Positions 1 through 64,000 of a stretch of 64,000 nucleotides of DNA are shown here, piece by piece. Both the position numbers and the translations under genes were made by a program. This stretch comes from Sphingorhabdus pulchriflava (GTDB lineage: Bacteria; Pseudomonadota; Alphaproteobacteria; Sphingomonadales; Sphingomonadaceae), in the NCBI RefSeq assembly GCF_003367235.1, contig NZ_QRGP01000002.1:186001-250000 (forward strand), given 5' to 3'. Below the pieces are notes generated by a model that was not told where the DNA came from, did not search any database, and saw only the letters and a program-made list of their open reading frames with translations. Position 1 is the stretch's first letter, and every line of letters begins with the position of its first letter.

Positions 1-576
1 CGCGTCCACCACCGAGTTGGAACGGCTTTTGCGCTCCGCGCGCAGTTCGACCGAATAGGTCAAGGCAAAGGCACGGCGCCACCAGTCGAGCGGCGCTTCT
101 CCATCAATTGATCCGGCGGCGGCCAGCAAAGTCGGCGCGGCGCGAGAAACAGAATCGATGGCGGCCTGCTGCGCTGTCGCATCCACACTCCACACCAGCC
201 GTGAGGGTTGCGCAAAGCGGGCCCAGACGGAGACATTGCGCGTGTCAGGGCTGTTCAGCCGGCGAAAGTCCTCCTCGCTCAACACCGCATATTTGGCCAT
301 CAGCCCGTCATGTTCAAATGGAAAGACATTAGGCGGGATCAGTCTATTTGCCCGCGCCAGCCAGCTTTTGCCATATGCTGCTTCATAGTTCGAAACGATC
401 AGGTAGAAATCGAGCATCAGCCCGTCGAGCTGGCTTTCGCGCAGGCAACTGCCGTAAAATAAAATAGCCCGCGAGGCCCCTGGATATTTCGCCGCCAATG
501 CCGCTGCCATTGCGGACACTTGAGGTTCGACAGGCGCGGCCAATTCCTCGGCGACAAGATGTTCAAGCGAAGACAT
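1..576 (-). CDS. Tam41/Mmp37-like phosphatidate cytidylyltransferase, C-terminus outside window
   Basis: The reading frame opens with ATG at 576 and is still open at base 1, so about 192 residues are visible. The segment FYGSCLRESQLDGLMLDFYL near residues 41-60, followed by an N-x-Y-region and a KYAVLSEEDF stretch near residue 100, resembles the nucleotidyltransferase pattern of the Tam41/Mmp37 family (YGSG....D followed by KYGV), which makes CDP-diacylglycerol from phosphatidic acid and CTP. It lies 40 bases downstream of a diacylglycerol-kinase-type gene on the same strand, so the pair would convert DAG to PA to CDP-DAG. The family call rests on motif recognition by eye. A generic nucleotidyltransferase-fold protein is the alternative. 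Confidence 0.6.
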   Translation of the reverse strand, partial: MSSLEHLVAEELAAPVEPQVSAMAAALAAKYPGASRAILFYGSCLRESQLDGLMLDFYLIVSNYEAAYGKSWLARANRLIPPNVFPFEHDGLMAKYAVLSEEDFRRLNSPDTRNVSVWARFAQPSRLVWSVDATAQQAAIDSVSRAAPTLLAAAGSIDGEAPLDWWRRAFALTYSVELRAERKSRSNSVVDA

Positions 577-616
577 GGGCGTTTTCTAGCGCCTTTTTAG
601 CCGAAGTGCGAACGCT

Positions 617-1588
617 TCAAGCTGCGAGCTTGAGGAAGGGGACCGGTGCAGTTGAGCGCAGGAAAATCGGGCGCTCGTTGTTGGCCTCGAAAACCTCACC
701 ATCGAGAATGACGCTGCTATTCTCTCCGTCGATGCGGATAACATCGCCCTGTTCAAAATGTACGCCGTCGAGTTGCCGCTGGCCCAGCTTGCCCCGCAAC
801 GACGCAGCGATCATGCGGAACATGGCAGGTGGTCGGTTGTCGACCGCGAGCAGTTTCATGAATCCGGTCTTGCCAGATGGTCCGGCTTGTCCGCCAAGCA
901 ACAGTTTTTCGAGCGTGGTGACAATCAGCACCGAGAAACTGCCCTGCAATTCCCCGCCGCGAATGAAGGATACACGCACCGGGCGCGACTTCTGCGGAAG
1001 GAAATCTGCCTTCACACCGAATATGGCTGAAAAAAGGACGGCCATCGCGGTCAGGAAATGGCTGATGCCGTTGGGCAGGCCCAGCGGGTAAATCTTGTTG
1101 CGGCAGTATAATATGGTTTCGGCCAGCCCGGCACCACCCAGAAACATTCCGAGCACCGGTCGCGAGGATTCGTTGCCGTCACTAAGCGCAATCAGTTCGC
1201 GCACTACAATATGCGCCGAGAGATCGCCTTTCGCGACCTGAACGATCTGGGCCAGCGCCTCGAGCGGGGCACCGTCGGCACCCAGATCGAGCGCAATAAG
1301 GTTGGTCTTGCCATTGGGCAATACCGCGACCGGTGGCGGAACACCTTCGAAATGACCGCCATGGTAGATTTCGGTCAAGGCGGCTTGGACGGTTCCGTCG
1401 CCGCCGTTGATGACGAGCACTTTGGGTTTGACACGCGCGATCATTTCCAATGCGCGCGCAATCTGGCCGATTTCCTCCACTTCATAGTGAAAGACATCAG
1501 GATTGTCCGCGCAATAGCTCCGCACTTGCGGCAACAGCGATTTGTTGCCGGTCGAGTGTGGATTGGAAAGGAGCGCGACTAGAGCCAA
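617..1588 (-). CDS. diacylglycerol kinase-family lipid kinase
   Basis: This 323-residue protein has the DAGK catalytic domain signature: an N-terminal SNPHSTGN segment, the nucleotide-binding GGDGT at residues 62-66, and a C-terminal LDGE motif near residue 294 that is typical of YegS/DgkB-type enzymes. Such kinases phosphorylate diacylglycerol or related lipids at the inner membrane. It lies 14 bases after the DUF2141 gene and 40 bases before the Tam41-like gene, all on the minus strand, so the three may be co-transcribed. The exact lipid substrate cannot be read from sequence; a sphingoid base is also possible in a sphingomonad. Confidence 0.85.
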   Translation of the reverse strand: MALVALLSNPHSTGNKSLLPQVRSYCADNPDVFHYEVEEIGQIARALEMIARVKPKVLVINGGDGTVQAALTEIYHGGHFEGVPPPVAVLPNGKTNLIALDLGADGAPLEALAQIVQVAKGDLSAHIVVRELIALSDGNESSRPVLGMFLGGAGLAETILYCRNKIYPLGLPNGISHFLTAMAVLFSAIFGVKADFLPQKSRPVRVSFIRGGELQGSFSVLIVTTLEKLLLGGQAGPSGKTGFMKLLAVDNRPPAMFRMIAASLRGKLGQRQLDGVHFEQGDVIRIDGENSSVILDGEVFEANNERPIFLRSTAPVPFLKLAA

Positions 1589-1602
1589 ATTGCGTCAAAC
1601 CC

Positions 1603-2079
1603 TCACATATACTTCATCTTCACCGAGATCGTGGTGACCCCGCTGCCGACATAGAAACTGACTTTGCTCACCGATGGCTTGCCGAGATTGAGGACATTTA
1701 TCGACGGATTATTGGAAAATCCGCCGCCATCCTGCGAGATATCGGTTTTACCATTGGCATTGGCGTCGTGCCGCACAGCGATGGCATAGTTGCCAACCGA
1801 AGCCACGGGCACGCAGAAGGTCATATTTCCTGCACGTGCGCTGGTTTCGACGCGGTTGAGCCAACGCCCTTTTGCTAGCCACGCCGATTGGGTGGCGGGA
1901 TAGCTTTGAACGCGCATACGACCCGACGAATTTTTGATTCCGCTGACCACCACCTTGATGGCGGGGCCATTGCTTCCAGTGCAGCGGCTCATATCATTGG
2001 ATATGACGCTGCCAGCTGATGCCGAACTCGTTACAGCGAGTGCGGCGGCGGTGACAATAGCGGCAATGAATCGTGCCAT
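1603..2079 (-). CDS. DUF2141 domain exported protein
   Basis: The 158-residue product begins with a signal peptide ending near SASA (residue 22) and carries the DUF2141 beta-rich pattern: VVVSGIKNSSGRMRVQSY, then AIAVRHDANANGKTD with its Asp/Asn-rich turn, then a C-terminal GGGFSNNPS segment. DUF2141 proteins are small exported proteins of unknown function, common in sphingomonads. Two cysteines (near residues 33 and 90) may form a disulfide. The ATG at 2079 has a GGAG ribosome site upstream. It heads the minus-strand group that continues with the lipid kinase and diverges from lptF. Confidence 0.8.
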   Translation of the reverse strand: MARFIAAIVTAAALAVTSSASAGSVISNDMSRCTGSNGPAIKVVVSGIKNSSGRMRVQSYPATQSAWLAKGRWLNRVETSARAGNMTFCVPVASVGNYAIAVRHDANANGKTDISQDGGGFSNNPSINVLNLGKPSVSKVSFYVGSGVTTISVKMKYM

Positions 2080-2200
2080 TGCAAATACACTCCATAGAAC
2101 ATTAGGTTAGCCAAAGCGTGGCCAACGATATTGCTCCTGATCCTGATCCCGTATATCGGTGTCATTTGCGGCCAAAATAGGGTGACAGGGCGACCATAAG

Positions 2201-3421
2201 TTGAAATTTCTGACTGCCACCGACCGTTATATAGCACGGCTTGTCGCTACGCCGCTGATTGCAACGCTTGTGATCGCGGCGATGTTGTTGCTGCTCGACA
2301 AGATGCTGCGTCTATTCGATTTTGTAGCTGCCGAGGGTGGGCCGGTCAGCGTCGTCTGGCGGATGCTCGCCAATTTGATCCCCGAATATATGTCGCTCGG
2401 CATTCCGATTGGCCTGCTTTTGGGGATATTGCTTGCCTTTAGAGGTCTCGCAACCTCTTCAGAAATCGATATTTTTCGCGCAGTCGGGCAAAGTTATTGG
2501 CGGTTGCTGCGGGTCCCCTACCTCTATGCGATTGCTCTGGCGCTGGTGAATTTTGCAATCGTCGGCTGGGTGCAGCCGACATCGCGCTATTTATACGAAG
2601 AGCTTCGTTTTGACCTGCGGTCAGGTGCTTTGGGGGCTTCGATCAAGGTGGGAGAATTCAATAATCTGGGCGACAATTTGACCATGAGGATCGAAGAAAG
2701 CCGGAATCAGGGTAATGACCTGTCCGGGCTCTTTGTCTTTGCCGAGAATAAAAAGGGCCAGTCGATTGCCGTAACGGCAGCCAAGGGTCAGTTCCTACGT
2801 ACCGATGACCCAGACACAATCATCTTGCGATTGACCAATGGGACGCTGGTGCACGACGCTCCTAATTACCGAAATGCACGCGTGCTCAGCTTTTCCAGCC
2901 ATGACGTGCCGATAGATTTGCCGCAGATTGAGCAGTTTCGCGGGCGTGGCGGCAAAGACCGAGAATATACATTCAACGAACTCATCAAAGTTGGATCGGA
3001 CGCGGCGTTGCCCAAGCGAATCCGCAATCAGGCCTGGTCGAACTTCCATTTCCGGTTGGTCGAAGTTGCGATGATGCTGTTGCTGCCGTTGCTGGCAGTC
3101 GCCCTCGCGATTCCTCCCAAACGCTCAACATCGGCCTTGGGCGTGTTCCTATCGATTGTGATGGTGGTGACTTATCACAAGATCAACGAATATGCCGAAT
3201 CACTGGGAGGCATGGGCCAAGTGCCGCCAACGCTGGCCTTGTGGGTACCGTTCCTGCTGTTCGCCGGCCTGATTATCTGGATGTACCATGTAATAGCCCA
3301 TGTCCCGGGCGGGCAACCGATCGGGGCTTTGGAGGTTTTTGCCGCCAAGGCAGGCAAGGCGATCAAAAAACTCTTCAGCTTCGGCCGCAAAAATTCGCGG
3401 CTCCTGCCGCAGGAAGGATAA
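2201..3421 (+). CDS. lptF: LPS export ABC transporter permease LptF
   Basis: This 406-residue protein has the YjgP/YjgQ architecture: an N-terminal DRYIARLVATPL segment and three membrane helices (residues 15-125), a periplasmic jellyroll-like region (about 130-270), and three further helices at the C-terminus. LptF pairs with LptG as the membrane part of the LptB2FG transporter that extracts lipopolysaccharide from the inner membrane. The frame starts with TTG at 2201 behind only a weak ribosome site; this keeps the conserved N-terminal helix and is the likeliest start. lptG follows after 6 bases. Confidence 0.92.
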   Translation: MKFLTATDRYIARLVATPLIATLVIAAMLLLLDKMLRLFDFVAAEGGPVSVVWRMLANLIPEYMSLGIPIGLLLGILLAFRGLATSSEIDIFRAVGQSYWRLLRVPYLYAIALALVNFAIVGWVQPTSRYLYEELRFDLRSGALGASIKVGEFNNLGDNLTMRIEESRNQGNDLSGLFVFAENKKGQSIAVTAAKGQFLRTDDPDTIILRLTNGTLVHDAPNYRNARVLSFSSHDVPIDLPQIEQFRGRGGKDREYTFNELIKVGSDAALPKRIRNQAWSNFHFRLVEVAMMLLLPLLAVALAIPPKRSTSALGVFLSIVMVVTYHKINEYAESLGGMGQVPPTLALWVPFLLFAGLIIWMYHVIAHVPGGQPIGALEVFAAKAGKAIKKLFSFGRKNSRLLPQEG

Positions 3422-3427
3422 TCACCG

Positions 3428-4522
3428 ATGCGGCTCGATTTCTTCCCATCGCGGCAAATCGGCATTTACATGGCCAAGCTGTTTCTAGTGCGGACCCTGG
3501 CGGTTCTTCTCATGCTGGTGCTGGTGTTACAGACTCTTGATCTGTTGGGCGAAAGTGGCAAGATCCTCTCGGTCGCGGGTAACAGCGAAGCTGATTTGTG
3601 GCGCTATGTAGGCATGCGGGCTCCTCAGATTATTGCCCGATTCCTGCCCTTTTCGGTGCTGTTGGCTACGCTCATCACTTTCGCAACATTGAGCCAGAAC
3701 AGCGAAGTTGTTGCGATGAAGGCGGCCGGACTGTCGGCACACCAGATATTGGCCCCCATGATCGCAACCAGCCTTGCGGTCGCCGCCATTTCTTTTGCTT
3801 TCAACGAAACCGTTGTCGCTCCCTCGACCGCGAAGCTTAAAGTCTGGCAAGACGTCGAATATGGAGAAGTGCCGATCGATGATGGAATCCGGACCAATGT
3901 CTGGGTCCGCGAGGGTCGTGATCTTGTTCAGGCGCGGTCGGTAACAGGGACGGGAGCAGCAACGCGCTTGGCCGATGTCCGTGTGTACCAACGTGTTGAA
4001 GGCAGTTTGAAAAAAGTTATCCGTGCCGAAAGTGCAGCCTATGTCGGTGGTGCGTGGAAACTGGCCAAGGTCCGCATTTTCGACGTGACCGCGGCACGTC
4101 AGGAACGCGTGCCTGAGCTGGTTCTCGGCCGGGGTATAGACCCTGAACGGTTCAACCGGAAAAAGGTTGATGGCGACGCTCTGGGCTTTTTCGCCCTTCA
4201 GGACGCAATAGTTGATCTAAAAGGTGCAGGTCGGCGTACCGACACGCTCGAAGGCATTTTGTGGCACAAGATTTCAGGGCCTTTGTCGGCGTTGCTGATG
4301 CCTCTGCTAGGGGCTGTGGCCGCCTTCGGTCTTGCCCGGTCGGGGGCACTTTTCCTTAGGGCCGTGATCGGGATGGCGTTGGGCTTTGCCTATTTTGTGG
4401 CGGACAATTTTGCCTTGGCGATGGGCAATCTGGGCGCCTATCCGCCCTTTATCGCGGCTTGGGCGCCTTTCCTTTTGTTCCTCCTGATTGGTGAGACGGT
4501 GCTCGTCCGAACCGAGGAATAA
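3428..4522 (+). CDS. lptG: LPS export ABC transporter permease LptG
   Basis: The 364-residue product is the second YjgP/YjgQ permease, with an initial QIGIYMAKLFLVRTLAVLLMLVLVLQTLDLL helix, two more N-terminal helices, a periplasmic domain (roughly residues 130-255) and three C-terminal helices. It follows lptF after 6 bases, as in most Gram-negative genomes. Its TAA stop at 4520-4522 lies inside a 14-bp sequence that is repeated 116 bases downstream at the start of the next gene, flanking a hairpin element. This suggests that lptG and the flippase gene once overlapped as TAATG. Confidence 0.93.
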   Translation: MRLDFFPSRQIGIYMAKLFLVRTLAVLLMLVLVLQTLDLLGESGKILSVAGNSEADLWRYVGMRAPQIIARFLPFSVLLATLITFATLSQNSEVVAMKAAGLSAHQILAPMIATSLAVAAISFAFNETVVAPSTAKLKVWQDVEYGEVPIDDGIRTNVWVREGRDLVQARSVTGTGAATRLADVRVYQRVEGSLKKVIRAESAAYVGGAWKLAKVRIFDVTAARQERVPELVLGRGIDPERFNRKKVDGDALGFFALQDAIVDLKGAGRRTDTLEGILWHKISGPLSALLMPLLGAVAAFGLARSGALFLRAVIGMALGFAYFVADNFALAMGNLGAYPPFIAAWAPFLLFLLIGETVLVRTEE

Positions 4523-4647
4523 TGAGCGGGCGTTATTTGAAGTTTGGCGGCACCAGCCCACGCCCCCACCCGACCTCCCATAGCATACACTGTTTGGGAG
4601 GTCGGGTGGGGGCGTGGGCTGGTACCGAAACCTAATAATGAGCGGGC
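4518..4647. repeat. 29-bp perfect inverted repeat flanked by a 14-bp direct duplication
   Basis: Arms at 4552-4580 and 4595-4623 are perfect reverse complements (29 bp, 14-base loop). The 14-mer AATAATGAGCGGGC occurs at 4518-4531, across the lptG stop, and again at 4634-4647, across the flippase start. The arrangement looks like insertion of a REP-like palindromic unit of about 102 bp with target duplication. Reading from the first ATG copy (4522) gives a 37-codon frame that ends in TAA at 4633-4635, next to the real ATG. The repeat and duplication are seen directly; the insertion is inferred. Confidence 0.85.
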
Positions 4648-6182
4648 CGCAGGAAGAGGCGCTGGTCGAGGCACAGGCGCAGACCGTTGACCGCACCGAC
4701 GTCGCCAGAGGGGCGGGGCTGGCTGCCGTTGCGCGGCTTGGCGCGCTGATCGAGGTTGTCTCTCAACCTGCTTACACATGGATGTTCGGGCTGACCGGCT
4801 ATGGCATCTATGTGGTGCTGTGGGCGGCAGTGAACATCCTTGCAAATCTTCTCGACCTTGCTTTGGGGCAGGCATTGCAACGGATTGTCCCCGCGATCGC
4901 AAATCGTGAGGAGCAGCATGGCGCAGTGCGCTTTGCGCTGGTGGTGAGCACCGGACTTGGCATTGTGGCGGCCATTGCAATCTCGCTTTCGGCACCAATG
5001 CTCGCTGGCTGGGTCGCGAGTGCGCCCGGCGATGCGGCCAAGCTGCCACAGGCTATCGCCATTTTCGCGTGGAGCCTGCCACTCTGGATTTTCGTCGAAA
5101 CCGCAACGGCTGCTGCACGCGCCATGCGCGCCTTCGGGCCGGAAATCCGGCTGCGAATATTTTGGGAGCAGGTGGCCCGTCTGATATTTGCCGCCGGTTT
5201 CTTTTTCGCCGGGACGGGATTTGAAGGTCTGCTATTCGGCCATCTCGCCTCCTTGGCATTGACGGCATGGTTGAGCTGGAAATTGCTCGCCCGCTATTTT
5301 GACCCTGCGCTGTTGCTGAAGGCGCCCTTGCCAAGCGGCTTGCGCAAAGAGTCACTTGCGACCGGACTTGCCATGCTCCCTCCGGCACTCGCGCGCCGTG
5401 CCTATAATGACCTGCCACCGATCCTGCTCAATGCGATGATTCCGGGGTCAGGTGGGGCCACTGCGGCGGGGCTATTCGGCATCGCGCGCAAGATAGCTTC
5501 AATCCCGCTGATCGTCCGGCAATCCTTCCTTTATGTGCTGGCGCCACTGGCGTCGGCGCAGGCGGCGGTGGATCGCAAGGAGATCGCGCCGCTCTATAGT
5601 TTCTCGACGCATCTTTCGCTATTGTTGGCAGTGCCGCTCGCCGGGTTGCTGATCCTGATTGCAGCCGATCTGTTGACCGCTTTTGCGCCAGGTGCCGGGG
5701 AGGCGTTGATGGTACTGATCATCCTCCTAGCTGCGCGCGCGGCAGAGGCGGCGTTGGGTCCGGCCACACCGATCATCGAAATGATCGGGCATAGGGGATT
5801 GCCGCTGCTCAACAGCCTCGCGGGGCTGGCGATCTGGCTGGCGCTGGGCATCTGGCTGGTACCAGATATGGGCGCGACCGGGATGGCAATCGCCGTTTCC
5901 GCAGCCGTAGTGTTGACGGCGTTGCTCGCCATAATCGAACTCTATTGGGCTGATCGCGTAGCTCCTTTCGGCCACGGTTTCCTGCGCGCCGCAGTTGCAG
6001 CTGCGGGTTGTATCGCACTGCTCTGGGGCGTGGGCGAACTGCTCGCGCCGTTCGGGCAACGGGTGCGGGCGATTTCGCTGTTCCTTCTGTTCTGGCCGAG
6101 CCTCTGGCTGACATTGCGGCTAGGGTTGCTGCCCGAGGACAAGCAAGGATTGGGCAAAGCGGCGGCCAAGCTTCGGCTCTAA
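4638..6182 (+). CDS. polysaccharide flippase, Wzx-like MOP superfamily
   Basis: The 514-residue protein has about 12-14 hydrophobic helices and the layout of oligosaccharide/lipopolysaccharide flippases (polysaccharide_synt or MATE-like): an opening ARGAGLAAVARLGALIEVVSQPAYTWMFG segment, a central loop near VDRKEIAPLYSFSTHLSLL, and long Leu/Ala-rich helices in the C-terminal half. Such proteins move undecaprenyl-linked glycans across the inner membrane. A GTG at 4614 would extend the protein by eight residues but lies inside the hairpin arm, so ATG 4638 is preferred; it copies the ancestral start context. Proximity to lptFG fits an envelope role. Confidence 0.8.
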   Translation: MSGPQEEALVEAQAQTVDRTDVARGAGLAAVARLGALIEVVSQPAYTWMFGLTGYGIYVVLWAAVNILANLLDLALGQALQRIVPAIANREEQHGAVRFALVVSTGLGIVAAIAISLSAPMLAGWVASAPGDAAKLPQAIAIFAWSLPLWIFVETATAAARAMRAFGPEIRLRIFWEQVARLIFAAGFFFAGTGFEGLLFGHLASLALTAWLSWKLLARYFDPALLLKAPLPSGLRKESLATGLAMLPPALARRAYNDLPPILLNAMIPGSGGATAAGLFGIARKIASIPLIVRQSFLYVLAPLASAQAAVDRKEIAPLYSFSTHLSLLLAVPLAGLLILIAADLLTAFAPGAGEALMVLIILLAARAAEAALGPATPIIEMIGHRGLPLLNSLAGLAIWLALGIWLVPDMGATGMAIAVSAAVVLTALLAIIELYWADRVAPFGHGFLRAAVAAAGCIALLWGVGELLAPFGQRVRAISLFLLFWPSLWLTLRLGLLPEDKQGLGKAAAKLRL

Positions 6183-6248
6183 CCGGCTTGCCCTGACAGG
6201 GGTGGCGGCATAAAGCGCAGCAATCATTGTTGCAAAGGGACGGGACAG

Positions 6249-7412
6249 ATGCAGGCAGGCGAAGTGCGCGTTACGCCGGTAAGCGGAAAGAAAGCGCTGG
6301 CGGAGTTTGTCGATCTGCCCTTCCGGCTTTACGCCCATGATCCCAACTGGGTTCCGCCGTTGAAGGACGAGGTTCACGGCCTTCTCACACCGTCCAAAAA
6401 CCCATGGTTTGAACATGCCGAGGCACAGCTTTTCCTTGCGCGCCGCGCCGGCCAGGTTGTTGGACGGATTTCCGCGCATATCGACCATCTCGCATTCAAG
6501 CAGCCCATTGAGCAGGGCATGGGCCCCGGCACCGGCTTCTGGGGATTTTACGAGGCGGAAAGTGCCGAAATCGGTAACGCCTTGCTGGTCGAAGCGGAGA
6601 AATGGCTGCGGGCAAAAGGCATGACCAAGATGATCGGTCCGGTCAGCTTTGCCATGTGGGATGAGCCCGGGCTGTTGATCGAAGGTCATGACCACCCGCC
6701 AACCGTGATGATGGGCTTTAACAGCATGGCCTATCAGGAATGGATCGAGGCGGCGGGGCATCAGAAGGTCGAAGATCTTTTCACCTTTGCGCTGGCGATT
6801 GACCAGGGCCTGCCCGAACTGACCAACCGCATTGTCGCGATGGGCGAAAAAAGCGGGAAGATCCAAATCCGCCGCGTGAACAAGAGCAAGTTCGACGAAG
6901 AGGCGGCGCTGATCCTGTCCATTCTAAATGACGCCTGGAGCGACAATTGGGGGTTCGTCCCGTTCACGCCGGCAGAGGTCGCCTATGCGGGGAAGAAGCT
7001 GAAGCCGATCGTCTTTGAAGACCTGATCCGCATCGCCGAAATCGATGGCGAGCCGGTGGCCTTCATGATGACCATTCCCGATCTGAACGAGCAGCTGGTT
7101 AAATATGGTGGATCGCTTTGGCCGTTTAACTGGGCAAAGCTGCTCTGGTGGCTCAATGTCGGCAAGCCTCAGGTGACGACGATGCGTGTTCCGCTCATGG
7201 GCGTGGTCAAAAAACTTCAGGGTACGCGCACCGCGAGCCAGCTCGCTTTCATGCTCATCGAATATATCCGGCGCGACGCCGTAACCAAATTCGGCGCGAC
7301 GCGCGGCGATTTTGGTTGGGTGCTTTCATCAAACGGTCCGATGGTTTCGGTCGGCGAAGCCGTGGGCGGTAAAGTCAACAAAGTGTACCGGATTTACGAA
7401 AAGGCGCTCTGA
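6249..7412 (+). CDS. GNAT-fold N-acyltransferase, YghO-like
   Basis: This 387-residue protein opens with FVDLPFRLYAHDPNWVPPLKDEV and continues NPWFEHAEAQLFLARRAGQVVGRISAHID, the signature of a long GNAT-related family typified by E. coli YghO. The family has two acetyltransferase-like halves; substrates are mostly unassigned, although as far as I recall the Caulobacter ceramide synthase belongs to this kind of protein. In a sphingolipid-making sphingomonad that makes an N-acyltransferase role on a sphingoid base worth testing. The 3' end overlaps the convergent DUF815 gene by 19 bases. The flippase gene ends 66 bases upstream. Confidence 0.7.
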   Translation: MQAGEVRVTPVSGKKALAEFVDLPFRLYAHDPNWVPPLKDEVHGLLTPSKNPWFEHAEAQLFLARRAGQVVGRISAHIDHLAFKQPIEQGMGPGTGFWGFYEAESAEIGNALLVEAEKWLRAKGMTKMIGPVSFAMWDEPGLLIEGHDHPPTVMMGFNSMAYQEWIEAAGHQKVEDLFTFALAIDQGLPELTNRIVAMGEKSGKIQIRRVNKSKFDEEAALILSILNDAWSDNWGFVPFTPAEVAYAGKKLKPIVFEDLIRIAEIDGEPVAFMMTIPDLNEQLVKYGGSLWPFNWAKLLWWLNVGKPQVTTMRVPLMGVVKKLQGTRTASQLAFMLIEYIRRDAVTKFGATRGDFGWVLSSNGPMVSVGEAVGGKVNKVYRIYEKAL

Positions 7413-8224
7413 AGGCTCCGCCCAGACCTTCCGGCAAGTTCCACTGCATAATGCCATGCGACGCGGCCTGAACGGCCGCCGCGTTGGTGGGCAAAAGCGA
7501 GGGCATCTGCTTCTTCCCATTCCAGCCCGAAATGCGCAGCATAAGCGGCGACCATTTCAAGGAATGCAGGCTGGTCGGGATATTGAAAGCCCAGCTTGAG
7601 GCCGAAACGGTCGGCGAGCGCAAGCCTGTCATCGGCGACATCGCGAGCGTTGACGGCTGCGTCTTCTTCATCCTGCCGCCGCTCGACAATATTGCGCCGG
7701 TTCGAGGTGACATAGAGCCGGACATTGGCGGGCCGCGCTTCCGACCCACCCTCGAGCAACGAGCGCAACCGGCGAGGGCCGCTATCGTCGCCCTCAAAAG
7801 CCATATCGTCGATGAACAGGATGAAGCGGCGCTCAGAGGTGCCAAGCAGCGCGAACAATTTTGGTAGCGTTGCCAGCTGGTCCGCTGTGGTTTCAACCAA
7901 TGCGAGCGGCAGACTCTGTCCCTGCAATGCCCCCGTCACCGACTTGACCAAAGCCGATTTCCCCATTCCCCGCGCGCCCCAGAGCAGCACATCATGCGCG
8001 GCATGTCCCTCCGCATGGCGGCGAGTGTTTTCGATAACCGCTTCCTTTTGCCGTTCGACCCCGACGATCAGACTTTCGGGGAGCGGTGCGAAAGTCGTGA
8101 CGGTGTCCAGTGTTTGACCATCCCAATGATAGGCGGCGTGGGCGGCAAGGTCCGCCGGCTCAGCGTTCGGAGGAGAAAGCCGTTCGAGTGCTTCGGCAAT
8201 GCGGCGGAGCAGGTCTTCGCTCAA
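7394..8224 (-). CDS. DUF815 family ATPase
   Basis: The 276-residue AAA-type ATPase has a Walker A GARGMGKS at residues 83-90 and a Walker B FILFIDD at 134-140, with an ETTADQLATLP segment between, as in the DUF815 family. The role of the family is not established. The start is a TTG at 8224 that overlaps the stop of the acyl-CoA dehydrogenase as TTGA, so translation is probably coupled to that gene. The 3' end overlaps the convergent acyltransferase gene. Confidence 0.85.
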   Translation of the reverse strand: MSEDLLRRIAEALERLSPPNAEPADLAAHAAYHWDGQTLDTVTTFAPLPESLIVGVERQKEAVIENTRRHAEGHAAHDVLLWGARGMGKSALVKSVTGALQGQSLPLALVETTADQLATLPKLFALLGTSERRFILFIDDMAFEGDDSGPRRLRSLLEGGSEARPANVRLYVTSNRRNIVERRQDEEDAAVNARDVADDRLALADRFGLKLGFQYPDQPAFLEMVAAYAAHFGLEWEEADALAFAHQRGGRSGRVAWHYAVELAGRSGRSLQSAFS

Positions 8225-9954
8225 ATCGCCAACCCATCCGCATCCAGTGCATAAAGCAGTTCTGCCCCCGCCATCGCGCTACCCTTCAGCGACAGGGCTT
8301 CCGGCACCATCACATCCAGATAATAGCGGCACGCAGCGATCTTGGCTTTCAGGAAGGGCGTATTGCCACCTTCAGCTTCGGCCACGCGCAATTGCTTCGC
8401 CATCAGCGCGCCGCAGGTTGCGACTGCCATCATGGTGGTGAAGGGATAGCTGCCCGCCAGCTTGTCATCAGTCGACGCACTGCCGATCATCCATTCGGTG
8501 ACTTCGGTGCAGGCACCGGCAAGTGCCTTGAGCCCGGCATGTTCGCCCGCGACCTGCCCGATGCGCGCCAAATGCTCGCGCACGGCATCGCCGCCGCGCA
8601 TGCCCAGCTTGCGCCCGACAAGGTCGGCGGCCTGAATGCCATTGGTGCCTTCGTAAATCGCGGCGATGCGGATGTCGCGATAGAGCTGCGCAGCGCCAGT
8701 TTCCTCGATAAAGCCCATGCCACCATGGACCTGAATGCCGAGCGAAGCGATTTCGCTGCCCATATCGGTGCCATAGGTTTTGGCAAGCGGGGTGAGCAGA
8801 TCGACCATTTCCTGCGCGCCGTCGATGCCGAGGGCCGCGCGGTCGACAAAGCCGGAGGCGCAATAGAGCAAGGCGCGGATCGCCTGCGTGCCCGCCTTCA
8901 TCCGCATCAGCATGCGGCGGACGTCAGGATGCTCGACAATCGCAACCGAATCGCGACTGGTTCCGCCTGCGCGGACCGACTGGACGCGGTCACGGGCAAA
9001 GGCGACCGCCTTTTGCGTCGCGGCTTCGGCAATCTGCACGCCTTCAAGTCCGACATTGAGGCGTGCATTGTTCATCATCGTGAACATCGCACGCATTCCG
9101 CCAAATTCCGGCCCGATCAGTTCGCCAATGCAGTCGCCTTCATCACCAAAGGCGAGAACGCAGGTGGGCGAAGCATTGATGCCCATCTTATGCTCGATCG
9201 ACACGACTTTGATGTCGTTGCGCTCGCCCAGTGAGCCGCCTTCATTCACACGATATTTGGGGACCAGGAATAGCGAGATTCCCTTGGTTCCAGCCGGAGC
9301 ATCGGGAGTGCGGGCCAGGACGAGGTGGACGATGTTGCCCGCCATGTCGTGATCGCCAAAGCTGATGTAAATCTTTTGCCCTTTGATCTGGTAGGTTCCG
9401 TCGCCGCGGGGGGTCGCCGTGGATTTGAGCGCGCCGACGTCGGAGCCCGCCTGTGGCTCGGTCAGGTTCATTGTGCCGGTCCATTCGCCGGTCGACAATT
9501 TCGGCAGGAACATCGCCTTTTGCGCGTCTGAACCATGATGGTTGATTGCCTCGATCGAACCGACCGAAAGTATCGGGCACAGCGCAAAGGCCATGTTGGC
9601 GGCGCCGAGCGAATCGAGCGCGACGGTCGCAAGACTGAACGGCAGGCCTTGCCCGCCAAAGTCGGATGGCGCGTTGATAGAACCCCAGCCATTGGCGACA
9701 TAGGCCTTATAGGCGTCGACAAAGCCTTCGGGCATGACCACTTGCCCGTCGATCAACCGAGCGCCGACCGTGTCCCCTATGCGACGCAACGGATAGAATT
9801 CCGCAGCGGCAAATTCGCCGATGCCACCGACAATCGCCTCGACCATATCGGGGCTGGCATCGGCAAAGCGTGGATGCGCCGAAAGCTCATCGATACCAGT
9901 GATGTGCTTAAGGACGAAAAGCTGTTCGGTAACGGGTGCGGTGAAGGTCATCAT
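8221..9954 (-). CDS. acyl-CoA dehydrogenase, long form
   Basis: From ATG 9951 or 9954 the protein is about 577 residues. It contains the acyl-CoA dehydrogenase N, middle (LTEPQAGSDVGALKSTATP and KIYISFGDHDMAGNIVHLVLAR) and C-terminal (QVHGGMGFIEETGAAQLYRDIRIAAIYEGTNGIQAADL) domains, with the extra C-terminal extension of FadE5/AcdA-like enzymes. The Glu of YEGTNGIQ is in the usual catalytic-base region of long forms. It would oxidise fatty acyl-CoA with FAD in the cytoplasm. An in-frame upstream start at 10011 would overlap the divergent tsaC and adds an unconserved tail, so it is not used. DUF815 follows with a TTGA overlap. Confidence 0.93.
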   Translation of the reverse strand: MMTFTAPVTEQLFVLKHITGIDELSAHPRFADASPDMVEAIVGGIGEFAAAEFYPLRRIGDTVGARLIDGQVVMPEGFVDAYKAYVANGWGSINAPSDFGGQGLPFSLATVALDSLGAANMAFALCPILSVGSIEAINHHGSDAQKAMFLPKLSTGEWTGTMNLTEPQAGSDVGALKSTATPRGDGTYQIKGQKIYISFGDHDMAGNIVHLVLARTPDAPAGTKGISLFLVPKYRVNEGGSLGERNDIKVVSIEHKMGINASPTCVLAFGDEGDCIGELIGPEFGGMRAMFTMMNNARLNVGLEGVQIAEAATQKAVAFARDRVQSVRAGGTSRDSVAIVEHPDVRRMLMRMKAGTQAIRALLYCASGFVDRAALGIDGAQEMVDLLTPLAKTYGTDMGSEIASLGIQVHGGMGFIEETGAAQLYRDIRIAAIYEGTNGIQAADLVGRKLGMRGGDAVREHLARIGQVAGEHAGLKALAGACTEVTEWMIGSASTDDKLAGSYPFTTMMAVATCGALMAKQLRVAEAEGGNTPFLKAKIAACRYYLDVMVPEALSLKGSAMAGAELLYALDADGLAI

Positions 9955-9995
9955 TTTTGCCTGTTTTTCGGGAGTCGTGCCGCCTATAGCGCGGG

Positions 9996-10952
9996 ATGAT
10001 GACGGGCTCAAATCCCCTAGGACATGGCCGGATAATAAAGGCCGACGCCGCTGCCATTTCCGAAGCGGCGGCAGCGTTGCAGGCGGGTGATGTCGTCGCG
10101 ATTCCCACCGAGACTGTCTATGGGCTGGCGGCAGACGCTTCCAATGCAGCGGCCGTTGCCAATATCTATCGCACTAAGGGGCGACCAGATTTTAATCCGC
10201 TAATCGTCCATGTGCCCGATCATGCCGCCGCCGAGCGGCTGGCACAATTTGACGAGCGGGCGGCGTTGCTCGCTTTTCGTTTTTGGCCAGGACCGCTGAC
10301 TTTGGTGTTGCCTTTGCAACCCGATGCACCGGTGGCGAAAGCGGTGACGGCGGGTTTGCCGACGATTGCGCTGCGTTGTCCGGCCCATCCGGTGATGCAG
10401 GCTGTCCTTAAACAGAGCAGGCTATTCCTTGCAGCACCTTCGGCCAATCGCAGCGGCGGGATCAGCCCGACGCGAGCAGAGCATGTCGCGCGAAGCTTTG
10501 GCGATGCCATGCCGCTGGTTCTCGATGCCGGTTCGTGCAGCGCAGGTCTTGAATCGACCATCGTCGCGGTGCGGGAAAATGGCTGGCAATTGTTGCGCCC
10601 CGGGCCAGTCACCATGGCCGAAATTTCCGAGCTTCTCGGAGAACCGCCCTTGCCGGTCACCGAAGCAAAAATCGAGGCCCCCGGCCAATTGGCGAGCCAT
10701 TATGCCCCTTCGAAACCGGTCCGTCTCAATGTTACAAAGCCGGCACCGGGCGAATGGCATATCGGATTTGGTGACACGACCGGAGACGATAATCTGTCAG
10801 CCGAAGGCGACCTTGCCGAAGCCGCTGCGCGGTTGTTTGATGCCTTGCATATCGCGGATGCAAGCGATCGCGCCTCGATAGCTATCGCGCCGATCCCTGA
10901 TGACGGTATCGGGGTTGCCATCAATGACCGGCTGCGCAGGGCAGCAGCGTGA
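9996..10952 (+). CDS. tsaC: L-threonylcarbamoyladenylate synthase (Sua5 type)
   Basis: This 318-residue protein has the YrdC/Sua5 core: VVAIPTETVYGLAADASN at residues 34-51, KGRPDFNPLIVHV, and RCPAHPVMQ...LFLAAPSANRSGGISPT. A C-terminal Sua5 domain follows the linker near GQLASHYAPSKPVRL (residues 230-245). It makes threonylcarbamoyl-AMP from Thr, bicarbonate and ATP for the t6A tRNA modification. The length matches Sua5 rather than short TsaC. Either of two tandem ATG codons at 9996/9999 can serve as start. The stop overlaps the M48 gene start as GTGA. Confidence 0.93.
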   Translation: MMTGSNPLGHGRIIKADAAAISEAAAALQAGDVVAIPTETVYGLAADASNAAAVANIYRTKGRPDFNPLIVHVPDHAAAERLAQFDERAALLAFRFWPGPLTLVLPLQPDAPVAKAVTAGLPTIALRCPAHPVMQAVLKQSRLFLAAPSANRSGGISPTRAEHVARSFGDAMPLVLDAGSCSAGLESTIVAVRENGWQLLRPGPVTMAEISELLGEPPLPVTEAKIEAPGQLASHYAPSKPVRLNVTKPAPGEWHIGFGDTTGDDNLSAEGDLAEAAARLFDALHIADASDRASIAIAPIPDDGIGVAINDRLRRAAA

Positions 10953-11932
10953 AACTGATTGCCGCTGTCCTAGCCGCTATGGCTTTCACCGGTGCGCTGG
11001 TGGCCACACAAAAGGAAGTACCCAAGGATCCGGTCATAGTCGCCTATCAAGACCTGATCGCCAAGGATTTGCGGCTTGCGACCATCGGCTATCTTCTGGC
11101 CAAAGGCAGCGCAGACTTCTGCCGTAACAAATGGCGCAACCTCGGCTGGGTGCTGCACGACGAGCGCCAATATCCTGACCTTGGCCTCGCCCGCCGCGCT
11201 TTCACTTTCCGCCAGCCCATAAGCATTGCCGCGCTGGTTGCAGATGGGCCTGCGGAACAGGCAGGTCTCGCAGCAGGGGACGGGTTATTCGGCGCTGACG
11301 GAAGTGTGGTCTGGTACGATCTCAGGCCGGCAAAATCTGGTCCCTCGTCGGAGCGAATTGATGGGCTGCGCGAAGAGTTTGTGACCCGCCTTTCGGAAGG
11401 ACGGCCCATCGCCTTTCAGATCGACACCGCAAACGGCCGTCGCGATGTCGCCCTTGATCCGCCGACAATCTGCGCCTCCGATTTCTGGGTCGATGTCCGC
11501 CCGAAACGCGACGCAGGTGCCGATGGCGTACGCGTGCGCGTGACCAGCGGACTGATGGAATATGTGTCGGATGACGATGAACTGGCAGCGGTCGTCGCGC
11601 ATGAAATGGCGCATAATTTGCTCGATCATCGCCCACTTATCGAGGTAACCAAAAGCGGCAAAACCAAAGTCATTAAAGCCACCGAAGCGGAAGCCGACCG
11701 GCTGTCGGTCTGGCTGATGGCCAATGCGGGCTATGATCCAGAAGCGGCGATCACCTTTTGGGAACGCTATGGCAAGGCCACGGGCCTCGGCATTTTCAGC
11801 GCGCCAACCCATTATCGCTGGCAGTCGCGGGTCGCAATGTTGCGCGCGGAGATGGATCAGATGGCGTTGTTACCCACCGTTGAAGGTCGTCGCGATCCGC
11901 CCTTGCTGGCGGCGCATCGGGCGAAGCAATAA
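10949..11932 (+). CDS. exported M48-family metallopeptidase with PDZ-like segment
   Basis: The 327-residue product begins (GTG at 10949, overlapping the tsaC stop) with a signal-like helix. A PDZ-like segment lies near residues 85-150 (PISIAALVADGPAEQAGLAAGDGLFG). The zinc site HEMAH is at about residues 218-222 with the third ligand in EAEADRLSV about 40 residues later, the M48 (HtpX/BepA-like) arrangement. The predicted site of action is the periplasm, possibly in outer-membrane protein quality control. Coupling to tsaC is positional only. Confidence 0.88.
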   Translation: MKLIAAVLAAMAFTGALVATQKEVPKDPVIVAYQDLIAKDLRLATIGYLLAKGSADFCRNKWRNLGWVLHDERQYPDLGLARRAFTFRQPISIAALVADGPAEQAGLAAGDGLFGADGSVVWYDLRPAKSGPSSERIDGLREEFVTRLSEGRPIAFQIDTANGRRDVALDPPTICASDFWVDVRPKRDAGADGVRVRVTSGLMEYVSDDDELAAVVAHEMAHNLLDHRPLIEVTKSGKTKVIKATEAEADRLSVWLMANAGYDPEAAITFWERYGKATGLGIFSAPTHYRWQSRVAMLRAEMDQMALLPTVEGRRDPPLLAAHRAKQ

Positions 11933-12004
11933 TTTCCATTGCGAAATGCAATCGACTGTTCCCTTGAGGCTTCGATTATCCTACCAAGTGGAACCAAGGA
12001 TATA

Positions 12005-13078
12005 ATGGGAGGGAACGTGGCCGGTCGCGCACATCGCCTTGCTATCGCTGCGCTTTTATTACCGCCGCTGCTGTTTGGCTGCGGCGAGAAGGAAGCTGCT
12101 AAAACCGAAATAAGCGAAGAGATCTTCCCTGTTCAGGTTTTGACCGTGCAGCCGAGCAACATGCTGCAAACGATCAGCGCCGTTGGGACGGTGCGCTATC
12201 GCCGCGAAACACCGCTAGGTTTTACTACGCCGGGAAAGGTCGCAACCGTCCGGTTTGAGGAAGGCGATTATGTGAAGCGTGGCGCTTTGCTCGCTGCGCT
12301 CGATACCACCAGCGTCGGGGCTGACCTTAATGTTGCCGAGGCCGAACGCGGCCGGGCGCAGGCCGAGTTCGAACGCATCAAGCAACTATATGCTGAAGGC
12401 TGGGTCACCAAATCACGCTTTGAAGCAGCCGAAGCCGCAGCCAAAGCTGCCGGGGCCCGCGTTGCCCAGGCCGGGTTCGCGCGCGGTACGGCCCAGCTTT
12501 TTGCCCCGTCCAATGGTGTCGTGCTGATGCGCAACGTCCAGCCGGGACAGGTTGTTGCAGCCGGGACACCCGCGCTGATCCTGGGCGAAGGCGATGACGG
12601 TTTCGTTTTCCGCGCGCCTGTCATTGATCGCAGCGCATCGAAACTGCGTATCGGCATGGCTGCAGAAATTAGCCTCCCCGCTTTGGGGTCTGCGCCCATA
12701 AGCGCGACGATCAGCGAGATTGATGGACGCGCCAATCAGGCGACGGGTGCGTTTACCGTTCAATTCAGCCTGCCATCTTCGGCGCAGCTAAAATCGGGAC
12801 AAATCGGGACCGCGAACATCAAATTACCCGCTGCTGATGATGGTGCGCTGCAAATTCCGGCGAGTGCGATCTTTGGCATGCGTGCCAATGAAGGGCTGGT
12901 GTACATTGTCGATGCCAAGACCGAACGGGTCGAAACCCGCAATGTCGCCATCGAACGGGTGACCGACGGTTTCGTTATCATCACCGGCGGGCTGACGCAG
13001 GGCGACTTGCTGGTGACATCCGGGGCAGAGAAATTGCGCACCGGCGCCAAAGTGCGCATGACGCGGGCTCCCGGTTGA
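12005..13078 (+). CDS. RND efflux periplasmic adaptor (membrane fusion lipoprotein)
   Basis: From ATG 12005 the protein is 357 residues. The start is set by an AAGGA ribosome site at about 11995-11999, and it places a lipoprotein signal (LLLPPLLFGCGEK) at the N-terminus; a longer frame from 11939 lacks both. It has the HlyD/AcrA layout: a barrel-sandwich half PLGFTTPGKVATVRFEEGDYVKRG, a helical hairpin rich in Ala/Glu, LFAPSNGVVLMRNVQPGQVV, and a C-terminal membrane-proximal domain. It bridges the RND pump encoded 33 bases downstream to an outer-membrane channel not present in the window. Confidence 0.92.
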   Translation: MGGNVAGRAHRLAIAALLLPPLLFGCGEKEAAKTEISEEIFPVQVLTVQPSNMLQTISAVGTVRYRRETPLGFTTPGKVATVRFEEGDYVKRGALLAALDTTSVGADLNVAEAERGRAQAEFERIKQLYAEGWVTKSRFEAAEAAAKAAGARVAQAGFARGTAQLFAPSNGVVLMRNVQPGQVVAAGTPALILGEGDDGFVFRAPVIDRSASKLRIGMAAEISLPALGSAPISATISEIDGRANQATGAFTVQFSLPSSAQLKSGQIGTANIKLPAADDGALQIPASAIFGMRANEGLVYIVDAKTERVETRNVAIERVTDGFVIITGGLTQGDLLVTSGAEKLRTGAKVRMTRAPG

Positions 13079-13111
13079 TATGCGGCACATAGCGGGTCGG
13101 GCTGCGCGCGG

Positions 13112-16100
13112 ATGAACGTGACAGAATTTGCCATTCGTCGCTGGCAATTGACGCTGGTCCTGTTCAGCCTGCTGATCGCGCTCGGCTATTCGGCCTTTAC
13201 CTCTATCCCGCGCGCTGTTGATCCGCACTTCCCGCTGCCCGTTGTCGTCATCACCGCAGTCCAGCCCGGTGCCGATGCCGAGGAGATGGAGCAAACGGTC
13301 GCCAAGCCCATTGAGGAGCTGATGCAGGGGCTGGAAGACGTCAAAGAGATCGTTTCGACCAGCAATGACAGCAGCGCCGTCATCCGTGCCGAATTTGACT
13401 GGTCGGGTGATCCGGATCGCTATTTCAACGATACCGTCCGTGAAGTGACTGCAATCCGCAGCAGGCTGCCCGCCGATCTGGCCCGCCTCGATTTCAAAAA
13501 GATGCGCACCACCAATGCTTCGGTGCTGCAGATCGCGCTGGTCAGCGAGACGGCAAGCTGGCGGCGAATGGAAAAATATGGTCGCGACATATCGGAGGCC
13601 TTTTCGCGCTATACGGCGGTGCGTGAATCCGAAGTGCACGGATTGTCGCAGCCGGAGGTCACCGTTGCGATCAAACCCGAACGGCTTGCAGAACTGCGCC
13701 TGCCCGCCAGTAGTGTTGCAGATGCGCTGAAACTGGGCGGTGCCGATGTTTCGAGCGGCGCTGTGGTCAGCGGCACCAAGCGTTTCAACGTCGAGGCGGG
13801 TGGGGCGTTCAAGTCGCTCGACACCATTCGCAACCTGCCACTTCGATCCAATGAAGGCACGATCCTGCGTGTCGGCGATGTCGCCGATGTCTTCTGGGGT
13901 GCGGAAGAAACGCGATCGCGGGTCTATCACAATGGAAAAAGGGCAATCTGGATCACCGCCAACCAAAAGGCAGGTACCGACGCCACCAAGTTGCGCAACG
14001 CGCTAATGGAGGAGCTGGAGAACCAGAAGAAAGTGCTCCCGCCCGACATTGATGTGGTGCTGCAATTCGACCAGAGCCGCGACATTGCAAAAAGGCTGGC
14101 CGAACTGGCGCGCGATTTCTCGCTCGCGCTTGCGCTGGTGTTGATCACGCTGCTGCCCTTGGGCTGGCGGGCTGCGGTGATTGTCATGGTTTCGATCCCG
14201 CTCTCGCTCGCCTCGGGACTGGTTGCGGTTTATGCCATGGGCTTTAACCTCAGCCAGTTGGTGGTGGCCGGTTTCATCCTGTCGCTTGGCCTGCTGGTCG
14301 ACGATTCGATCGTGGTGATTGAAAATGTCTCGCGCCATTTGCGGATGGGCAAGGAGCGGGTGCAGGCCGCTATAGACGGGACTAGGGAGATCAGCCTTGC
14401 AGTGCTGGGCTCCACCGGCGTTCTAGTATTTGCTTTCGTTCCGATGCTCTTCCTGCCCGAAGGAGCGGGAAAGTTCACGATGAGCTTCATCGGTACGATC
14501 ATCTTCACCGTAACGGCGTCGCTGGTCATCTCGCTCACAATCATTCCCTTCCTCGCGAGCCGGCTGCTCAAACGCGACGGTGATGAACATGGCAATGCGT
14601 TGCTGCGCTGGCTGATGGAGAAGATTGACCGTTTCTACCGGCCTGTGCTGCACAAGGGGCTCGAAAATCCGAGGCGAACCGTATGGGGCGCGCTGGCTGT
14701 TACGCTGGGAGCATTTGCGTTGGTACCCGTTCTGGGATTCAGCCTGTTTCCCAACGCCGATTCATCCTATTTCCGTGTGACGGTGCAGGCAGAGCAAGGT
14801 TCAAGCCTTGATGAAACCGGCCGGATTGTGCGCAAGGTATCGGAAATCCTTGCGAAGGAGCCTTCGATACAGGTTCGCGCCGAAAATGTGGGCCGCAAAA
14901 ACCCGTCGGTTTTTTACAACAGCTTTGAAACTGCAGAGACCAGTACCATTGGAGAAGTGCTCGCCGTGATGGACAAATGGCGCGGGCAGGAAAGCATGGC
15001 GATGGTCGAGCGGATCCGGAAACAGCTTGACCAGATCAGCGGTGCCCGGGTGCGATTAGTACTGTTCCAGAACGGTGCACCTATAAACGCACCCGTCGAA
15101 TTTCGCGTGGTTGGTCCTGATTTGGCGGTGCTGAAGCAATTGGCCGGAAAGGTTCAGGAAAGCCTGCACAAGGTGCCGGGAACGCGCGATGTTGTAAATC
15201 CTGTGGCCACCGATCGGCTCGATCTTGATATGCAGATTGACGAGGGTAAGGCCGCTTTGCTCGACATTCCTGCAGGTTCGCCAAGGCGCATCATTCGACT
15301 GGCGCTCTCGGGCGAACGGGCCGGCAGCTTCCGTGACAATGAAGGGGATAGCTATCCCGTCACCGTCCGCCTGCCATTGAATAATACGCAGCCGGTTTCG
15401 GCACTGGATCAGATTTATGTGGCCACGCGGGCGGGTGCCCCTGTCGCCTTGGGTGACATTACCGATCCGAAGCTGGTCGCGGTGGCGCCGTTGATCACGC
15501 GCCGCAATCTGGAAAGAACGGTAGAAATAACCGCACAGACCCAGGATGGTGCGCTGCCTTCGAAAATCACCCAAGCTGCTAAGGCGGAATTGGACAAGAT
15601 CAAGCTTCCGCTCGGATATTCCATTCGTGTCGGTGGTGAGGCAGAGAAGATCAACGATACTTTTTCCGGTTTCGGGCCAGTCATCCTCATCGCATTGTTC
15701 ATCATCTTCGGCATATTGGTTGCAGAGTTTGGCGAGTTTCGCGAAGCACTGGTGGTCGCGGGGGTAATCCCGCTCGGCACCTTTGGCGGTCTGATCGCCC
15801 TGCTGGTGACGGGGAACAACCTGTCCTTCCTCGCCGTCATCGGTTTCGTTGCCTTGATCGGAATCGAGATCAAAAATTCGATCCTGCTCGTCGATTTCAC
15901 CTCGCAGTTGCGCGAGCGTGGGCTGGGACTGCGCGACGCCATCGAGCAAGCTGGTGAAGTGCGCTTCCTGCCAGTGCTCTTAACTTCGGTTACCGCAATC
16001 GGTGGCCTGCTGCCGCTCGCCATGTTCGGCGGCAATCTTTATGGCCCACTTGCGATCGTGCTGATCGGCGGACTTATTTCCTCCACCCTCTTGTCGCGTA

Positions 16101-16192
16101 TCGTGACGCCCGCCATGTATCTGCTCGTGGTACGCGGCCGTGAGGAAAAGAAGGAGGCCGCACGTTTGGCAAAGGAAGCGAATAGTGGCTGA
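13112..16192 (+). CDS. efflux RND transporter permease
   Basis: A 1026-residue RND permease with 12 predicted membrane helices and two large periplasmic loops. TM2-TM6 contain [24 protein letters not shown] near residue 393, carrying the paired Asp residues of the proton relay in AcrB-type pumps. The second half includes [46 protein letters not shown]. The order adaptor-pump with a short gap indicates an operon; the outer-membrane channel must be encoded elsewhere. Substrate class is unknown. The last 8 bases overlap the msrA start. Confidence 0.93.
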
Positions 16193-16712
16193 GGCAATTT
16201 TTGCAGGCGGATGTTTCTGGTGCACCGAGGCGGTGTTCAAACAACTGGACGGCGTCCAGTCGGTGGAAAGCGGCTATATCGGCGGAAGCGTTGAAGATCC
16301 GGATTACAAGACGGTATGCAGTGGTACGACCGGCCATGCCGAGGCGATCCGCATCGGCTTTGACGCCGATGTAATCGGCTATTCCGACCTGCTCGATATC
16401 CACTTTGCGACGCACGATCCGACCCAGCTTAATAGGCAGGGTAACGACATTGGAACGCAGTACCGCTCGGCAATTTTCCCGTTGGATGACGAGCAACGCG
16501 CCGAGGCCGAGGCAGCTATCGTTCGCGCCCAAGCCGATTGGCCAACGCCCATAGTCACAACCATCGAAGGGCCTGCGACATGGTATCCGGCAGAGGATTA
16601 TCACCAGGATTATTGGGACGGCGAAGGGCAGCGTAATCCCTATTGCCTTGCCGTAATCCCGCCCAAGCTCGCGAAGTTGAAAAAGGGTTTTGCAGAAAAG
16701 CTGGTGTCATAG
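16185..16712 (+). CDS. msrA: peptide-methionine (S)-S-oxide reductase MsrA
   Basis: The 175-residue enzyme begins at a GTG (16185) inside the last codons of the RND pump, so translation may be coupled. The nucleophile motif GGCFWC is at residues 8-13 (Cys10), followed by GYIGG, YQDLL-like [32 protein letters not shown], and a C-terminal NPYC that can act as recycling cysteine. It reduces methionine-S-sulfoxide in proteins with thioredoxin. A longer frame from 16140 would place unrelated basic residues before the conserved core and is rejected. Confidence 0.95.
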
Positions 16713-16718
16713 ACATTT

Positions 16719-16738
16719 AACCATGTTTTGTTATGGTT
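16719..16738. promoter_or_regulatory. palindrome AACCAT-N8-ATGGTT upstream of galU
   Basis: Six-base inverted arms at 16719-16724 and 16733-16738 lie 6 bases before the galU start. The left side reads TTTAACCATG, which resembles a CtrA half-site (TTAACCAT) of alphaproteobacteria. The position over the likely start region of galU suggests an operator, but no binding protein can be assigned. Confidence 0.35.
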
Positions 16739-16744
16739 TAGGCC

Positions 16745-17614
16745 ATGACGCACAAACCCATTCGCAAGGCTGTTTTCCCTGTTGCAGGGCTCGGCACCCG
16801 CTTCCTTCCAGCGACCAAAGCGATCCCGAAAGAGATGCTGCCGGTGGTCGATCGCCCACTGATCCAATATGCGGTCGATGAAGCGCGGGAAGCCGGGATC
16901 GAGCAGATGATCTTCGTCACCGGTCGCGGCAAGAGCGCGATCGAAGACCATTTCGACATCGCCTATGAGCTTGAACGGACGATGACCGATCGCGGCAAGG
17001 ATATTTCCGTACTGGAGCCGACCCGCTTGGGGCCCGGCAACTGCGCCTATGTGCGCCAGCAGGAGCCGATGGGGCTGGGCCATGCCATTTGGTGCGCCCG
17101 CGACATAGTGGGCGACGAACCCTTTGCGATTTTTCTGCCAGATGAGTTCATGCACGGCTCGCCTGGCTGCATGGCGCAGATGGTGGCGGAATATAATCGT
17201 GTGGGCGGTAATCTGCTCAGCGTGCTTGAAGTGCCCCACGAACAGGTGTCGAGCTATGGTGTTATTGATCCCGGCCTGGCCCAAGGCAAGCTGACCGAGG
17301 TCAAAGGCCTCGTCGAAAAGCCGAAAATCGAGGCGGCACCGTCGAACCTTATCATTTCAGGCCGCTATATCCTGCAGCCAGAAGTGATGCGAGTGCTTGA
17401 ACATCAGGGTAAGGGCGCGGGCGGTGAAATCCAGCTGACCGACGCGATGGCGCAGATGATCGGCAACCAGCCTTTCCACGCCGTGACCTTCGATGGTGCT
17501 CGATACGATTGCGGGTCGAAGACAGGCTATATCGAGGCCAATCTGGCTGTGGCGCTTTCCCGGCCCGACATGGCCGACGAGGTGCGCGCGATGGCACAGC
17601 GCCTCGTCGGATAG
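16745..17614 (+). CDS. galU: UTP-glucose-1-phosphate uridylyltransferase
   Basis: This 289-residue nucleotidyltransferase has the GalU motif set: VFPVAGLGTRFLPATKAIPKEMLPVVDRPLIQYAVDEA at residues 10-46, VEKPK near residue 185, and YDCGSKTGYIEANL near residue 255. It makes UDP-glucose for exopolysaccharide, LPS and glycolipid synthesis in the cytoplasm. It follows msrA after 32 bases containing a palindrome and may be transcribed from its own promoter. It converges on aqpZ with only 6 bases between the stops. Confidence 0.96.
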   Translation: MTHKPIRKAVFPVAGLGTRFLPATKAIPKEMLPVVDRPLIQYAVDEAREAGIEQMIFVTGRGKSAIEDHFDIAYELERTMTDRGKDISVLEPTRLGPGNCAYVRQQEPMGLGHAIWCARDIVGDEPFAIFLPDEFMHGSPGCMAQMVAEYNRVGGNLLSVLEVPHEQVSSYGVIDPGLAQGKLTEVKGLVEKPKIEAAPSNLIISGRYILQPEVMRVLEHQGKGAGGEIQLTDAMAQMIGNQPFHAVTFDGARYDCGSKTGYIEANLAVALSRPDMADEVRAMAQRLVG

Positions 17615-17620
17615 TATCGT

Positions 17621-18322
17621 TCAAGCCGCAGTCTTGTTCAGTTCCTTATAGACGAAACCGCCAAGCAGCCCGCCAAGGATTGGCGCGACCCAGAACAGCC
17701 AGAGCTGTTGCAAAGCCAACCCGCCCACGACCAGCGCCGGGCCGGTGCTGCGCGCCGGATTCACCGAGGTGTTGGTCACCGGGATTGAAATCAGGTGGAT
17801 CAGCGCCAGCATCAGGCCGATGGCGAGCGGGGCAAAACCCGCAGGAGCCTTGGCATCGGTCGCGCCCATAATCACGAACAGAAAGAAAAAGGTCAGCAGC
17901 AGCTCGACCAAAAAGCCTGTCATCATCGCATAGCCGCCGGGCGAGCCTTCACCCACGCCATTGGCCGCAAGGCCGTTGGCTGCAAGTGAGTAGTCTGCCT
18001 TGCCCGTCGCGATGACAAACAGCGTAAAGGCCGCAGCAATCGCGCCCAATGTTTGCGCAATCACATAAAGCGGGATGTCTTTGCCGTCGAAACGTCCGCC
18101 CGCCCAAAGCCCGAAGGTGACCGCCGGGTTCAGGTGACAACCCGAAATATGGCCAATGGCAAAGGCCATGGTGACAACCGTTAGCCCAAAGGCCAGCGAA
18201 ACGCCCAAAAGGCCAATTCCGACCTCGGGAAAGGCAGCCGAGATTACCGCGCTACCGCACCCGCCCAATACTAACCAGAATGTGCCAATAAATTCGGCGA
18301 TCCCCCGTTGAATATTGCTCAT
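17621..18322 (-). CDS. aqpZ: aquaporin Z
   Basis: The 233-residue MIP-family channel has six helices and both NPA motifs: HLNPAVTFG at residues 65-67 and [11 protein letters not shown] at 188-190. The residues before the second NPA (NTS) and the Arg after it fit the water-selective AqpZ branch rather than glycerol facilitators. It would conduct water across the inner membrane during osmotic change. The gene is monocistronic, convergent with galU, and diverges from a small lipoprotein gene. Confidence 0.95.
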
Positions 18323-18462
18323 CTATTTCTTCCTCCAACACCGCTTGTCGTGCGGCGGGGTGAGGATAACACGCTTTGTCCAAATTCAAATGTCAAAGCG
18401 TCTATTGTTCAGAGACAGGACAGTATGAGTGCGCTATTTGCTCTAAAGCCCGGAGGTTTCGC

Positions 18463-18768
18463 ATGCGCCCCTATTTTATTCTTCCTATGGCCTTTCTGCT
18501 CCCCGGTTGCGTCGCATCCGTCGTGGGGGAGGTAGTGACGGCACCTATCAAGGTAGTCTCCAAAACCGCCGATGTAATGACCACCAGCCAGTCCGAAGCC
18601 GATGAGAAGCGCGGGCGTGAATTGCGCAAGCAGGAGGAGCGGCTCGGCAAGCTGGCCCGCAAACGCGATAAAGCGCGAGAGGATTGCGCCGATGGCGACC
18701 GCGAAGCCTGCATTCACTATGAGGCGCTGGAGGCCGAAATTGCTGCTGAGAAAGACCGCATCGACTGA
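18463..18768 (+). CDS. small lipoprotein, DUF6726-like
   Basis: ATG at 18463 is preceded by GGAGG (18452-18456) and opens a 101-residue product. The first 17 residues form a lipoprotein signal with lipobox LLPGC. The mature part is VASVVGEVVTAPIKVVSKTADVMTTSQSEADEKRGRELRKQEERLGKLARKRDKAREDC, a highly charged probable coiled coil with two further cysteines. I recall this pattern as the sphingomonad family DUF6726, of unknown role. A frame from 18376 adds an unconserved extension and is not used. Confidence 0.65.
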   Translation: MRPYFILPMAFLLPGCVASVVGEVVTAPIKVVSKTADVMTTSQSEADEKRGRELRKQEERLGKLARKRDKAREDCADGDREACIHYEALEAEIAAEKDRID

Positions 18769-18820
18769 TGCGTCCACACAAATGACGCGCCACACGATTT
18801 GAACATGCGCTCCAAAATTC

Positions 18821-20014
18821 ATGCTCCATAGAATTGTCGTCCCGGCTCTGATCCCGCTGGCGCTGGTTTTCTGCGGCTCTGCTGCTGTGGGAAAACCCCA
18901 AGACAAAGCGATGCTCGCGACAAAAGATGATCAGGTGCTTGAGCGTGCAGTGCGAGACATGTGCGACAACGAAATCGCCATGTTGGGTGAGGCGGCGCAT
19001 GGTGATGGCCAGACCGAAGCTTTCAAAATTCAATTGATAGAACGGCTCGTGGGGCAATGCGGTTATGACGCGCTGTTTTTCGAAGCCAGTTTTGCCGAGT
19101 TCATCCCGATAGTCCGGGCACAGCGAAGCGGCATCCCGGTAACCCGCGAACAGATCGCCAACGCCATAGGAGGACTCTGGAAATTCGATCGGGAATTTCA
19201 ACCTCTTCTCCCCTTCATGGCCGAGATGGTAAACCGGCACAAACTGTTTGTGGGGGGTGTTGATCATCAGATCGGCGGCTTAGGACAGGATTACGCCAAC
19301 TTCGGCGTTGTTGCCGAGTTGACCGTCAACCTCCCACCCGACGTCGCCGATGGTTGCAGACGTCTTGTGCGGGATCACATATTCAAAGGCTTTTCGGCTG
19401 ATCGTAGTTCTATAACCAGGGAGTGCGTCGCAGCCTTGCGGGCGCCGCTTGATTCTGGCGATAGCGTTGAAAATGCTGAAAAGCAGATGTTGCTTGCCAA
19501 TTTTGAGGTCGCGTTGACATCGGATTTTTCCGCACATCGCTCCGCCCATATCGCGACGCGCGATCGACAGATGTACGCCAACTTCCAATGGCTCAAGCAA
19601 CGTTTGAAGCCCAGTTCAAAGATCATGATCTGGTCGGCTACGGCGCATATCGCCGATGGTGCCGACGAAGCCGCCAACTTTTCGGGGGTTGCGAATCTGG
19701 GCCACTACATAAAGCGCGACTATGGGAAGCGCGCATTCGCGCTGGGCTTCTCCGCGCTTTCCGGAACCCGAAAATCGGGTCGCGAAAGCCGTCCTTTACC
19801 AAAGGCTCCGGCAAACTCGATCGAGATGCGCGCGCTGCAAAACAGTTCAGCCGACAGCCAATATCTTGATAAGCGCCAATTACGCAAAATTGGTGAGGCC
19901 CCGTCAGCGGCGTTTGGGAATGGCTTTCAAAATGCCGCGTGGTGGCAACGCCTTGATGGATTGGTGGTGTTTCGCGAAGAACATGCCGCTCAATCGGTAC
20001 AATCCGGACGATAG
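18821..20014 (+). CDS. erythromycin esterase-family exported protein
   Basis: The 397-residue protein has a signal peptide (about residues 1-24) and the erythromycin-esterase fold signatures: MLGEAAHGDGQTEAFKIQLIERLV near residue 53, LFFEASFAE, a long helical middle, and ICSATAHIADG-like IMIWSATAHIADGADE near residue 268, with His and Glu residues expected to form the catalytic centre. EreA/EreB open macrolide lactones, but most chromosomal members have unknown substrates. An export signal is unusual for a resistance esterase and argues for another envelope substrate. Confidence 0.75.
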   Translation: MLHRIVVPALIPLALVFCGSAAVGKPQDKAMLATKDDQVLERAVRDMCDNEIAMLGEAAHGDGQTEAFKIQLIERLVGQCGYDALFFEASFAEFIPIVRAQRSGIPVTREQIANAIGGLWKFDREFQPLLPFMAEMVNRHKLFVGGVDHQIGGLGQDYANFGVVAELTVNLPPDVADGCRRLVRDHIFKGFSADRSSITRECVAALRAPLDSGDSVENAEKQMLLANFEVALTSDFSAHRSAHIATRDRQMYANFQWLKQRLKPSSKIMIWSATAHIADGADEAANFSGVANLGHYIKRDYGKRAFALGFSALSGTRKSGRESRPLPKAPANSIEMRALQNSSADSQYLDKRQLRKIGEAPSAAFGNGFQNAAWWQRLDGLVVFREEHAAQSVQSGR

Positions 20015-20060
20015 CTATTGACGGAATGTCGCAGGTCAATTGTTGCATAGCCTTCCAAAC

Positions 20061-20100
20061 AAAAAGCCCGCCGAAATCGTTTCCGGCGGGCTTTTGTGTG
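20061..20100. terminator. bidirectional intrinsic terminator between the esterase gene and rpoC
   Basis: A GC-rich stem (arms AAAGCCCGCCG-type at about 20063-20075 and its complement at 20081-20093) is flanked by A5 on the left and T4 on the right, so it can end transcription from both convergent genes: rpoC on the minus strand and the esterase on the plus strand. Confidence 0.9.
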
Positions 20101-20115
20101 TTGGCATTGAGGAAC

Positions 20116-23100
20116 TTATGCCTCGGTGTCGCCCTCAAAATCCTCAACGGTTTCGGGCGTATGTTCCATCATGCCGATCGGATCGTCGCCGAGCGCAGCT
20201 TCCGGGCCCTGTGCCAGTTCGGCAGCATGCTCTTCAGCAGCGGTTTCGGGTGCGATCAGGCTTTCCTGAAGCTTGCGATAGCTGGCGCGAAGCGCAGCGT
20301 CGCGGCTGGAGGCAGCCACGCGGATGCGGTTCATGGCTGAACCGGTACCTGCGGGGATCAAACGGCCGACGATGACATTTTCCTTCAGGCCGGTGAGGAC
20401 GTCTTTCTTGCCCTCAACCGCCGCCTGCGTGAGCACGCGGGTGGTTTCCTGGAACGATGCTGCCGAGATGAAGCTGCGGGTTTGCAGCGACGCCTTGGTT
20501 ATACCAAGCAGGACAGGGGTGCCTTCAGCGAAGGCTTGGCCCGGCTGCAGCTTGGCGTTGATCGCATCCATTTCTTCGCGGTCGACCTGTTCGCCCGGAA
20601 GCAATGTGGTGTCGCCACCATTGGTGATTTCAACCTTCTGCAACATCTGGCGAACGATCACTTCGATGTGCTTGTCGTTGATCTTCACGCCCTGCAATCG
20701 ATAGACTTCCTGGATTTCTGCAACCAGATATTCAGCCAGCGCTTCGACGCCCAAGACTTCGAGGATGTCGTGCGGGTTCGGCGAACCGGCAATCAGATTG
20801 TCACCCTTGCGGACGAAATCGCCTTCCTGCACATCGAGCACCTTGGATTTCGGGATCAGATATTCGATCCGATCCCCTTCCTCGGGCACAATCGCGATTT
20901 TGCGCTTCGCCTTGTAATCACGGACGAATTCGATGCGACCCGAAATCTTGGCAATGATAGCATTGTCCTTCGGAATGCGCGCTTCGAAAAGTTCGGCAAC
21001 GCGCGGCAGACCGCCGGTGATGTCACGGGTCTTTGCCGATTCACGGGTCACACGGGCAAGGACGTCACCGGCCTCAACCGTCTGGCCGTCTTCGACCGAA
21101 AGCATCGTGCCGACTGCGAGCAGATAACGTGCAGCCTCGCCACTATCATCATCGAGCAGCGTGAGGCGCGGACGAAGATCTTCCTTCTTCGCGCGTGTCG
21201 CCCCACGATATTCGATAACGACGCGCTGAGCGATACCGGTTGCTTCGTCGGTTTGTTCGATAAGTGTTTTACCATCGAGCAGATCCTGGAACTTCACAAC
21301 GCCCTGCTTTTCGGTGATGACCGGCATGGTGAACGGATCCCATTCAGCCAGACGATCGCCGACCTTCACCGTATCACCTTCAGCGAACTGCAAAGTCGCA
21401 CCAAAGGGCAGGCGGTGTGTTTCGAGTTCGCGACCTTCCTTGTCGTTGATCACCAGTTCGCCGCTGCGGGCCATGGCGAGGCGACGGCCGCGCTTGTCGA
21501 CCAGTGTCGGCAGATCGCGATAATGGACAACGCCATCAGCCGAAGCGTCGAGGTTAGACGTTTCGTTCAGCTGTGCCGCACCACCGATGTGGAAGGTACG
21601 CATGGTCAGCTGGGTGCCAGGTTCACCGATCGACTGTGCCGCAATAACGCCAACAGCTTCACCGATATTAACCGGAGTACCGCGGGCCAGATCGCGACCA
21701 TAGCAAGTGCCGCAAACGCCGACCTTTGATTCGCAGACCAGCGGGCTGCGGATCTTCAGAGCCTGCAAGCCGATTTCCTCGATCACGGTGATGGCCGCTT
21801 CGTCGAGCAGGCTGCCCGCCGGGATGGCAACCTTGCCGTCTGCACCGACAACGTCTTCGGCAGTGGTACGGCCAAGTACGCGCTCGCCAAGCGAGGCGAT
21901 GGTCGAACCACCCTGGACGATCGAGCGCATTTCGAGCGCACGTTCGGTACCGCAGTCGATTTCGACGATGGTGCAATCCTGAGACACGTCGACCAGACGG
22001 CGGGTCAGGTAACCCGAGTTTGCCGTCTTGAGCGCGGTATCGGCGAGGCCCTTACGAGCGCCGTGGGTCGAGTTGAAATATTCAAGAACGGTCAGACCTT
22101 CCTTGAAGTTCGAGATGATCGGGGTTTCGATGATCTCACCCGACGGCTTGGCCATCAGGCCGCGCATCCCACCCAGCTGCTTCATCTGCGCTGGCGAACC
22201 ACGTGCGCCCGAGTGGGCCATCATATAGATCGAGTTGATCTGTGCTTCGCGGCCATTCTCATCCTTGGGCGTGGCTTTCAGCTTTTCCATCATCGCATTC
22301 GCAACGCGGTCGCCACAACCCGACCAGGCGTCGATCACCTTGTTGTACTTTTCCTGCTGGGTGATCAGGCCGTCCTGATATTGTTGCTCAAAGTCAGCAA
22401 CGATGCCCTTGGTTTCGGCAACCAGACCATCCTTTTCGTGCGGGATGATCATGTCGTCCTTACCAAAGCTGATACCCGCCTTGAACGCGTGGCGGAAACC
22501 GAGCGCCATGATCGCGTCGGCGAACAGGACGGTGTCCTTCTGGCCGGTGTGACGATAGACTTGGTCGATAACGTCGCCGATTTCCTTCTTGGTAAGAAGG
22601 CGGTTGACGGTTTCAAACGGCACGGTGTGTGACTTGGGCAGGCATTCGCCCAGCAGCATACGGCCCGGTGTGGTTTCGTAACGCACCATGCGCTCCTGAC
22701 CATCTTCACCGGTCTGCGGAACGCGGCTCGTAATCTTCGAGTGCAGGGTCACCGCACCCACTTCGAGGGCCTGGTGAACTTCAGCCATGTCCGACAGGAT
22801 CATGCCTTCGCCGGGCTCGCCTTCGCGATCCATCGACAGGTAATAGAGGCCAAGAACCATATCCTGCGAAGGAACGATGATCGGCTTACCGTTGGCGGGG
22901 CTGAGGATGTTGTTGGTCGACATCATCAGTACGCGCGCTTCGAGCTGGGCTTCCAGCGAAAGCGGCACGTGGACGGCCATCTGGTCACCGTCAAAGTCGG
23001 CGTTGAAGGCCGAGCAAACGAGCGGGTGGAGCTGGATTGCCTTGCCTTCGATCAGAACGGGTTCGAACGCCTGGATACCCAAACGGTGCAGCGTCGGAGC

Positions 23101-24378
23101 GCGGTTCAGCAGAACCGGATGCTCGCGGATCACTTCATCGAGGATATCCCAGACTTCCTTGCGCTCCTTTTCAACCCACTTCTTGGCCTGCTTCAGGGTC
23201 ATCGAAAGACCCTTGGCATCAAGGCGCGAGTAGATGAACGGTTTGAACAGTTCGAGCGCCATCTTTTTCGGCAGGCCGCACTGGTGCAGCTTGAGTTCCG
23301 GACCGGTCACGATGACCGAGCGGCCCGAATAGTCGACGCGCTTGCCGAGCAGGTTCTGACGGAAGCGGCCCTGTTTGCCCTTGAGCATGTCGGACAGCGA
23401 CTTCAGCGGGCGCTTGTTGGCGCCGGTAATGGTGCGGCCGCGGCGACCATTGTCGAACAATGCGTCGACAGCTTCCTGCAGCATGCGCTTTTCATTGCGG
23501 ACGATAATGTCCGGCGCACGCAACTCGATAAGGCGCTTCAGGCGGTTGTTACGGTTGATCACGCGGCGATAGAGATCGTTCAGATCCGAGGTCGCGAAGC
23601 GGCCGCCATCCAAAGGCACCAGCGGGCGCAGTTCGGGCGGAATGACAGGGATGACGTCGAGGATCATCCATTCGGGTTTGTTGCCCGAATCGATGAAGCT
23701 TTCGACAACCTTCAGACGCTTGATGATCTTCTTGGGCTTCAGCTCCGACTTGGTTGTCGCCAGCTCTTCCATCAGATCGACCCGTTCCTGTTCAAGGTCG
23801 AGATCCATCAGCATCTGCTTGACCGCTTCGGCGCCAATGCCGGCGGTGAAGGCGTCTTCGCCATATTCGTCCTGGGCAGCGAGCAGTTCGTCCTCGGTCA
23901 GAAGTTGGAACTTCTCAAGCGCGGTCAGGCCGGGTTCGGTGACGATATAATGCTCGAAATAGAGCACGCGCTCGAGCTGCTTCAGCTGCATGTCGAGCAG
24001 CAGGCCGATGCGCGACGGCAGCGATTTCAGGAACCAGATATGCGCAACCGGCGCAGCCAGTTCGATATGGCCCATACGCTCACGGCGTACCTTGGTTACG
24101 GTGACTTCGACGCCGCACTTTTCGCAGACGACGCCCTTATACTTCATGCGCTTATACTTACCGCACAGGCACTCATAGTCCTTTACGGGGCCGAAAATAC
24201 GCGCGCAGAACAGGCCGTCGCGTTCGGGCTTGAAGGTACGATAGTTGATCGTTTCCGGCTTTTTGATTTCGCCAAAAGACCAGCTGCGGATTTTCTCCGG
24301 CGACGCGATCCCGATCTGGATCTGGTCAAAGGTTTCCGGCTTGGCGAGCGGATTGCTGAATTTGGTAAGATCGTTCAT
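20116..24378 (-). CDS. rpoC: RNA polymerase subunit beta-prime
   Basis: This 1420-residue protein is RpoC. The N-terminal zinc ribbon is seen as [23 protein letters not shown] near residues 70-92, the catalytic Mg-binding NADFDGD lies around residues 460-466, and a second zinc cluster includes DCGTE and [22 protein letters not shown]. It follows rpoB after 84 bases and ends in a strong terminator. The next gene on the minus-strand side is not rpsL/rpsG, so the str operon is elsewhere. Confidence 0.99.
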
Positions 24379-24435
24379 CTTTGTTTCCTCGTGGAGCTTT
24401 AAGGCTCCGAAAATTGAAAGCGGGCTGGCGGGGTA

Positions 24436-24455
24436 GGGCGGCGTTGTCGCCGCCC
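24436..24455. repeat. 8-bp hairpin in the rpoB-rpoC spacer
   Basis: GGGCGGCG at 24436-24443 and CGCCGCCC at 24448-24455 form a perfect stem with a TTGT loop, just after the rpoB stop. No U-tract follows on the minus strand, so it is not an intrinsic terminator. An mRNA stability or processing element is possible. Confidence 0.4.
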
Positions 24456-24462
24456 GGTTCCG

Positions 24463-28632
<4,170 letters not shown>

Positions 28633-28854
28633 GAGTGTTGCTCAGCCTCGTCTAGAGAATAATCAAATTGCGAGCGCAGAATTTCCGACAACGAAAAGGC
28701 CGCATGGCATCACCCCGTTCGAATCGGTGGTGGCCAGCAGCCTATCGCGTCAGAAAAGCCCTATCTTTCAATTCGTTGGAGGCAATGCGCGGTTTTGCCC
28801 CGATCCCGAAAGAGTGGACGGATGTTCGCTGTATAGGGTTTGGTGGCGTTAGCG

Positions 28855-29529
28855 TCAAGGAGCCGGAATGGGGAAAGCGACCAGCCGTTCCATCGCCTCG
28901 GCTGCTTTTCGTGCCGCTTTTCGCAAATTGAAGCTGAAATCGCCCGCGCTTTCGCCATCCGCGCCGTCGGTCACGGCTTTGATGGCCACCCAGGGTAAGC
29001 CGAGGGCTTCAGCAGCCTGTGCCACTGCGGCGACTTCCATGTCGACCAAGTGCGTGCGGAGATGTTTGGCCAGCGCCTCTGCTGTCGCTGGGCATTCGAG
29101 GAAAACATCGCCGCTGGCGATGGCTGCGTGGGGCAGGCCTAAGCCCGGATCGGGCATAGCGGCAAAGGCATGGTCGCGCGCATTGCCCATCGGCCAGTCA
29201 CCCGCGCGATAATGGACAAAGCCATCCGCCTGCCGTGCGCCATAGTCGTGCTGGATGGCCTTTGCGATCCAGAAGCAGTCACCTTGTATTGCGCCGATCC
29301 GCCCGCAGGTGCCTGTCATCGCGATCAGTGCAGTGTCGGCATTGGCGTAGCGCCCGACAGCCAAAGCTGCGTTGACCTTGCCAAGTCCGCAGGTGACGAT
29401 TTTGATCCGGATGTCACCTGTTTCGACGATGCGCACGAGCATGGGTTCGCCTTCGACGATGCAACCCTCCCCGGGGCGGAAGGCGTCAGCTTCCTCTGGA
29501 AGTGCGGCGAGGATGAGGAGTGACTTCAA
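28855..29529 (-). CDS. 5'-methylthioadenosine/S-adenosylhomocysteine nucleosidase-like protein
   Basis: This 224-residue purine nucleosidase-family protein has LLILAALPEEADAF at the N-terminus, TGTCGRIG (like the GSAGG region), SGDVFLE and DMEVAAVAQAAEALGLPWVAIKAVTDGADG, which carries the Asp of the PNP_UDP family. It probably cleaves methylthioadenosine or S-adenosylhomocysteine to release adenine. The TTG start at 29529 overlaps the apt stop (TTGA), so it is translationally coupled to the enzyme that re-uses adenine. Confidence 0.8.
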   Translation of the reverse strand: MKSLLILAALPEEADAFRPGEGCIVEGEPMLVRIVETGDIRIKIVTCGLGKVNAALAVGRYANADTALIAMTGTCGRIGAIQGDCFWIAKAIQHDYGARQADGFVHYRAGDWPMGNARDHAFAAMPDPGLGLPHAAIASGDVFLECPATAEALAKHLRTHLVDMEVAAVAQAAEALGLPWVAIKAVTDGADGESAGDFSFNLRKAARKAAEAMERLVAFPIPAP

Positions 29530-30062
29530 TGCCCGTCAAACCCGATCAGCGCTGTCGGTTCGACGCCAACCGCGCGCAATTTCTCCGCGCCACCCAGTTC
29601 GGGCAGGTCGACGATGAACAGCGCCTGCTCAACCACGCCACCCGCCTGCCGGATCAGGTCAATACCTGCCAAGGCGGTGCCGCCGGTAGCGATCAGGTCG
29701 TCGACCAGTACCACTTTCTGTCCCGGCCTTACCTGTCCGGTGTGCAGTTCGATCCGGTCGGTGCCATATTCGAGCGCATAGTCGACGCCGATCTTTTCGC
29801 CGGGTAGCTTGCCGGGTTTACGCAGCATCAGCTTGCCGAGCCCCAGCGCATAGCTCAGCCCGGCCGCGACGATAAAGCCACGTGCCTCGATGCCTGCAAT
29901 CAGTCGGGTATCGGGCGCGACCAGCGCAGCCATCCGGTCAATCGTCTGCCGAAAGCCCTGCCCGTCGAGGAGCAGTGTCGATACATCGCGGAACAATATG
30001 CCGGGCTTGGGGTAATCCGGAATGGTACGGATAAGGGCGGCGAGATCGGCGTTGTCGGTCAT
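29526..30062 (-). CDS. apt: adenine phosphoribosyltransferase
   Basis: The 178-residue enzyme shows the Apt pattern: IRTIPDYPKPGILFRDVSTLL at residues 10-30, GIEARGFIVAAGLSYALG, VLIKPGKLP-like MLRKPGKLPGEKIGVDYALEYG, and the PRPP loop VVLVDDLIATGGTALAG near residues 117-133. It converts adenine and PRPP to AMP. With the coupled nucleosidase it forms an adenine salvage pair placed between rplL and rpoB, an unusual site. Confidence 0.96.
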   Translation of the reverse strand: MTDNADLAALIRTIPDYPKPGILFRDVSTLLLDGQGFRQTIDRMAALVAPDTRLIAGIEARGFIVAAGLSYALGLGKLMLRKPGKLPGEKIGVDYALEYGTDRIELHTGQVRPGQKVVLVDDLIATGGTALAGIDLIRQAGGVVEQALFIVDLPELGGAEKLRAVGVEPTALIGFDGH

Positions 30063-30094
30063 CTCGGCTAAATGCCGTGCACATTTCGAAAGCG

Positions 30095-30133
30095 CAAAGA
30101 AAAAGGGCGGCCCGCTTGCGCAGACCGCCCCCC
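30095..30133 (-). terminator. intrinsic terminator downstream of rplL
   Basis: On the minus strand a stem of GGGCGGTC-type sequence (30113-30131 region) pairs with GGCCGCCC (30104-30113 region) and is followed by TTTTTCTTT (30098-30106). It lies 26 bases after the rplL stop and before apt, so it should end most rplJL transcription. Confidence 0.8.
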
Positions 30134-30158
30134 ATTTCCCCCGTCGGGGAAAACTGAA

Positions 30159-30533
30159 TTACTTCAGTTCAACAGTGCCGCCAGCAGCAAGGATTTTCGC
30201 CTTGATGTCTTCGGCTTCAGCCTTGTTGACGCCTTCCTTGATCGCCTTCGGAGCCGACTCAACAAGAGCCTTGGCTTCGGTCAGGCCGAGCGCGGTGATG
30301 GCGCGGACTTCCTTGATGACGGCGATCTTGTTGCCGCCGTCGCCGGTCAGGATGACGTCGAATTCGGTCTGCTCTTCAGCAGCAGGAGCAGCAGCGCCGC
30401 CAGCAGGTGCTGCAACAGCAACGGCAGCAGCAGCGGAAACGCCCCACTTTTCTTCCAGAGCCTTGGCAAGGTCAGCAGCTTCGAGGACGGTCAGCTTGCT
30501 CAGTTCTTCTACCAGCTTTTCAATATCAGCCAT
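30159..30533 (-). CDS. rplL: 50S ribosomal protein L7/L12
   Basis: From ATG 30533 the protein is 124 residues: [32 protein letters not shown] (dimerisation domain), an Ala-rich hinge (residues 34-54), and the C-terminal domain [39 protein letters not shown]. It forms the stalk that recruits translation factors. The upstream in-frame ATG at 30560 would add nine unconserved residues. rplJ lies 72 bases upstream. Confidence 0.98.
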
Positions 30534-30605
30534 TTCAATAACACTCCAATTTCTATGCAATTCTACCCGCGCGATCGCTCGCCGCGCAGGGGATGTGAAA
30601 ACAAA

Positions 30606-31121
30606 TTATGCGGCTTCTTTCGCCGCATAGGCACCAAAAACCCGAGCCAGCTGTCCTGCAGGCGCAGAGATAACCTGTACAACCTTGGTAGCCGGGGCCT
30701 GGACAAGGCCGATCAGCTTGGCGCGCAGTTCATCGAGCGACGGCAACGAAGCCAGCGCCATGACACCTTCGACGTCGAGGACGGTCGAGCCCATCGCACC
30801 ACCGACAATTTCAAGCTTGTCGTTGGTTTTGGCAAATTCGACAGCAACCTTGGCGGCTGCAACCGGATCACCCGATGTGGCAAGCGCAGTCGGTCCGGTC
30901 AGCAGATCGCTGAGGGATTCATACTGCGTGTCGTTCAACGCGATTTTGGCAAGGCGGTTCTTGGCGACCTTGTAACCGGCACCGGCGTCACGCATCTTCA
31001 GGCGAAGGTCGGTCGATTGTGCGACGGTCAGACCCAGATTACGGGTGACCACGACAACCGCGGCTTCATTGAAGGTTGCATTCAGCGCAGCAACCGTATC
31101 GGTCTTTTCAGAACGGTTCAT
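30606..31121 (-). CDS. rplJ: 50S ribosomal protein L10
   Basis: The 171-residue L10 begins [35 protein letters not shown] and carries the rRNA-binding globular domain, then the C-terminal helices that hold L7/L12 dimers. A GGAG ribosome site precedes ATG 31121. It heads the rplJL unit. In the usual bacterial arrangement rplA would lie just upstream, but here rplA is more than 17 kb away. Confidence 0.98.
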
Positions 31122-31507
31122 GCATTACTCCAATCACTGGACCCGCCCGAAGACAGGCCCAACACGAAATCACGGAATCACCCGGATGGGCGATCCGCTA
31201 GCTTAAGTCCGTGGGGAAGTTTCATGCCGGCAACCGCACAGGGCAGATTGCATAAGCGAAGGCGCGCAATTACGCCTGAAATCTCTATCCCCGTCTAGGC
31301 TGGAAATTAAGACCGGCAAATTCCGGTCACCAACTGTCTCGGACGGTGATCGAAGGGCAAGCCCCTCGGTCGGCGCTGGCCATTAGCAGCAACACGCGCA
31401 GAGTCAAGTACAAGGCTGAACTGCGCGACCAGGCGGAGGTAAATCTGCCTGGTCGCGCGGGGGATCAGCCTCGATGCGACCCGAAGGGCCGGTCCCCGAA
31501 CCGTGGA
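31122..31507 (-). other. intergenic region with rplJ leader and three stem-loops
   Basis: No gene is visible in this stretch. Next to rplJ, 31139-31160 can fold as a GC-rich hairpin close to the ribosome site, a plausible part of an L10 autoregulatory leader (established for rplJ operons generally; not verified here). Further out, GACCGG-N6-CCGGTC lies at 31311-31328. A perfect 12-bp inverted repeat lies at 31423-31434 and 31447-31458, about 50 bases past the stop of the barrel gene. Neither of the latter has a good U-tract. Confidence 0.4.
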
Positions 31508-32413
31508 TCAGTTGAGCCTGATGCTGAGCGTCAGGCCGCCTGCAAAATCGGTGCTATTGCTATTCAGGCCGGTGCTCCCGAAAATCGACATGTTAAAGCC
31601 CTTGGCAAGCCGGAAGCTCGCCCAACCGGTGACTTCGCTCGAGGCCTGGTTGCCGACGATGGCCGACTGTTGCCAGTCATAGTCCGCACCCACCGTCACG
31701 CCATTTCCTGCACGAACGCTGGCGCCGGCACCAGCACCCCAAGTGTCGCGTACCGGCACGGCAGTCGAATTACCCGCAAATTTACGCCGGCCATGAACAT
31801 AAAGCGTGGTGGAGCCCACCTCTTTGACAAAATCGAGGGCGGCCGTGACATCCACTTTGCCCGTTCCCAGGCGCTTTGATTTGGCAGCGGTCGGCAGTTT
31901 CACCTTGCCGGTCGCGTCTATGTAGAAATCATTTCCAAGATCGAACGAATAGGTTGAGGCGATAACCACATCACCAAATCCGCTGCGCCTAGAGCTTATG
32001 GGGGCGCCGCCGCTATCATCGACCTCGATATCACCCGAACCGCTTGAGCCTGATCCTGAATTGGCGCTTCCAGGTCCGCTATTGTCGGTACGTCCGCCGC
32101 TGCCGCCGCCGTCGCGTCCCTCGGGTGTCTGGATCAGCGACCCGGGGCCGTCGATACGCACATAAGGCACCGATACACGGATGCTGAAATTGTCTTTGCT
32201 GTATTTCAAGCTCACCGGTGCCGATATCACCTTGGTACTGGTTAACTCACCATAATCGCCCTTCGAATAGTTGATGCCAGTCGAAAAACGCAGCACTCCC
32301 TTGTCATCGGTTGAACTGGTCGTCGACGATTGGTCCTCGGCAAAGGCCGGTTGGCTGGCAAGGCATGCTAGCAACATGCCAGAGGCCATCAGTGTTTTGG
32401 GTTGGATTTTCAT
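31508..32413 (-). CDS. outer-membrane beta-barrel, transporter-like
   Basis: This 301-residue protein has a signal peptide (to about residue 25, AFA) and then alternating amphipathic strands ending in TLSIRLN, the pattern of an outer-membrane barrel similar to the phenol-MetA-pathway/transporter families. A Gly/Ser/Asp-rich insertion (about residues 103-140) interrupts the strands and would be a long loop or plug-like segment. It is the last gene of the minus-strand series sigma, anti-sigma, repeat protein, barrel, and a terminator-like hairpin separates it from the repeat protein. The function is not recognised; surface export of its neighbours is an inference. Confidence 0.6.
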   Translation of the reverse strand: MKIQPKTLMASGMLLACLASQPAFAEDQSSTTSSTDDKGVLRFSTGINYSKGDYGELTSTKVISAPVSLKYSKDNFSIRVSVPYVRIDGPGSLIQTPEGRDGGGSGGRTDNSGPGSANSGSGSSGSGDIEVDDSGGAPISSRRSGFGDVVIASTYSFDLGNDFYIDATGKVKLPTAAKSKRLGTGKVDVTAALDFVKEVGSTTLYVHGRRKFAGNSTAVPVRDTWGAGAGASVRAGNGVTVGADYDWQQSAIVGNQASSEVTGWASFRLAKGFNMSIFGSTGLNSNSTDFAGGLTLSIRLN

Positions 32414-32470
32414 ATTGTTTCCCCGGAACTTGGTAGGCCAGACTTTCCGCTTGCAGCCTACGCGTCAATC

Positions 32471-32513
32471 AAAAAAGCTATAGGCTCCGGGAAGGAGCGA
32501 CCTTCCCGGAGCC
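32471..32513 (-). terminator. intrinsic terminator/attenuator between repeat-protein and barrel genes
   Basis: A perfect 13-bp inverted repeat (32483-32495 and 32501-32513, 5-base loop) is followed on the minus strand by TATAGCTTTTTTG. It starts 14 bases after the repeat-protein stop and would lower transcription of the barrel gene relative to the repeat protein. Confidence 0.8.
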
Positions 32514-32526
32514 GCCAGCGGTCCGG

Positions 32527-32970
32527 TTATGCCGGATCGTCGGCACCATGGCCGCCGCGGTCATCGCCCGGGGCGTCGTCACCACCGCGTCCACGACCTC
32601 GTCCACGTCCCTGGCCGCTGTCATCAGCTGTGCGCACACGATCGCCGCCATTGTCGTCATTTGCATCATGATCGGCCGGATCGTCATTGCCACGTCCGCC
32701 ACGGTCGTCATTCGCATCGTGATCGGCTGGATCATCGGCGCCGCGACCGCGCTCGCGCAGGCCACCCTTGTCGTCACTGATGTCATGATCGGCAGGATCG
32801 TCGGCTCCACGGCCTTGGCGAACATCACCCGGTGCATCGTCGCAACCGCGGCACTGACGGACATGGCCTGCCGGATCGTCGGCACCGCGACGCGCCATCG
32901 CGCTTCCGGCACTCAGGGTTGCTGCACAAATGGCGACGGTTGCGACGCCCAGTTTCCAGATAGTAGTCAT
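32527..32970 (-). CDS. secreted Asp/Gly/Arg-rich tandem repeat protein
   Basis: The 147-residue product has a clear signal peptide (residues 1-26, ending SAMA) and a mature part built almost entirely from seven degenerate units of the type RGADDPADHDANDDRGG, the last ending at the stop codon. A single C-x2-C pair (Cys40, Cys43) sits in the second unit. There is no aromatic core, so the chain is probably disordered; the regular Asp/Asn spacing could bind calcium. A GGGAGAAA ribosome site precedes the ATG. Upstream (33015-33041) is a promoter-like signature shared with the divergent subtilase. I do not recognise the family. Confidence 0.65.
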   Translation of the reverse strand: MTTIWKLGVATVAICAATLSAGSAMARRGADDPAGHVRQCRGCDDAPGDVRQGRGADDPADHDISDDKGGLRERGRGADDPADHDANDDRGGRGNDDPADHDANDDNGGDRVRTADDSGQGRGRGRGRGGDDAPGDDRGGHGADDPA

Positions 32971-33014
32971 TATGTTTCTCCCGAATGGACCCGGCAGGGG
33001 GTGCCGGTCTTTTC

Positions 33015-33041
33015 ACAACGGGAAAGAGAAGCAATTATTCC
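33015..33041 (-). promoter_or_regulatory. ECF-type promoter signature, copy 1 (repeat protein)
   Basis: On the minus strand GGAATAATTG (33041-33032), 10 bases, then CCGTTGT (33021-33015). The same 17 fixed positions with the same spacing occur upstream of the subtilase. GGAAT-N16-CGTT is close to the alphaproteobacterial EcfG consensus GGAAC-N16/17-CGTT. It lies about 45 bases before the repeat-protein ATG. Confidence 0.65.
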
Positions 33042-33062
33042 ATCTGCGAACGGAAAAACTGC

Positions 33063-33773
33063 TTATTGGATCCAACCTAATGAAATAGCTATCTTTTCTT
33101 TGTCGCCATTTAACGGATCGGATGCCTTCAGACGTTCCATTGCGGTATCCAGCGCTGCCGGTTCGCTTCCAGCGGCCGTACCGATTTCACTGCCATTTCC
33201 GACAACAGCACCATATTTGGCCTGAGCCTCGATCGTCCATTTGCCACCCGAGCGGCAAGCAATTCCACCGCCAGTGTTCTCACCGGAAAATTCGCGGCAA
33301 AAGCGGCCATCGCCTGCGCGGAAGGTGAGGACGGGGCCGACGGTGTCACCACTCGCCAATTCTCTTGTCTGCCCTGAAGGCAGCTTCTCCATCGCGATCT
33401 GGAATTGCTGGTCATCAGCAAATCCTCCGGCTTCGGGCTGAAACAGCACCATCGCTATTGCCAGCGACGCCGCAAGCGCTCCACCCACAAGACCGATGCG
33501 GCCCCACGACCAACGATTGTCATTCGCGGCGACGGGAAGTGCTTTTGCTTCACCTTCAACGGTCCCGAGCCCCAGGCGTTCGAGCAAGGCAGCGTCTATC
33601 CCGTCTTCTGAAAGCGGAAATGCAGCGCGCACCATTGCGTCACTGGCCTGCCACTGGTGCACCTCGGCGGCGAGCGCAGCATCATCCCGCATCTCCGCTT
33701 CAAAACGCGCGCGCGCTTCGCCGGTCAGGTTCCCGTCCAGATAAGCGGCGATTGTTTCTGCCCGGTCAGCCAT
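33063..33773 (-). CDS. transmembrane anti-sigma factor
   Basis: From ATG 33773 the protein has 236 residues. The cytoplasmic N-terminus has ETIAAYLDGNLTGEARARFEAEMRDDAALAAEV, the typical start of zinc-less anti-sigma domains. One membrane helix spans residues 92-111, and a periplasmic domain carries a probable disulfide pair (Cys159, Cys173) in a FCREF...GIACR context. The start lies inside the sigma gene (8-base overlap, ATGGCTGA), the usual coupling for sigma/anti-sigma pairs. The periplasmic domain may sense the envelope signal. Confidence 0.85.
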   Translation of the reverse strand: MADRAETIAAYLDGNLTGEARARFEAEMRDDAALAAEVHQWQASDAMVRAAFPLSEDGIDAALLERLGLGTVEGEAKALPVAANDNRWSWGRIGLVGGALAASLAIAMVLFQPEAGGFADDQQFQIAMEKLPSGQTRELASGDTVGPVLTFRAGDGRFCREFSGENTGGGIACRSGGKWTIEAQAKYGAVVGNGSEIGTAAGSEPAALDTAMERLKASDPLNGDKEKIAISLGWIQ

Positions 33774-34290
33774 TGTCCTGTCTTTCGCCATATAGTGCAC
33801 GGTCGATCGACTGGCGCGCCCGCGCTATGCGGCTCATCACCGTTCCGATCGGGATATCGAGGATTTCCGCCGCTTCCTTGTAAGTACGTCCGTCGAGCAC
33901 AACCAGCGCCATCAACGCTCGTTGATCATCCGGCAGCGTCGCCATTGCCATCTTTGCCCGTTCAAGATCTGAACGCCCCTCGACGATGGCTCGCCCATCG
34001 TCTCCGGCGATAGAAACCGCTTCGTCGATGTCGATCGAAGTGCCGCGACGGGCCGAAGCCCTCGCTTCATCGATATGGATGTTTTGCGCGATCCGGAACA
34101 TCCAGCTTTCCAGGCTCGTGCCCGGTTGCCACTGGTCGATTCGCGTCAGCGCCCTTTCGACTGTTGCTTGCATCAAATCATCGCCCCTGTCTTCGCTCCG
34201 CGACAGCACCATACAGAAACGGCGCAGGCGCGGCAGAAATGCCACGATGCGTGCCTTGACGCTTTCCATCTCTGCGTTGCCGGCGTGCAT
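33766..34290 (-). CDS. ECF-family RNA polymerase sigma factor
   Basis: This 174-residue protein has only sigma regions 2 and 4. Region 2 reads LPRLRRFCMVLSRSEDRGDDLMQATVERALTRIDQWQPGTSLESWMFRIAQNIHIDEAR; region 4 reads LPDDQRALMALVVLDGRTYKEAAEILDIPIGTVMSRIARARQSI. It is co-encoded with a membrane anti-sigma factor and diverges from a subtilase. Upstream on its own strand is an ECF-like site (GAACC-N15-CGTCT), consistent with autoregulation. The exact ECF group was not assigned. Confidence 0.93.
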   Translation of the reverse strand: MHAGNAEMESVKARIVAFLPRLRRFCMVLSRSEDRGDDLMQATVERALTRIDQWQPGTSLESWMFRIAQNIHIDEARASARRGTSIDIDEAVSIAGDDGRAIVEGRSDLERAKMAMATLPDDQRALMALVVLDGRTYKEAAEILDIPIGTVMSRIARARQSIDRALYGERQDNG

Positions 34291-34364
34291 CCTGTTCGAA
34301 GCCCTAACGTATCGAGGCGGATTTTATTCCGTAATCGAAACCCCAAAAATCTATCTGCATGGAT

Positions 34365-34389
34365 AGACGTGATTTTATTTCTCCGGTTC
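34365..34389 (-). promoter_or_regulatory. putative autoregulated ECF promoter of the sigma operon
   Basis: Minus-strand GAACC at 34389-34385, a 15-base spacer, then CGTCT at 34369-34365. AAC in the -35 and CGT in the -10 are the hallmark of ECF promoters. It lies about 75 bases before the sigma ATG and directly back to back with the subtilase promoter. Confidence 0.55.
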
Positions 34390-34392
34390 AGT

Positions 34393-34419
34393 GGAATAAT
34401 TGTCAAGGCTGACCGTTGT
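34393..34419 (+). promoter_or_regulatory. ECF-type promoter signature, copy 2 (subtilase)
   Basis: GGAATAATTG at 34393-34402, 10 bases, then CCGTTGT at 34413-34419. It is identical at all 17 fixed positions and in spacing to the copy upstream of the repeat-protein gene. The subtilase ATG is 55 bases downstream. Confidence 0.65.
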
Positions 34420-34473
34420 CACTGCATGATACAGCATATTGCAAAATGGGGCCGAAAGCGCGAGACTTCGCCT

Positions 34474-36003
34474 ATGGCTCGAAATAAAACCGGTACCACC
34501 GTTTCGAAAGCGGGATTGACCGCGATCATAACAGTGGCGCTGACATCGGGTTCCGCCCAGTTGCACGCCGGCGACCGCGAGGACCGTGCAGACAAGGCGA
34601 TGGAAGCCTCGATCCGGGCTGCGGAACGCGCAACTAGGGACAGCGCGCGCGCCAGCGAAGAAGCCGCGCGCGCCGCTGAACGCACGCGGATAGACGAAAT
34701 CAAAACCACCGAAGATGGTCAACGCGCCGAAGTCCGCGCTGCCGAAGACTTGGCCAAGGCTCAGGCCGATGCTCAAGAGCAGGCGATCAAAGATGCCGCC
34801 GACGCAGAGGAACAGGCCGCCAAAGACGCGGCGGACGCAGCCGACGATGCCGCAAAGGCTGCCGAAGATGCTGCCAAAGACGCCGCCGATGCAGCCGAGG
34901 ATGCGGCTAAGGCTGCAGAAGATGCAATGGAGGACAGCCATGGCTCCTCCGAAACGATGCGCGATCTTGCAAGCTCTGAAAGCCCCGATTTTGACGGAAA
35001 GGGGTTCCCGGTCCGTAATGGAGAAATCGTCGGCATCGATGTCGACGAAAGATCGGTCGGGCTAGCTGTCGGTGCGGGATTTACGGTTATCGAGCGGACA
35101 AAACTTCCCGGTCTGGGCAGTGAAGTAATCCGCTTTGCTGCACCAAAGGGCATGGATTCCAGTACAGCGCTGGAATTGATGCGCAGCACCGATGCGCAAG
35201 GCAGCTATGATATGACACATTATTATGGCCTGCTATTCTCCCCGCAAGGCGGACCGTCGGCGAAAAGTGGCTCAGCGATAAAGGCAAAGGCCGGAACTTT
35301 GAAAATCGGCATGATCGATACAGGCGTTGCCGGGCACAAAGCTTTGTCCAAATTATCGCTGATGACACGCGACTTTAGCGGCAATAACAAAGCTGTGCCG
35401 ACAGAGCATGGCACGGCTATTGCCTCTCTGCTTGCCAGCGAAGGCGCGGCGACAATTTATGCCGCGAATATTTTCCAGAGTGGTATCGGCAAACCCTATA
35501 CATCAGCCGACGCCATTGTGCGCGCACTTGACTGGATGGTTCAACAGCAAGTGCCGGTGATAAACATCAGCCTTGCCGGCCCGCGAAACAAAATATTGGA
35601 CGCGCTGGTTCGCAAGGCAAGCACTATGGGCCATGTAATTGTGGCGGCGGCAGGAAATGGCGGCCCGACCGCACCGCCAGCCTATCCGGCAGCATTGCCC
35701 GATGTCGTAGCGGTGACCGCTGTGGACAAAAACCTGCGCGTTTACCGCTACGCCAATCAGGGCAAATATGTTCGCGTTGCGGCGTTGGGCGTCGACATCG
35801 CAGCTGCGACTCCAGGTGGTAAAACCGGCCGGCAAAGTGGCACATCTTTTGCCACCCCGCACGTCGCTGCGTGGATGGCCCGCTGTACCGGCAGCAAGAA
35901 CCCGACAACGCGTCTCAAATGCATAAAGCGGCTCGAAAGCGAAGCCCGAGATTTGGGCGAACCCGGCCGCGATGCAGTATATGGCTACGGCTTTATTTCT
36001 TGA
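34474..36003 (+). CDS. exported subtilisin-like S8 serine protease with Ala/Asp-rich helical N-terminus
   Basis: From ATG 34474 the protein has 509 residues. This start gives a signal peptide ending near QLHA (residue 32), whereas the longer open frame from 34075 runs through the sigma gene. Residues 33-165 are a very regular Ala/Asp/Glu/Lys helix built of repeats such as DAAKAAEDAAKDAADAAEDA. A prodomain-like segment follows (about 180-260), then the S8 catalytic domain with Asp282 (IDTG), His312 (EHGTAIA) and Ser458 (SGTSFATPH). It diverges from the ECF sigma gene and shares a promoter signature with the secreted repeat protein. The substrate is unknown; the repeat protein or the anti-sigma factor are candidates by context only. 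Confidence 0.85.
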   Translation: MARNKTGTTVSKAGLTAIITVALTSGSAQLHAGDREDRADKAMEASIRAAERATRDSARASEEAARAAERTRIDEIKTTEDGQRAEVRAAEDLAKAQADAQEQAIKDAADAEEQAAKDAADAADDAAKAAEDAAKDAADAAEDAAKAAEDAMEDSHGSSETMRDLASSESPDFDGKGFPVRNGEIVGIDVDERSVGLAVGAGFTVIERTKLPGLGSEVIRFAAPKGMDSSTALELMRSTDAQGSYDMTHYYGLLFSPQGGPSAKSGSAIKAKAGTLKIGMIDTGVAGHKALSKLSLMTRDFSGNNKAVPTEHGTAIASLLASEGAATIYAANIFQSGIGKPYTSADAIVRALDWMVQQQVPVINISLAGPRNKILDALVRKASTMGHVIVAAAGNGGPTAPPAYPAALPDVVAVTAVDKNLRVYRYANQGKYVRVAALGVDIAAATPGGKTGRQSGTSFATPHVAAWMARCTGSKNPTTRLKCIKRLESEARDLGEPGRDAVYGYGFIS

Positions 36004-36009
36004 AATCCG

Positions 36010-37347
36010 CTAGAGAAAGTTGAGCGCCAGCCCAGCCAGTGCACATAACGCCAGCGTGTGGATAATTCCCCATTTGAGGCCGAATAGCATGAATGCTGCG
36101 CCAAGCCCGATGGCCAGTGCTCTGAGATCGAGCGTGGCCCATTCCGGCCACCAGACCGAGCCGATGCCAAAATCAAGCTGGCCCACATTGCGGAACAGCA
36201 CATGCAGCGCAAACCAGATCGACAGGTTGGCAATTACGCCGACCACGGCAGCGGTAATTGCCGCGAGGGTACCTTGAAGCCACGCGACGCCCCGCATCCG
36301 TTCGATCAAAGGGGCAAGCGCAAAGATCCACAGAAAGCAGGGGGCGAAGGTGACCCATGTGGTAAGCAGCGCTGCCAACACGCCTGCTGTCCATGCATCG
36401 AAGGGGTCAGGTGCCCGGAAGCCTGCAAGAAAGCCGACAAACTGGGTGACGAGGATCAATGGGCCGGGCGTGGTTTCGGCAAGGCCCAGCCCGTCGGCCA
36501 TTTCGCCCGCGCTCAGCCAGCCAAAGCCGCTCACCGCCTCCTGCGCCATATAGGCGAGCACGGCATAGGCGCCGCCGAAGGTGACGATGGCGAGTTGTGA
36601 AAAAAAGGCTCCGACCTTCCACAGGACATGCTCCTGCCCCAGCGTGAGCAGAATTAGAATCATGGGCGCAGCCCAGATGATGCCCCAGACGAAAACGGTT
36701 TTGGCTATATGCGCTAGCCAATGGCCGGTCGGTGCGGTTGTAGGGGCAGCTGTTGGCTTCAGCGCAAACAGCGCAGGCGCTTTCCACGCGACGATCGCGC
36801 CGACCAATGCTGCTGCCAATATAAGTAAGGGGAAGGGGATATGGAGCGCGAACAGCGCCATAAAGGCGATCACGGCCAGCGCGCGCTTCGCAGGCGTGGT
36901 CAGCGCCTTGCCCGCAATTCGCAGCAGCGCCTGCACTACGATCGCAAGCACTGCGGCCTTGATGCCAAAGAACAGGCCTTGCAGCCAACCAACCTGCATC
37001 GACAGTACATATAGCGCCGACAGACCAAGCATCACCGATGCACCAGGAATCACAAACAACAAGCCTGCGATCAGCCCGCCCAGCGTGCCGTGCAAGCGCC
37101 AGCCGACCCAAGCGGCCAGTTGTTGAGCCTCGGGCCCGGGCAGCAAATGACACAGATTCAGCGCCTGCAGATATTCGTCTTCGGAAACCCATTGTCTCCG
37201 GTCGACGACTTCCTCGTGCATCAACGCAATCTGACCTGCAGGCCCCCCAAAGCTGACAAGTCCTATCTTGCCAAACAGGCGAGTCAGTTCGCCGAGCGAA
37301 ACGGTAGGTGAAGGGGAGGCGGGAATTGTGGTGATCGTCACAAGCAT
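36010..37347 (-). CDS. chrA: chromate efflux transporter ChrA (CHR family)
   Basis: The protein of about 445 residues has two homologous CHR domains. The first has FGKIGLVSFGGPAGQIALMHEEVVDRRQWV and LLPGPEAQQLAAWVGWRLHG; the second has QLAIVTFGGAYAVLAYMAQEAV and ETTPGPLILVTQFVGFLAG, with about ten membrane helices. CHR proteins export chromate or take part in sulfate-like oxyanion balance. An upstream TTG (37377) would add ten residues; the ATG at 37347 has AGGAG only one base away, so the exact start is uncertain. Stop codons of this gene and the subtilase are 6 bases apart, with no terminator seen. Confidence 0.9.
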   Translation of the reverse strand: MLVTITTIPASPSPTVSLGELTRLFGKIGLVSFGGPAGQIALMHEEVVDRRQWVSEDEYLQALNLCHLLPGPEAQQLAAWVGWRLHGTLGGLIAGLLFVIPGASVMLGLSALYVLSMQVGWLQGLFFGIKAAVLAIVVQALLRIAGKALTTPAKRALAVIAFMALFALHIPFPLLILAAALVGAIVAWKAPALFALKPTAAPTTAPTGHWLAHIAKTVFVWGIIWAAPMILILLTLGQEHVLWKVGAFFSQLAIVTFGGAYAVLAYMAQEAVSGFGWLSAGEMADGLGLAETTPGPLILVTQFVGFLAGFRAPDPFDAWTAGVLAALLTTWVTFAPCFLWIFALAPLIERMRGVAWLQGTLAAITAAVVGVIANLSIWFALHVLFRNVGQLDFGIGSVWWPEWATLDLRALAIGLGAAFMLFGLKWGIIHTLALCALAGLALNFL

Positions 37348-37516
37348 GCTCCTTTTGTCCGCCAGAATGGCAGCCAAATGGCAACGCTTGAGCTGTCAGC
37401 TGAGTGACAACTTGACCGGGAGGTCGCTTTGCCCCGGTCCGTGTCGACTAACGAAGCGGGCGGGGGCTAGCAATACATTAATTCTTCTATCCCGCAAAGT
37501 AGCGGGCAGAGCAGCG

Positions 37517-37714
37517 TCAGGCCGTTTCGGCCAGAGCGCGTTTCTCCGCCTCGGTCGCAGCACGCGTGGCAATCACGCTTTCGGCCTTCTCAGCCATGTC
37601 GTTCCAGGTGTCGCGCGCGACCAGATGGCGTTCGCGAACATTGGTGAGCGTGGCCTTTTCGGCATCCAGTTGCGCCTGGGCGGCGCGCTGGCGATAAAAT
37701 TCGACGGTAGCCAT
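37517..37714 (-). CDS. small conserved hypothetical protein
   Basis: The 65-residue product MATVEFYRQRAAQAQLDAEK... is entirely helical and charged, with VRERHLVARDTWNDMAEKAES in the middle. Very similar small proteins sit near infA or elsewhere in sphingomonads as far as I recall, without known function. It follows infA after 19 bases on the same strand, so it is probably the last gene of the csp-infA group. Confidence 0.65.
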   Translation of the reverse strand: MATVEFYRQRAAQAQLDAEKATLTNVRERHLVARDTWNDMAEKAESVIATRAATEAEKRALAETA

Positions 37715-37733
37715 GCGGGCTCCCTTCTATGGT

Positions 37734-37991
37734 TCAGCGCCGCTTCGGTCCGGGACCAAAGCCCGATCCGGGGGTGCGCTCACGGAATATGATGCGCCCT
37801 TTTGAAAGGTCATAGGGCGTCATTTCGACATGGACGCGGTCGCCCACGACGGAGCGGATGCGGAATTTCCGCATCTTCCCCGCCGTGTAAGCGATTATCC
37901 GGTGTTCGTTTTCCAGCATGACGCCAAAGCGGCCATCAGGCAGGATTTCATCGATTACACCTTCGAGCGTCAGTAGCTCTTCTTTGGCCAA
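37734..37991 (-). CDS. infA: translation initiation factor IF-1
   Basis: This 85-residue S1/OB-fold protein reads [63 protein letters not shown], a clear IF-1. It is longer than the usual 72 residues through a basic Gly/Pro/Arg tail ([13 protein letters not shown]), as seen in other alphaproteobacteria. It lies 3 bases after the cold-shock gene, so both are likely on one transcript. Confidence 0.96.
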
Positions 37992-37994
37992 AAC

Positions 37995-38204
37995 TTAGTC
38001 GGCCGCCGAAAGGTTGATCGCGGCTTTCTTGCCGTCGCGACCAGATTCGACGTCATAATTGACGCGCTGTTCCTTGTTCAGCGTCGACATACCGGCTGCC
38101 ATCACGGCAGAGATATGGACAAAGCTGTCATCGCCACCGCCATCGGGTGCAATAAAGCCATAGCCTTTTTCGGTGTTGAAGAATTTTACGGTACCTGTGG
38201 TCAT
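37995..38204 (-). CDS. cold-shock domain protein
   Basis: The 69-residue CspA-family protein carries both RNA-binding motifs, GYGFIAPD at residues 14-21 and DSFVHISAV at residues 26-34. It has the compact single cold-shock domain and binds single-stranded RNA or DNA. Its stop is 3 bases from infA, which couples a CSP and IF-1 in one operon. About 290 bases upstream are shared with the divergent Rrf2 gene. Confidence 0.95.
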   Translation of the reverse strand: MTTGTVKFFNTEKGYGFIAPDGGGDDSFVHISAVMAAGMSTLNKEQRVNYDVESGRDGKKAAINLSAAD

Positions 38205-38495
38205 GGGTCGTTCCTTTCACGAAACAGTTTACCCGAACGGCAACAGCGCCGTGCGGGGAGGCCAGGGTCGTGTGAGAAAAGACGTTGCGCGTGCCAGACC
38301 CTGTCCCTGTTGGACTTCGGCCCGAAATGCACCTCAAATTTCCGTCGCGTTCGACGATAGCAGACTCCTGTATAACATAGTCCTTGTGGATAAGCAAACG
38401 GATGGGGTTTTGTGCCTGTGCAGCAGGGCAATTTTGTCCCGGAAACCAACGGCAATGTCCTTGCGACTTGGCGCTCTCTACTCCATAAGTTGACA

Positions 38496-38927
38496 ATGCT
38501 GTCGCAAAAAACCCGCTACACCATTCGCGCTCTGATGCACTTGGCTGACAAATACCAGCAGGGCTTGGTACCGCTGACCGAAATTGCCGAGGCGCAGAAT
38601 ATTCCGGCCAAGTTCCTGACGGTGATATTGTCCGAGATGAGCCGCGCGGGCATTGTGGTGTCGCAGCGCGGACGCGATGGTGGATATGAACTGGCCTTGG
38701 CACCAGTCGACATCAGCTATGGCGACATCATCCGGATCAGCCGCGGCTCGCTCGCGCTCGTCCCCTGTGCCAGCCGTTTCGCGCATGAAAAATGCAAGAA
38801 CTGCCTGGAGGAAAGCGAATGCCGCATGCGCGCGTTAATGCTTCAGGTGCGCGATGAAACTGCGGCGGTGCTCGACCGGATCAGCCTTGCCGACCCGATC
38901 GATATGGGCGTGATGGCCGAGGGCTGA
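38496..38927 (+). CDS. Rrf2-family transcriptional regulator with four C-terminal cysteines
   Basis: From ATG 38496 the protein has 143 residues: a winged-helix domain MLSQKTRYTIRALMHLADKY...LTEIAEAQNIPAKFLTVILSEMSRAGIVVSQRGRDGGYELA, then Cys91, Cys100, Cys103 and Cys109. The Cys-x8-Cys-x2-Cys-x5-Cys cluster is like the Fe-S or metal site of IscR/NsrR-type members. TTGACA directly precedes the ATG, so a leaderless or very short transcript is possible. It heads a plus-strand group with YezD, a TonB receptor and TauE/SafE, which suggests control of sulfur acquisition. Confidence 0.9.
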   Translation: MLSQKTRYTIRALMHLADKYQQGLVPLTEIAEAQNIPAKFLTVILSEMSRAGIVVSQRGRDGGYELALAPVDISYGDIIRISRGSLALVPCASRFAHEKCKNCLEESECRMRALMLQVRDETAAVLDRISLADPIDMGVMAEG

Positions 38928-38989
38928 GCCCCGCTTTCGATTCAACCGACAAAACTTTCTTTTGGTCGACACGAAGCAAAAATTGAATT

Positions 38990-39008
38990 GTCAACTGAAA
39001 CGGTTGAC
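38990..39008 (+). promoter_or_regulatory. inverted repeat GTCAAC-N7-GTTGAC upstream of yezD
   Basis: Perfect 6-bp arms at 38990-38995 and 39003-39008 lie just before the promoter-like TATAG (39010-39014) and 35 bases before the YezD ATG. A GTTGAC half-site also occurs at 38488-38493 next to the Rrf2 start. It is a good operator candidate for the Rrf2 protein. Confidence 0.5.
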
Positions 39009-39043
39009 TATAGCCGGTAGCTGTTCAGATCAGGAGGACAGCT

Positions 39044-39220
39044 ATGGCCAATGCCAATGAAGATCATGACAGGGAAAGCCGAAAGGGTGACATTCCGCCT
39101 GCTTTGCAGTCGGTGCTCGACGCGCTGGGCAGGCTGAAATTCGGTGCGATCCAGTTGACTGTGCACGAAGGCAAACTCGTCCAGGTCGACGTCACCGAAC
39201 GCCAGCGCTTTTCGAACTGA
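39044..39220 (+). CDS. YezD family (DUF2292) small protein
   Basis: A 58-residue product with an AGGAGG ribosome site at 39032-39037. The core PPALQSVLDALGRLKFGAIQLTVHEGKLVQVDVTERQRF matches the YezD/DUF2292 pattern, in which a short helix is followed by GxIxLTVHxGxVVQIxxTE. These proteins occur in sulfur-assimilation neighbourhoods; the biochemical role is not known to me. It lies between the candidate operator and the TonB receptor gene. Confidence 0.8.
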   Translation: MANANEDHDRESRKGDIPPALQSVLDALGRLKFGAIQLTVHEGKLVQVDVTERQRFSN

Positions 39221-39321
39221 ACCCTAACAACCGAACTCTCCCGGCCCATTGGGCCTAACTTGCAGACCGGACGACCGGATGCATTTCCTTTTCCAAACTC
39301 ATTCCATGACAGGACTGGAAC

Positions 39322-41808
39322 ATGCACCGATCTACCAAAACGGCTACGGCCGCCATTGCCCTAATCTGGGCCTCTCTTTACGCCCAGACGGCCTTTGCCG
39401 AGACATCCGAAAATGCAGGCAATTCTGAAGCTGGCGGTGATGTCGCAGACAATGGAAATGCCCCTGCTGCGCAAGATGGCGAAGAAACCAGCCGGGGCGA
39501 TGTCATCATCGTTACCGCCCGCCGTCGTCAGGAAACAGCTCAAGAAGTGCCGCTCGCCATCTCGGTAATCCGGGGAGACAGCGTCGAATCCACTGGCAAC
39601 TTCAACGTCGTCAAGCTTCAGCAGCTTGCCCCGACCCTGCAGGTCTATACCTCCAATCCGCGCAACACGGCGGTCAACATTCGTGGGCTCGGCGTACCAT
39701 ACGGGCTGACCAGTGACGGATTCGAACAAGGCGTCGGCATTTATGTCGACGATGTTTACAATGCACGCGTTGCCGCTGCGACGTTCGATTTCCTCGACGT
39801 CGAACAGGTTGAGGTACTGCGCGGGCCGCAAGGGACCCTCTATGGCAAGAATACGACCGCCGGCGCGATCAACATCACAACCAACCAGCCGACATTCGAT
39901 TTCGAAGGCCGGGCCGAGGTTACCGTTGGCAATTTGAATTTCAGGCAGGCCAAGGCAGCGATCTCGGGTCCCTTGTCAGACACGATCGCGGCACGAATCG
40001 CGGTTGCAACCACCAGCCGCCGCGGCACAATATTCAACGTCACCAGCGATCGCTATATCAACGAACAGGACAATCTCGGCCTTCGTGGCACGTTATTGTT
40101 TCAGCCGAACGACGATCTGAGTGTCACACTGTCTGGCGACTATAGCAAGCAGAACCCGGAATGCTGCGGCACCGTGTTCGTTCGTGTGGGGCGCACGCAA
40201 CGCGCTCTTGCACGGCAGTATGAAGCGCTGGCCGCTGCGCAGGGATATAGCGTCGTCAGCCGCAATCCCTTCGACCGCCTGACGGATATTGATGCCAGCC
40301 TGAATGCGGGCAACAAGATCGGTGGTGCGTCGTTCAAGGTCAAATGGGATGTTGGTCCCGGCACATTCACCTCGATCAGTGCATGGCGCTTTTGGGACTG
40401 GAAGCCTGAAAATGACCGTGACTTCACCGGCCTGTCGATCGTTGCCAAGTCGCAAAACCCGTCGCAACAGAACCAGTATAGTCAGGAATTCCGCTATAAC
40501 TATTCGGGTGACGCTATCGACTTCGTCGTCGGTGTGTTTGGTTTCAAGCAGCGTATCGACACGCAAGGTGTTGAACAGCAAGGCATCAATGCCAGTCGCT
40601 GGAACCTGACCGGCGCGCTTGCAAACAACCCCGCTGTTCTGAACGGTTTGACCGCGTTGAATACCCAATATCTGAAGAGTACGAGCGCCGCTCTGTTCGG
40701 GCAGTTGAGCTGGAAGATTACCGATGCTTTGACGATTCAGCCGGGCATTCGCATCAACTATGATAAGAAAGAAGGCTTCTATCAGCGCCGGGTAGTCGAC
40801 GGTGCGGGGGTCGAAATTTCCTGCTTCAACCCGGCGCCGCCTGCAGGCTCGATCAGGGCGGCACAATGCGGGGTTTATCAGCCTCAATTGAGCGCGCCGT
40901 CGGTATCGGACTGGAATTTCAGTTACGACCTCAACGTCAACTACAAGCTGGCCGAAGACGTGCTCGCTTACGCAACCTATGCGAAGAGTTTCAAGACGGT
41001 GGGTATCAACCAGAACGGCCTTCCCACCGATGCTGCGGGCAATCCGATCCTAGCCGCGGGCGTGATCAAGCCCGAATCCGTCAACCATTTTGAGGTAGGA
41101 CTCAAAACCCAGCTTTGGGACCGCAAGGCCACGTTCAACCTCGCGGCGTTTCGCACGGACATCAAAAATTATCAGGCAACGGTGACCAACGGCCAGTTGG
41201 GCGTTTTGCGCGGCTATCTTGCCAATGCAGGCAAGGTCCGTTCGCAGGGTCTTGAGGCAGACCTCAAAATCCGGCCGAGTGATCGTTTCAGCGCCTACGC
41301 CAATGCTGCTTACACCGATGCAAAATATGTCCGCTTTGTTGACGCGCCTTGCCCGCCAGAACTTGCAGGCGGCACCACCGCTACGGCAGCCAATCCGCCA
41401 AGCCCCCCGGGGACTGCAGGTGGGTTCAGCCCGGCCAACTGCGACATTTCCGGCCAGCGGCTTCCCGGCGTTTCGAAATGGGCAATCTCGTACGGAGCCG
41501 AAGTCAATACACCGCTGACTTTGTTCGCCACCGAGGGCCAACTCTATGTCGGGTTCGACGGCAATTACCGTTCGGGCTTTTCATCCAACCCGTCGCCGTC
41601 GATTTATACCAATATCGAGGGCTATGCGCTGTCCAATTACCGCGTTGGCTTCCGTTCTGACAATTTCGAAATCTACGGATGGGTCCGCAATGTGTTCGAT
41701 GTAAACTATTTCGAATTGCTTCAGGTTGCGCCGAGTAACGTTGGGCTTGTTGCTGGCCAGTTGGGTGATCCGCGAACCGTGGGCGCAACGGTGAAACTGA
41801 GCTTCTGA
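39322..41808 (+). CDS. TonB-dependent receptor, sulfur cluster
   Basis: The 828-residue outer-membrane receptor has a signal peptide (AFA at about residue 27), a TonB box DVIIVTARR (near residue 61), a plug domain with VEQVEVLRGPQGTLYGKNTTAGAINITT, and a 22-strand barrel ending in GATVKLSF. An extended Cys-containing loop lies near residue 670-710. It follows yezD and precedes TauE/SafE, so the substrate may be a sulfur compound such as a sulfonate or sulfate ester, but the receptor sequence alone does not show it. Confidence 0.93.
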   Translation: MHRSTKTATAAIALIWASLYAQTAFAETSENAGNSEAGGDVADNGNAPAAQDGEETSRGDVIIVTARRRQETAQEVPLAISVIRGDSVESTGNFNVVKLQQLAPTLQVYTSNPRNTAVNIRGLGVPYGLTSDGFEQGVGIYVDDVYNARVAAATFDFLDVEQVEVLRGPQGTLYGKNTTAGAINITTNQPTFDFEGRAEVTVGNLNFRQAKAAISGPLSDTIAARIAVATTSRRGTIFNVTSDRYINEQDNLGLRGTLLFQPNDDLSVTLSGDYSKQNPECCGTVFVRVGRTQRALARQYEALAAAQGYSVVSRNPFDRLTDIDASLNAGNKIGGASFKVKWDVGPGTFTSISAWRFWDWKPENDRDFTGLSIVAKSQNPSQQNQYSQEFRYNYSGDAIDFVVGVFGFKQRIDTQGVEQQGINASRWNLTGALANNPAVLNGLTALNTQYLKSTSAALFGQLSWKITDALTIQPGIRINYDKKEGFYQRRVVDGAGVEISCFNPAPPAGSIRAAQCGVYQPQLSAPSVSDWNFSYDLNVNYKLAEDVLAYATYAKSFKTVGINQNGLPTDAAGNPILAAGVIKPESVNHFEVGLKTQLWDRKATFNLAAFRTDIKNYQATVTNGQLGVLRGYLANAGKVRSQGLEADLKIRPSDRFSAYANAAYTDAKYVRFVDAPCPPELAGGTTATAANPPSPPGTAGGFSPANCDISGQRLPGVSKWAISYGAEVNTPLTLFATEGQLYVGFDGNYRSGFSSNPSPSIYTNIEGYALSNYRVGFRSDNFEIYGWVRNVFDVNYFELLQVAPSNVGLVAGQLGDPRTVGATVKLSF

Positions 41809-41889
41809 TGCCTAGTTGCTGGGGTGATTCCAATGCCCGGCGGTAAAGCACAGCTTAATTGGCCGAAACAATTCTGGAGGGGGTGAGCT

Positions 41890-41955
41890 ATGGTGGAATC
41901 TTACGAGACCGGATATGCAGAAGGAACTGAAGTCGAAAAGGTGCGAGCCAGATGA
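41890..41955 (+). CDS. 21-residue peptide coupled to the TauE/SafE gene
   Basis: ATG 41890 follows a strong GGAGGGGGT ribosome site (41876-41884) and encodes MVESYETGYAEGTEVEKVRAR. Its TGA overlaps the ATG of the exporter gene (ATGA at 41952-41955). The strong ribosome site belongs to the peptide and not to the exporter, which argues that it is translated and couples the exporter to it. No family is recognised. Confidence 0.5.
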   Translation: MVESYETGYAEGTEVEKVRAR

Positions 41956-42728
41956 TTGAATTCCTAAACAGCATCGATCTTTCGGCTATCGCGCCCTTCA
42001 TTGCGATCGGTTTTGCCGCGCAGTTGGTCGATGGCGCGCTGGGCATGGCCTTTGGTGTGATCTGTTCGACCTTGCTGGTCAGCGTGATGGGCGTCGCCCC
42101 GGCGCGCGCCTCTGCGGGTGTGCATCTGGTAGAGATGTTCACCACAGGTGCCTCGGGGATCAGCCATGTTCTCCACAAAAATGTCGACTGGAAACTGTTC
42201 GCGCGGATTGCGGTACCGGGGGTGATTGGCGGAGCGCTGGGCGCCTATGTGCTGTCCAATATCCATGCCGATGTCGCGCGGCCGCTGGTGATGCTCTACC
42301 TCACCTGCCTGGGTTTCTACCTGCTCTACAAGGCGCTCACCTACCCGCAAATGCCCAAAGTAAAGGATGCGAAGGTCACGGTGCCGCTGGGGCTGATCGG
42401 CGGTTTCCTCGATGCTTCGGGCGGGGGCGGCTGGGGGCCGGTGGTCACGTCGAACCTCCTCATTCAGGGCACCGATCCGCGCAAGACCGTGGGCACGGTG
42501 AATACCGCGGAATTTTTTCTGACCTTCACCGTCTCTGCCATGTTCCTGTTCACCATCGGGATTGAGGCGTTTACTCAGGTGACCGGTGGCTTGCTGGTCG
42601 GCGGGCTGCTGGCTGCGCCTTTGGGGGGTTATATTGCGAAGCGCGTGCCACCCAAGACCTTGCTGTTGATGGTGGGTATCGTGCTGACCGCGACCAGCCT
42701 GTTCAGCCTGTATAAGGCGCTGTCCTGA
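41952..42728 (+). CDS. sulfite exporter TauE/SafE family protein
   Basis: The 258-residue protein has about eight helices and both TauE/SafE repeats: IGFAAQLVDGALGMAFGVICSTLLVSVMGVAPARASAGVHLVEMFTTGASG at residues 16-66 and GLIGGFLDASGGGGWGPVVTSNLL near residues 145-170. Such proteins export sulfite or organosulfur anions. Start overlap with the 21-residue peptide and the Rrf2/YezD neighbours support a sulfur role. Confidence 0.92.
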   Translation: MIEFLNSIDLSAIAPFIAIGFAAQLVDGALGMAFGVICSTLLVSVMGVAPARASAGVHLVEMFTTGASGISHVLHKNVDWKLFARIAVPGVIGGALGAYVLSNIHADVARPLVMLYLTCLGFYLLYKALTYPQMPKVKDAKVTVPLGLIGGFLDASGGGGWGPVVTSNLLIQGTDPRKTVGTVNTAEFFLTFTVSAMFLFTIGIEAFTQVTGGLLVGGLLAAPLGGYIAKRVPPKTLLLMVGIVLTATSLFSLYKALS

Positions 42729-42791
42729 CCTCCAACCGCTTGCTTTTGCTGGCGCAATAGGCTTTCACCAACCTAATTTAGTGGCAACATC

Positions 42792-42875
42792 ACCGTAGCC
42801 CTGAGCCTGTCGAAGGGCGCCTCACAGGTTGGCGCTAGGCCGAAAGGCGTGCTTCGACAGGCTCAGCACTACGGT
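42792..42875. repeat. 24-bp imperfect inverted repeat with CTTCGACAGGCTCAG core
   Basis: Arms at 42792-42815 and 42852-42875 match in 22 of 24 positions as reverse complements, with a 36-base loop. The core CTTCGACAGGCTCAG is a very common intergenic repeat in sphingomonad and other genomes. It lies between TauE/SafE and the symporter gene and includes the open but unlikely upstream start of the latter. Confidence 0.75.
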
Positions 42876-42917
42876 ATCCAAAAAGTTGCCGGATCCGTTG
42901 AGGGGAAGGGGGACGGG

Positions 42918-44462
42918 ATGCCGCTGGCTTATACCGGATATGATTGGGCGGTACTCGGGGCCTATGTCGCGTTGCTCGCGCTCGCGGCCTGGTGGTCGTC
43001 GCGGCGCAATCCGGCGAAGGCGGAGGATTACTTCCTTGCGGGCCACCATGCGCCTGCATGGCTGGTGGCGATATCTGCGCTGTCGACGATGCAATCCGCC
43101 GCGACCTTCCTCGGCGCGCCCGACAATAGCTTTCGCGGGGACTGGAGTTATCTGACCAGCAATTTCGCGGCGGTCATCGCGGCGGTGTTTGTCGCACGGC
43201 TGCTGATCCCGCGATACTATGCGCTCGGCGTGACCACCGTTTACGAACTGCTTGAGGTGCGCTTTGACCGGACGGCGCGGCGCGCGGCGGCGGGGATGTA
43301 TCTGGTCGGGCGGATCTTGGCGAGCGGGGCGCGGCTCTATCTCGCGGCAATTGCGGTCTCGATGATCATCTTCCTCGATGTCGAGCCGCAGCATATCTTG
43401 ATCGCCTCTGCGGTGCTGGTGGTGTTCGGTATTGTCTTTACTTTGTTCGGCGGGCTCAATGCGGTGATCTGGAGCGATCTGGTGCAGGTGGTGCTCTATG
43501 TCGGCGGCGCGCTGATTGTCTTCTGGCTGCTCTGGAACCGTATCCCTGCACCAGCGGCGGAGATCTGGGAAGGGTTGCGCCACGCGCCGGGGGGTGTTGA
43601 CAAATTGCGGCTGTTCGACTGGTCGCTCGACTGGTCAAAGCCCTTTACGGTGTGGGCGATCCTGACCGGGCTGGTGCTGCTCAACATCGGCAATGCCGGG
43701 CTCGATCAGGATACCAGCCAGCGCTTCCTTGCCTGCGAAGATGCCAAGACGGGCAACCGCGCGCTGTACCTTTCGATGTGGATGACGATCCCCGTCGTCG
43801 CGCTGTTCATGGCCATCGGCTCGCTGCTCCACATCTTCTACGAACGACCCGAACTGATGGGCGCGAACGCCAGCGCGATGCAGGGCTTTTCGGGGGAGAA
43901 GATCACCATTTTCATGTCCTTCATCCTCTCCGAAATTCCGCCGGGGGTGCGCGGGCTGATCACCGTCGGCGTGATTGCGGCGGCGGCGATCAATTCGGGG
44001 TTGATTTCGATGTCGGCGGTGCTGGTGAGCGACTTCTACCGGCCTTGGAGGGAGCGGCATAGCGCGCAGGTGAGCGAGCACCATTATGTCAACGCCGGGC
44101 GCGGGGCGATGCTGCTGCTCGCGCTTGCGCTGTTCGCGATGTCGATCCTCTGTTTTTACTGGCAGCGCTATACCGACATGCCTTTGCTCGAATTCGTGCT
44201 CGGCGTGATGGCCTTTGCCTATTCTGGGCTGCTCGGCGTCTATGCGACGGTGCTGTTCACCATGCGCGGCTCGACTAGATCGGTGATCGCGGCGCTCGCG
44301 GTGGGCTTTGTCGCGATCCTGCTGCAACAGCACTACATTGTCGACAGCCTCGGTCTACCGCCAGCGATGAAGGGCCTCGCCTTCCCCTGGCAGCTGTGCA
44401 TCGGGGCGGGGTTGGCGTTTCTGGTGTGTTCGACCGGTTCCGGATCGGGCAAAGCCGCATAG
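42918..44462 (+). CDS. sodium:solute symporter (SSS family)
   Basis: From ATG 42918, behind GGGGACGGG, the protein has 514 residues with about 13 membrane helices. SSS signatures include a first helix AVLGAYVALLALAAWWSSRRNPAKAEDYFLAGHHAPAWLVAISALSTMQSAATFLGAPD, GLNAVIWSDLVQVVLYVGGAL, and a long central GNAGLDQDTSQRFLAC segment. It would drive uptake of a small solute with Na+; the substrate is not evident. A longer frame starting at 42849 would be translated from the repeat and is rejected. Confidence 0.9.
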   Translation: MPLAYTGYDWAVLGAYVALLALAAWWSSRRNPAKAEDYFLAGHHAPAWLVAISALSTMQSAATFLGAPDNSFRGDWSYLTSNFAAVIAAVFVARLLIPRYYALGVTTVYELLEVRFDRTARRAAAGMYLVGRILASGARLYLAAIAVSMIIFLDVEPQHILIASAVLVVFGIVFTLFGGLNAVIWSDLVQVVLYVGGALIVFWLLWNRIPAPAAEIWEGLRHAPGGVDKLRLFDWSLDWSKPFTVWAILTGLVLLNIGNAGLDQDTSQRFLACEDAKTGNRALYLSMWMTIPVVALFMAIGSLLHIFYERPELMGANASAMQGFSGEKITIFMSFILSEIPPGVRGLITVGVIAAAAINSGLISMSAVLVSDFYRPWRERHSAQVSEHHYVNAGRGAMLLLALALFAMSILCFYWQRYTDMPLLEFVLGVMAFAYSGLLGVYATVLFTMRGSTRSVIAALAVGFVAILLQQHYIVDSLGLPPAMKGLAFPWQLCIGAGLAFLVCSTGSGSGKAA

Positions 44463-44523
44463 CCAAATGCTCTAGCACATTTTGGTTTCTTTGCTTGGTG
44501 CAGGCAGAAACTACATAGCGCGG

Positions 44524-45228
44524 ATGCCGACTGATATATTGTTCCCGCCTTTGCTTGTAGCCCATATCGCAATGGGCGCGGCGGCGCTTGTTTCTGGTTT
44601 GGTCGCAATGGCGAGCCGAAAGGGCGCGACTGGTTTGCATGAGCGTGCGGGGCAGATTTACTTTGGAACAATGATCGGCATGGCGGCATCGGCGGTGCTG
44701 CTCACCAGTTGGGAGCCCGACCGGCTGTCGATGACAGCGGGCATCTGGACCATCTATCTGGTGCTGACCTCCTGGAGCGCGGCGCGATCGAAGAACGGGG
44801 CTGCTGGCCCGATTGAAAAAGCCTCTTTACCGCTTGCCTTGTTGGCCACCGCGCTATTCCTCGACGGCGGCATCGCAGCCTATCGTGCACCGGACGGCAA
44901 TTTTCAGAGCATGTCGCATGTCGGCTTTTGGGTGTTTGGGGGGCTGGCGGCGCTTTCTGTGGTTTTCGACCTGTACCTGTTCTGGCGTGGCAAACTGCAA
45001 CCGCGACAGCGCACCGCCCGGCATTTGTGGCGCATGGTTACGGCCTATTTTTTGGCCGCAACATCGCTGTTTCTGGGTCAGCAGGACGATGTGTTTCCTT
45101 TCATGCAGGGGTCCCCAATATTGCTGATACCTTCGCTCGCGACGCTCGCCTATCTGGTTTATTGGGCGATGCGTGTCAGGTTTGTGCGAAACTGGATGGG
45201 CGTCCCCACAACGCGCAAAGCGACCTAG
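44524..45228 (+). CDS. DUF2306-like integral membrane protein
   Basis: From ATG 44524 the protein has 234 residues and about seven hydrophobic helices. The first pair reads LLVAHIAMGAAALVSGLVAMASRKGATGLHERAGQIYF, resembling the DUF2306 pattern of His-containing membrane proteins in which HERxGxxY ends the loop. Function unknown. It follows the symporter after about 60 bases, and no shared pathway is evident. Confidence 0.6.
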   Translation: MPTDILFPPLLVAHIAMGAAALVSGLVAMASRKGATGLHERAGQIYFGTMIGMAASAVLLTSWEPDRLSMTAGIWTIYLVLTSWSAARSKNGAAGPIEKASLPLALLATALFLDGGIAAYRAPDGNFQSMSHVGFWVFGGLAALSVVFDLYLFWRGKLQPRQRTARHLWRMVTAYFLAATSLFLGQQDDVFPFMQGSPILLIPSLATLAYLVYWAMRVRFVRNWMGVPTTRKAT

Positions 45229-45325
45229 TCTAATGTTTACATTGACGATTGCTAATGCAGATCCTTAGCATGAACGATGTATGCGCACCGATAGTGATAG
45301 TGCTGGACATAATTGGGAATCACAA

Positions 45326-46147
45326 ATGCTGCTGCGATGGGTGCTGGGTTCACTTTTGCTGATGTGCGGGCTGGCCATTTCACCTGCTGCCCACGCCTCG
45401 CAAATTTGCGAAAATGTCCTGATCGGGGAAACGCCACCTCAGATTGTCGGCTACAGCGGTCCCAATAACAACCAACCCATCTACGGCCCGCCCCAGCCCA
45501 TTTATCAGGAACAATGCTATTGGAAATATGGCGCGCTGGCGCTGAATCCGTCGACCCGCGTCTACACTTCCGCATGGAATTATGACGACATCCGAGAAGC
45601 CGAAAATTACGTCAAAGGCCAGTGCGGTTATGCCTGCGCCTGGGTGAGTTTTGGTGAGAATTTCGCGTGGATTGCCATTTCCGAAGATGACCGCGTAACC
45701 GGCATCAGCGTGAAGAGCAGCGCCGATGCGGAGAAACAATGCGCGCTGTCGGGCGGGGTCGATTGTGTCACGGTTCTGGCTGGCAGCAGCACCTCCGACG
45801 CGAATTACTGGTATTTTGGCGCGGTCGCCTATGATGCCTTAACCGGGGCTGGCGCGAACTCCTGGGCTTATGCCCGCCGGAACGAAGCGCGGGCAGCTGC
45901 AATCACAAGCTGCGCCTCCCCCGGCTGCTGGGCCTATGCCTTTCAGACCGGCTATGGTGGGATCGCCCTGGCAGATGATGGCACGCTTTTTGGCGGATGG
46001 TCGGCCCGCAGCGAAGAAAGTGCGGGTAAAGCCGCTGTCAAAAATTGCGAGAAGGAAAAGGGCAAGAAATCCTGCTCGATGGTCAAAACCGGGTCGGCAC
46101 TGGGGCCTTCGACCTTTCAGCCAAAGCCGCCGAAGAAAAAGAAATAA
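45326..46147 (+). CDS. exported DUF4189 protein
   Basis: From ATG 45326 the protein has 273 residues with a signal peptide (LLRWVLGSLLLMCGLAISPAAHA). Two DUF4189-like units follow: YWKYGALALNPSTRVYTSAWNYDDIREAENYVKGQCGYACAWVSFGENFAWIAISED, and YWYFGAVAYDALTGAGANSWAYARRNEARAAAITSCASPGCWAYAF. Each has the paired Cys and the W/Y-x-GAxA motif. A Lys/Pro-rich tail closes the chain. The family is exported, of unknown role, and usually disulfide-bonded. Confidence 0.8.
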   Translation: MLLRWVLGSLLLMCGLAISPAAHASQICENVLIGETPPQIVGYSGPNNNQPIYGPPQPIYQEQCYWKYGALALNPSTRVYTSAWNYDDIREAENYVKGQCGYACAWVSFGENFAWIAISEDDRVTGISVKSSADAEKQCALSGGVDCVTVLAGSSTSDANYWYFGAVAYDALTGAGANSWAYARRNEARAAAITSCASPGCWAYAFQTGYGGIALADDGTLFGGWSARSEESAGKAAVKNCEKEKGKKSCSMVKTGSALGPSTFQPKPPKKKK

Positions 46148-46232
46148 TAACCCGCTTTGAATTTAGCCATTCACGGCTTCGGCTGATGCTCCTCAAGCTG
46201 TTTCCCAAAAGCCACGAACGAGGCAGACTGTC

Positions 46233-46943
46233 ATGAGATTTGGATATTTTTTTGCAGCCACAGCAATCTTTCTGCTGCCCGCCTGCGCATCGCTGAAAAC
46301 GGGCTCGCAAATATCGACGGCGGGCGTCCCATCCGCTTATACGCTGCATGATGTTCACACGGAATTGGTTGCTCGCGAGGGTCGACAGGTCCTTCGGGTG
46401 GAACTGACCGATGCAGAGCAGGCGCGGCAGCTTGCCGGAACAGGCGGAAACCGCCCGACCTATATGTTGTTTAACGACGTACTGGATAACGGTACAATCG
46501 AGGTCAGCATTGCCGCCGAACTGAATGGCAAAAGCGGACCAGATGCACGTGGATTTGCCGGGTTGATGTTTCATCACGCGGAGTCGGACGGCAGCTATGA
46601 GGCGGTCTATCTGCGGATGACCAACGGAACCCTCAATGACCCTGTTCCGCCTGCGCCGCGAAATGTGCGGGCCATTCAGTATATCGCGCATCCCGATTTC
46701 CATTTCCCGGTTTCGCGCGAACGTTTCCCCGGAAAATATGAAAACGCTGCTCCAGTCAAAACCGGTACCAGCCACCGGTTGCGGCTGGATATCGACGGCA
46801 GCCGCTTGTCGGCCTTTGTAGATGGGCAGTTAGTATTGTCGTTAGACGACTTGAAATTCGCCAACCGTAACGGCGGGTTTGGACTGTGGATTGGCGACGG
46901 CACGCGCGCCTATTTTTCCGATCTTAAGGTCATACGGCGCTGA
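46233..46943 (+). CDS. lipoprotein with laminin-G/ConA-like domain
   Basis: The 236-residue product has a lipoprotein signal with lipobox LLPAC (Cys18). The rest has the beta-sandwich pattern of ConA-like/DUF1080-type domains: GTIEVSIAAELNGKSGPDARGFAGLMFHHAESDGSYEAVYLRMTNGT, then HRLRLDIDGSRLSAFVDGQLVLSLDDLKFANRNGGFGLWIGDGTRAYFSDLKV. Such domains bind or act on glycans, and the neighbour encodes a probable peptidoglycan hydrolase. Activity cannot be predicted. Confidence 0.75.
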   Translation: MRFGYFFAATAIFLLPACASLKTGSQISTAGVPSAYTLHDVHTELVAREGRQVLRVELTDAEQARQLAGTGGNRPTYMLFNDVLDNGTIEVSIAAELNGKSGPDARGFAGLMFHHAESDGSYEAVYLRMTNGTLNDPVPPAPRNVRAIQYIAHPDFHFPVSRERFPGKYENAAPVKTGTSHRLRLDIDGSRLSAFVDGQLVLSLDDLKFANRNGGFGLWIGDGTRAYFSDLKVIRR

Positions 46944-46960
46944 CCGTGTTTGCACCGCGA

Positions 46961-48208
46961 TTAGTATAGCAGATACGGCTTGCGTGTTTCGCGAAAGGCC
47001 GCCTCATCGGCGTGCCATTTGGCTTCGATTTCCGCCATACTCTTTCCTGCGATAATGTCCTCACGCACCCAGTTCACCCCTGCGAGGCGATCGAAATGGC
47101 TGGGGGTGCCAGCCAGAAATTTGAACTTTTTCGGGTAAAGATCATGAACTGCCTTCACCATGGCTACGCCGGTGCGGAACGGGCGGAAGCTGGCGCGGTC
47201 GGGCGTCAGCAATTGCACGCCGCCGCACAATTTGCCGGCATATTTGGATTCGGTCGGGGTGAATGACTTCGGGTGGAATTTCGTGCCGGCGATTCCCATC
47301 GCGTTCAGATATTTTGACAATTCACCGCCATGAATGAACGGGGCGCCGATATATTCGAACGGCCGCTTTGTGCCGCGCCCTTCCGAAACATTTGTCCCTT
47401 CGAACAGAGCGGTTCCCGGATAGACCAAAGGCGTCCAGCGCCATTTTATATTGGGAGACGGGGCAATCCAGGGGATATGTTCGGGATGTAATTGCCCGAT
47501 TCCCCGATACCAGCCGCGCATCGGTATGACCGTCAGGTCGACGGGCAGCTTTTGTTCGGCAACGAACATTCTCGCTAATTCGCCCATCGTCATTCCGTGG
47601 ACAACGGGCATAGCGAATATGCCGATAAAGGACGTGAGCGCCGGATCGAGAAGCGGCCCTTCCACCAATTCGCCGCCCATCGGATTGGGCCGGTCGAGCA
47701 CGACTACCGGTATCGCCGCTTTCGCGGCGGCGCGCAGGATGAGCATCAGGGTTGACGGGTAGGTGTAGAAGCGAGCTCCGACATCCTGCATGTCAAAGAC
47801 CAGCGTATCGATACCGGCCAGCATCTCTGCGGTAGGTTCACGCGTCGAGCCGTAGAGGCTGTAAACCGGCAGCCCGGTGGTAAGGTCAGTCCCGTGCCCG
47901 ACTTTTTCGCCCGCTGCAGCGATTCCAGCGATTCCGTGCTCCGGTGAAAACAGAGCGCCCACATCGATATTGGCTGCGCGCAATAGGTTGACATCACGCC
48001 TGCCTTGACGGTCGACCCCGGTGTGATTGGTGACCAGGCCGATGCGTCTACCCGCAAGCAGGCCGAGGCGGCTGGACAGCAAGGTTTCGATGCCCGGCAC
48101 AATGCGAATGTCGCTTATCTTCCGGCTTAAAAACCGGGGGGTTGCAGCCCGGGTTGCGGTCGGTGCCGCAGCCATCATGGTTATTAAAGCTCGGCGCGAG
48201 ATGGGCAT
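46961..48208 (-). CDS. DUF1343 exported exo-beta-N-acetylmuramidase (NamZ-like)
   Basis: This 415-residue protein has a Tat-like or Sec signal (SRRALITMMAAAPTATRA) and the DUF1343 motifs GLVTNHTGVDRQG, ALFSPEHGIAG, VFDMQDVGARFYTYPSTLMLILRAAAKAAIPVVVLDRPNPMGG and GTNVSEGRGTKRPFEYIGAPF. The characterised member NamZ removes N-acetylmuramic acid from glycan ends. Export and the glycan-related lipoprotein gene facing it suggest a role in peptidoglycan turnover. Confidence 0.88.
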   Translation of the reverse strand: MPISRRALITMMAAAPTATRAATPRFLSRKISDIRIVPGIETLLSSRLGLLAGRRIGLVTNHTGVDRQGRRDVNLLRAANIDVGALFSPEHGIAGIAAAGEKVGHGTDLTTGLPVYSLYGSTREPTAEMLAGIDTLVFDMQDVGARFYTYPSTLMLILRAAAKAAIPVVVLDRPNPMGGELVEGPLLDPALTSFIGIFAMPVVHGMTMGELARMFVAEQKLPVDLTVIPMRGWYRGIGQLHPEHIPWIAPSPNIKWRWTPLVYPGTALFEGTNVSEGRGTKRPFEYIGAPFIHGGELSKYLNAMGIAGTKFHPKSFTPTESKYAGKLCGGVQLLTPDRASFRPFRTGVAMVKAVHDLYPKKFKFLAGTPSHFDRLAGVNWVREDIIAGKSMAEIEAKWHADEAAFRETRKPYLLY

Positions 48209-48245
48209 GCGGCCAAACTATGCGCGGCCAAGGCAATGTGCAAAG

Positions 48246-48276
48246 CAAAAGGGCCAGAGGTTTCCCTCCGGCCCTT
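48246..48276 (-). terminator. intrinsic terminator downstream of rplA
   Basis: On the minus strand AGGGCCGGAGGG and CCTCTGGCCCT form a stem with an AAA loop, followed by TTTTGCTTTG. It ends the rplKA transcript 25 bases after the rplA stop, before the DUF1343 gene. Confidence 0.85.
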
Positions 48277-48299
48277 CGCAATTTCGTTATGGCGGTGGT

Positions 48300-48995
48300 T
48301 TAGGCGCCAGCGACGTCCGCGACGTCAACCTTCAGGCCGGGGCCCATGGTCGAGCTGATCGCGATCTTGCGCAGATATTTGCCCTTGGCGCCCGAAGGCT
48401 TGGACTTGACGACGGCATCAACCAGCGCGTCGAAATTTTTGCGTAGATCGGCGTCGGAGAAGCTCTTCTTGCCGATACCGCTGTGGATGATGCCCTGCTT
48501 TTCAACGCGGAACTCAACCTGACCCGACTTCGCAGCCTTGACGGCTTCGGCGACGTCCATGGTCACGGTGCCCAGCTTCGGGTTCGGCATCAGGCCCTTG
48601 GGTCCCAGCACCTTGCCGAGGCGGCCGACGATGCCCATCATGTCGGGCGTCGCGATCACGCGGTCATAGTTCAGGTTGCCGGCCTGCATATCTTCCATCA
48701 GGTCTTCGGCACCGACCTTGTCGGCTCCAGCAGCGGTTGCTGCGTCGGCCTTGTCGCCACGTGCGAACACGGCGACCTTCATGTCTTTGCCTGTTCCGGC
48801 AGGCAGCGAAACCATGCCACGGACCATCTGGTCGGCGTGGCGCGGGTCAACGCCGAGGTTCAGCGCGACTTCGATGGTTTCGTCAAACTTGGCGGTGGCC
48901 AGTTCCTTGATGGTCTTCAGCGCTTCATCAACGCCATAGAGCTTTTCTGCGTCGAGCGCGGCGAGGGTCTTTGCCTTCTTGGTCAGCTTTGCCAT
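48300..48995 (-). CDS. rplA: 50S ribosomal protein L1
   Basis: From ATG 48995 the protein has 231 residues: [60 protein letters not shown] and [22 protein letters not shown]. An upstream in-frame start (49046) lies inside rplK and is not used. rplK lies 4 bases upstream. A terminator follows, so rplKA forms its own unit; rplJ is not the next gene as it usually is. Confidence 0.98.
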
Positions 48996-48999
48996 GATC

Positions 49000-49431
49000 T
49001 TAGCCCTCCACCACTTCGAGGCCCATGGCCGTAGCCGAGCCTGCAATGATCTTGACCGCAGCGTCCATGTCGTTCGCGTTCAGGTCTTTCATCTTCAGCG
49101 TTGCAACTTCTTCAAGCTGTTTGCGCGTGATCTTGCCCGCGGTCACCTTGCCGGGTTCCTTCGAACCGGACTTCAGGCCGAGGACCTTCTTGATGAGGAA
49201 GGTTGCCGGCGGCGATTTGGTCGCGAACGTGAAGCTCTTGTCCGAGAATACGGTGATCTTGGTCGGGATCGGCGTGCCCTTTTCAAGCTCACTGGTCGCG
49301 GCGTTGAACGCCTTGCAGAATTCCATGATGTTCACACCACGCTGACCGAGCGCAGGGCCGATCGGCGGGGAGGGGGTTGCGGCGCCCGCGGGCACCTGCA
49401 GGCTGATATAGCCGTCAATCTTCTTGGCCAT
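49000..49431 (-). CDS. rplK: 50S ribosomal protein L11
   Basis: The 143-residue L11 reads [46 protein letters not shown], with the Pro-rich linker and C-terminal rRNA-binding domain intact. It starts the rplKA unit; GGAGG-type ribosome site lies upstream. Upstream on this strand, nusG is separated from it by a thioesterase gene and 192 bases of intergenic DNA that probably hold the rplKA promoter. Confidence 0.98.
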
Positions 49432-49623
49432 GAGAGGCCTCCTTTCATTCTTTCCCCACTTTCGCCAAGGCTCCAGCAGGTCAAATTAAGCGGTCAACCA
49501 GATAGTCAAAGCTATCCTCCCGCACGGGAATCACTTGCCTGAAGACAAGCGAAGGCGGGCCGTTAGCGTAGTTGCTCGCAAAAATAAAGCGGAAAACCGA
49601 GACTTTCGAATGCTCGATCCACA

Positions 49624-50556
49624 TCAGGCGGCGGGCTTGTACCGCAGCAGCCCTTCCTGCACCACGGAAGCAATCAGGGTGCCTTCACGGTTGTAGATAT
49701 AGCCATGGTTGATGCCGCGGCTATTTCCGGTCCAACCGCTGTCCATCACATAGACGAACCAGTCATCGACGCGCACATCGTTGTGGAACCACATTGCATG
49801 GTCAAGGCTGGTCGAAAACAGACCCGGCGTTGTCCAGTTGAGGCCGTGGGGCAGCATTGAGGACGACAGCAAACCCATGTCCGAGGCAAAGGACAGGAAG
49901 GCGCGATTTAACAGCGGGTCGTCGCCGATCGAGCCACGCAGACGGAACCACTGGTAATGCTGGGTCGCTTTTTCCTTGGGTGCGGGTCGGAAGCTGCGCA
50001 TCTCAAAGGGGCGCGGCCGAGCCATCTGGTGCAGCAACCGGTCATCCATATTCGTACCCACGGCGATGAAATCGGTAAAGTCCCAGCACATTTCGGGCGG
50101 CAGCAGATCGGGCATCGGCACCTGATGCGCAAGGCCCGGATCGGGTGTCTGGAAAGACGCGGTCAGATTGAAGATCACCTTGCCTTCCTGACGCACCACC
50201 ACACGGCGGTTGGAGAAACTTCGGCCATCGAAATCGCGATGCACGCGAAAATGCAACGGCGCAGTTTCCTGCCCGCCGCGCAGGAAATAGGCGTGCAGCG
50301 AGTGGATCTGCTTGTCGGGCTCCACAGTACGCGCTGTGGCCATCAAGGATTGTGCAACAACCTGTCCGCCAAAAATGCGCGCCCGGCTGGTATTGGGAAG
50401 TGCGGGGAAGATGAATTCATCTGGCGCTTCGTCGGGTGCAAGGTCGAGCAGACGGCTGACGCTTTGCACCATCTCTTCTGCTGGTACCGAATCGAACAAG
50501 GCCCGCGCCTGCTTTACGCGCGCCGCAACCTCAGGACTAAGGGGCCGTTCGGTCAT
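49624..50556 (-). CDS. acyl-CoA thioesterase II (TesB-like)
   Basis: The 310-residue protein is a double-hotdog thioesterase: the first half carries [36 protein letters not shown] (residues 60-95), the second [55 protein letters not shown]. It hydrolyses acyl-CoA. Its position between nusG and rplK breaks the canonical secE-nusG-rplK order. It follows nusG after about 50 bases with a weak hairpin, so read-through from nusG is possible. Confidence 0.93.
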
Positions 50557-50605
50557 GGCCGCCTTGCCATTTTAGTGGCTTGAGAAATATGGCCGGATAC
50601 GGCCA

Positions 50606-51142
50606 TTATTTCATCAATTCGACCTGTTCGAAGTCGAGCTCGACCGGCGTTGCGCGGCCGAAAATCGAGACCGAAACCTTGACGCGGTTCTTGTCGAAAT
50701 CCAGTTCCTCGACCACGCCGTTGAAGCTGGCGAAAGGACCGTCCAATACCTTGACCTGATCGCCAATTTCGTAATCGACCGATACGCGCTTTTTGGGTGC
50801 CGCTGCCAATTCTTCTTTGGTGTTCAGGATGCGTGCGGCTTCGGCTTCGGTGATTGGCTGCGGTTTGTTGTTCGCGCCGAGGAAGCCGGTCACCTTGGGG
50901 GTGTTTTTGACGAGGTGGTAGACGTCGTCATTCATGTTGAGCTTCGCCAGCACGTAACCGGGGAAGAATTTGCGCTCTGCCTTCACCTTTTTGCCACGAC
51001 GGACTTCGGTGACCTGTTCGGTCGGCACTTCGACAGCTTCAACCAGCGCGGCAAGGCCTTTGCGCTCGGCTTCTGCGACAATCTGGTCGCGGACCTTGTT
51101 TTCAAAACCCGAATAAGCGTGGATGATGTACCAGCGTGCCAT
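50606..51142 (-). CDS. nusG: transcription termination/antitermination protein NusG
   Basis: The 178-residue protein has the NGN domain ([28 protein letters not shown] and [39 protein letters not shown]) and the KOW domain [52 protein letters not shown]. It links RNA polymerase to the ribosome or Rho. secE lies 53 bases upstream. An ATGGCCG/CGGCCAT hairpin at 50589-50606 overlaps its stop. Confidence 0.98.
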
Positions 51143-51195
51143 GTCGTAAATCTTTCGCCTTTTTTGGCTTTCGGCCTGTTAGAATAGAGGTGCGC

Positions 51196-51393
51196 TTATT
51201 GCGCGAAGCTGAGCAGTCCTTTGACCACCATGTTGAAAAAGGCGTCGACGCCCAGGAAGAAGACCGCAAGAATGATCGTCATGATCAGCACCATGATCGC
51301 GGTTTGCGTGGTTTCCTGACGGGTCGGCCATACGACCTTGCCGATTTCGGCACGCACCTGACGAATGAATTCACCGGGGCTGGTTTTTGCCAT
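51196..51393 (-). CDS. secE: preprotein translocase subunit SecE
   Basis: From ATG 51393 the protein has 65 residues: MAKTSPGEFIRQVRAEIGKVVWPTRQETTQTAIMVLIMTIILAVFFLGVDAFFNMVVKGLL, with the conserved EIGKVVWPTRQE amphipathic helix and one membrane helix. It is the small essential SecYEG subunit. An upstream start (51435) adds an unconserved 14-residue tail. The usual upstream neighbour tRNA-Trp is 6.4 kb away. Confidence 0.97.
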   Translation of the reverse strand: MAKTSPGEFIRQVRAEIGKVVWPTRQETTQTAIMVLIMTIILAVFFLGVDAFFNMVVKGLLSFAQ

Positions 51394-51576
51394 TTTGCTT
51401 GCTTCCTGTAATCGCGCCCACCGGATAGCCGCCATCGCTCTCGGTTTGAGGCCGGGAGCGATATAGGTTCCGATTTCGGAAAGACTAGGCCTTTAGCGCC
51501 GATTTCGCGGAGTCGCAAGCGTGAAGCTGCCACCTAGCGAATGCCGAGGTCGCCCGACAATCCATTTGCAGGATTT

Positions 51577-51616
51577 GTGTCACCAAAGTGTCGCCGAATC
51601 ATCGTCAAGCTTTCAC
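51577..51616 (+). promoter_or_regulatory. Pho-box-like array of 11-bp repeats
   Basis: Heptamers with 4-base spacers start at 51577 (GTGTCAC), 51588 (GTGTCGC), 51599 (TCATCGT, weak) and 51610 (CTTTCAC). The spacing and sequence resemble PhoB boxes (CTGTCAT-N4-CTGTCAT). It lies 49 bases before the receptor-phytase pair, which would fit phosphate-starvation induction. Confidence 0.55.
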
Positions 51617-51664
51617 ATTGCCCGACTAGCGGCCCTGTAAATTTCTGAAACAAGGGGCCAAGTC

Positions 51665-54469
51665 GTGATTCAGTCGAAAATCCAGAAGTCGATTCGCATT
51701 GCATTGTTCTGCGGTGCCGCCACAATTACGGTATCTGCCGCAGCGCAGGACGCCACTATTCCGGGCGATGTCGCCGAGGGTGACACAATAATCGTGACCG
51801 CGAGCCGCCCGATCGCAGAGTCTGAAGCGGCAGCCCTGGCGATCCAGAAGAATTCGGATTCACTTGTGTCGGTCGTCGCATCAGATGCCGTAGGCCGTTT
51901 GCCCGACCAGAACATCGCGCAGGCCGCGGGTCGCCTTCCCGGCCTTGCGGTTGAACGCGATCAGGGCCAGGCGCGCTATCTTTCGCTGCGTGGTGCGCCC
52001 AATTACTGGACCACTTTGTCGTTTGACGGCATCAATGTCGTCAGCCCTGAAGGCCGCGATGCACGCTTTGACAGCATCCCGTCAGCGCTTGCCTCGCAGA
52101 TAGTCGTATCAAAGGCGGTGACGCCCGACATGCCAGGTGAAACCATCTCGGGCAATGTCAACATCATCACCCGCTCACCGCTCGATTATGATGGCTTCCG
52201 TATTTCGGGCAAGCTGGGCGGTGGCAAGGTCGAACTTGGCAGCCGCGAAGAATATGAAGGCTCGTTGACGATCTCGAATGTTTTCGACACCAATGTCGGT
52301 GAGATCGGCGTGCTGCTGTCGGGCAGCTATTATGAGCGCAACATGATCACCGACAATTTCGAGATTGACTGGGAACAGGTCTCGCAAGATCGTCGCCCGG
52401 GATATGAAAGCCGTTTCTGGGCGCGCGAGACCGAGAACAAGCTCTATCGGCTGACGCGCAAGAATTGGTCGGTATCGGGCCGGGTCGACTTCCGACCCGA
52501 CGCAAACAATACGATCTCGCTGCGATCGCTCTACACCATCTTCACCGACGATGAGGCGCGTGACAATTACATCTTCGACATGGATGATCGTCAGGGTGAT
52601 CTGGTCGCCAACACCGCTGCATGCTCGGCGCCCGTAACGACAACGCCGACCAACACGGCCTATGCCGATGCCTGCAACAACAGCCCGTTCAAAGGCACGG
52701 TTTACGGCGTCGATATCAACCAGCGGTCTACGCTGCGCGCCTTCCGCCAGTCGGTGTTCACCAATACAATCGAAGGCAAGCATCGCTTTGGCGACGACTG
52801 GGGCTTCAAATGGCTCGCCAATTACACGCTTTCGAAAGACGATCGTTCTGTAGTTGGCGAAGCCCGCTGGGACAGCCCGTCTACGCGCACTTTGCGCCCG
52901 ACTGTCGCATATGATTTCACCAACGCCAATCTGGCGCGGGTTCAGCTGTTCACCACCAATCAGCTATCCAGCCCGACGCGCTACACTGCCGGTACAGCGG
53001 TGACCGCAATCGACAGTTTCACTAAGCCGCTGTCCTCGCTTCGCCGCCTGATTGCCGTCGATCCAACCAAGGCTTACACCTTCAAGGGAGAGTTGGCGCG
53101 CGACTTTGCCTTGTTTGGTGGTGAAGGTTCCATCCGCGCGGGAATCCAGTACGACCAGCGCACAAAGATCAATCGCGAACGCGAGATTAACCTGAACACG
53201 GCTGCACAATTCGCCTCAGTTGGGATCAGCACGACCTATCCGGCTTTCTCGCTGGACCTTCCGTTCCGCGGTGATATTCCTTTGGGCTACACCTTCCGCT
53301 ATTTCAGCCAAGATGCGATGCGTGACGCAACCGACCGGGCCGCCGAGCTTTTCGCGTCCACGTCGGTCAGCGGCAACCACTATACTGTCCGCGAGGAAAT
53401 TCTTGCCGGTTACCTGATGGCAAACAGCAAGTTCGACTGGGGCAGCCTTGTCGGCGGTGTCCGTGTCGAAAAGGTCACCAATAAGGGCCGTTCGCTGGCA
53501 ACAGTCCCCGGAGTAACCGGTGAGATCGAGACTGAAACCAACAGCACACTGGCTTTCCCGAGTTTGCACGTCAATTTTGACGTCACGGACGAACAAAAGC
53601 TGCGCGTAGGTTTCACCAGCGGTGCGGCGCGTGCAGATTATGATCAGATGCGTCCCAACGTCGTCGTCGATGATGCCAACCAGCGTATTTCGGGTGGCAA
53701 TCCGGCCGTGAAGCCCGAACGCGCTTATGGCATCGATGCCTATTACGAATATTATGCCCAGCCGCAGGGCTATTTCATGCTGGGCGCATTCTACAAGCGG
53801 GTAGAAGATGTGCTCTACACATCACGCCGCAGCTTTGGTTCGGACGCGCTAAACTTTGGTGGCGTCGACCGCTCTGGCTATGCCTTCAGTGGCATTACTA
53901 ACGGCGGTAAGGGTCGGATCTTCGGTGTCGAAGCCGCGTTCCAGGCGCAGCTTGAACCCTATACTGAACAGCTTGGTCTGCCCGCCTGGATGGGCGGATT
54001 TGGCATCACTGCCAACGCCACATGGAACGACAGCAAGGTGACCAAACCGGCAATCCTCGACAATGCAGGACTGATGCTGGTCCCGTCGCGCCGTGTGCCG
54101 CTACCCGGTACATCCGAAGTCGTGTACAATATCGGCGGCTATTATGAGAAATATGGCCTGTCGCTGCGCCTGCAATATCAGATGCGCACAACCTGGGCGG
54201 ATGGCTTTGCCGACAATCTTGCCGATGCAGGCGACACCTATTGGGCAGGTGATGACGAGCTCGACTTCTCGGCGCGCTACGAGGTGATGAAGGGGCTGGA
54301 GGTCTATTTTGATGCCTCCAACCTGCTCGACAACCCCGGCCGCCGCTATTCCGATCCGTCGAACCTGTTGAACGCGCTGGGCGTTCCGACGCAGCGTAAC
54401 GGTAACTATACCATTGAATGGGAGCGCTTCGGTCGGCGTTTCACCGGCGGCGTCCGATTCACATTCTGA
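51665..54469 (+). CDS. TonB-dependent receptor of the phytate cluster
   Basis: A 934-residue receptor (GTG start at 51665) with a signal peptide (AAA at about residue 20), TonB box DTIIVTASRP, plug with VGRLPDQNIAQAAGRLPGLAVERDQGQARYLSLRGAPNYWTTLSFDGINV, and barrel ending GGVRFTF. This plug pattern is typical of the large sphingomonad/Caulobacter receptors for complex substrates. The stop overlaps the phytase start (TGATG), so both are one translational unit; the receptor probably imports phytate or its products. Confidence 0.92.
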   Translation: MIQSKIQKSIRIALFCGAATITVSAAAQDATIPGDVAEGDTIIVTASRPIAESEAAALAIQKNSDSLVSVVASDAVGRLPDQNIAQAAGRLPGLAVERDQGQARYLSLRGAPNYWTTLSFDGINVVSPEGRDARFDSIPSALASQIVVSKAVTPDMPGETISGNVNIITRSPLDYDGFRISGKLGGGKVELGSREEYEGSLTISNVFDTNVGEIGVLLSGSYYERNMITDNFEIDWEQVSQDRRPGYESRFWARETENKLYRLTRKNWSVSGRVDFRPDANNTISLRSLYTIFTDDEARDNYIFDMDDRQGDLVANTAACSAPVTTTPTNTAYADACNNSPFKGTVYGVDINQRSTLRAFRQSVFTNTIEGKHRFGDDWGFKWLANYTLSKDDRSVVGEARWDSPSTRTLRPTVAYDFTNANLARVQLFTTNQLSSPTRYTAGTAVTAIDSFTKPLSSLRRLIAVDPTKAYTFKGELARDFALFGGEGSIRAGIQYDQRTKINREREINLNTAAQFASVGISTTYPAFSLDLPFRGDIPLGYTFRYFSQDAMRDATDRAAELFASTSVSGNHYTVREEILAGYLMANSKFDWGSLVGGVRVEKVTNKGRSLATVPGVTGEIETETNSTLAFPSLHVNFDVTDEQKLRVGFTSGAARADYDQMRPNVVVDDANQRISGGNPAVKPERAYGIDAYYEYYAQPQGYFMLGAFYKRVEDVLYTSRRSFGSDALNFGGVDRSGYAFSGITNGGKGRIFGVEAAFQAQLEPYTEQLGLPAWMGGFGITANATWNDSKVTKPAILDNAGLMLVPSRRVPLPGTSEVVYNIGGYYEKYGLSLRLQYQMRTTWADGFADNLADAGDTYWAGDDELDFSARYEVMKGLEVYFDASNLLDNPGRRYSDPSNLLNALGVPTQRNGNYTIEWERFGRRFTGGVRFTF

Positions 54470-55542
54470 TGGCAAGGCTGTTACCCGCGCTCGTCGTCCT
54501 AGCTGCAGCCAGTCTGGCTGCAGCACAGGACGGGGTTGAAATCCCGGTCGAACAGTTGATGGCGAAGGCGCTGCCCGCCAAGTCGGTGCGGGCGCGGGCG
54601 GAAACCACGCCTGTTGGTACAGCCGATGACGCGGCGGATGATCCGGCTATCTGGCGGCACCCGAGCGATCCGGCGAAAAGCCTAGTGGTCGGGACCGACA
54701 AGAAAGCCGGCATCCATGTATTCGATATGACGGGCAAGGCAGTGTCTTTCACACCCTCGCCGCGGCTCAACAATGTCGATCTCCGCGCCAATGTGGCCGT
54801 GAATGGCCGGTCGTCGGTTCTGGTTGTGGCCAGTGACCGGCGTGACGAGGCGAACGCCGCAGCCGCGCTGTTCACGCTCGATACAACCGCGCGCAAACTG
54901 GTTCCGCTTGCCAACCTGCCCGTCGGGCCGGGCGAGGCCTATGGCATGTGTCTGTGGCAGCGCAAAGGCGACGGTCGGGTCTACGCATTTCTTGTACTCA
55001 AGGACGGCCGTATCGATCAGGTCGAGCTCAATCTTGTTGGCCCAACTCCCACGGGCAAGGTGGTGCGTAGCATGAAGCTGGGTACGCAATCCGAGGGCTG
55101 CGTGGTCGATGATCGCACCGGCCTGCTTTATGTGGCAGAGGAAGATGTCGGCCTTTGGCGCTTCGATGCGCGTCCCAATGGTTCGAAAAAGCCCAAAAGA
55201 CTGGGCCGCGCCGACGGCAAAAGTCTGGTCGCCGATGCCGAAGGACTGGCCATTGCGCCGTCAGGCAAAAGTGGCGGCTATCTGATCGCTTCAAGCCAGG
55301 GCGACTATGCCTATGCGCTCTACCGGCTGAAGGATGGCCGCTATCTCGGTCGCTTCCGCATTGCGGACGGCAGCGTCGATAGTGTGCAGGAAACTGATGG
55401 GCTGGAACTGGTGCTGGGCGATCTCGGGCCGGATTATCCGGGCGGCCTGTTCGTCGTGCAGGATGGCGATAACGCCCCTGAAACCCAGAACTTCAAATAT
55501 GTCGCATGGGCAGATGTGCTGACGGCGCTCAAGCTTAAATAG
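54469..55542 (+). CDS. beta-propeller phytase
   Basis: From ATG 54469 the protein has 357 residues with a signal peptide (ASLAAA). The propeller motifs DDAADDPAIWRHPSDPAKSLVVGTDKKAGIHVFDMTGK, NNVDLRANV, CVVDDRTGLLYVAEEDVGLWRFDA, DAEGLAIAPSGKSGGYLIASSQGDYAYALYRL and DGLELVLGDLGPDYPGGLFVVQDGDN match the calcium-dependent 3-phytase family. It removes phosphates from phytate in the periplasm or at the surface. TBDR-phytase pairs are known in this group of bacteria. Confidence 0.92.
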   Translation: MARLLPALVVLAAASLAAAQDGVEIPVEQLMAKALPAKSVRARAETTPVGTADDAADDPAIWRHPSDPAKSLVVGTDKKAGIHVFDMTGKAVSFTPSPRLNNVDLRANVAVNGRSSVLVVASDRRDEANAAAALFTLDTTARKLVPLANLPVGPGEAYGMCLWQRKGDGRVYAFLVLKDGRIDQVELNLVGPTPTGKVVRSMKLGTQSEGCVVDDRTGLLYVAEEDVGLWRFDARPNGSKKPKRLGRADGKSLVADAEGLAIAPSGKSGGYLIASSQGDYAYALYRLKDGRYLGRFRIADGSVDSVQETDGLELVLGDLGPDYPGGLFVVQDGDNAPETQNFKYVAWADVLTALKLK

Positions 55543-55551
55543 GCACGGCGA

Positions 55552-56409
55552 TCATTGCGGAAGCCGCCGCGCGGGGTGCATGCCGTCGACATAGCCCATG
55601 AAAGGCGGGTGGATCGAGTAACCGATCAGTTCACGCGCCCGCGCTGGCAACGTCGCGGCAATTTCCGGCGGAACGGCGAGGCTCATATTCTCCAGCGTGC
55701 GCGTCCAACCGGGGCAATATTGCGGGGTGATGATGAGGCGCGGCTGGTTCGAACGGTTCGCGCCGCCGCGATGCCACAGCGTGCCCTTTGCGATCATCAG
55801 TGAGCCTGCGGGCATTACCGCTTTGACGGCATCGGGCCGCGCGCCGGGGTCGTCATCCTGACTCTTTTCGGTTCGATCTTTGAATGTCGAGAAGGTGTTG
55901 CCGCCTTCTATTTGCTGCTCGGGCCAGAGGTGGCTGCCTGGAAGGATTTCTGTCGCGCCATTTTCCTCCGTGGTCTCATCGATCGTCCAGAAAGCACTGA
56001 GCCCCAGTGACTCCCGCGGGCGTGGCAGGCGGAAATGGCTGTCGTCATAATGCCAGGGCTGCACCGTTTCGCCCGGATGGATGTTGATGGCAAGGCAGGC
56101 GGAGAGCAGGCATTCACGGCCTAACTCAGCCTCGGCAAAGGCCAGCACCAGCGGATGGATGGCAAGGTCTGCAAAGAGCGGTGATTTGGCGAGCATCGCA
56201 TAGACACGGTTGGTCTTCAGCCCTTCGAAATCATTGCGGCCGGCTAAGTTCTGGTCGAGATACGGAGCAAGCTCTGCTCGCAAGGTAGCCACCTTTTCAG
56301 CGTCAAGCACCGACGGGAATATCAGATACCCGTCGCGATCATATTGCACACGCAGCTTCGCAAAGTGGGCCGGATCGGCTATCGACTCTTGCCAGTTCTC
56401 GCTCTCCAT
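55552..56409 (-). CDS. phytanoyl-CoA dioxygenase (PhyH) family protein
   Basis: This 285-residue Fe(II)/2-oxoglutarate-dependent oxygenase has YDRDGYLIFPSVLDAEKVATLRAE at the start, the HYDD iron motif near residue 118, and LWHRGGANRSNQPRLIITPQYCPGW near residue 211, which holds the distal His and the 2-oxoglutarate Arg. The substrate is unknown; the family hydroxylates many small molecules. It follows the MFS gene by 9 bases and is convergent with phytase, so uptake and oxidation of one compound by this pair is plausible. Confidence 0.88.
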   Translation of the reverse strand: MESENWQESIADPAHFAKLRVQYDRDGYLIFPSVLDAEKVATLRAELAPYLDQNLAGRNDFEGLKTNRVYAMLAKSPLFADLAIHPLVLAFAEAELGRECLLSACLAINIHPGETVQPWHYDDSHFRLPRPRESLGLSAFWTIDETTEENGATEILPGSHLWPEQQIEGGNTFSTFKDRTEKSQDDDPGARPDAVKAVMPAGSLMIAKGTLWHRGGANRSNQPRLIITPQYCPGWTRTLENMSLAVPPEIAATLPARARELIGYSIHPPFMGYVDGMHPARRLPQ

Positions 56410-56418
56410 GGCCGCAGC

Positions 56419-57774
56419 CTAACCTGCCAGTGGCTTTTGGGGAAGCGGCAACTGACGCACTTGCGCCCAAGGCTGGCGGACAAGGAACAGCGCGACAGTA
56501 GCTGCAAGCCCCCAAGCTGCAATCGGCAGGCCCGCCCAGATATTGCGCACCAGTTCGCCATGCTCTTGCGCGTGTTCCGGATCAAAACCGAACTGTCCCA
56601 AAAGCCAATAGGAAAGCGCAAGTGCCGAGGCATTGCCCAATTTCTGCATCAAATTTCCGGTCGCGAAGATGAACGCCGTGCGGTCACGCCCGCAAATCTG
56701 CGCGTCGACAGGGGCATAATCGGCAATCATCCCGAAAATGAAGATCAAACCCATGAAGGCGCCACCGAGGGTGATCGTGAAGGCCGCAGACGGCAGCAAT
56801 TGCCCGGGGAGCGGCAACTGCATCCCGCCGATCAGCAGAATGACTAGTGTTGCGCACATCAGAATCATGCCCTTGGGCTTGCCCAGTTTGCGGGCTGCAT
56901 AGACCCAAAGCGGCGTCGTAATCGCTCCGCCGACAAAGGTGAGGAACAACAGCAGCGAGCCATATTGATCGAGCCGCAGATAGGCTTCGGCAAAGAAGAT
57001 GTAAGTCGACGCCATCGCCCCGAAGGCAAAGGCGTTGAGAAAGTGGACCATCATAATGAGCAGCAAGGAGGGTGATTGCATCGACAGTTTCAACTCGCGC
57101 CGCCAGCCGAAACCGGGTTCGACGATCACCGGGCGCGCCGGTACCTTGCGGTTGGCGAGCAGCGCCAGCGGCATGGCGATAGCGACCAGACTGACATAGG
57201 CGATAATACGGCCCTGCAGGCTGATGTCGGGGAAAAGGAATTGTGCGAGCGCAGGTGCGGCAAAGGCAATCACGAGGACGAATTTGGCGGCGTATTCGCG
57301 CGCCCCGAACAGCCGCGCACTCACCTCTGACCGGCCATTGGACAGCGCCGATCCCCAGGCGAGATGGGCAACGTCGAACAGGCTGTAGCACGAATAATAG
57401 AGCAAAAGCAGCGGCAGCAGCGCCCAGAAGTGCAGCCGGTCGCCAATTGTAACCAGCAATGCGAGGAGCAGGACTAGCGGAAGCGCAGCACCCGCCATCC
57501 AGCGGCGATGCGGGGCTTCGCCCCTTGATTTGCGGTCGATCATTGTCCCGATCAGTGGATCGACAATACCGTCCCACAGCGTGCTAATCGAAAACATCAG
57601 CCCGACCAGCGCCACGGCCACCACGCCACCTTCGCTGATATAGGGCGGTAGGTATATCGAGAGCGGCAGCCCCATGATCGCTATCGGGCCGACGCTGGCG
57701 GAGTAATAAGCGGCAGTTCTGCCAGTGATTTCCGCGCCTTCGCCCTCGGCTGTTGCGCCGATGCTTTCGGTCAC
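56419..57774 (-). CDS. MFS transporter, GPH (sugar-cation symporter) type
   Basis: This 451-residue protein has about 12 helices and the MelB-like GPH signature: LWDGIVDPLIGTMIDRKSRGEAPHRRWMAGAALPLVL (residues 67-104) and LFDVAHLAWGSALSNGRSEVSARLFGAREYAAKF. GPH members import sugars or glycosides with Na+ or H+. It leads the two-gene unit with the PhyH dioxygenase. It starts at 57774, close to the tRNA-Trp gene on the same strand. Confidence 0.9.
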   Translation of the reverse strand: MTESIGATAEGEGAEITGRTAAYYSASVGPIAIMGLPLSIYLPPYISEGGVVAVALVGLMFSISTLWDGIVDPLIGTMIDRKSRGEAPHRRWMAGAALPLVLLLALLVTIGDRLHFWALLPLLLLYYSCYSLFDVAHLAWGSALSNGRSEVSARLFGAREYAAKFVLVIAFAAPALAQFLFPDISLQGRIIAYVSLVAIAMPLALLANRKVPARPVIVEPGFGWRRELKLSMQSPSLLLIMMVHFLNAFAFGAMASTYIFFAEAYLRLDQYGSLLLFLTFVGGAITTPLWVYAARKLGKPKGMILMCATLVILLIGGMQLPLPGQLLPSAAFTITLGGAFMGLIFIFGMIADYAPVDAQICGRDRTAFIFATGNLMQKLGNASALALSYWLLGQFGFDPEHAQEHGELVRNIWAGLPIAAWGLAATVALFLVRQPWAQVRQLPLPQKPLAG

Positions 57775-57859
57775 GCCACTCTCCTCACACAGCGTTGTTT
57801 ACAGCTGTGTGAATAGGCTTGGGGCTAGGTTCAAGCGAAAAATGGTGCCAAGGAAGAAA

Positions 57860-57935
57860 TGGCAGGAGTTGGGGGACTCGAACCCACGACCCTCGGTTTT
57901 GGAGACCGATGCTCTACCAACTGAGCTAAACTCCT
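57860..57935 (-). tRNA. tRNA-Trp (anticodon CCA)
   Basis: The minus strand folds as a 76-base cloverleaf with encoded CCA: acceptor AGGAGTT/AACTCCT, D-arm TAGCTCAGTTGGTAGAGCA, anticodon stem CGGTC/GACCG-type around loop CTCCAAA, and T-arm GGTTCGAGTCCCC. Anticodon CCA reads UGG. tRNA-Trp usually precedes secE-nusG directly; here 6.4 kb of other genes lie between. Confidence 0.97.
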
Positions 57936-58043
57936 GCGGTTCCGCCAAAGCGAAGACCAGCGCCCTTAAAGCGATTCCCGATCAGATGCAATCATCGGAT
58001 GCTAGAGAATTGAAATCGCGACAAAGCATCGTCGTACGCAAAA

Positions 58044-58084
58044 GCAAAAGGGGCGGCCACACCGTTGTATGACCGCCCCTTTGC
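58044..58084 (-). terminator. intrinsic terminator after the third TonB receptor
   Basis: On the minus strand AGGGGCGGTCA and TGGCCGCCCCTTTT form a stem with a roughly 10-base loop, followed by a short T-tract. It is 21 bases past the stop of the receptor gene at 58105. Confidence 0.85.
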
Positions 58085-58104
58085 TCAAACCGGAACTTCC
58101 GGAA

Positions 58105-60348
58105 CTAGAATTTCAGGCCGAGTTCCAGTCCCCAGATACGCGGCTCGTTGACGAAACCGGTCAGGTTGTTGAAATCGATGCCGCCCACGGCCGACACATC
58201 GTTGGTGATGTTGCGGACAAAGGCAGCGATGTCGATACGGTCGCTGCGATAGCCCGCGCGCAGGCCGCCTTCGAGCATGTGGTCATCGTTGAATTCTTCC
58301 GAAGTGTAGAGGAAGAAGTTGACCTTCGAACGATAGGCCCAGTCGGTGAAGACATAGACTTCGCCGCTACCGGTGCCGACGGGGATGCCATAACCTGCGG
58401 TCCAGTTGGCCGACCATTTGGGGGCCTGGGGCAGCTGGTTGCCGTCGATCGAGTAGATGCCCGGGCTGCCAGGGCGCACCGGATCGGTGACGGTGCAGCC
58501 GCCACCGCAGCCGGTGATGAAGGCATTGGGGTCGTCAATCTTGGCGCGGTTGTAGCTGAGGCCAGCGGTCAGCACCAGATTGTCGACCGGGCGGGTTTCG
58601 AATTCGGCTTCGAAGCCATAGCCATCGACCTTGTCTGCGTTGATCAGCTTGGCCGCATTGCTGGCACCGCCGACGGCGGTGAGCTGCGCGTCTTTAAGGT
58701 CATATTTGAAGACCGACAGGTTGAAGCGCGAACGACCACCCAGATTCGCCTTCACGCCACCCTCGAAAGACAGGATGGTCTCCGAATCTGCAGTGCTGAT
58801 TGCGTCCTGAACGGTCGTGAAGACGAACAATGCACGGCCCTGAATCGACGGCGCGCGATAGCCTTTTGCGACGCGGGCGTAGAGGTTGATATCGTCGCTT
58901 GCTTCGTAGGTTGCGCTCAGATCCCAGGTCAGGTTGTCGTCCTTGACGCGAGCAAAGCCGGTGCCAATAGCACCAAAGAAGCCGGTGCGACCGACATCAA
59001 GGCGGCGTTTGTCATTGTTGTAGCGGATGCCAGCGGTCAGCGACAATTGCTCACTCACCGGATAGGTCAGGCTGCCGAAAACGCCCCAAGCCTTGGAGTT
59101 CTGCTGCTGAAGTGCGGTGACAGACTCGTTGGTATCCTGCGGATTGTCGTAATTGTAGGAAGCGATGGCCAGATCTTCGTCAAAGTAGAAAACGCCTGCC
59201 TGCCATTTCAGACCTTCGTCATTGTTTGAGGAAAGGCGGACTTCTTGCGTTACCTGATCGAGATCGGGCACGTCGTCACGCGATTGTGCAGGGAAGGGAA
59301 TGAAGCCCGGGCCAGAGACGGGAAGGAAAGCTGCACCAAAGCCACCGTCAATGTCGCCGCGGCTGCGATATTTGCCCATCCACCATGCGGTGACCGAGGT
59401 CAGCGTTGCAGGGCCAAGATCCCATTCGAGCGTGCTCGAAATGCTGGCAAGCTTCAATCGCTGGAAGTTGATGCCGTCGGTCCAGACCTTGTCGCGTTCG
59501 AAATCGCTGCCGACGCCGCCAACACCGCTCAAATCGTTGCTGCCAGGGACAAACATGTTGGCGCGGAAGACGCGGGCGGTGCCCTTGAAATCGCGATACT
59601 GGCCTGCGACGCGGAGCTTGATGTCTTCGGTCGGTGCGAACTGCAACTGGCCGCGCAGCGCGATATCGCTATAGCCTTCGAGGTTGTTCTTGCCGGGTTC
59701 GGCAATATTGTCGACCCAGTCGCTGCGGCGCTGATACTGGCCCGAAACACGTGCCGACAGGCTGTCGCTCACCTGGCCACCCACGCCGGTTTCGAGCGCA
59801 AGCGAGTTGAAGCGACCGAAGCTGCCCTTGAGATAGTTGGAGGTTGAATCTGGACGAGCGCTTTCGAATTTGACGATGCCTGCGGGCGTGTTGCGGCCAA
59901 ATAAGGTGCCCTGTGGACCACGCAGCACTTCGACGCGCGCGACGTCAAATACCGGGAAACCCTTGAGAATCGGGTTTTCGAGAACAACATCGTCATAGAC
60001 CAGGCTGACCGGCTGCGATGCATTCAGGTCGAAGTCGGTGTTACCAAGGCCGCGGATGTAGAAACGCGGGAAGGTACGACCGAAGGAGCTTTCGATGTTC
60101 AAGCTGGGAACGCGGCCAGCGAGGGCACGAATATCGCCGCCGCCCGAATTGATCGCAGCGAGCTTGTCACCCGACACGACGTCGACTGAAAGCGGCACGT
60201 CCTGCAGATTTTCTTCGCGACGCTGCGCGGTGACGACGATTTCGCCCAGGCCTTCATCAGCGGCGGCCTCGTCTTGCGCGAACGCAGGTGCGGCAAAGGA
60301 TGTGGTTGCAATGGCAATAGCAACGAACGAAGTGGCAAAGGTACGCAT
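58105..60348 (-). CDS. TonB-dependent receptor
   Basis: From ATG 60348 the protein has 747 residues; the start has CAGGGAG upstream and a signal peptide (AAPAFA). The TonB box GEIVVTAQRREENLQDVPLSV, plug LFGRNTPAGIVKFESARP and barrel ending GLELGLKF are clear. Residues CGGGC near residue 620 form an external loop. Neighbours gshA upstream and tRNA-Trp downstream do not indicate a substrate. A longer frame from 60372 adds 8 residues without a ribosome site. Confidence 0.93.
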   Translation of the reverse strand: MRTFATSFVAIAIATTSFAAPAFAQDEAAADEGLGEIVVTAQRREENLQDVPLSVDVVSGDKLAAINSGGGDIRALAGRVPSLNIESSFGRTFPRFYIRGLGNTDFDLNASQPVSLVYDDVVLENPILKGFPVFDVARVEVLRGPQGTLFGRNTPAGIVKFESARPDSTSNYLKGSFGRFNSLALETGVGGQVSDSLSARVSGQYQRRSDWVDNIAEPGKNNLEGYSDIALRGQLQFAPTEDIKLRVAGQYRDFKGTARVFRANMFVPGSNDLSGVGGVGSDFERDKVWTDGINFQRLKLASISSTLEWDLGPATLTSVTAWWMGKYRSRGDIDGGFGAAFLPVSGPGFIPFPAQSRDDVPDLDQVTQEVRLSSNNDEGLKWQAGVFYFDEDLAIASYNYDNPQDTNESVTALQQQNSKAWGVFGSLTYPVSEQLSLTAGIRYNNDKRRLDVGRTGFFGAIGTGFARVKDDNLTWDLSATYEASDDINLYARVAKGYRAPSIQGRALFVFTTVQDAISTADSETILSFEGGVKANLGGRSRFNLSVFKYDLKDAQLTAVGGASNAAKLINADKVDGYGFEAEFETRPVDNLVLTAGLSYNRAKIDDPNAFITGCGGGCTVTDPVRPGSPGIYSIDGNQLPQAPKWSANWTAGYGIPVGTGSGEVYVFTDWAYRSKVNFFLYTSEEFNDDHMLEGGLRAGYRSDRIDIAAFVRNITNDVSAVGGIDFNNLTGFVNEPRIWGLELGLKF

Positions 60349-60451
60349 TATGGCTATGCTCCCTGAAAACATGGTTGAGAGATGGAAATTTCGGGGTTCT
60401 GCCCCCTTGTTAAACCCGCCTCGCCCTTAGTGCGATTGCACGCTGGGTCAA

Positions 60452-60480
60452 GGAAAGCCGCCGCTTTCGCGGCGGTTTCC
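60452..60480 (-). terminator. intrinsic terminator downstream of gshA
   Basis: Minus-strand GGAAACCGCCGC and GCGGCGGCTTTCC form a stem with a GAAA-type loop, followed by TTTCCTTG. It lies 40 bases after the gshA stop and before the receptor gene promoter. Confidence 0.7.
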
Positions 60481-60519
60481 CTGTCAGTGTTGCAACCATG
60501 TTACAGTGGTTGTCGGGGC

Positions 60520-61893
60520 TTAAAAGCTCATCTCGTCATAGATGCGCGAGATGTCACCGCCCCATTCGTGCGTGTATTTGTCGAGCAATACTTCGGCGGG
60601 CGTTTTGCCGCTAGCGACGACCTCCCGCAGCGGATCGAGGAACCCGCTTTCATTGTCGCCGCCGCTATTAAGGCGGTTGCGCGCGGTCAGGCCTGCCGAA
60701 GCGATTTCGACGATTCGACCAGCAATATCGCGCAGTTTTCCGCCGCCGCCAATGGGTGCATCGAGACCCATTTTTGGGACTGAAGAGCGGAGCAGTTCGC
60801 GTTCCTCCATCGTCCAATGTTTGACCTCATCCCATGCCGCATCAAGCGCCGACTGGTCGTAGAGTAGCCCGACCCAAAAAGCCGGCAGCGCACAAATCTT
60901 GCTCCACGGGCCACCATCGGCTCCGCGCATTTCGAGGAAGCTCTTCAGCCGAACTTCCGGGAAAGCGGTCGACATATGGTCTTCCCAGTCGGACGCGGTC
61001 GGTTTTTCACCCGGCAGAACCGAAAGCTCGCCCTTCAGGAAGTCGCGGAAATTGAGGCCTGAGGCATCGATATATTTGCCGTCGCGATAGACGAAGTACA
61101 TTGGCACATCGAGCATGTAATCGGCATAGCGTTCATAGCCGAAACCGTCTTCGAACACGAAGGGCAGCATGCCGGTGCGTGCCGGATCGGTATCGGACCA
61201 GATATGGCTGCGATAGGAGAGGAAACCATTGGGCTTGCCCTCAAGGAAGGGTGAATTGGCAAACAGCGCGGTCGCCAGCGGCTGCAGCGCCAACGAGGTA
61301 CGGAACTTGTGCGCCATATCGGTTTCACTCGAATAGTCGAGATTGACCTGGATGGTGCAGGTGCGCAGCATCATGTCGAGGCCCATTGAGCCGACGCGCG
61401 GCATATGGCGCAGCATGATTTCATAGCGCCCCTTGGGCATGATGGGCAGATCCGAACGCTTTTTGTCGGGCCACAGGCCAAGCCCCAAAAAGGCCTTTCC
61501 GGTCTTGTCGCCGATGGCTTTCACCTGTTGCAGGTGGCGGCCGGTTTCGGCGCAAGTTTGGTGCAGGTTTTCAAGCGGTGCGCCCGACAGTTCGAGTTGA
61601 CCTGCAGGCTCAAGGCTGACCGCGCCGTCGGCACCTTTGAGCGCGATCACATTCTCGCCCTCATAAACCGGTTCCCAGCCAAATTCGGTCATAGCCATCA
61701 GCAGATCGCGGATGCCACCGGTTTCGTCATAGGAAGGCGCATGATGGTCGCCTGTGCAATAGACGAATTTCTCATGCTCGGTGCCAATGCGCCAACGGTC
61801 CTTGGGCTTTTCGCCCTTGGCCATTGCGGCAATCAGCTGATCGCGATCTTCGATTACAGGATCGTTGCGATTCGAAACTGTTTTTGTGCTCAT
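60520..61893 (-). CDS. gshA: glutamate-cysteine ligase, plant/alphaproteobacterial type
   Basis: This 457-residue enzyme has RWRIGTEHEKFVYCTGDHH (residues 34-52), LEPAGQLELSGAPLENLHQT, GLGLWPDKKRSDLPIMPKGRYEIM and MRTCTIQVNLDYSSE, the GCS2 family pattern of alphaproteobacteria and plants. It joins Glu and Cys as the first step of glutathione synthesis in the cytoplasm. The gene is free-standing with its own terminator. Confidence 0.95.
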   Translation of the reverse strand: MSTKTVSNRNDPVIEDRDQLIAAMAKGEKPKDRWRIGTEHEKFVYCTGDHHAPSYDETGGIRDLLMAMTEFGWEPVYEGENVIALKGADGAVSLEPAGQLELSGAPLENLHQTCAETGRHLQQVKAIGDKTGKAFLGLGLWPDKKRSDLPIMPKGRYEIMLRHMPRVGSMGLDMMLRTCTIQVNLDYSSETDMAHKFRTSLALQPLATALFANSPFLEGKPNGFLSYRSHIWSDTDPARTGMLPFVFEDGFGYERYADYMLDVPMYFVYRDGKYIDASGLNFRDFLKGELSVLPGEKPTASDWEDHMSTAFPEVRLKSFLEMRGADGGPWSKICALPAFWVGLLYDQSALDAAWDEVKHWTMEERELLRSSVPKMGLDAPIGGGGKLRDIAGRIVEIASAGLTARNRLNSGGDNESGFLDPLREVVASGKTPAEVLLDKYTHEWGGDISRIYDEMSF

Positions 61894-61963
61894 GGCGAGG
61901 CTTTACGAGCGGCAACAAGGCTTTGCCAGCATTTTCGATATGGATCAAATTGGCGCTTGGTGA

Positions 61964-62935
61964 CTAGTTCACTGTTGCGTTGAATAGGAGCGCGAAACTG
62001 GATGCGCTGAGCAACGATGCCCGATAGACGGTGATCGTCCCAGCGGAAAAGGACGCGCCTATCGGGTCAGTTTCATCGGCCCCTGTGGCGTTGTCGTCCT
62101 CTAGGGTGGCGGCAGTCACACAAGTTGATCCCGATAACATCGATCCGGCGACATAGGTCATATTTGCAGGAATAGCGTCGGTTGCCGAAATGTTGGCTGC
62201 AGTTCCCGCGCCTGCGTTGGAAATGGTTATGCAATAGCGCACCGTTGCACCCGGCAAGGCTTTTGGATTGGCGCCGCTGATACCGTCGCTGATTACTGAA
62301 CTGATCTTGGTCACACCAACGCTTGCAGGGGCAGCGGTAAGGAACAGATCGGACTGAAAGAATGTGCCCGAGTCTGCGTTCAGGCTGTCGCAGATTTCAA
62401 GCCGCCACGTACCCGCAGCTTCCTGTCCATTGAATGCTGACAGCGCTTGAAACGGGCGAAAGGTCCTCTGATAAGCGGGTACGACTGTGGCGGCTGTCGC
62501 AGTGTCGTTGTTCGCTGTATGATTGGAAATGGGGTTGGCGGCTGCATCGTCAAACAAGACATTCACATTGTCGCGTGTGGTGCCGATATTGTTGATCAAT
62601 TGCACCCGCGTACCAACAGGGGACTGCAGGTAGAATTGCAAGTCGCCGCGATAGGTATGCGACATAAGAACGCCGATATTGACGTCTGCAACGGTGTAAA
62701 TCTCGCTGACTGTAAAGTTCCTGACCAACGGAGTGGTGCACGGTGTCACAGTCTCGTTCACCGTGCCGTCGGTCGTGTTGGTATATCGAATCTGCGCAAA
62801 AGCAGCTTGCGGGAAGCTGCAAAGTGCAATGAACCAAAGACACAAATTCCACCATCGCCGGAACGCATTGCGTTCCGGAGCCTTGGCGGCATCTGGCGAA
62901 CCAGGCCGGGCTGGTGGGTGCCGACTGCTGGACAT
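61964..62935 (-). CDS. exported protein with P/Homo-B domain and DUF11-type domain
   Basis: From ATG 62935 the protein has 323 residues; a start at 62986 would add 17. A signal-like helix (LCLWFIALCSFPQAAFA) precedes a proprotein-convertase P domain (YRGDLQFYLQSPVGTRVQLINNIGTTRDNVNVLFDD...AAGTWRLEICDSLNADSGTF). A C-terminal DUF11-type domain follows: VGVTKISSVISDGISGANPKALPGATVRYCITISNAG, ending LLFNATVN. The C-terminal domain is paralogous to that of the next gene. No protease domain is present, so it is a surface or adhesion-like protein and not an enzyme. Confidence 0.75.
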   Translation of the reverse strand: MSSSRHPPARPGSPDAAKAPERNAFRRWWNLCLWFIALCSFPQAAFAQIRYTNTTDGTVNETVTPCTTPLVRNFTVSEIYTVADVNIGVLMSHTYRGDLQFYLQSPVGTRVQLINNIGTTRDNVNVLFDDAAANPISNHTANNDTATAATVVPAYQRTFRPFQALSAFNGQEAAGTWRLEICDSLNADSGTFFQSDLFLTAAPASVGVTKISSVISDGISGANPKALPGATVRYCITISNAGAGTAANISATDAIPANMTYVAGSMLSGSTCVTAATLEDDNATGADETDPIGASFSAGTITVYRASLLSASSFALLFNATVN

Positions 62936-63000
62936 GACAGGCTTATAGCCCAATAGGGTTAATGGCCTGCTAAGCCCTGTTTGCAAATATATCCAAAGAC

Positions 63001-64000
63001 TTAGTTGACAGTGGCGTGAAGAACCATCGCGAAACCCGCCCCAACTGCAAGTGCGGATGTTATACCGGTCACAGTTGTTCCGGCTATACTCATTCCAATG
63101 GGGTCACTTTCGTCCGCGCCGCTTCCGTCATCATCCTCAGCTGTCAGGGTGGCTGCGCAACTGCCGCCCGATGCCATACTGCCCGCAACGAAAGTTACAT
63201 TAGCAGGCAGACTATCGGTCGCAACTACGTTGCTCGCTGGGACCGGCCCGGTATTTTCGACCAAGATGCAATAGCGGACTACGGCGCCGGGAATGGCTTT
63301 GGGGTTGGTAGTGCTCACTCCGTCGCTCAATACACTGCTGATTTTGGTGACTGTCAATTGTCCGGGTTGGCAGGTGTACAAAGTCACATTGTCGATTTCG
63401 AAGTCGTCGGAAGTGCCACCGCCTGGTGCATGGGTAAAGGTCAATGCCCCGGTGCCACTGACTGTGGAGGGCAGATTGATACGCCAGCCAGTATATGTGA
63501 ATTCCGTGATAGTGGTAAGATTGCCCGATGCGCCATTTAGATAGGTAACGCTAGCCGTTGTTCCACCGCTCGGGTCTGTGGTAATCCTTGCATAGGGCGT
63601 GCCTGCTACCGATACGGTCAATTGCGCGCTGGTCGATCCGGTGGCCGGGGCGCCATTGCGCCACCATTGGCTCAGTTGAATCACAGCACCACCGCCCGAA
63701 CCCGGACCGAAATTGAGCCCGCTCAGTCCCGACTGGGTCAATGTGCCCGACGTCGTATCATTGTTCACCGACGCGACGCCAGTTCCCGTCCAGATGGCCG
63801 ATGCGGACCAGTTGGTCCAGCTTGGACCGGTTCCGGATGCGAAAGTGCCATTGGAAATAATCTGCTGCGTTGTCCCCACCGGACAGACGGGTGCTGCCAT
63901 TGCAGTAGCAACCGTAAATCCGGCTGTCGCATAATCATCTTCTGAACTGACGCCATTATTAGGCGTCGAATCGGGGTCGGTCAGCGAACTGGCCGTGACC
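63001..64000 (-). CDS. DUF11-type surface protein, N-terminus beyond window
   Basis: The frame is open to the end of the window, so only the last 332 residues are seen and the ATG at 63900 is internal. The first visible residues (VTASSLTDPDSTPNNGVSSEDDYATAGFTV) are typical of the junction between DUF11-like repeats. A ConA-like or carbohydrate-binding-like segment follows (YARITTDPSGGTTASVTYLNG...YTCQPGQ), and then a final DUF11 domain ending VLHATVN. That final domain closely parallels the end of the preceding gene. A very long repetitive surface protein is likely. Confidence 0.75.
   Translation of the reverse strand, partial: VTASSLTDPDSTPNNGVSSEDDYATAGFTVATAMAAPVCPVGTTQQIISNGTFASGTGPSWTNWSASAIWTGTGVASVNNDTTSGTLTQSGLSGLNFGPGSGGGAVIQLSQWWRNGAPATGSTSAQLTVSVAGTPYARITTDPSGGTTASVTYLNGASGNLTTITEFTYTGWRINLPSTVSGTGALTFTHAPGGGTSDDFEIDNVTLYTCQPGQLTVTKISSVLSDGVSTTNPKAIPGAVVRYCILVENTGPVPASNVVATDSLPANVTFVAGSMASGGSCAATLTAEDDDGSGADESDPIGMSIAGTTVTGITSALAVGAGFAMVLHATVN

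Follow-up and report, generated by a model that had tools for sequence, protein, structure and literature searches.

Among known systems, the closest to the locus analyzed here are those of group ECF26 sigma factors in Sinorhizobium meliloti. According to the consulted sections of PMC6180224, rpoE6 and a serine protease gene are divergent, an arrangement conserved widely in this group, and overexpression of RpoE6 raises not only the anti-sigma gene and the protease SMa0142 but also the neighbouring SMa0146 and SMa0148. It raises 40 genes in all, and therefore the regulon need not be local, while a strain devoid of all 11 ECF sigma factors is reported there to have no major defect. RpoE1 and RpoE4, which act in the sulfite response of S. 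meliloti, also belong to ECF26 and have COG5662-type anti-sigma factors, but their targets are sulfite oxidation genes, and neither 'peptidase' nor 'subtilisin' is mentioned in the text of PMC3511301 (sections consulted). A different point of comparison is the Fap system of Pseudomonas, in which the exported protease FapD is essential for Fap secretion (PMC5557850, sections consulted).

The locus lies in a 64,000-nt window, by which we mean the whole stretch of DNA analyzed, of Sphingorhabdus pulchriflava (GCF_003367235.1, NZ_QRGP01000002.1). A first-pass annotation of the interval 32471..36003 proposed a compact five-gene locus and was not aware of any earlier account of such a combination. 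All five genes are present (Table 1), but the barrel gene is entirely beyond that interval, lacks a sigma site and is separated from the repeat gene by a hairpin, and the claim of novelty fails for the core, where the divergence of rpoE6 and a serine protease gene in ECF26 had already been published (PMC6180224, sections consulted). The sigma factor, the secreted Asp-rich repeat protein and the coupled anti-sigma factor were borne out, the last by its overlap with the sigma gene and one membrane segment seen by eye, its family matches all being below the cut-off. Signal peptides on the non-regulatory products also held up, the repeat protein and the barrel passing a home-made rule and the subtilase being judged by eye. 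The divergent exported subtilase was likewise confirmed, although its long helix, given as 130 residues, is predicted to span 112.

Table 1. Features of the locus, with positions counted from the first nucleotide of the window.
Feature	Position	Strand	Remarks
Outer-membrane beta-barrel, 301 aa	31508..32413	-	Disordered low-complexity loop 94-136; model pLDDT 75.6, pTM 0.69
13-bp hairpin, terminator or attenuator	32483..32513	-	After repeat gene, before barrel; three aligned relatives show paired changes
Exported Asp-rich repeat protein, GADDPADHD-type units, 147 aa	32527..32970	-	Signal peptide by home-made rule
Putative ECF promoter of repeat gene, GGAATAA-N14-CGTT	33017..33041	-	Pattern match
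Membrane anti-sigma factor, 236 aa, start ATG 33773	33063..33773	-	Cys pair after membrane segment
ECF sigma factor, 174 aa	33766..34290	-	Regions 2 and 4; 3' end overlaps anti-sigma start
Putative ECF promoter of sigma/anti-sigma operon (autoregulation), GGAATAA-N14-CGTT	34306..34330	-	Pattern match
Putative ECF promoter of subtilase, GGAATAA-N14-CGTT	34393..34417	+	Pattern match
Exported subtilase, 509 aa	34474..36003	+	Signal peptide, helix 41-152, prodomain about 179-252, S8 domain

Judged by its sequence, the core appears to be of the known RpoE6-EcfR6-SMa0142 (ECF26) type. The sigma factor has regions 2 and 4, the gene directly downstream encodes a membrane anti-sigma factor, the promoter has the -35 GGAATA and -10 GT elements, and a serine protease gene is divergent. 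Profiles derived from the window's order matched the sigma factor (1.6e-64), anti-sigma factor (1.7e-40) and subtilase (2.2e-101) of pSymA, where the three genes are in the same order, with the anti-sigma gene behind the sigma gene and the subtilase divergent. As in the window, the gene after the anti-sigma gene ecfR6 codes for a low-complexity protein with a signal peptide (by eye) and is preceded by a separate GGAATA-type site. The pSymA partner, however, has SSSN repeats rather than Asp-rich ones, there is no barrel match in the 20 kb examined, and the published rpoE6 promoter is RpoD/RpoH-like (PMC6180224, sections consulted), whereas the sigma operon of the window has an ECF site.

The promoter signature shared by the subtilase and repeat genes, which had been pointed out before, has a third copy ahead of the sigma operon. 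The pattern GGAATAA-N13/15-CGTT has three matches in the window, all N14, where 0.08 are expected and none of 100 shuffles reaches three, and five in the whole genome, with N14 spacing only at the locus. These matches support a single ECF promoter type joining the subtilase, the repeat protein and the sigma operon, and regulation of the locus by its own sigma factor is well supported. The loosened pattern GGAAT-N14/16-CGTT gave 47 sites in the same genome versus 44 with a reversed control, and therefore that scan does not reveal a wider regulon. Twelve other genomes contain 42 sites of GGAATAA-N14/15-CGTT, spread over 10 of them, 21 being at the locus (hand count) and 21 elsewhere versus 16 with the reversed control; the exact pattern is absent from genomes G174 and G106, though both carry the system. 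The same promoter pair is present in Rhodobacteraceae loci, and in one clade the promoter was found once per genome. Another variant, seen in one clade, is a lone palindromic promoter that apparently works in both directions, for which we found no published description in the literature searched, the ECF classification paper not being part of it.

Across 296 genomes of the order, the subtilase is within 6 kb of the sigma gene at 107 of 118 sigma places, and at 105 of 117 subtilase places the sigma gene is the immediate, divergent neighbour. By gene neighbourhood, the conserved unit is thus the sigma factor, the anti-sigma factor and the subtilase. The sigma/anti-sigma pair does occur as a rule without the barrel and, at the loci examined, without the Asp-rich protein, but not without the subtilase. 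Conservation of all five genes as a unit across Sphingomonadales is not supported. Of 51 places with a barrel relative (51 of 71 rows, the other 20 being second pieces of the same genes), only 10 have a subtilase relative within 6 kb, and at the loci examined the Asp-rich protein accompanies the module in close relatives only. Pairing is looser outside the order, with a sigma match in 12 of 27 class-wide loci, which had short flanks, and in 9 of 12 named loci, where two of the three misses are near a contig end. Among 20 loci with weaker S8 relatives (L002, L018-L036; one unconfirmed as S8), only L021 has a sigma match.

Beside this core, an exported low-complexity protein appears to be a recurring further member, again with no published description found in the same literature. 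An exported low-complexity ORF is within 3 kb at 25 of 38 loci versus 4 of 38 in farther flanks, a count that uses the home-made signal-peptide rule and whose near matches include some ORFs in the wrong frame and some instances of the barrel. Such partner genes have a sigma-type site within 260 bp in 17 of 19 cases examined, where about 0.02 is expected per gene, and for the Asp-rich gene this holds in 7 of 7 loci scanned (GGAATAA in six, GGAATAG in L108). The partners have entirely different sequences between clades, and in some relatives the leader is Tat-like. The 276 homologue matches of the repeat protein are mostly compositional and were rejected as evidence of kinship.

The subtilase has the pro-subtilisin fold by structure comparison, and its catalytic residues and oxyanion Asn (D282, H312, N395, S458) are invariant in 24 of 24 sequences; a second in-frame ATG is at 34426. 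It shares the prodomain and S8 fold with bacterial pro-subtilisins (pro-subtilisin E, pro-Tk-subtilisin) but has in addition a long, variable N-terminal extension ahead of the prodomain. In several clades this extension has repeat units in common with the partner. Over 27 pairs from 10 clades the resemblance gave p values of 0.00008 (composition) and 0.00024 (4-mers), figures to be read with the bias that partners were chosen by eye, that loci within one genus are not independent and that some genomes are present twice (L038 and L128; L117 and L130). An earlier comparison of 22 pairs from 6 clades, from which L119, L122, L043 (two) and L044 were left out by a motif/length rule, gave 0.0095 and 0.0045. 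In the window's own clade there is no such resemblance, the value for its own pairs (0.78) equalling that for other clades (0.78), and none of its six pairs stands out in composition. Nor do L134, L136 and L138, and five of nine Gly/Ser/Asn-type pairs have no 4-mer in common.

The top match of the barrel is FapF, both by fold (E 2.2e-12) and by profile (2.8e-6), with the COG4313 channel 4rl8 also similar in fold (1.3e-9), and the modelled structure is compatible with the proposal that the barrel is an exit, FapF being the nearest solved fold. The locus has in common with Fap an exported repeat protein, an exported protease and a barrel, that of the locus having FapF as its nearest solved fold. 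It differs in that its protease is an S8 subtilase and FapD is a C39 protease, in its Asp-rich units instead of the Asn/Gln-rich amyloid repeats of FapC (by eye they do not seem prone to form amyloid), in the absence of the FapF periplasmic coiled coil from the barrel model, and in its ECF control. The two C39 matches of the genome are on another contig, none being in the locus, and include an exported FapD-type protease with repeat-like neighbours of its own; a Fap-like task may therefore be done there. A pattern scan found no sigma promoter upstream of the barrel, which excludes it from the regulon by that measure. Of 25 loci that lack the subtilase, 10 have a barrel relative behind an exported low-complexity ORF. 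The hairpin between the repeat and barrel genes has the longest stem of seven found in a terminator scan whose total is not above shuffles (mean 5.7). Hairpins are common after partner genes, as counted without a control.

We favor, at a little under even confidence, an autoregulated RpoE6/EcfR6-type (ECF26) module with a regulon centered on its own locus that would serve the export, maturation and clearance of a low-complexity envelope protein. The genes, promoters, conservation and intact catalytic residues on which it draws are read from the DNA; we infer the function of the regulon in export and processing, together with its signal, substrate and the role of the barrel. Free sigma factor would transcribe its own operon, the divergent, self-maturing exported subtilase and the exported low-complexity protein from near-identical promoters. 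The latter would cross by Sec, or possibly by Tat in those relatives with a Tat-like leader, and the subtilase, having shed its prodomain, would trim or remove it. In the window's clade the FapF-like barrel may take the partner across the outer membrane, in which case the locus would be an analogue of the Fap system with the subtilase replacing FapD.

A serious, if rather unlikely, alternative is an ordinary envelope-stress regulon, in which the subtilase would serve quality control in the periplasm, the repeat proteins would act as hydrophilic shields or bind ions, and the barrel would be an unrelated neighbour. That the barrel is outside the regulon by promoter and mostly unlinked fits this explanation, as do partners that differ wholly between clades, which is expected if only bulk hydrophilicity counts. 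A generic protease, however, would not need the repeat units that its extension shares with the partner in several clades, nor would a broad stress response have its promoter only once per genome, as in one clade. The near-obligate pairing of subtilase and sigma factor could also mean that the protease is in the signalling chain and cuts the anti-sigma ectodomain in a positive feedback, the Cys pair of which is invariant in 22 of 22 sequences and might make it a gated substrate. This is improbable, given that the subtilase is itself a sigma target and the Cys pair could equally be a direct redox sensor. Least probable is that only the sigma factor, anti-sigma factor and subtilase belong together, with the repeat protein and barrel as passengers; the restriction of the Asp-rich protein to close relatives speaks for it, while the sigma-type sites at that gene and at partner genes overall speak against it.

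The sigma-protease pair is known and widespread, and the less expected part is the recurring exported repeat protein together with a barrel resembling an amyloid-exporting pore. If the favored reading is extended, which we do as a doubtful conjecture, RpoE6-type sigma factors across Alphaproteobacteria would control an apparatus dedicated to exporting and maturing low-complexity envelope proteins. It would be a counterpart of functional-amyloid secretion built on a subtilase, in which the cargo repeats change entirely between clades and are mirrored in the protease extension in several, a FapF-like pore serves in some, and the single palindromic promoter of one clade would transcribe the sigma operon or else the protease gene. 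The recurring exported low-complexity protein provides a concrete and testable cargo for such regulons, and if protease extension and cargo truly coevolve, the loci would form a natural series in which each protease is matched to its repeats. The palindromic promoter would, in turn, offer a simple test of whether an ECF sigma factor can transcribe two divergent units in a mutually exclusive way.

As judged from sequence, the regulon at this locus is real and of a known ECF26 type (see table below; the genome is 3.2 Mb in size, its closest named relatives belong to Sphingorhabdus, order Sphingomonadales, and the window lies within contig 2). In the part of the published account that treats RpoE6 of Sinorhizobium meliloti (PMC6180224), this sigma factor is assigned to ECF26, its gene is divergent from a serine protease gene, an arrangement widely conserved in ECF26, and its overexpression raises expression of SMa0142 (the protease), ecfR6 (the anti-sigma factor), SMa0146 and SMa0148, the last being the most induced target. 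Profiles built from Sphingomonadales loci match the sigma factor, anti-sigma factor and subtilase on pSymA, and these matches adjoin the promoter strings printed there for SMa0142, ecfR6 and SMa0148; the core of the window's locus, which comprises the same three genes, therefore is the known RpoE6-type ECF26 arrangement.

Features of the locus in the window and of a distant protease gene in the same genome
Feature	Position	Strand	Remarks
ECF sigma gene	33766-34290	minus	Pfam sigma regions 2 and 4 above cut-off
Anti-sigma gene	33063-33773	minus	overlaps sigma gene; sub-threshold Pfam matches only
Asp-rich exported repeat protein	32527-32970	minus	no Pfam match
Hairpin between repeat gene and barrel	32513-32483	minus	
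Outer-membrane barrel	31508-32413	minus	no Pfam match
Subtilase	34474-36003	plus	Pfam Peptidase_S8 above cut-off
Exported C39 (FapD-type) protease gene	L183 (G000:C1:1525500-1534500), 3966-4736		far from the window's locus

Conservation of the core was counted in 296 Sphingomonadales genomes (subtilase E ≤1e-20, sigma E ≤1e-24, pairing distance 6 kb). Subtilase relatives occur at 117 places, with a sigma relative divergent within 6 kb at 105, on the same strand at 2 and absent at 10, and a subtilase is near 107 of the 118 sigma places; weaker S8 relatives have a sigma match at 1 of 20 loci. Pairing is looser outside the order (12/27 class-wide loci, 9/12 named loci). A Robiginitomaculum subtilase (L131:4582-6993), whose gene lies upstream of those for sigma and anti-sigma and has their orientation, has a long low-complexity region built into it. 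C163, R164, C177 and W183, numbered on a 240-residue reading four residues longer than the 236-aa protein from the ATG at 33773, are kept in all 22 anti-sigma factors compared (one per locus), and their invariance after the membrane segment suggests a disulfide-gated sensor.

The printed ECF26 consensus, in the part of the account concerned, is GGAATA at −35 and GT at −10 (PMC6180224). GGAATAA-N13/15-CGTT occurs exactly three times in the 64-kb window against 0.08 expected, once each upstream of the genes for the repeat protein, sigma factor and subtilase, always with an N14 spacer; the whole genome holds five sites, N14 being confined to these three. Across 61 divergent sigma-subtilase regions, which include Rhodobacteraceae loci and a few cases of one genome fetched twice, GGAAT-N16-CGTT points toward the subtilase in 16 and toward sigma in 10; for the N17 form the counts are 7 and 17, respectively (crude shuffles, 0.2 and 0).

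Another group of Sphingomonadaceae carries in the sigma-subtilase gap a single, near-perfect palindrome, GGATGAAACG-N12-CGTTTCATCC (L170-L179, L040, L114, L124, L144 and L145). It was found with ≤2 mismatches in 19 of 147 genomes, one copy each and always with 8-59 bp between it and the sigma coding match, while a reversed control matched in 2 genomes. The palindrome is apparently a symmetric two-way ECF promoter, both of its arms being readable as a −35 element in one direction and a −10 element in the opposite one; alternatively, it may be an operator for a repressor.

An exported low-complexity ORF, the partner, lies within 3 kb of the core at 25 of 38 wide loci and in the farther flanks at 4 of 38, by a rule of our own. 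Sphingorhabdus and its near relatives have an Asp-rich partner, one group of Sphingomonadaceae a Gly/Ser/Asn-rich one 3′ of the subtilase, and other Sphingomonadales genomes one composed of Ala/Glu/Arg/Asp helix repeats. The Rhodobacteraceae partners combine GSGG/PSG or SRP repeats with a leader that by eye is Tat-like, and those of Sinorhizobium and Agrobacterium are built of SSSN repeats. A sigma-type site lies within 260 bp of 17 of 19 partner genes (20 entered, 19 located by script; missing in L044 and L112), with ∼0.02 expected per gene from the density over all loci; the nine Gly/Ser/Asn-type loci were omitted because that clade uses a different promoter form. The S. meliloti SSSN gene, directly 3′ of ecfR6 and preceded by such a site, is, from its position, probably SMa0146. 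A further ORF is downstream of the published SMa0148 promoter, and the matching position in Agrobacterium is occupied by a DUF6065 gene, likewise with a sigma-type site (L180:10961-11674 and L182:3123-3839). In Rhodobacteraceae, L135:7479-8726, 3′ of the Tat-like repeat gene and with similar ORFs in L136, L138, L139 and L140, has a C-terminal PqqD domain and a P-loop stretch resembling HPr kinase (by eye), and may modify the Ser-rich repeat protein.

The subtilase extension N-terminal of the prodomain is variable and often low-complexity, and in several clades it has repeat units in common with the partner (PPAG in L112, SRP in L135, GSGG/ASG in L136 and L138-L140, and Ala/Glu helices in L119 and L122). 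Over 10 clades, similarity is higher in own pairs, picked by eye, than in permuted pairs (p 0.00008 for composition, p 0.00024 for 4-mers); the same comparison gave no match in the window's own clade.

Barrel relatives occupy 51 places in the 296 genomes (71 rows, 20 dropped as second pieces of the same genes), 10 of them near a subtilase. The barrel model (pLDDT 75.6, 13 strand segments, disordered loop 94-136) best matches FapF, the pore of Pseudomonas functional-amyloid secretion (5o67, E 2.2e-12; query TM 0.52-0.61 across FapF chains), followed by the COG4313 channel 4rl8 (1.3e-9), and FapF is the sole sequence-profile match below 1e-3 (2.8e-6; individual stretches weak). At 10 of 25 loci without a subtilase (L082-L086, L088, L089, L100, L103 and L105; by eye, two lowest-complexity candidates per locus), a barrel relative and the exported low-complexity ORF immediately 5′ of it, which in some cases has KPE-repeat tails, form a separate two-gene unit. 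One genome of the genus encodes a second barrel relative (51% identity) outside the locus (G001:C1:367542-368360). All 7 window-type loci, counted with no control run, have a stable hairpin 3′ of the repeat gene, and the four aligned show paired changes; given this hairpin, partial read-through may account for expression of the barrel. The FapD-type C39 proteases of the window's genome are on another contig, one of them, in L183, having as neighbors exported Asn/Ser-rich ORFs (2799-3434 among others) and a porin-like ORF (L183:5510-6823) with a heptad-like N-terminal stretch (by eye); L183 is possibly a separate Fap-like locus. The window's locus would most likely serve to export and mature a low-complexity protein of the envelope, which is the reading we favor.
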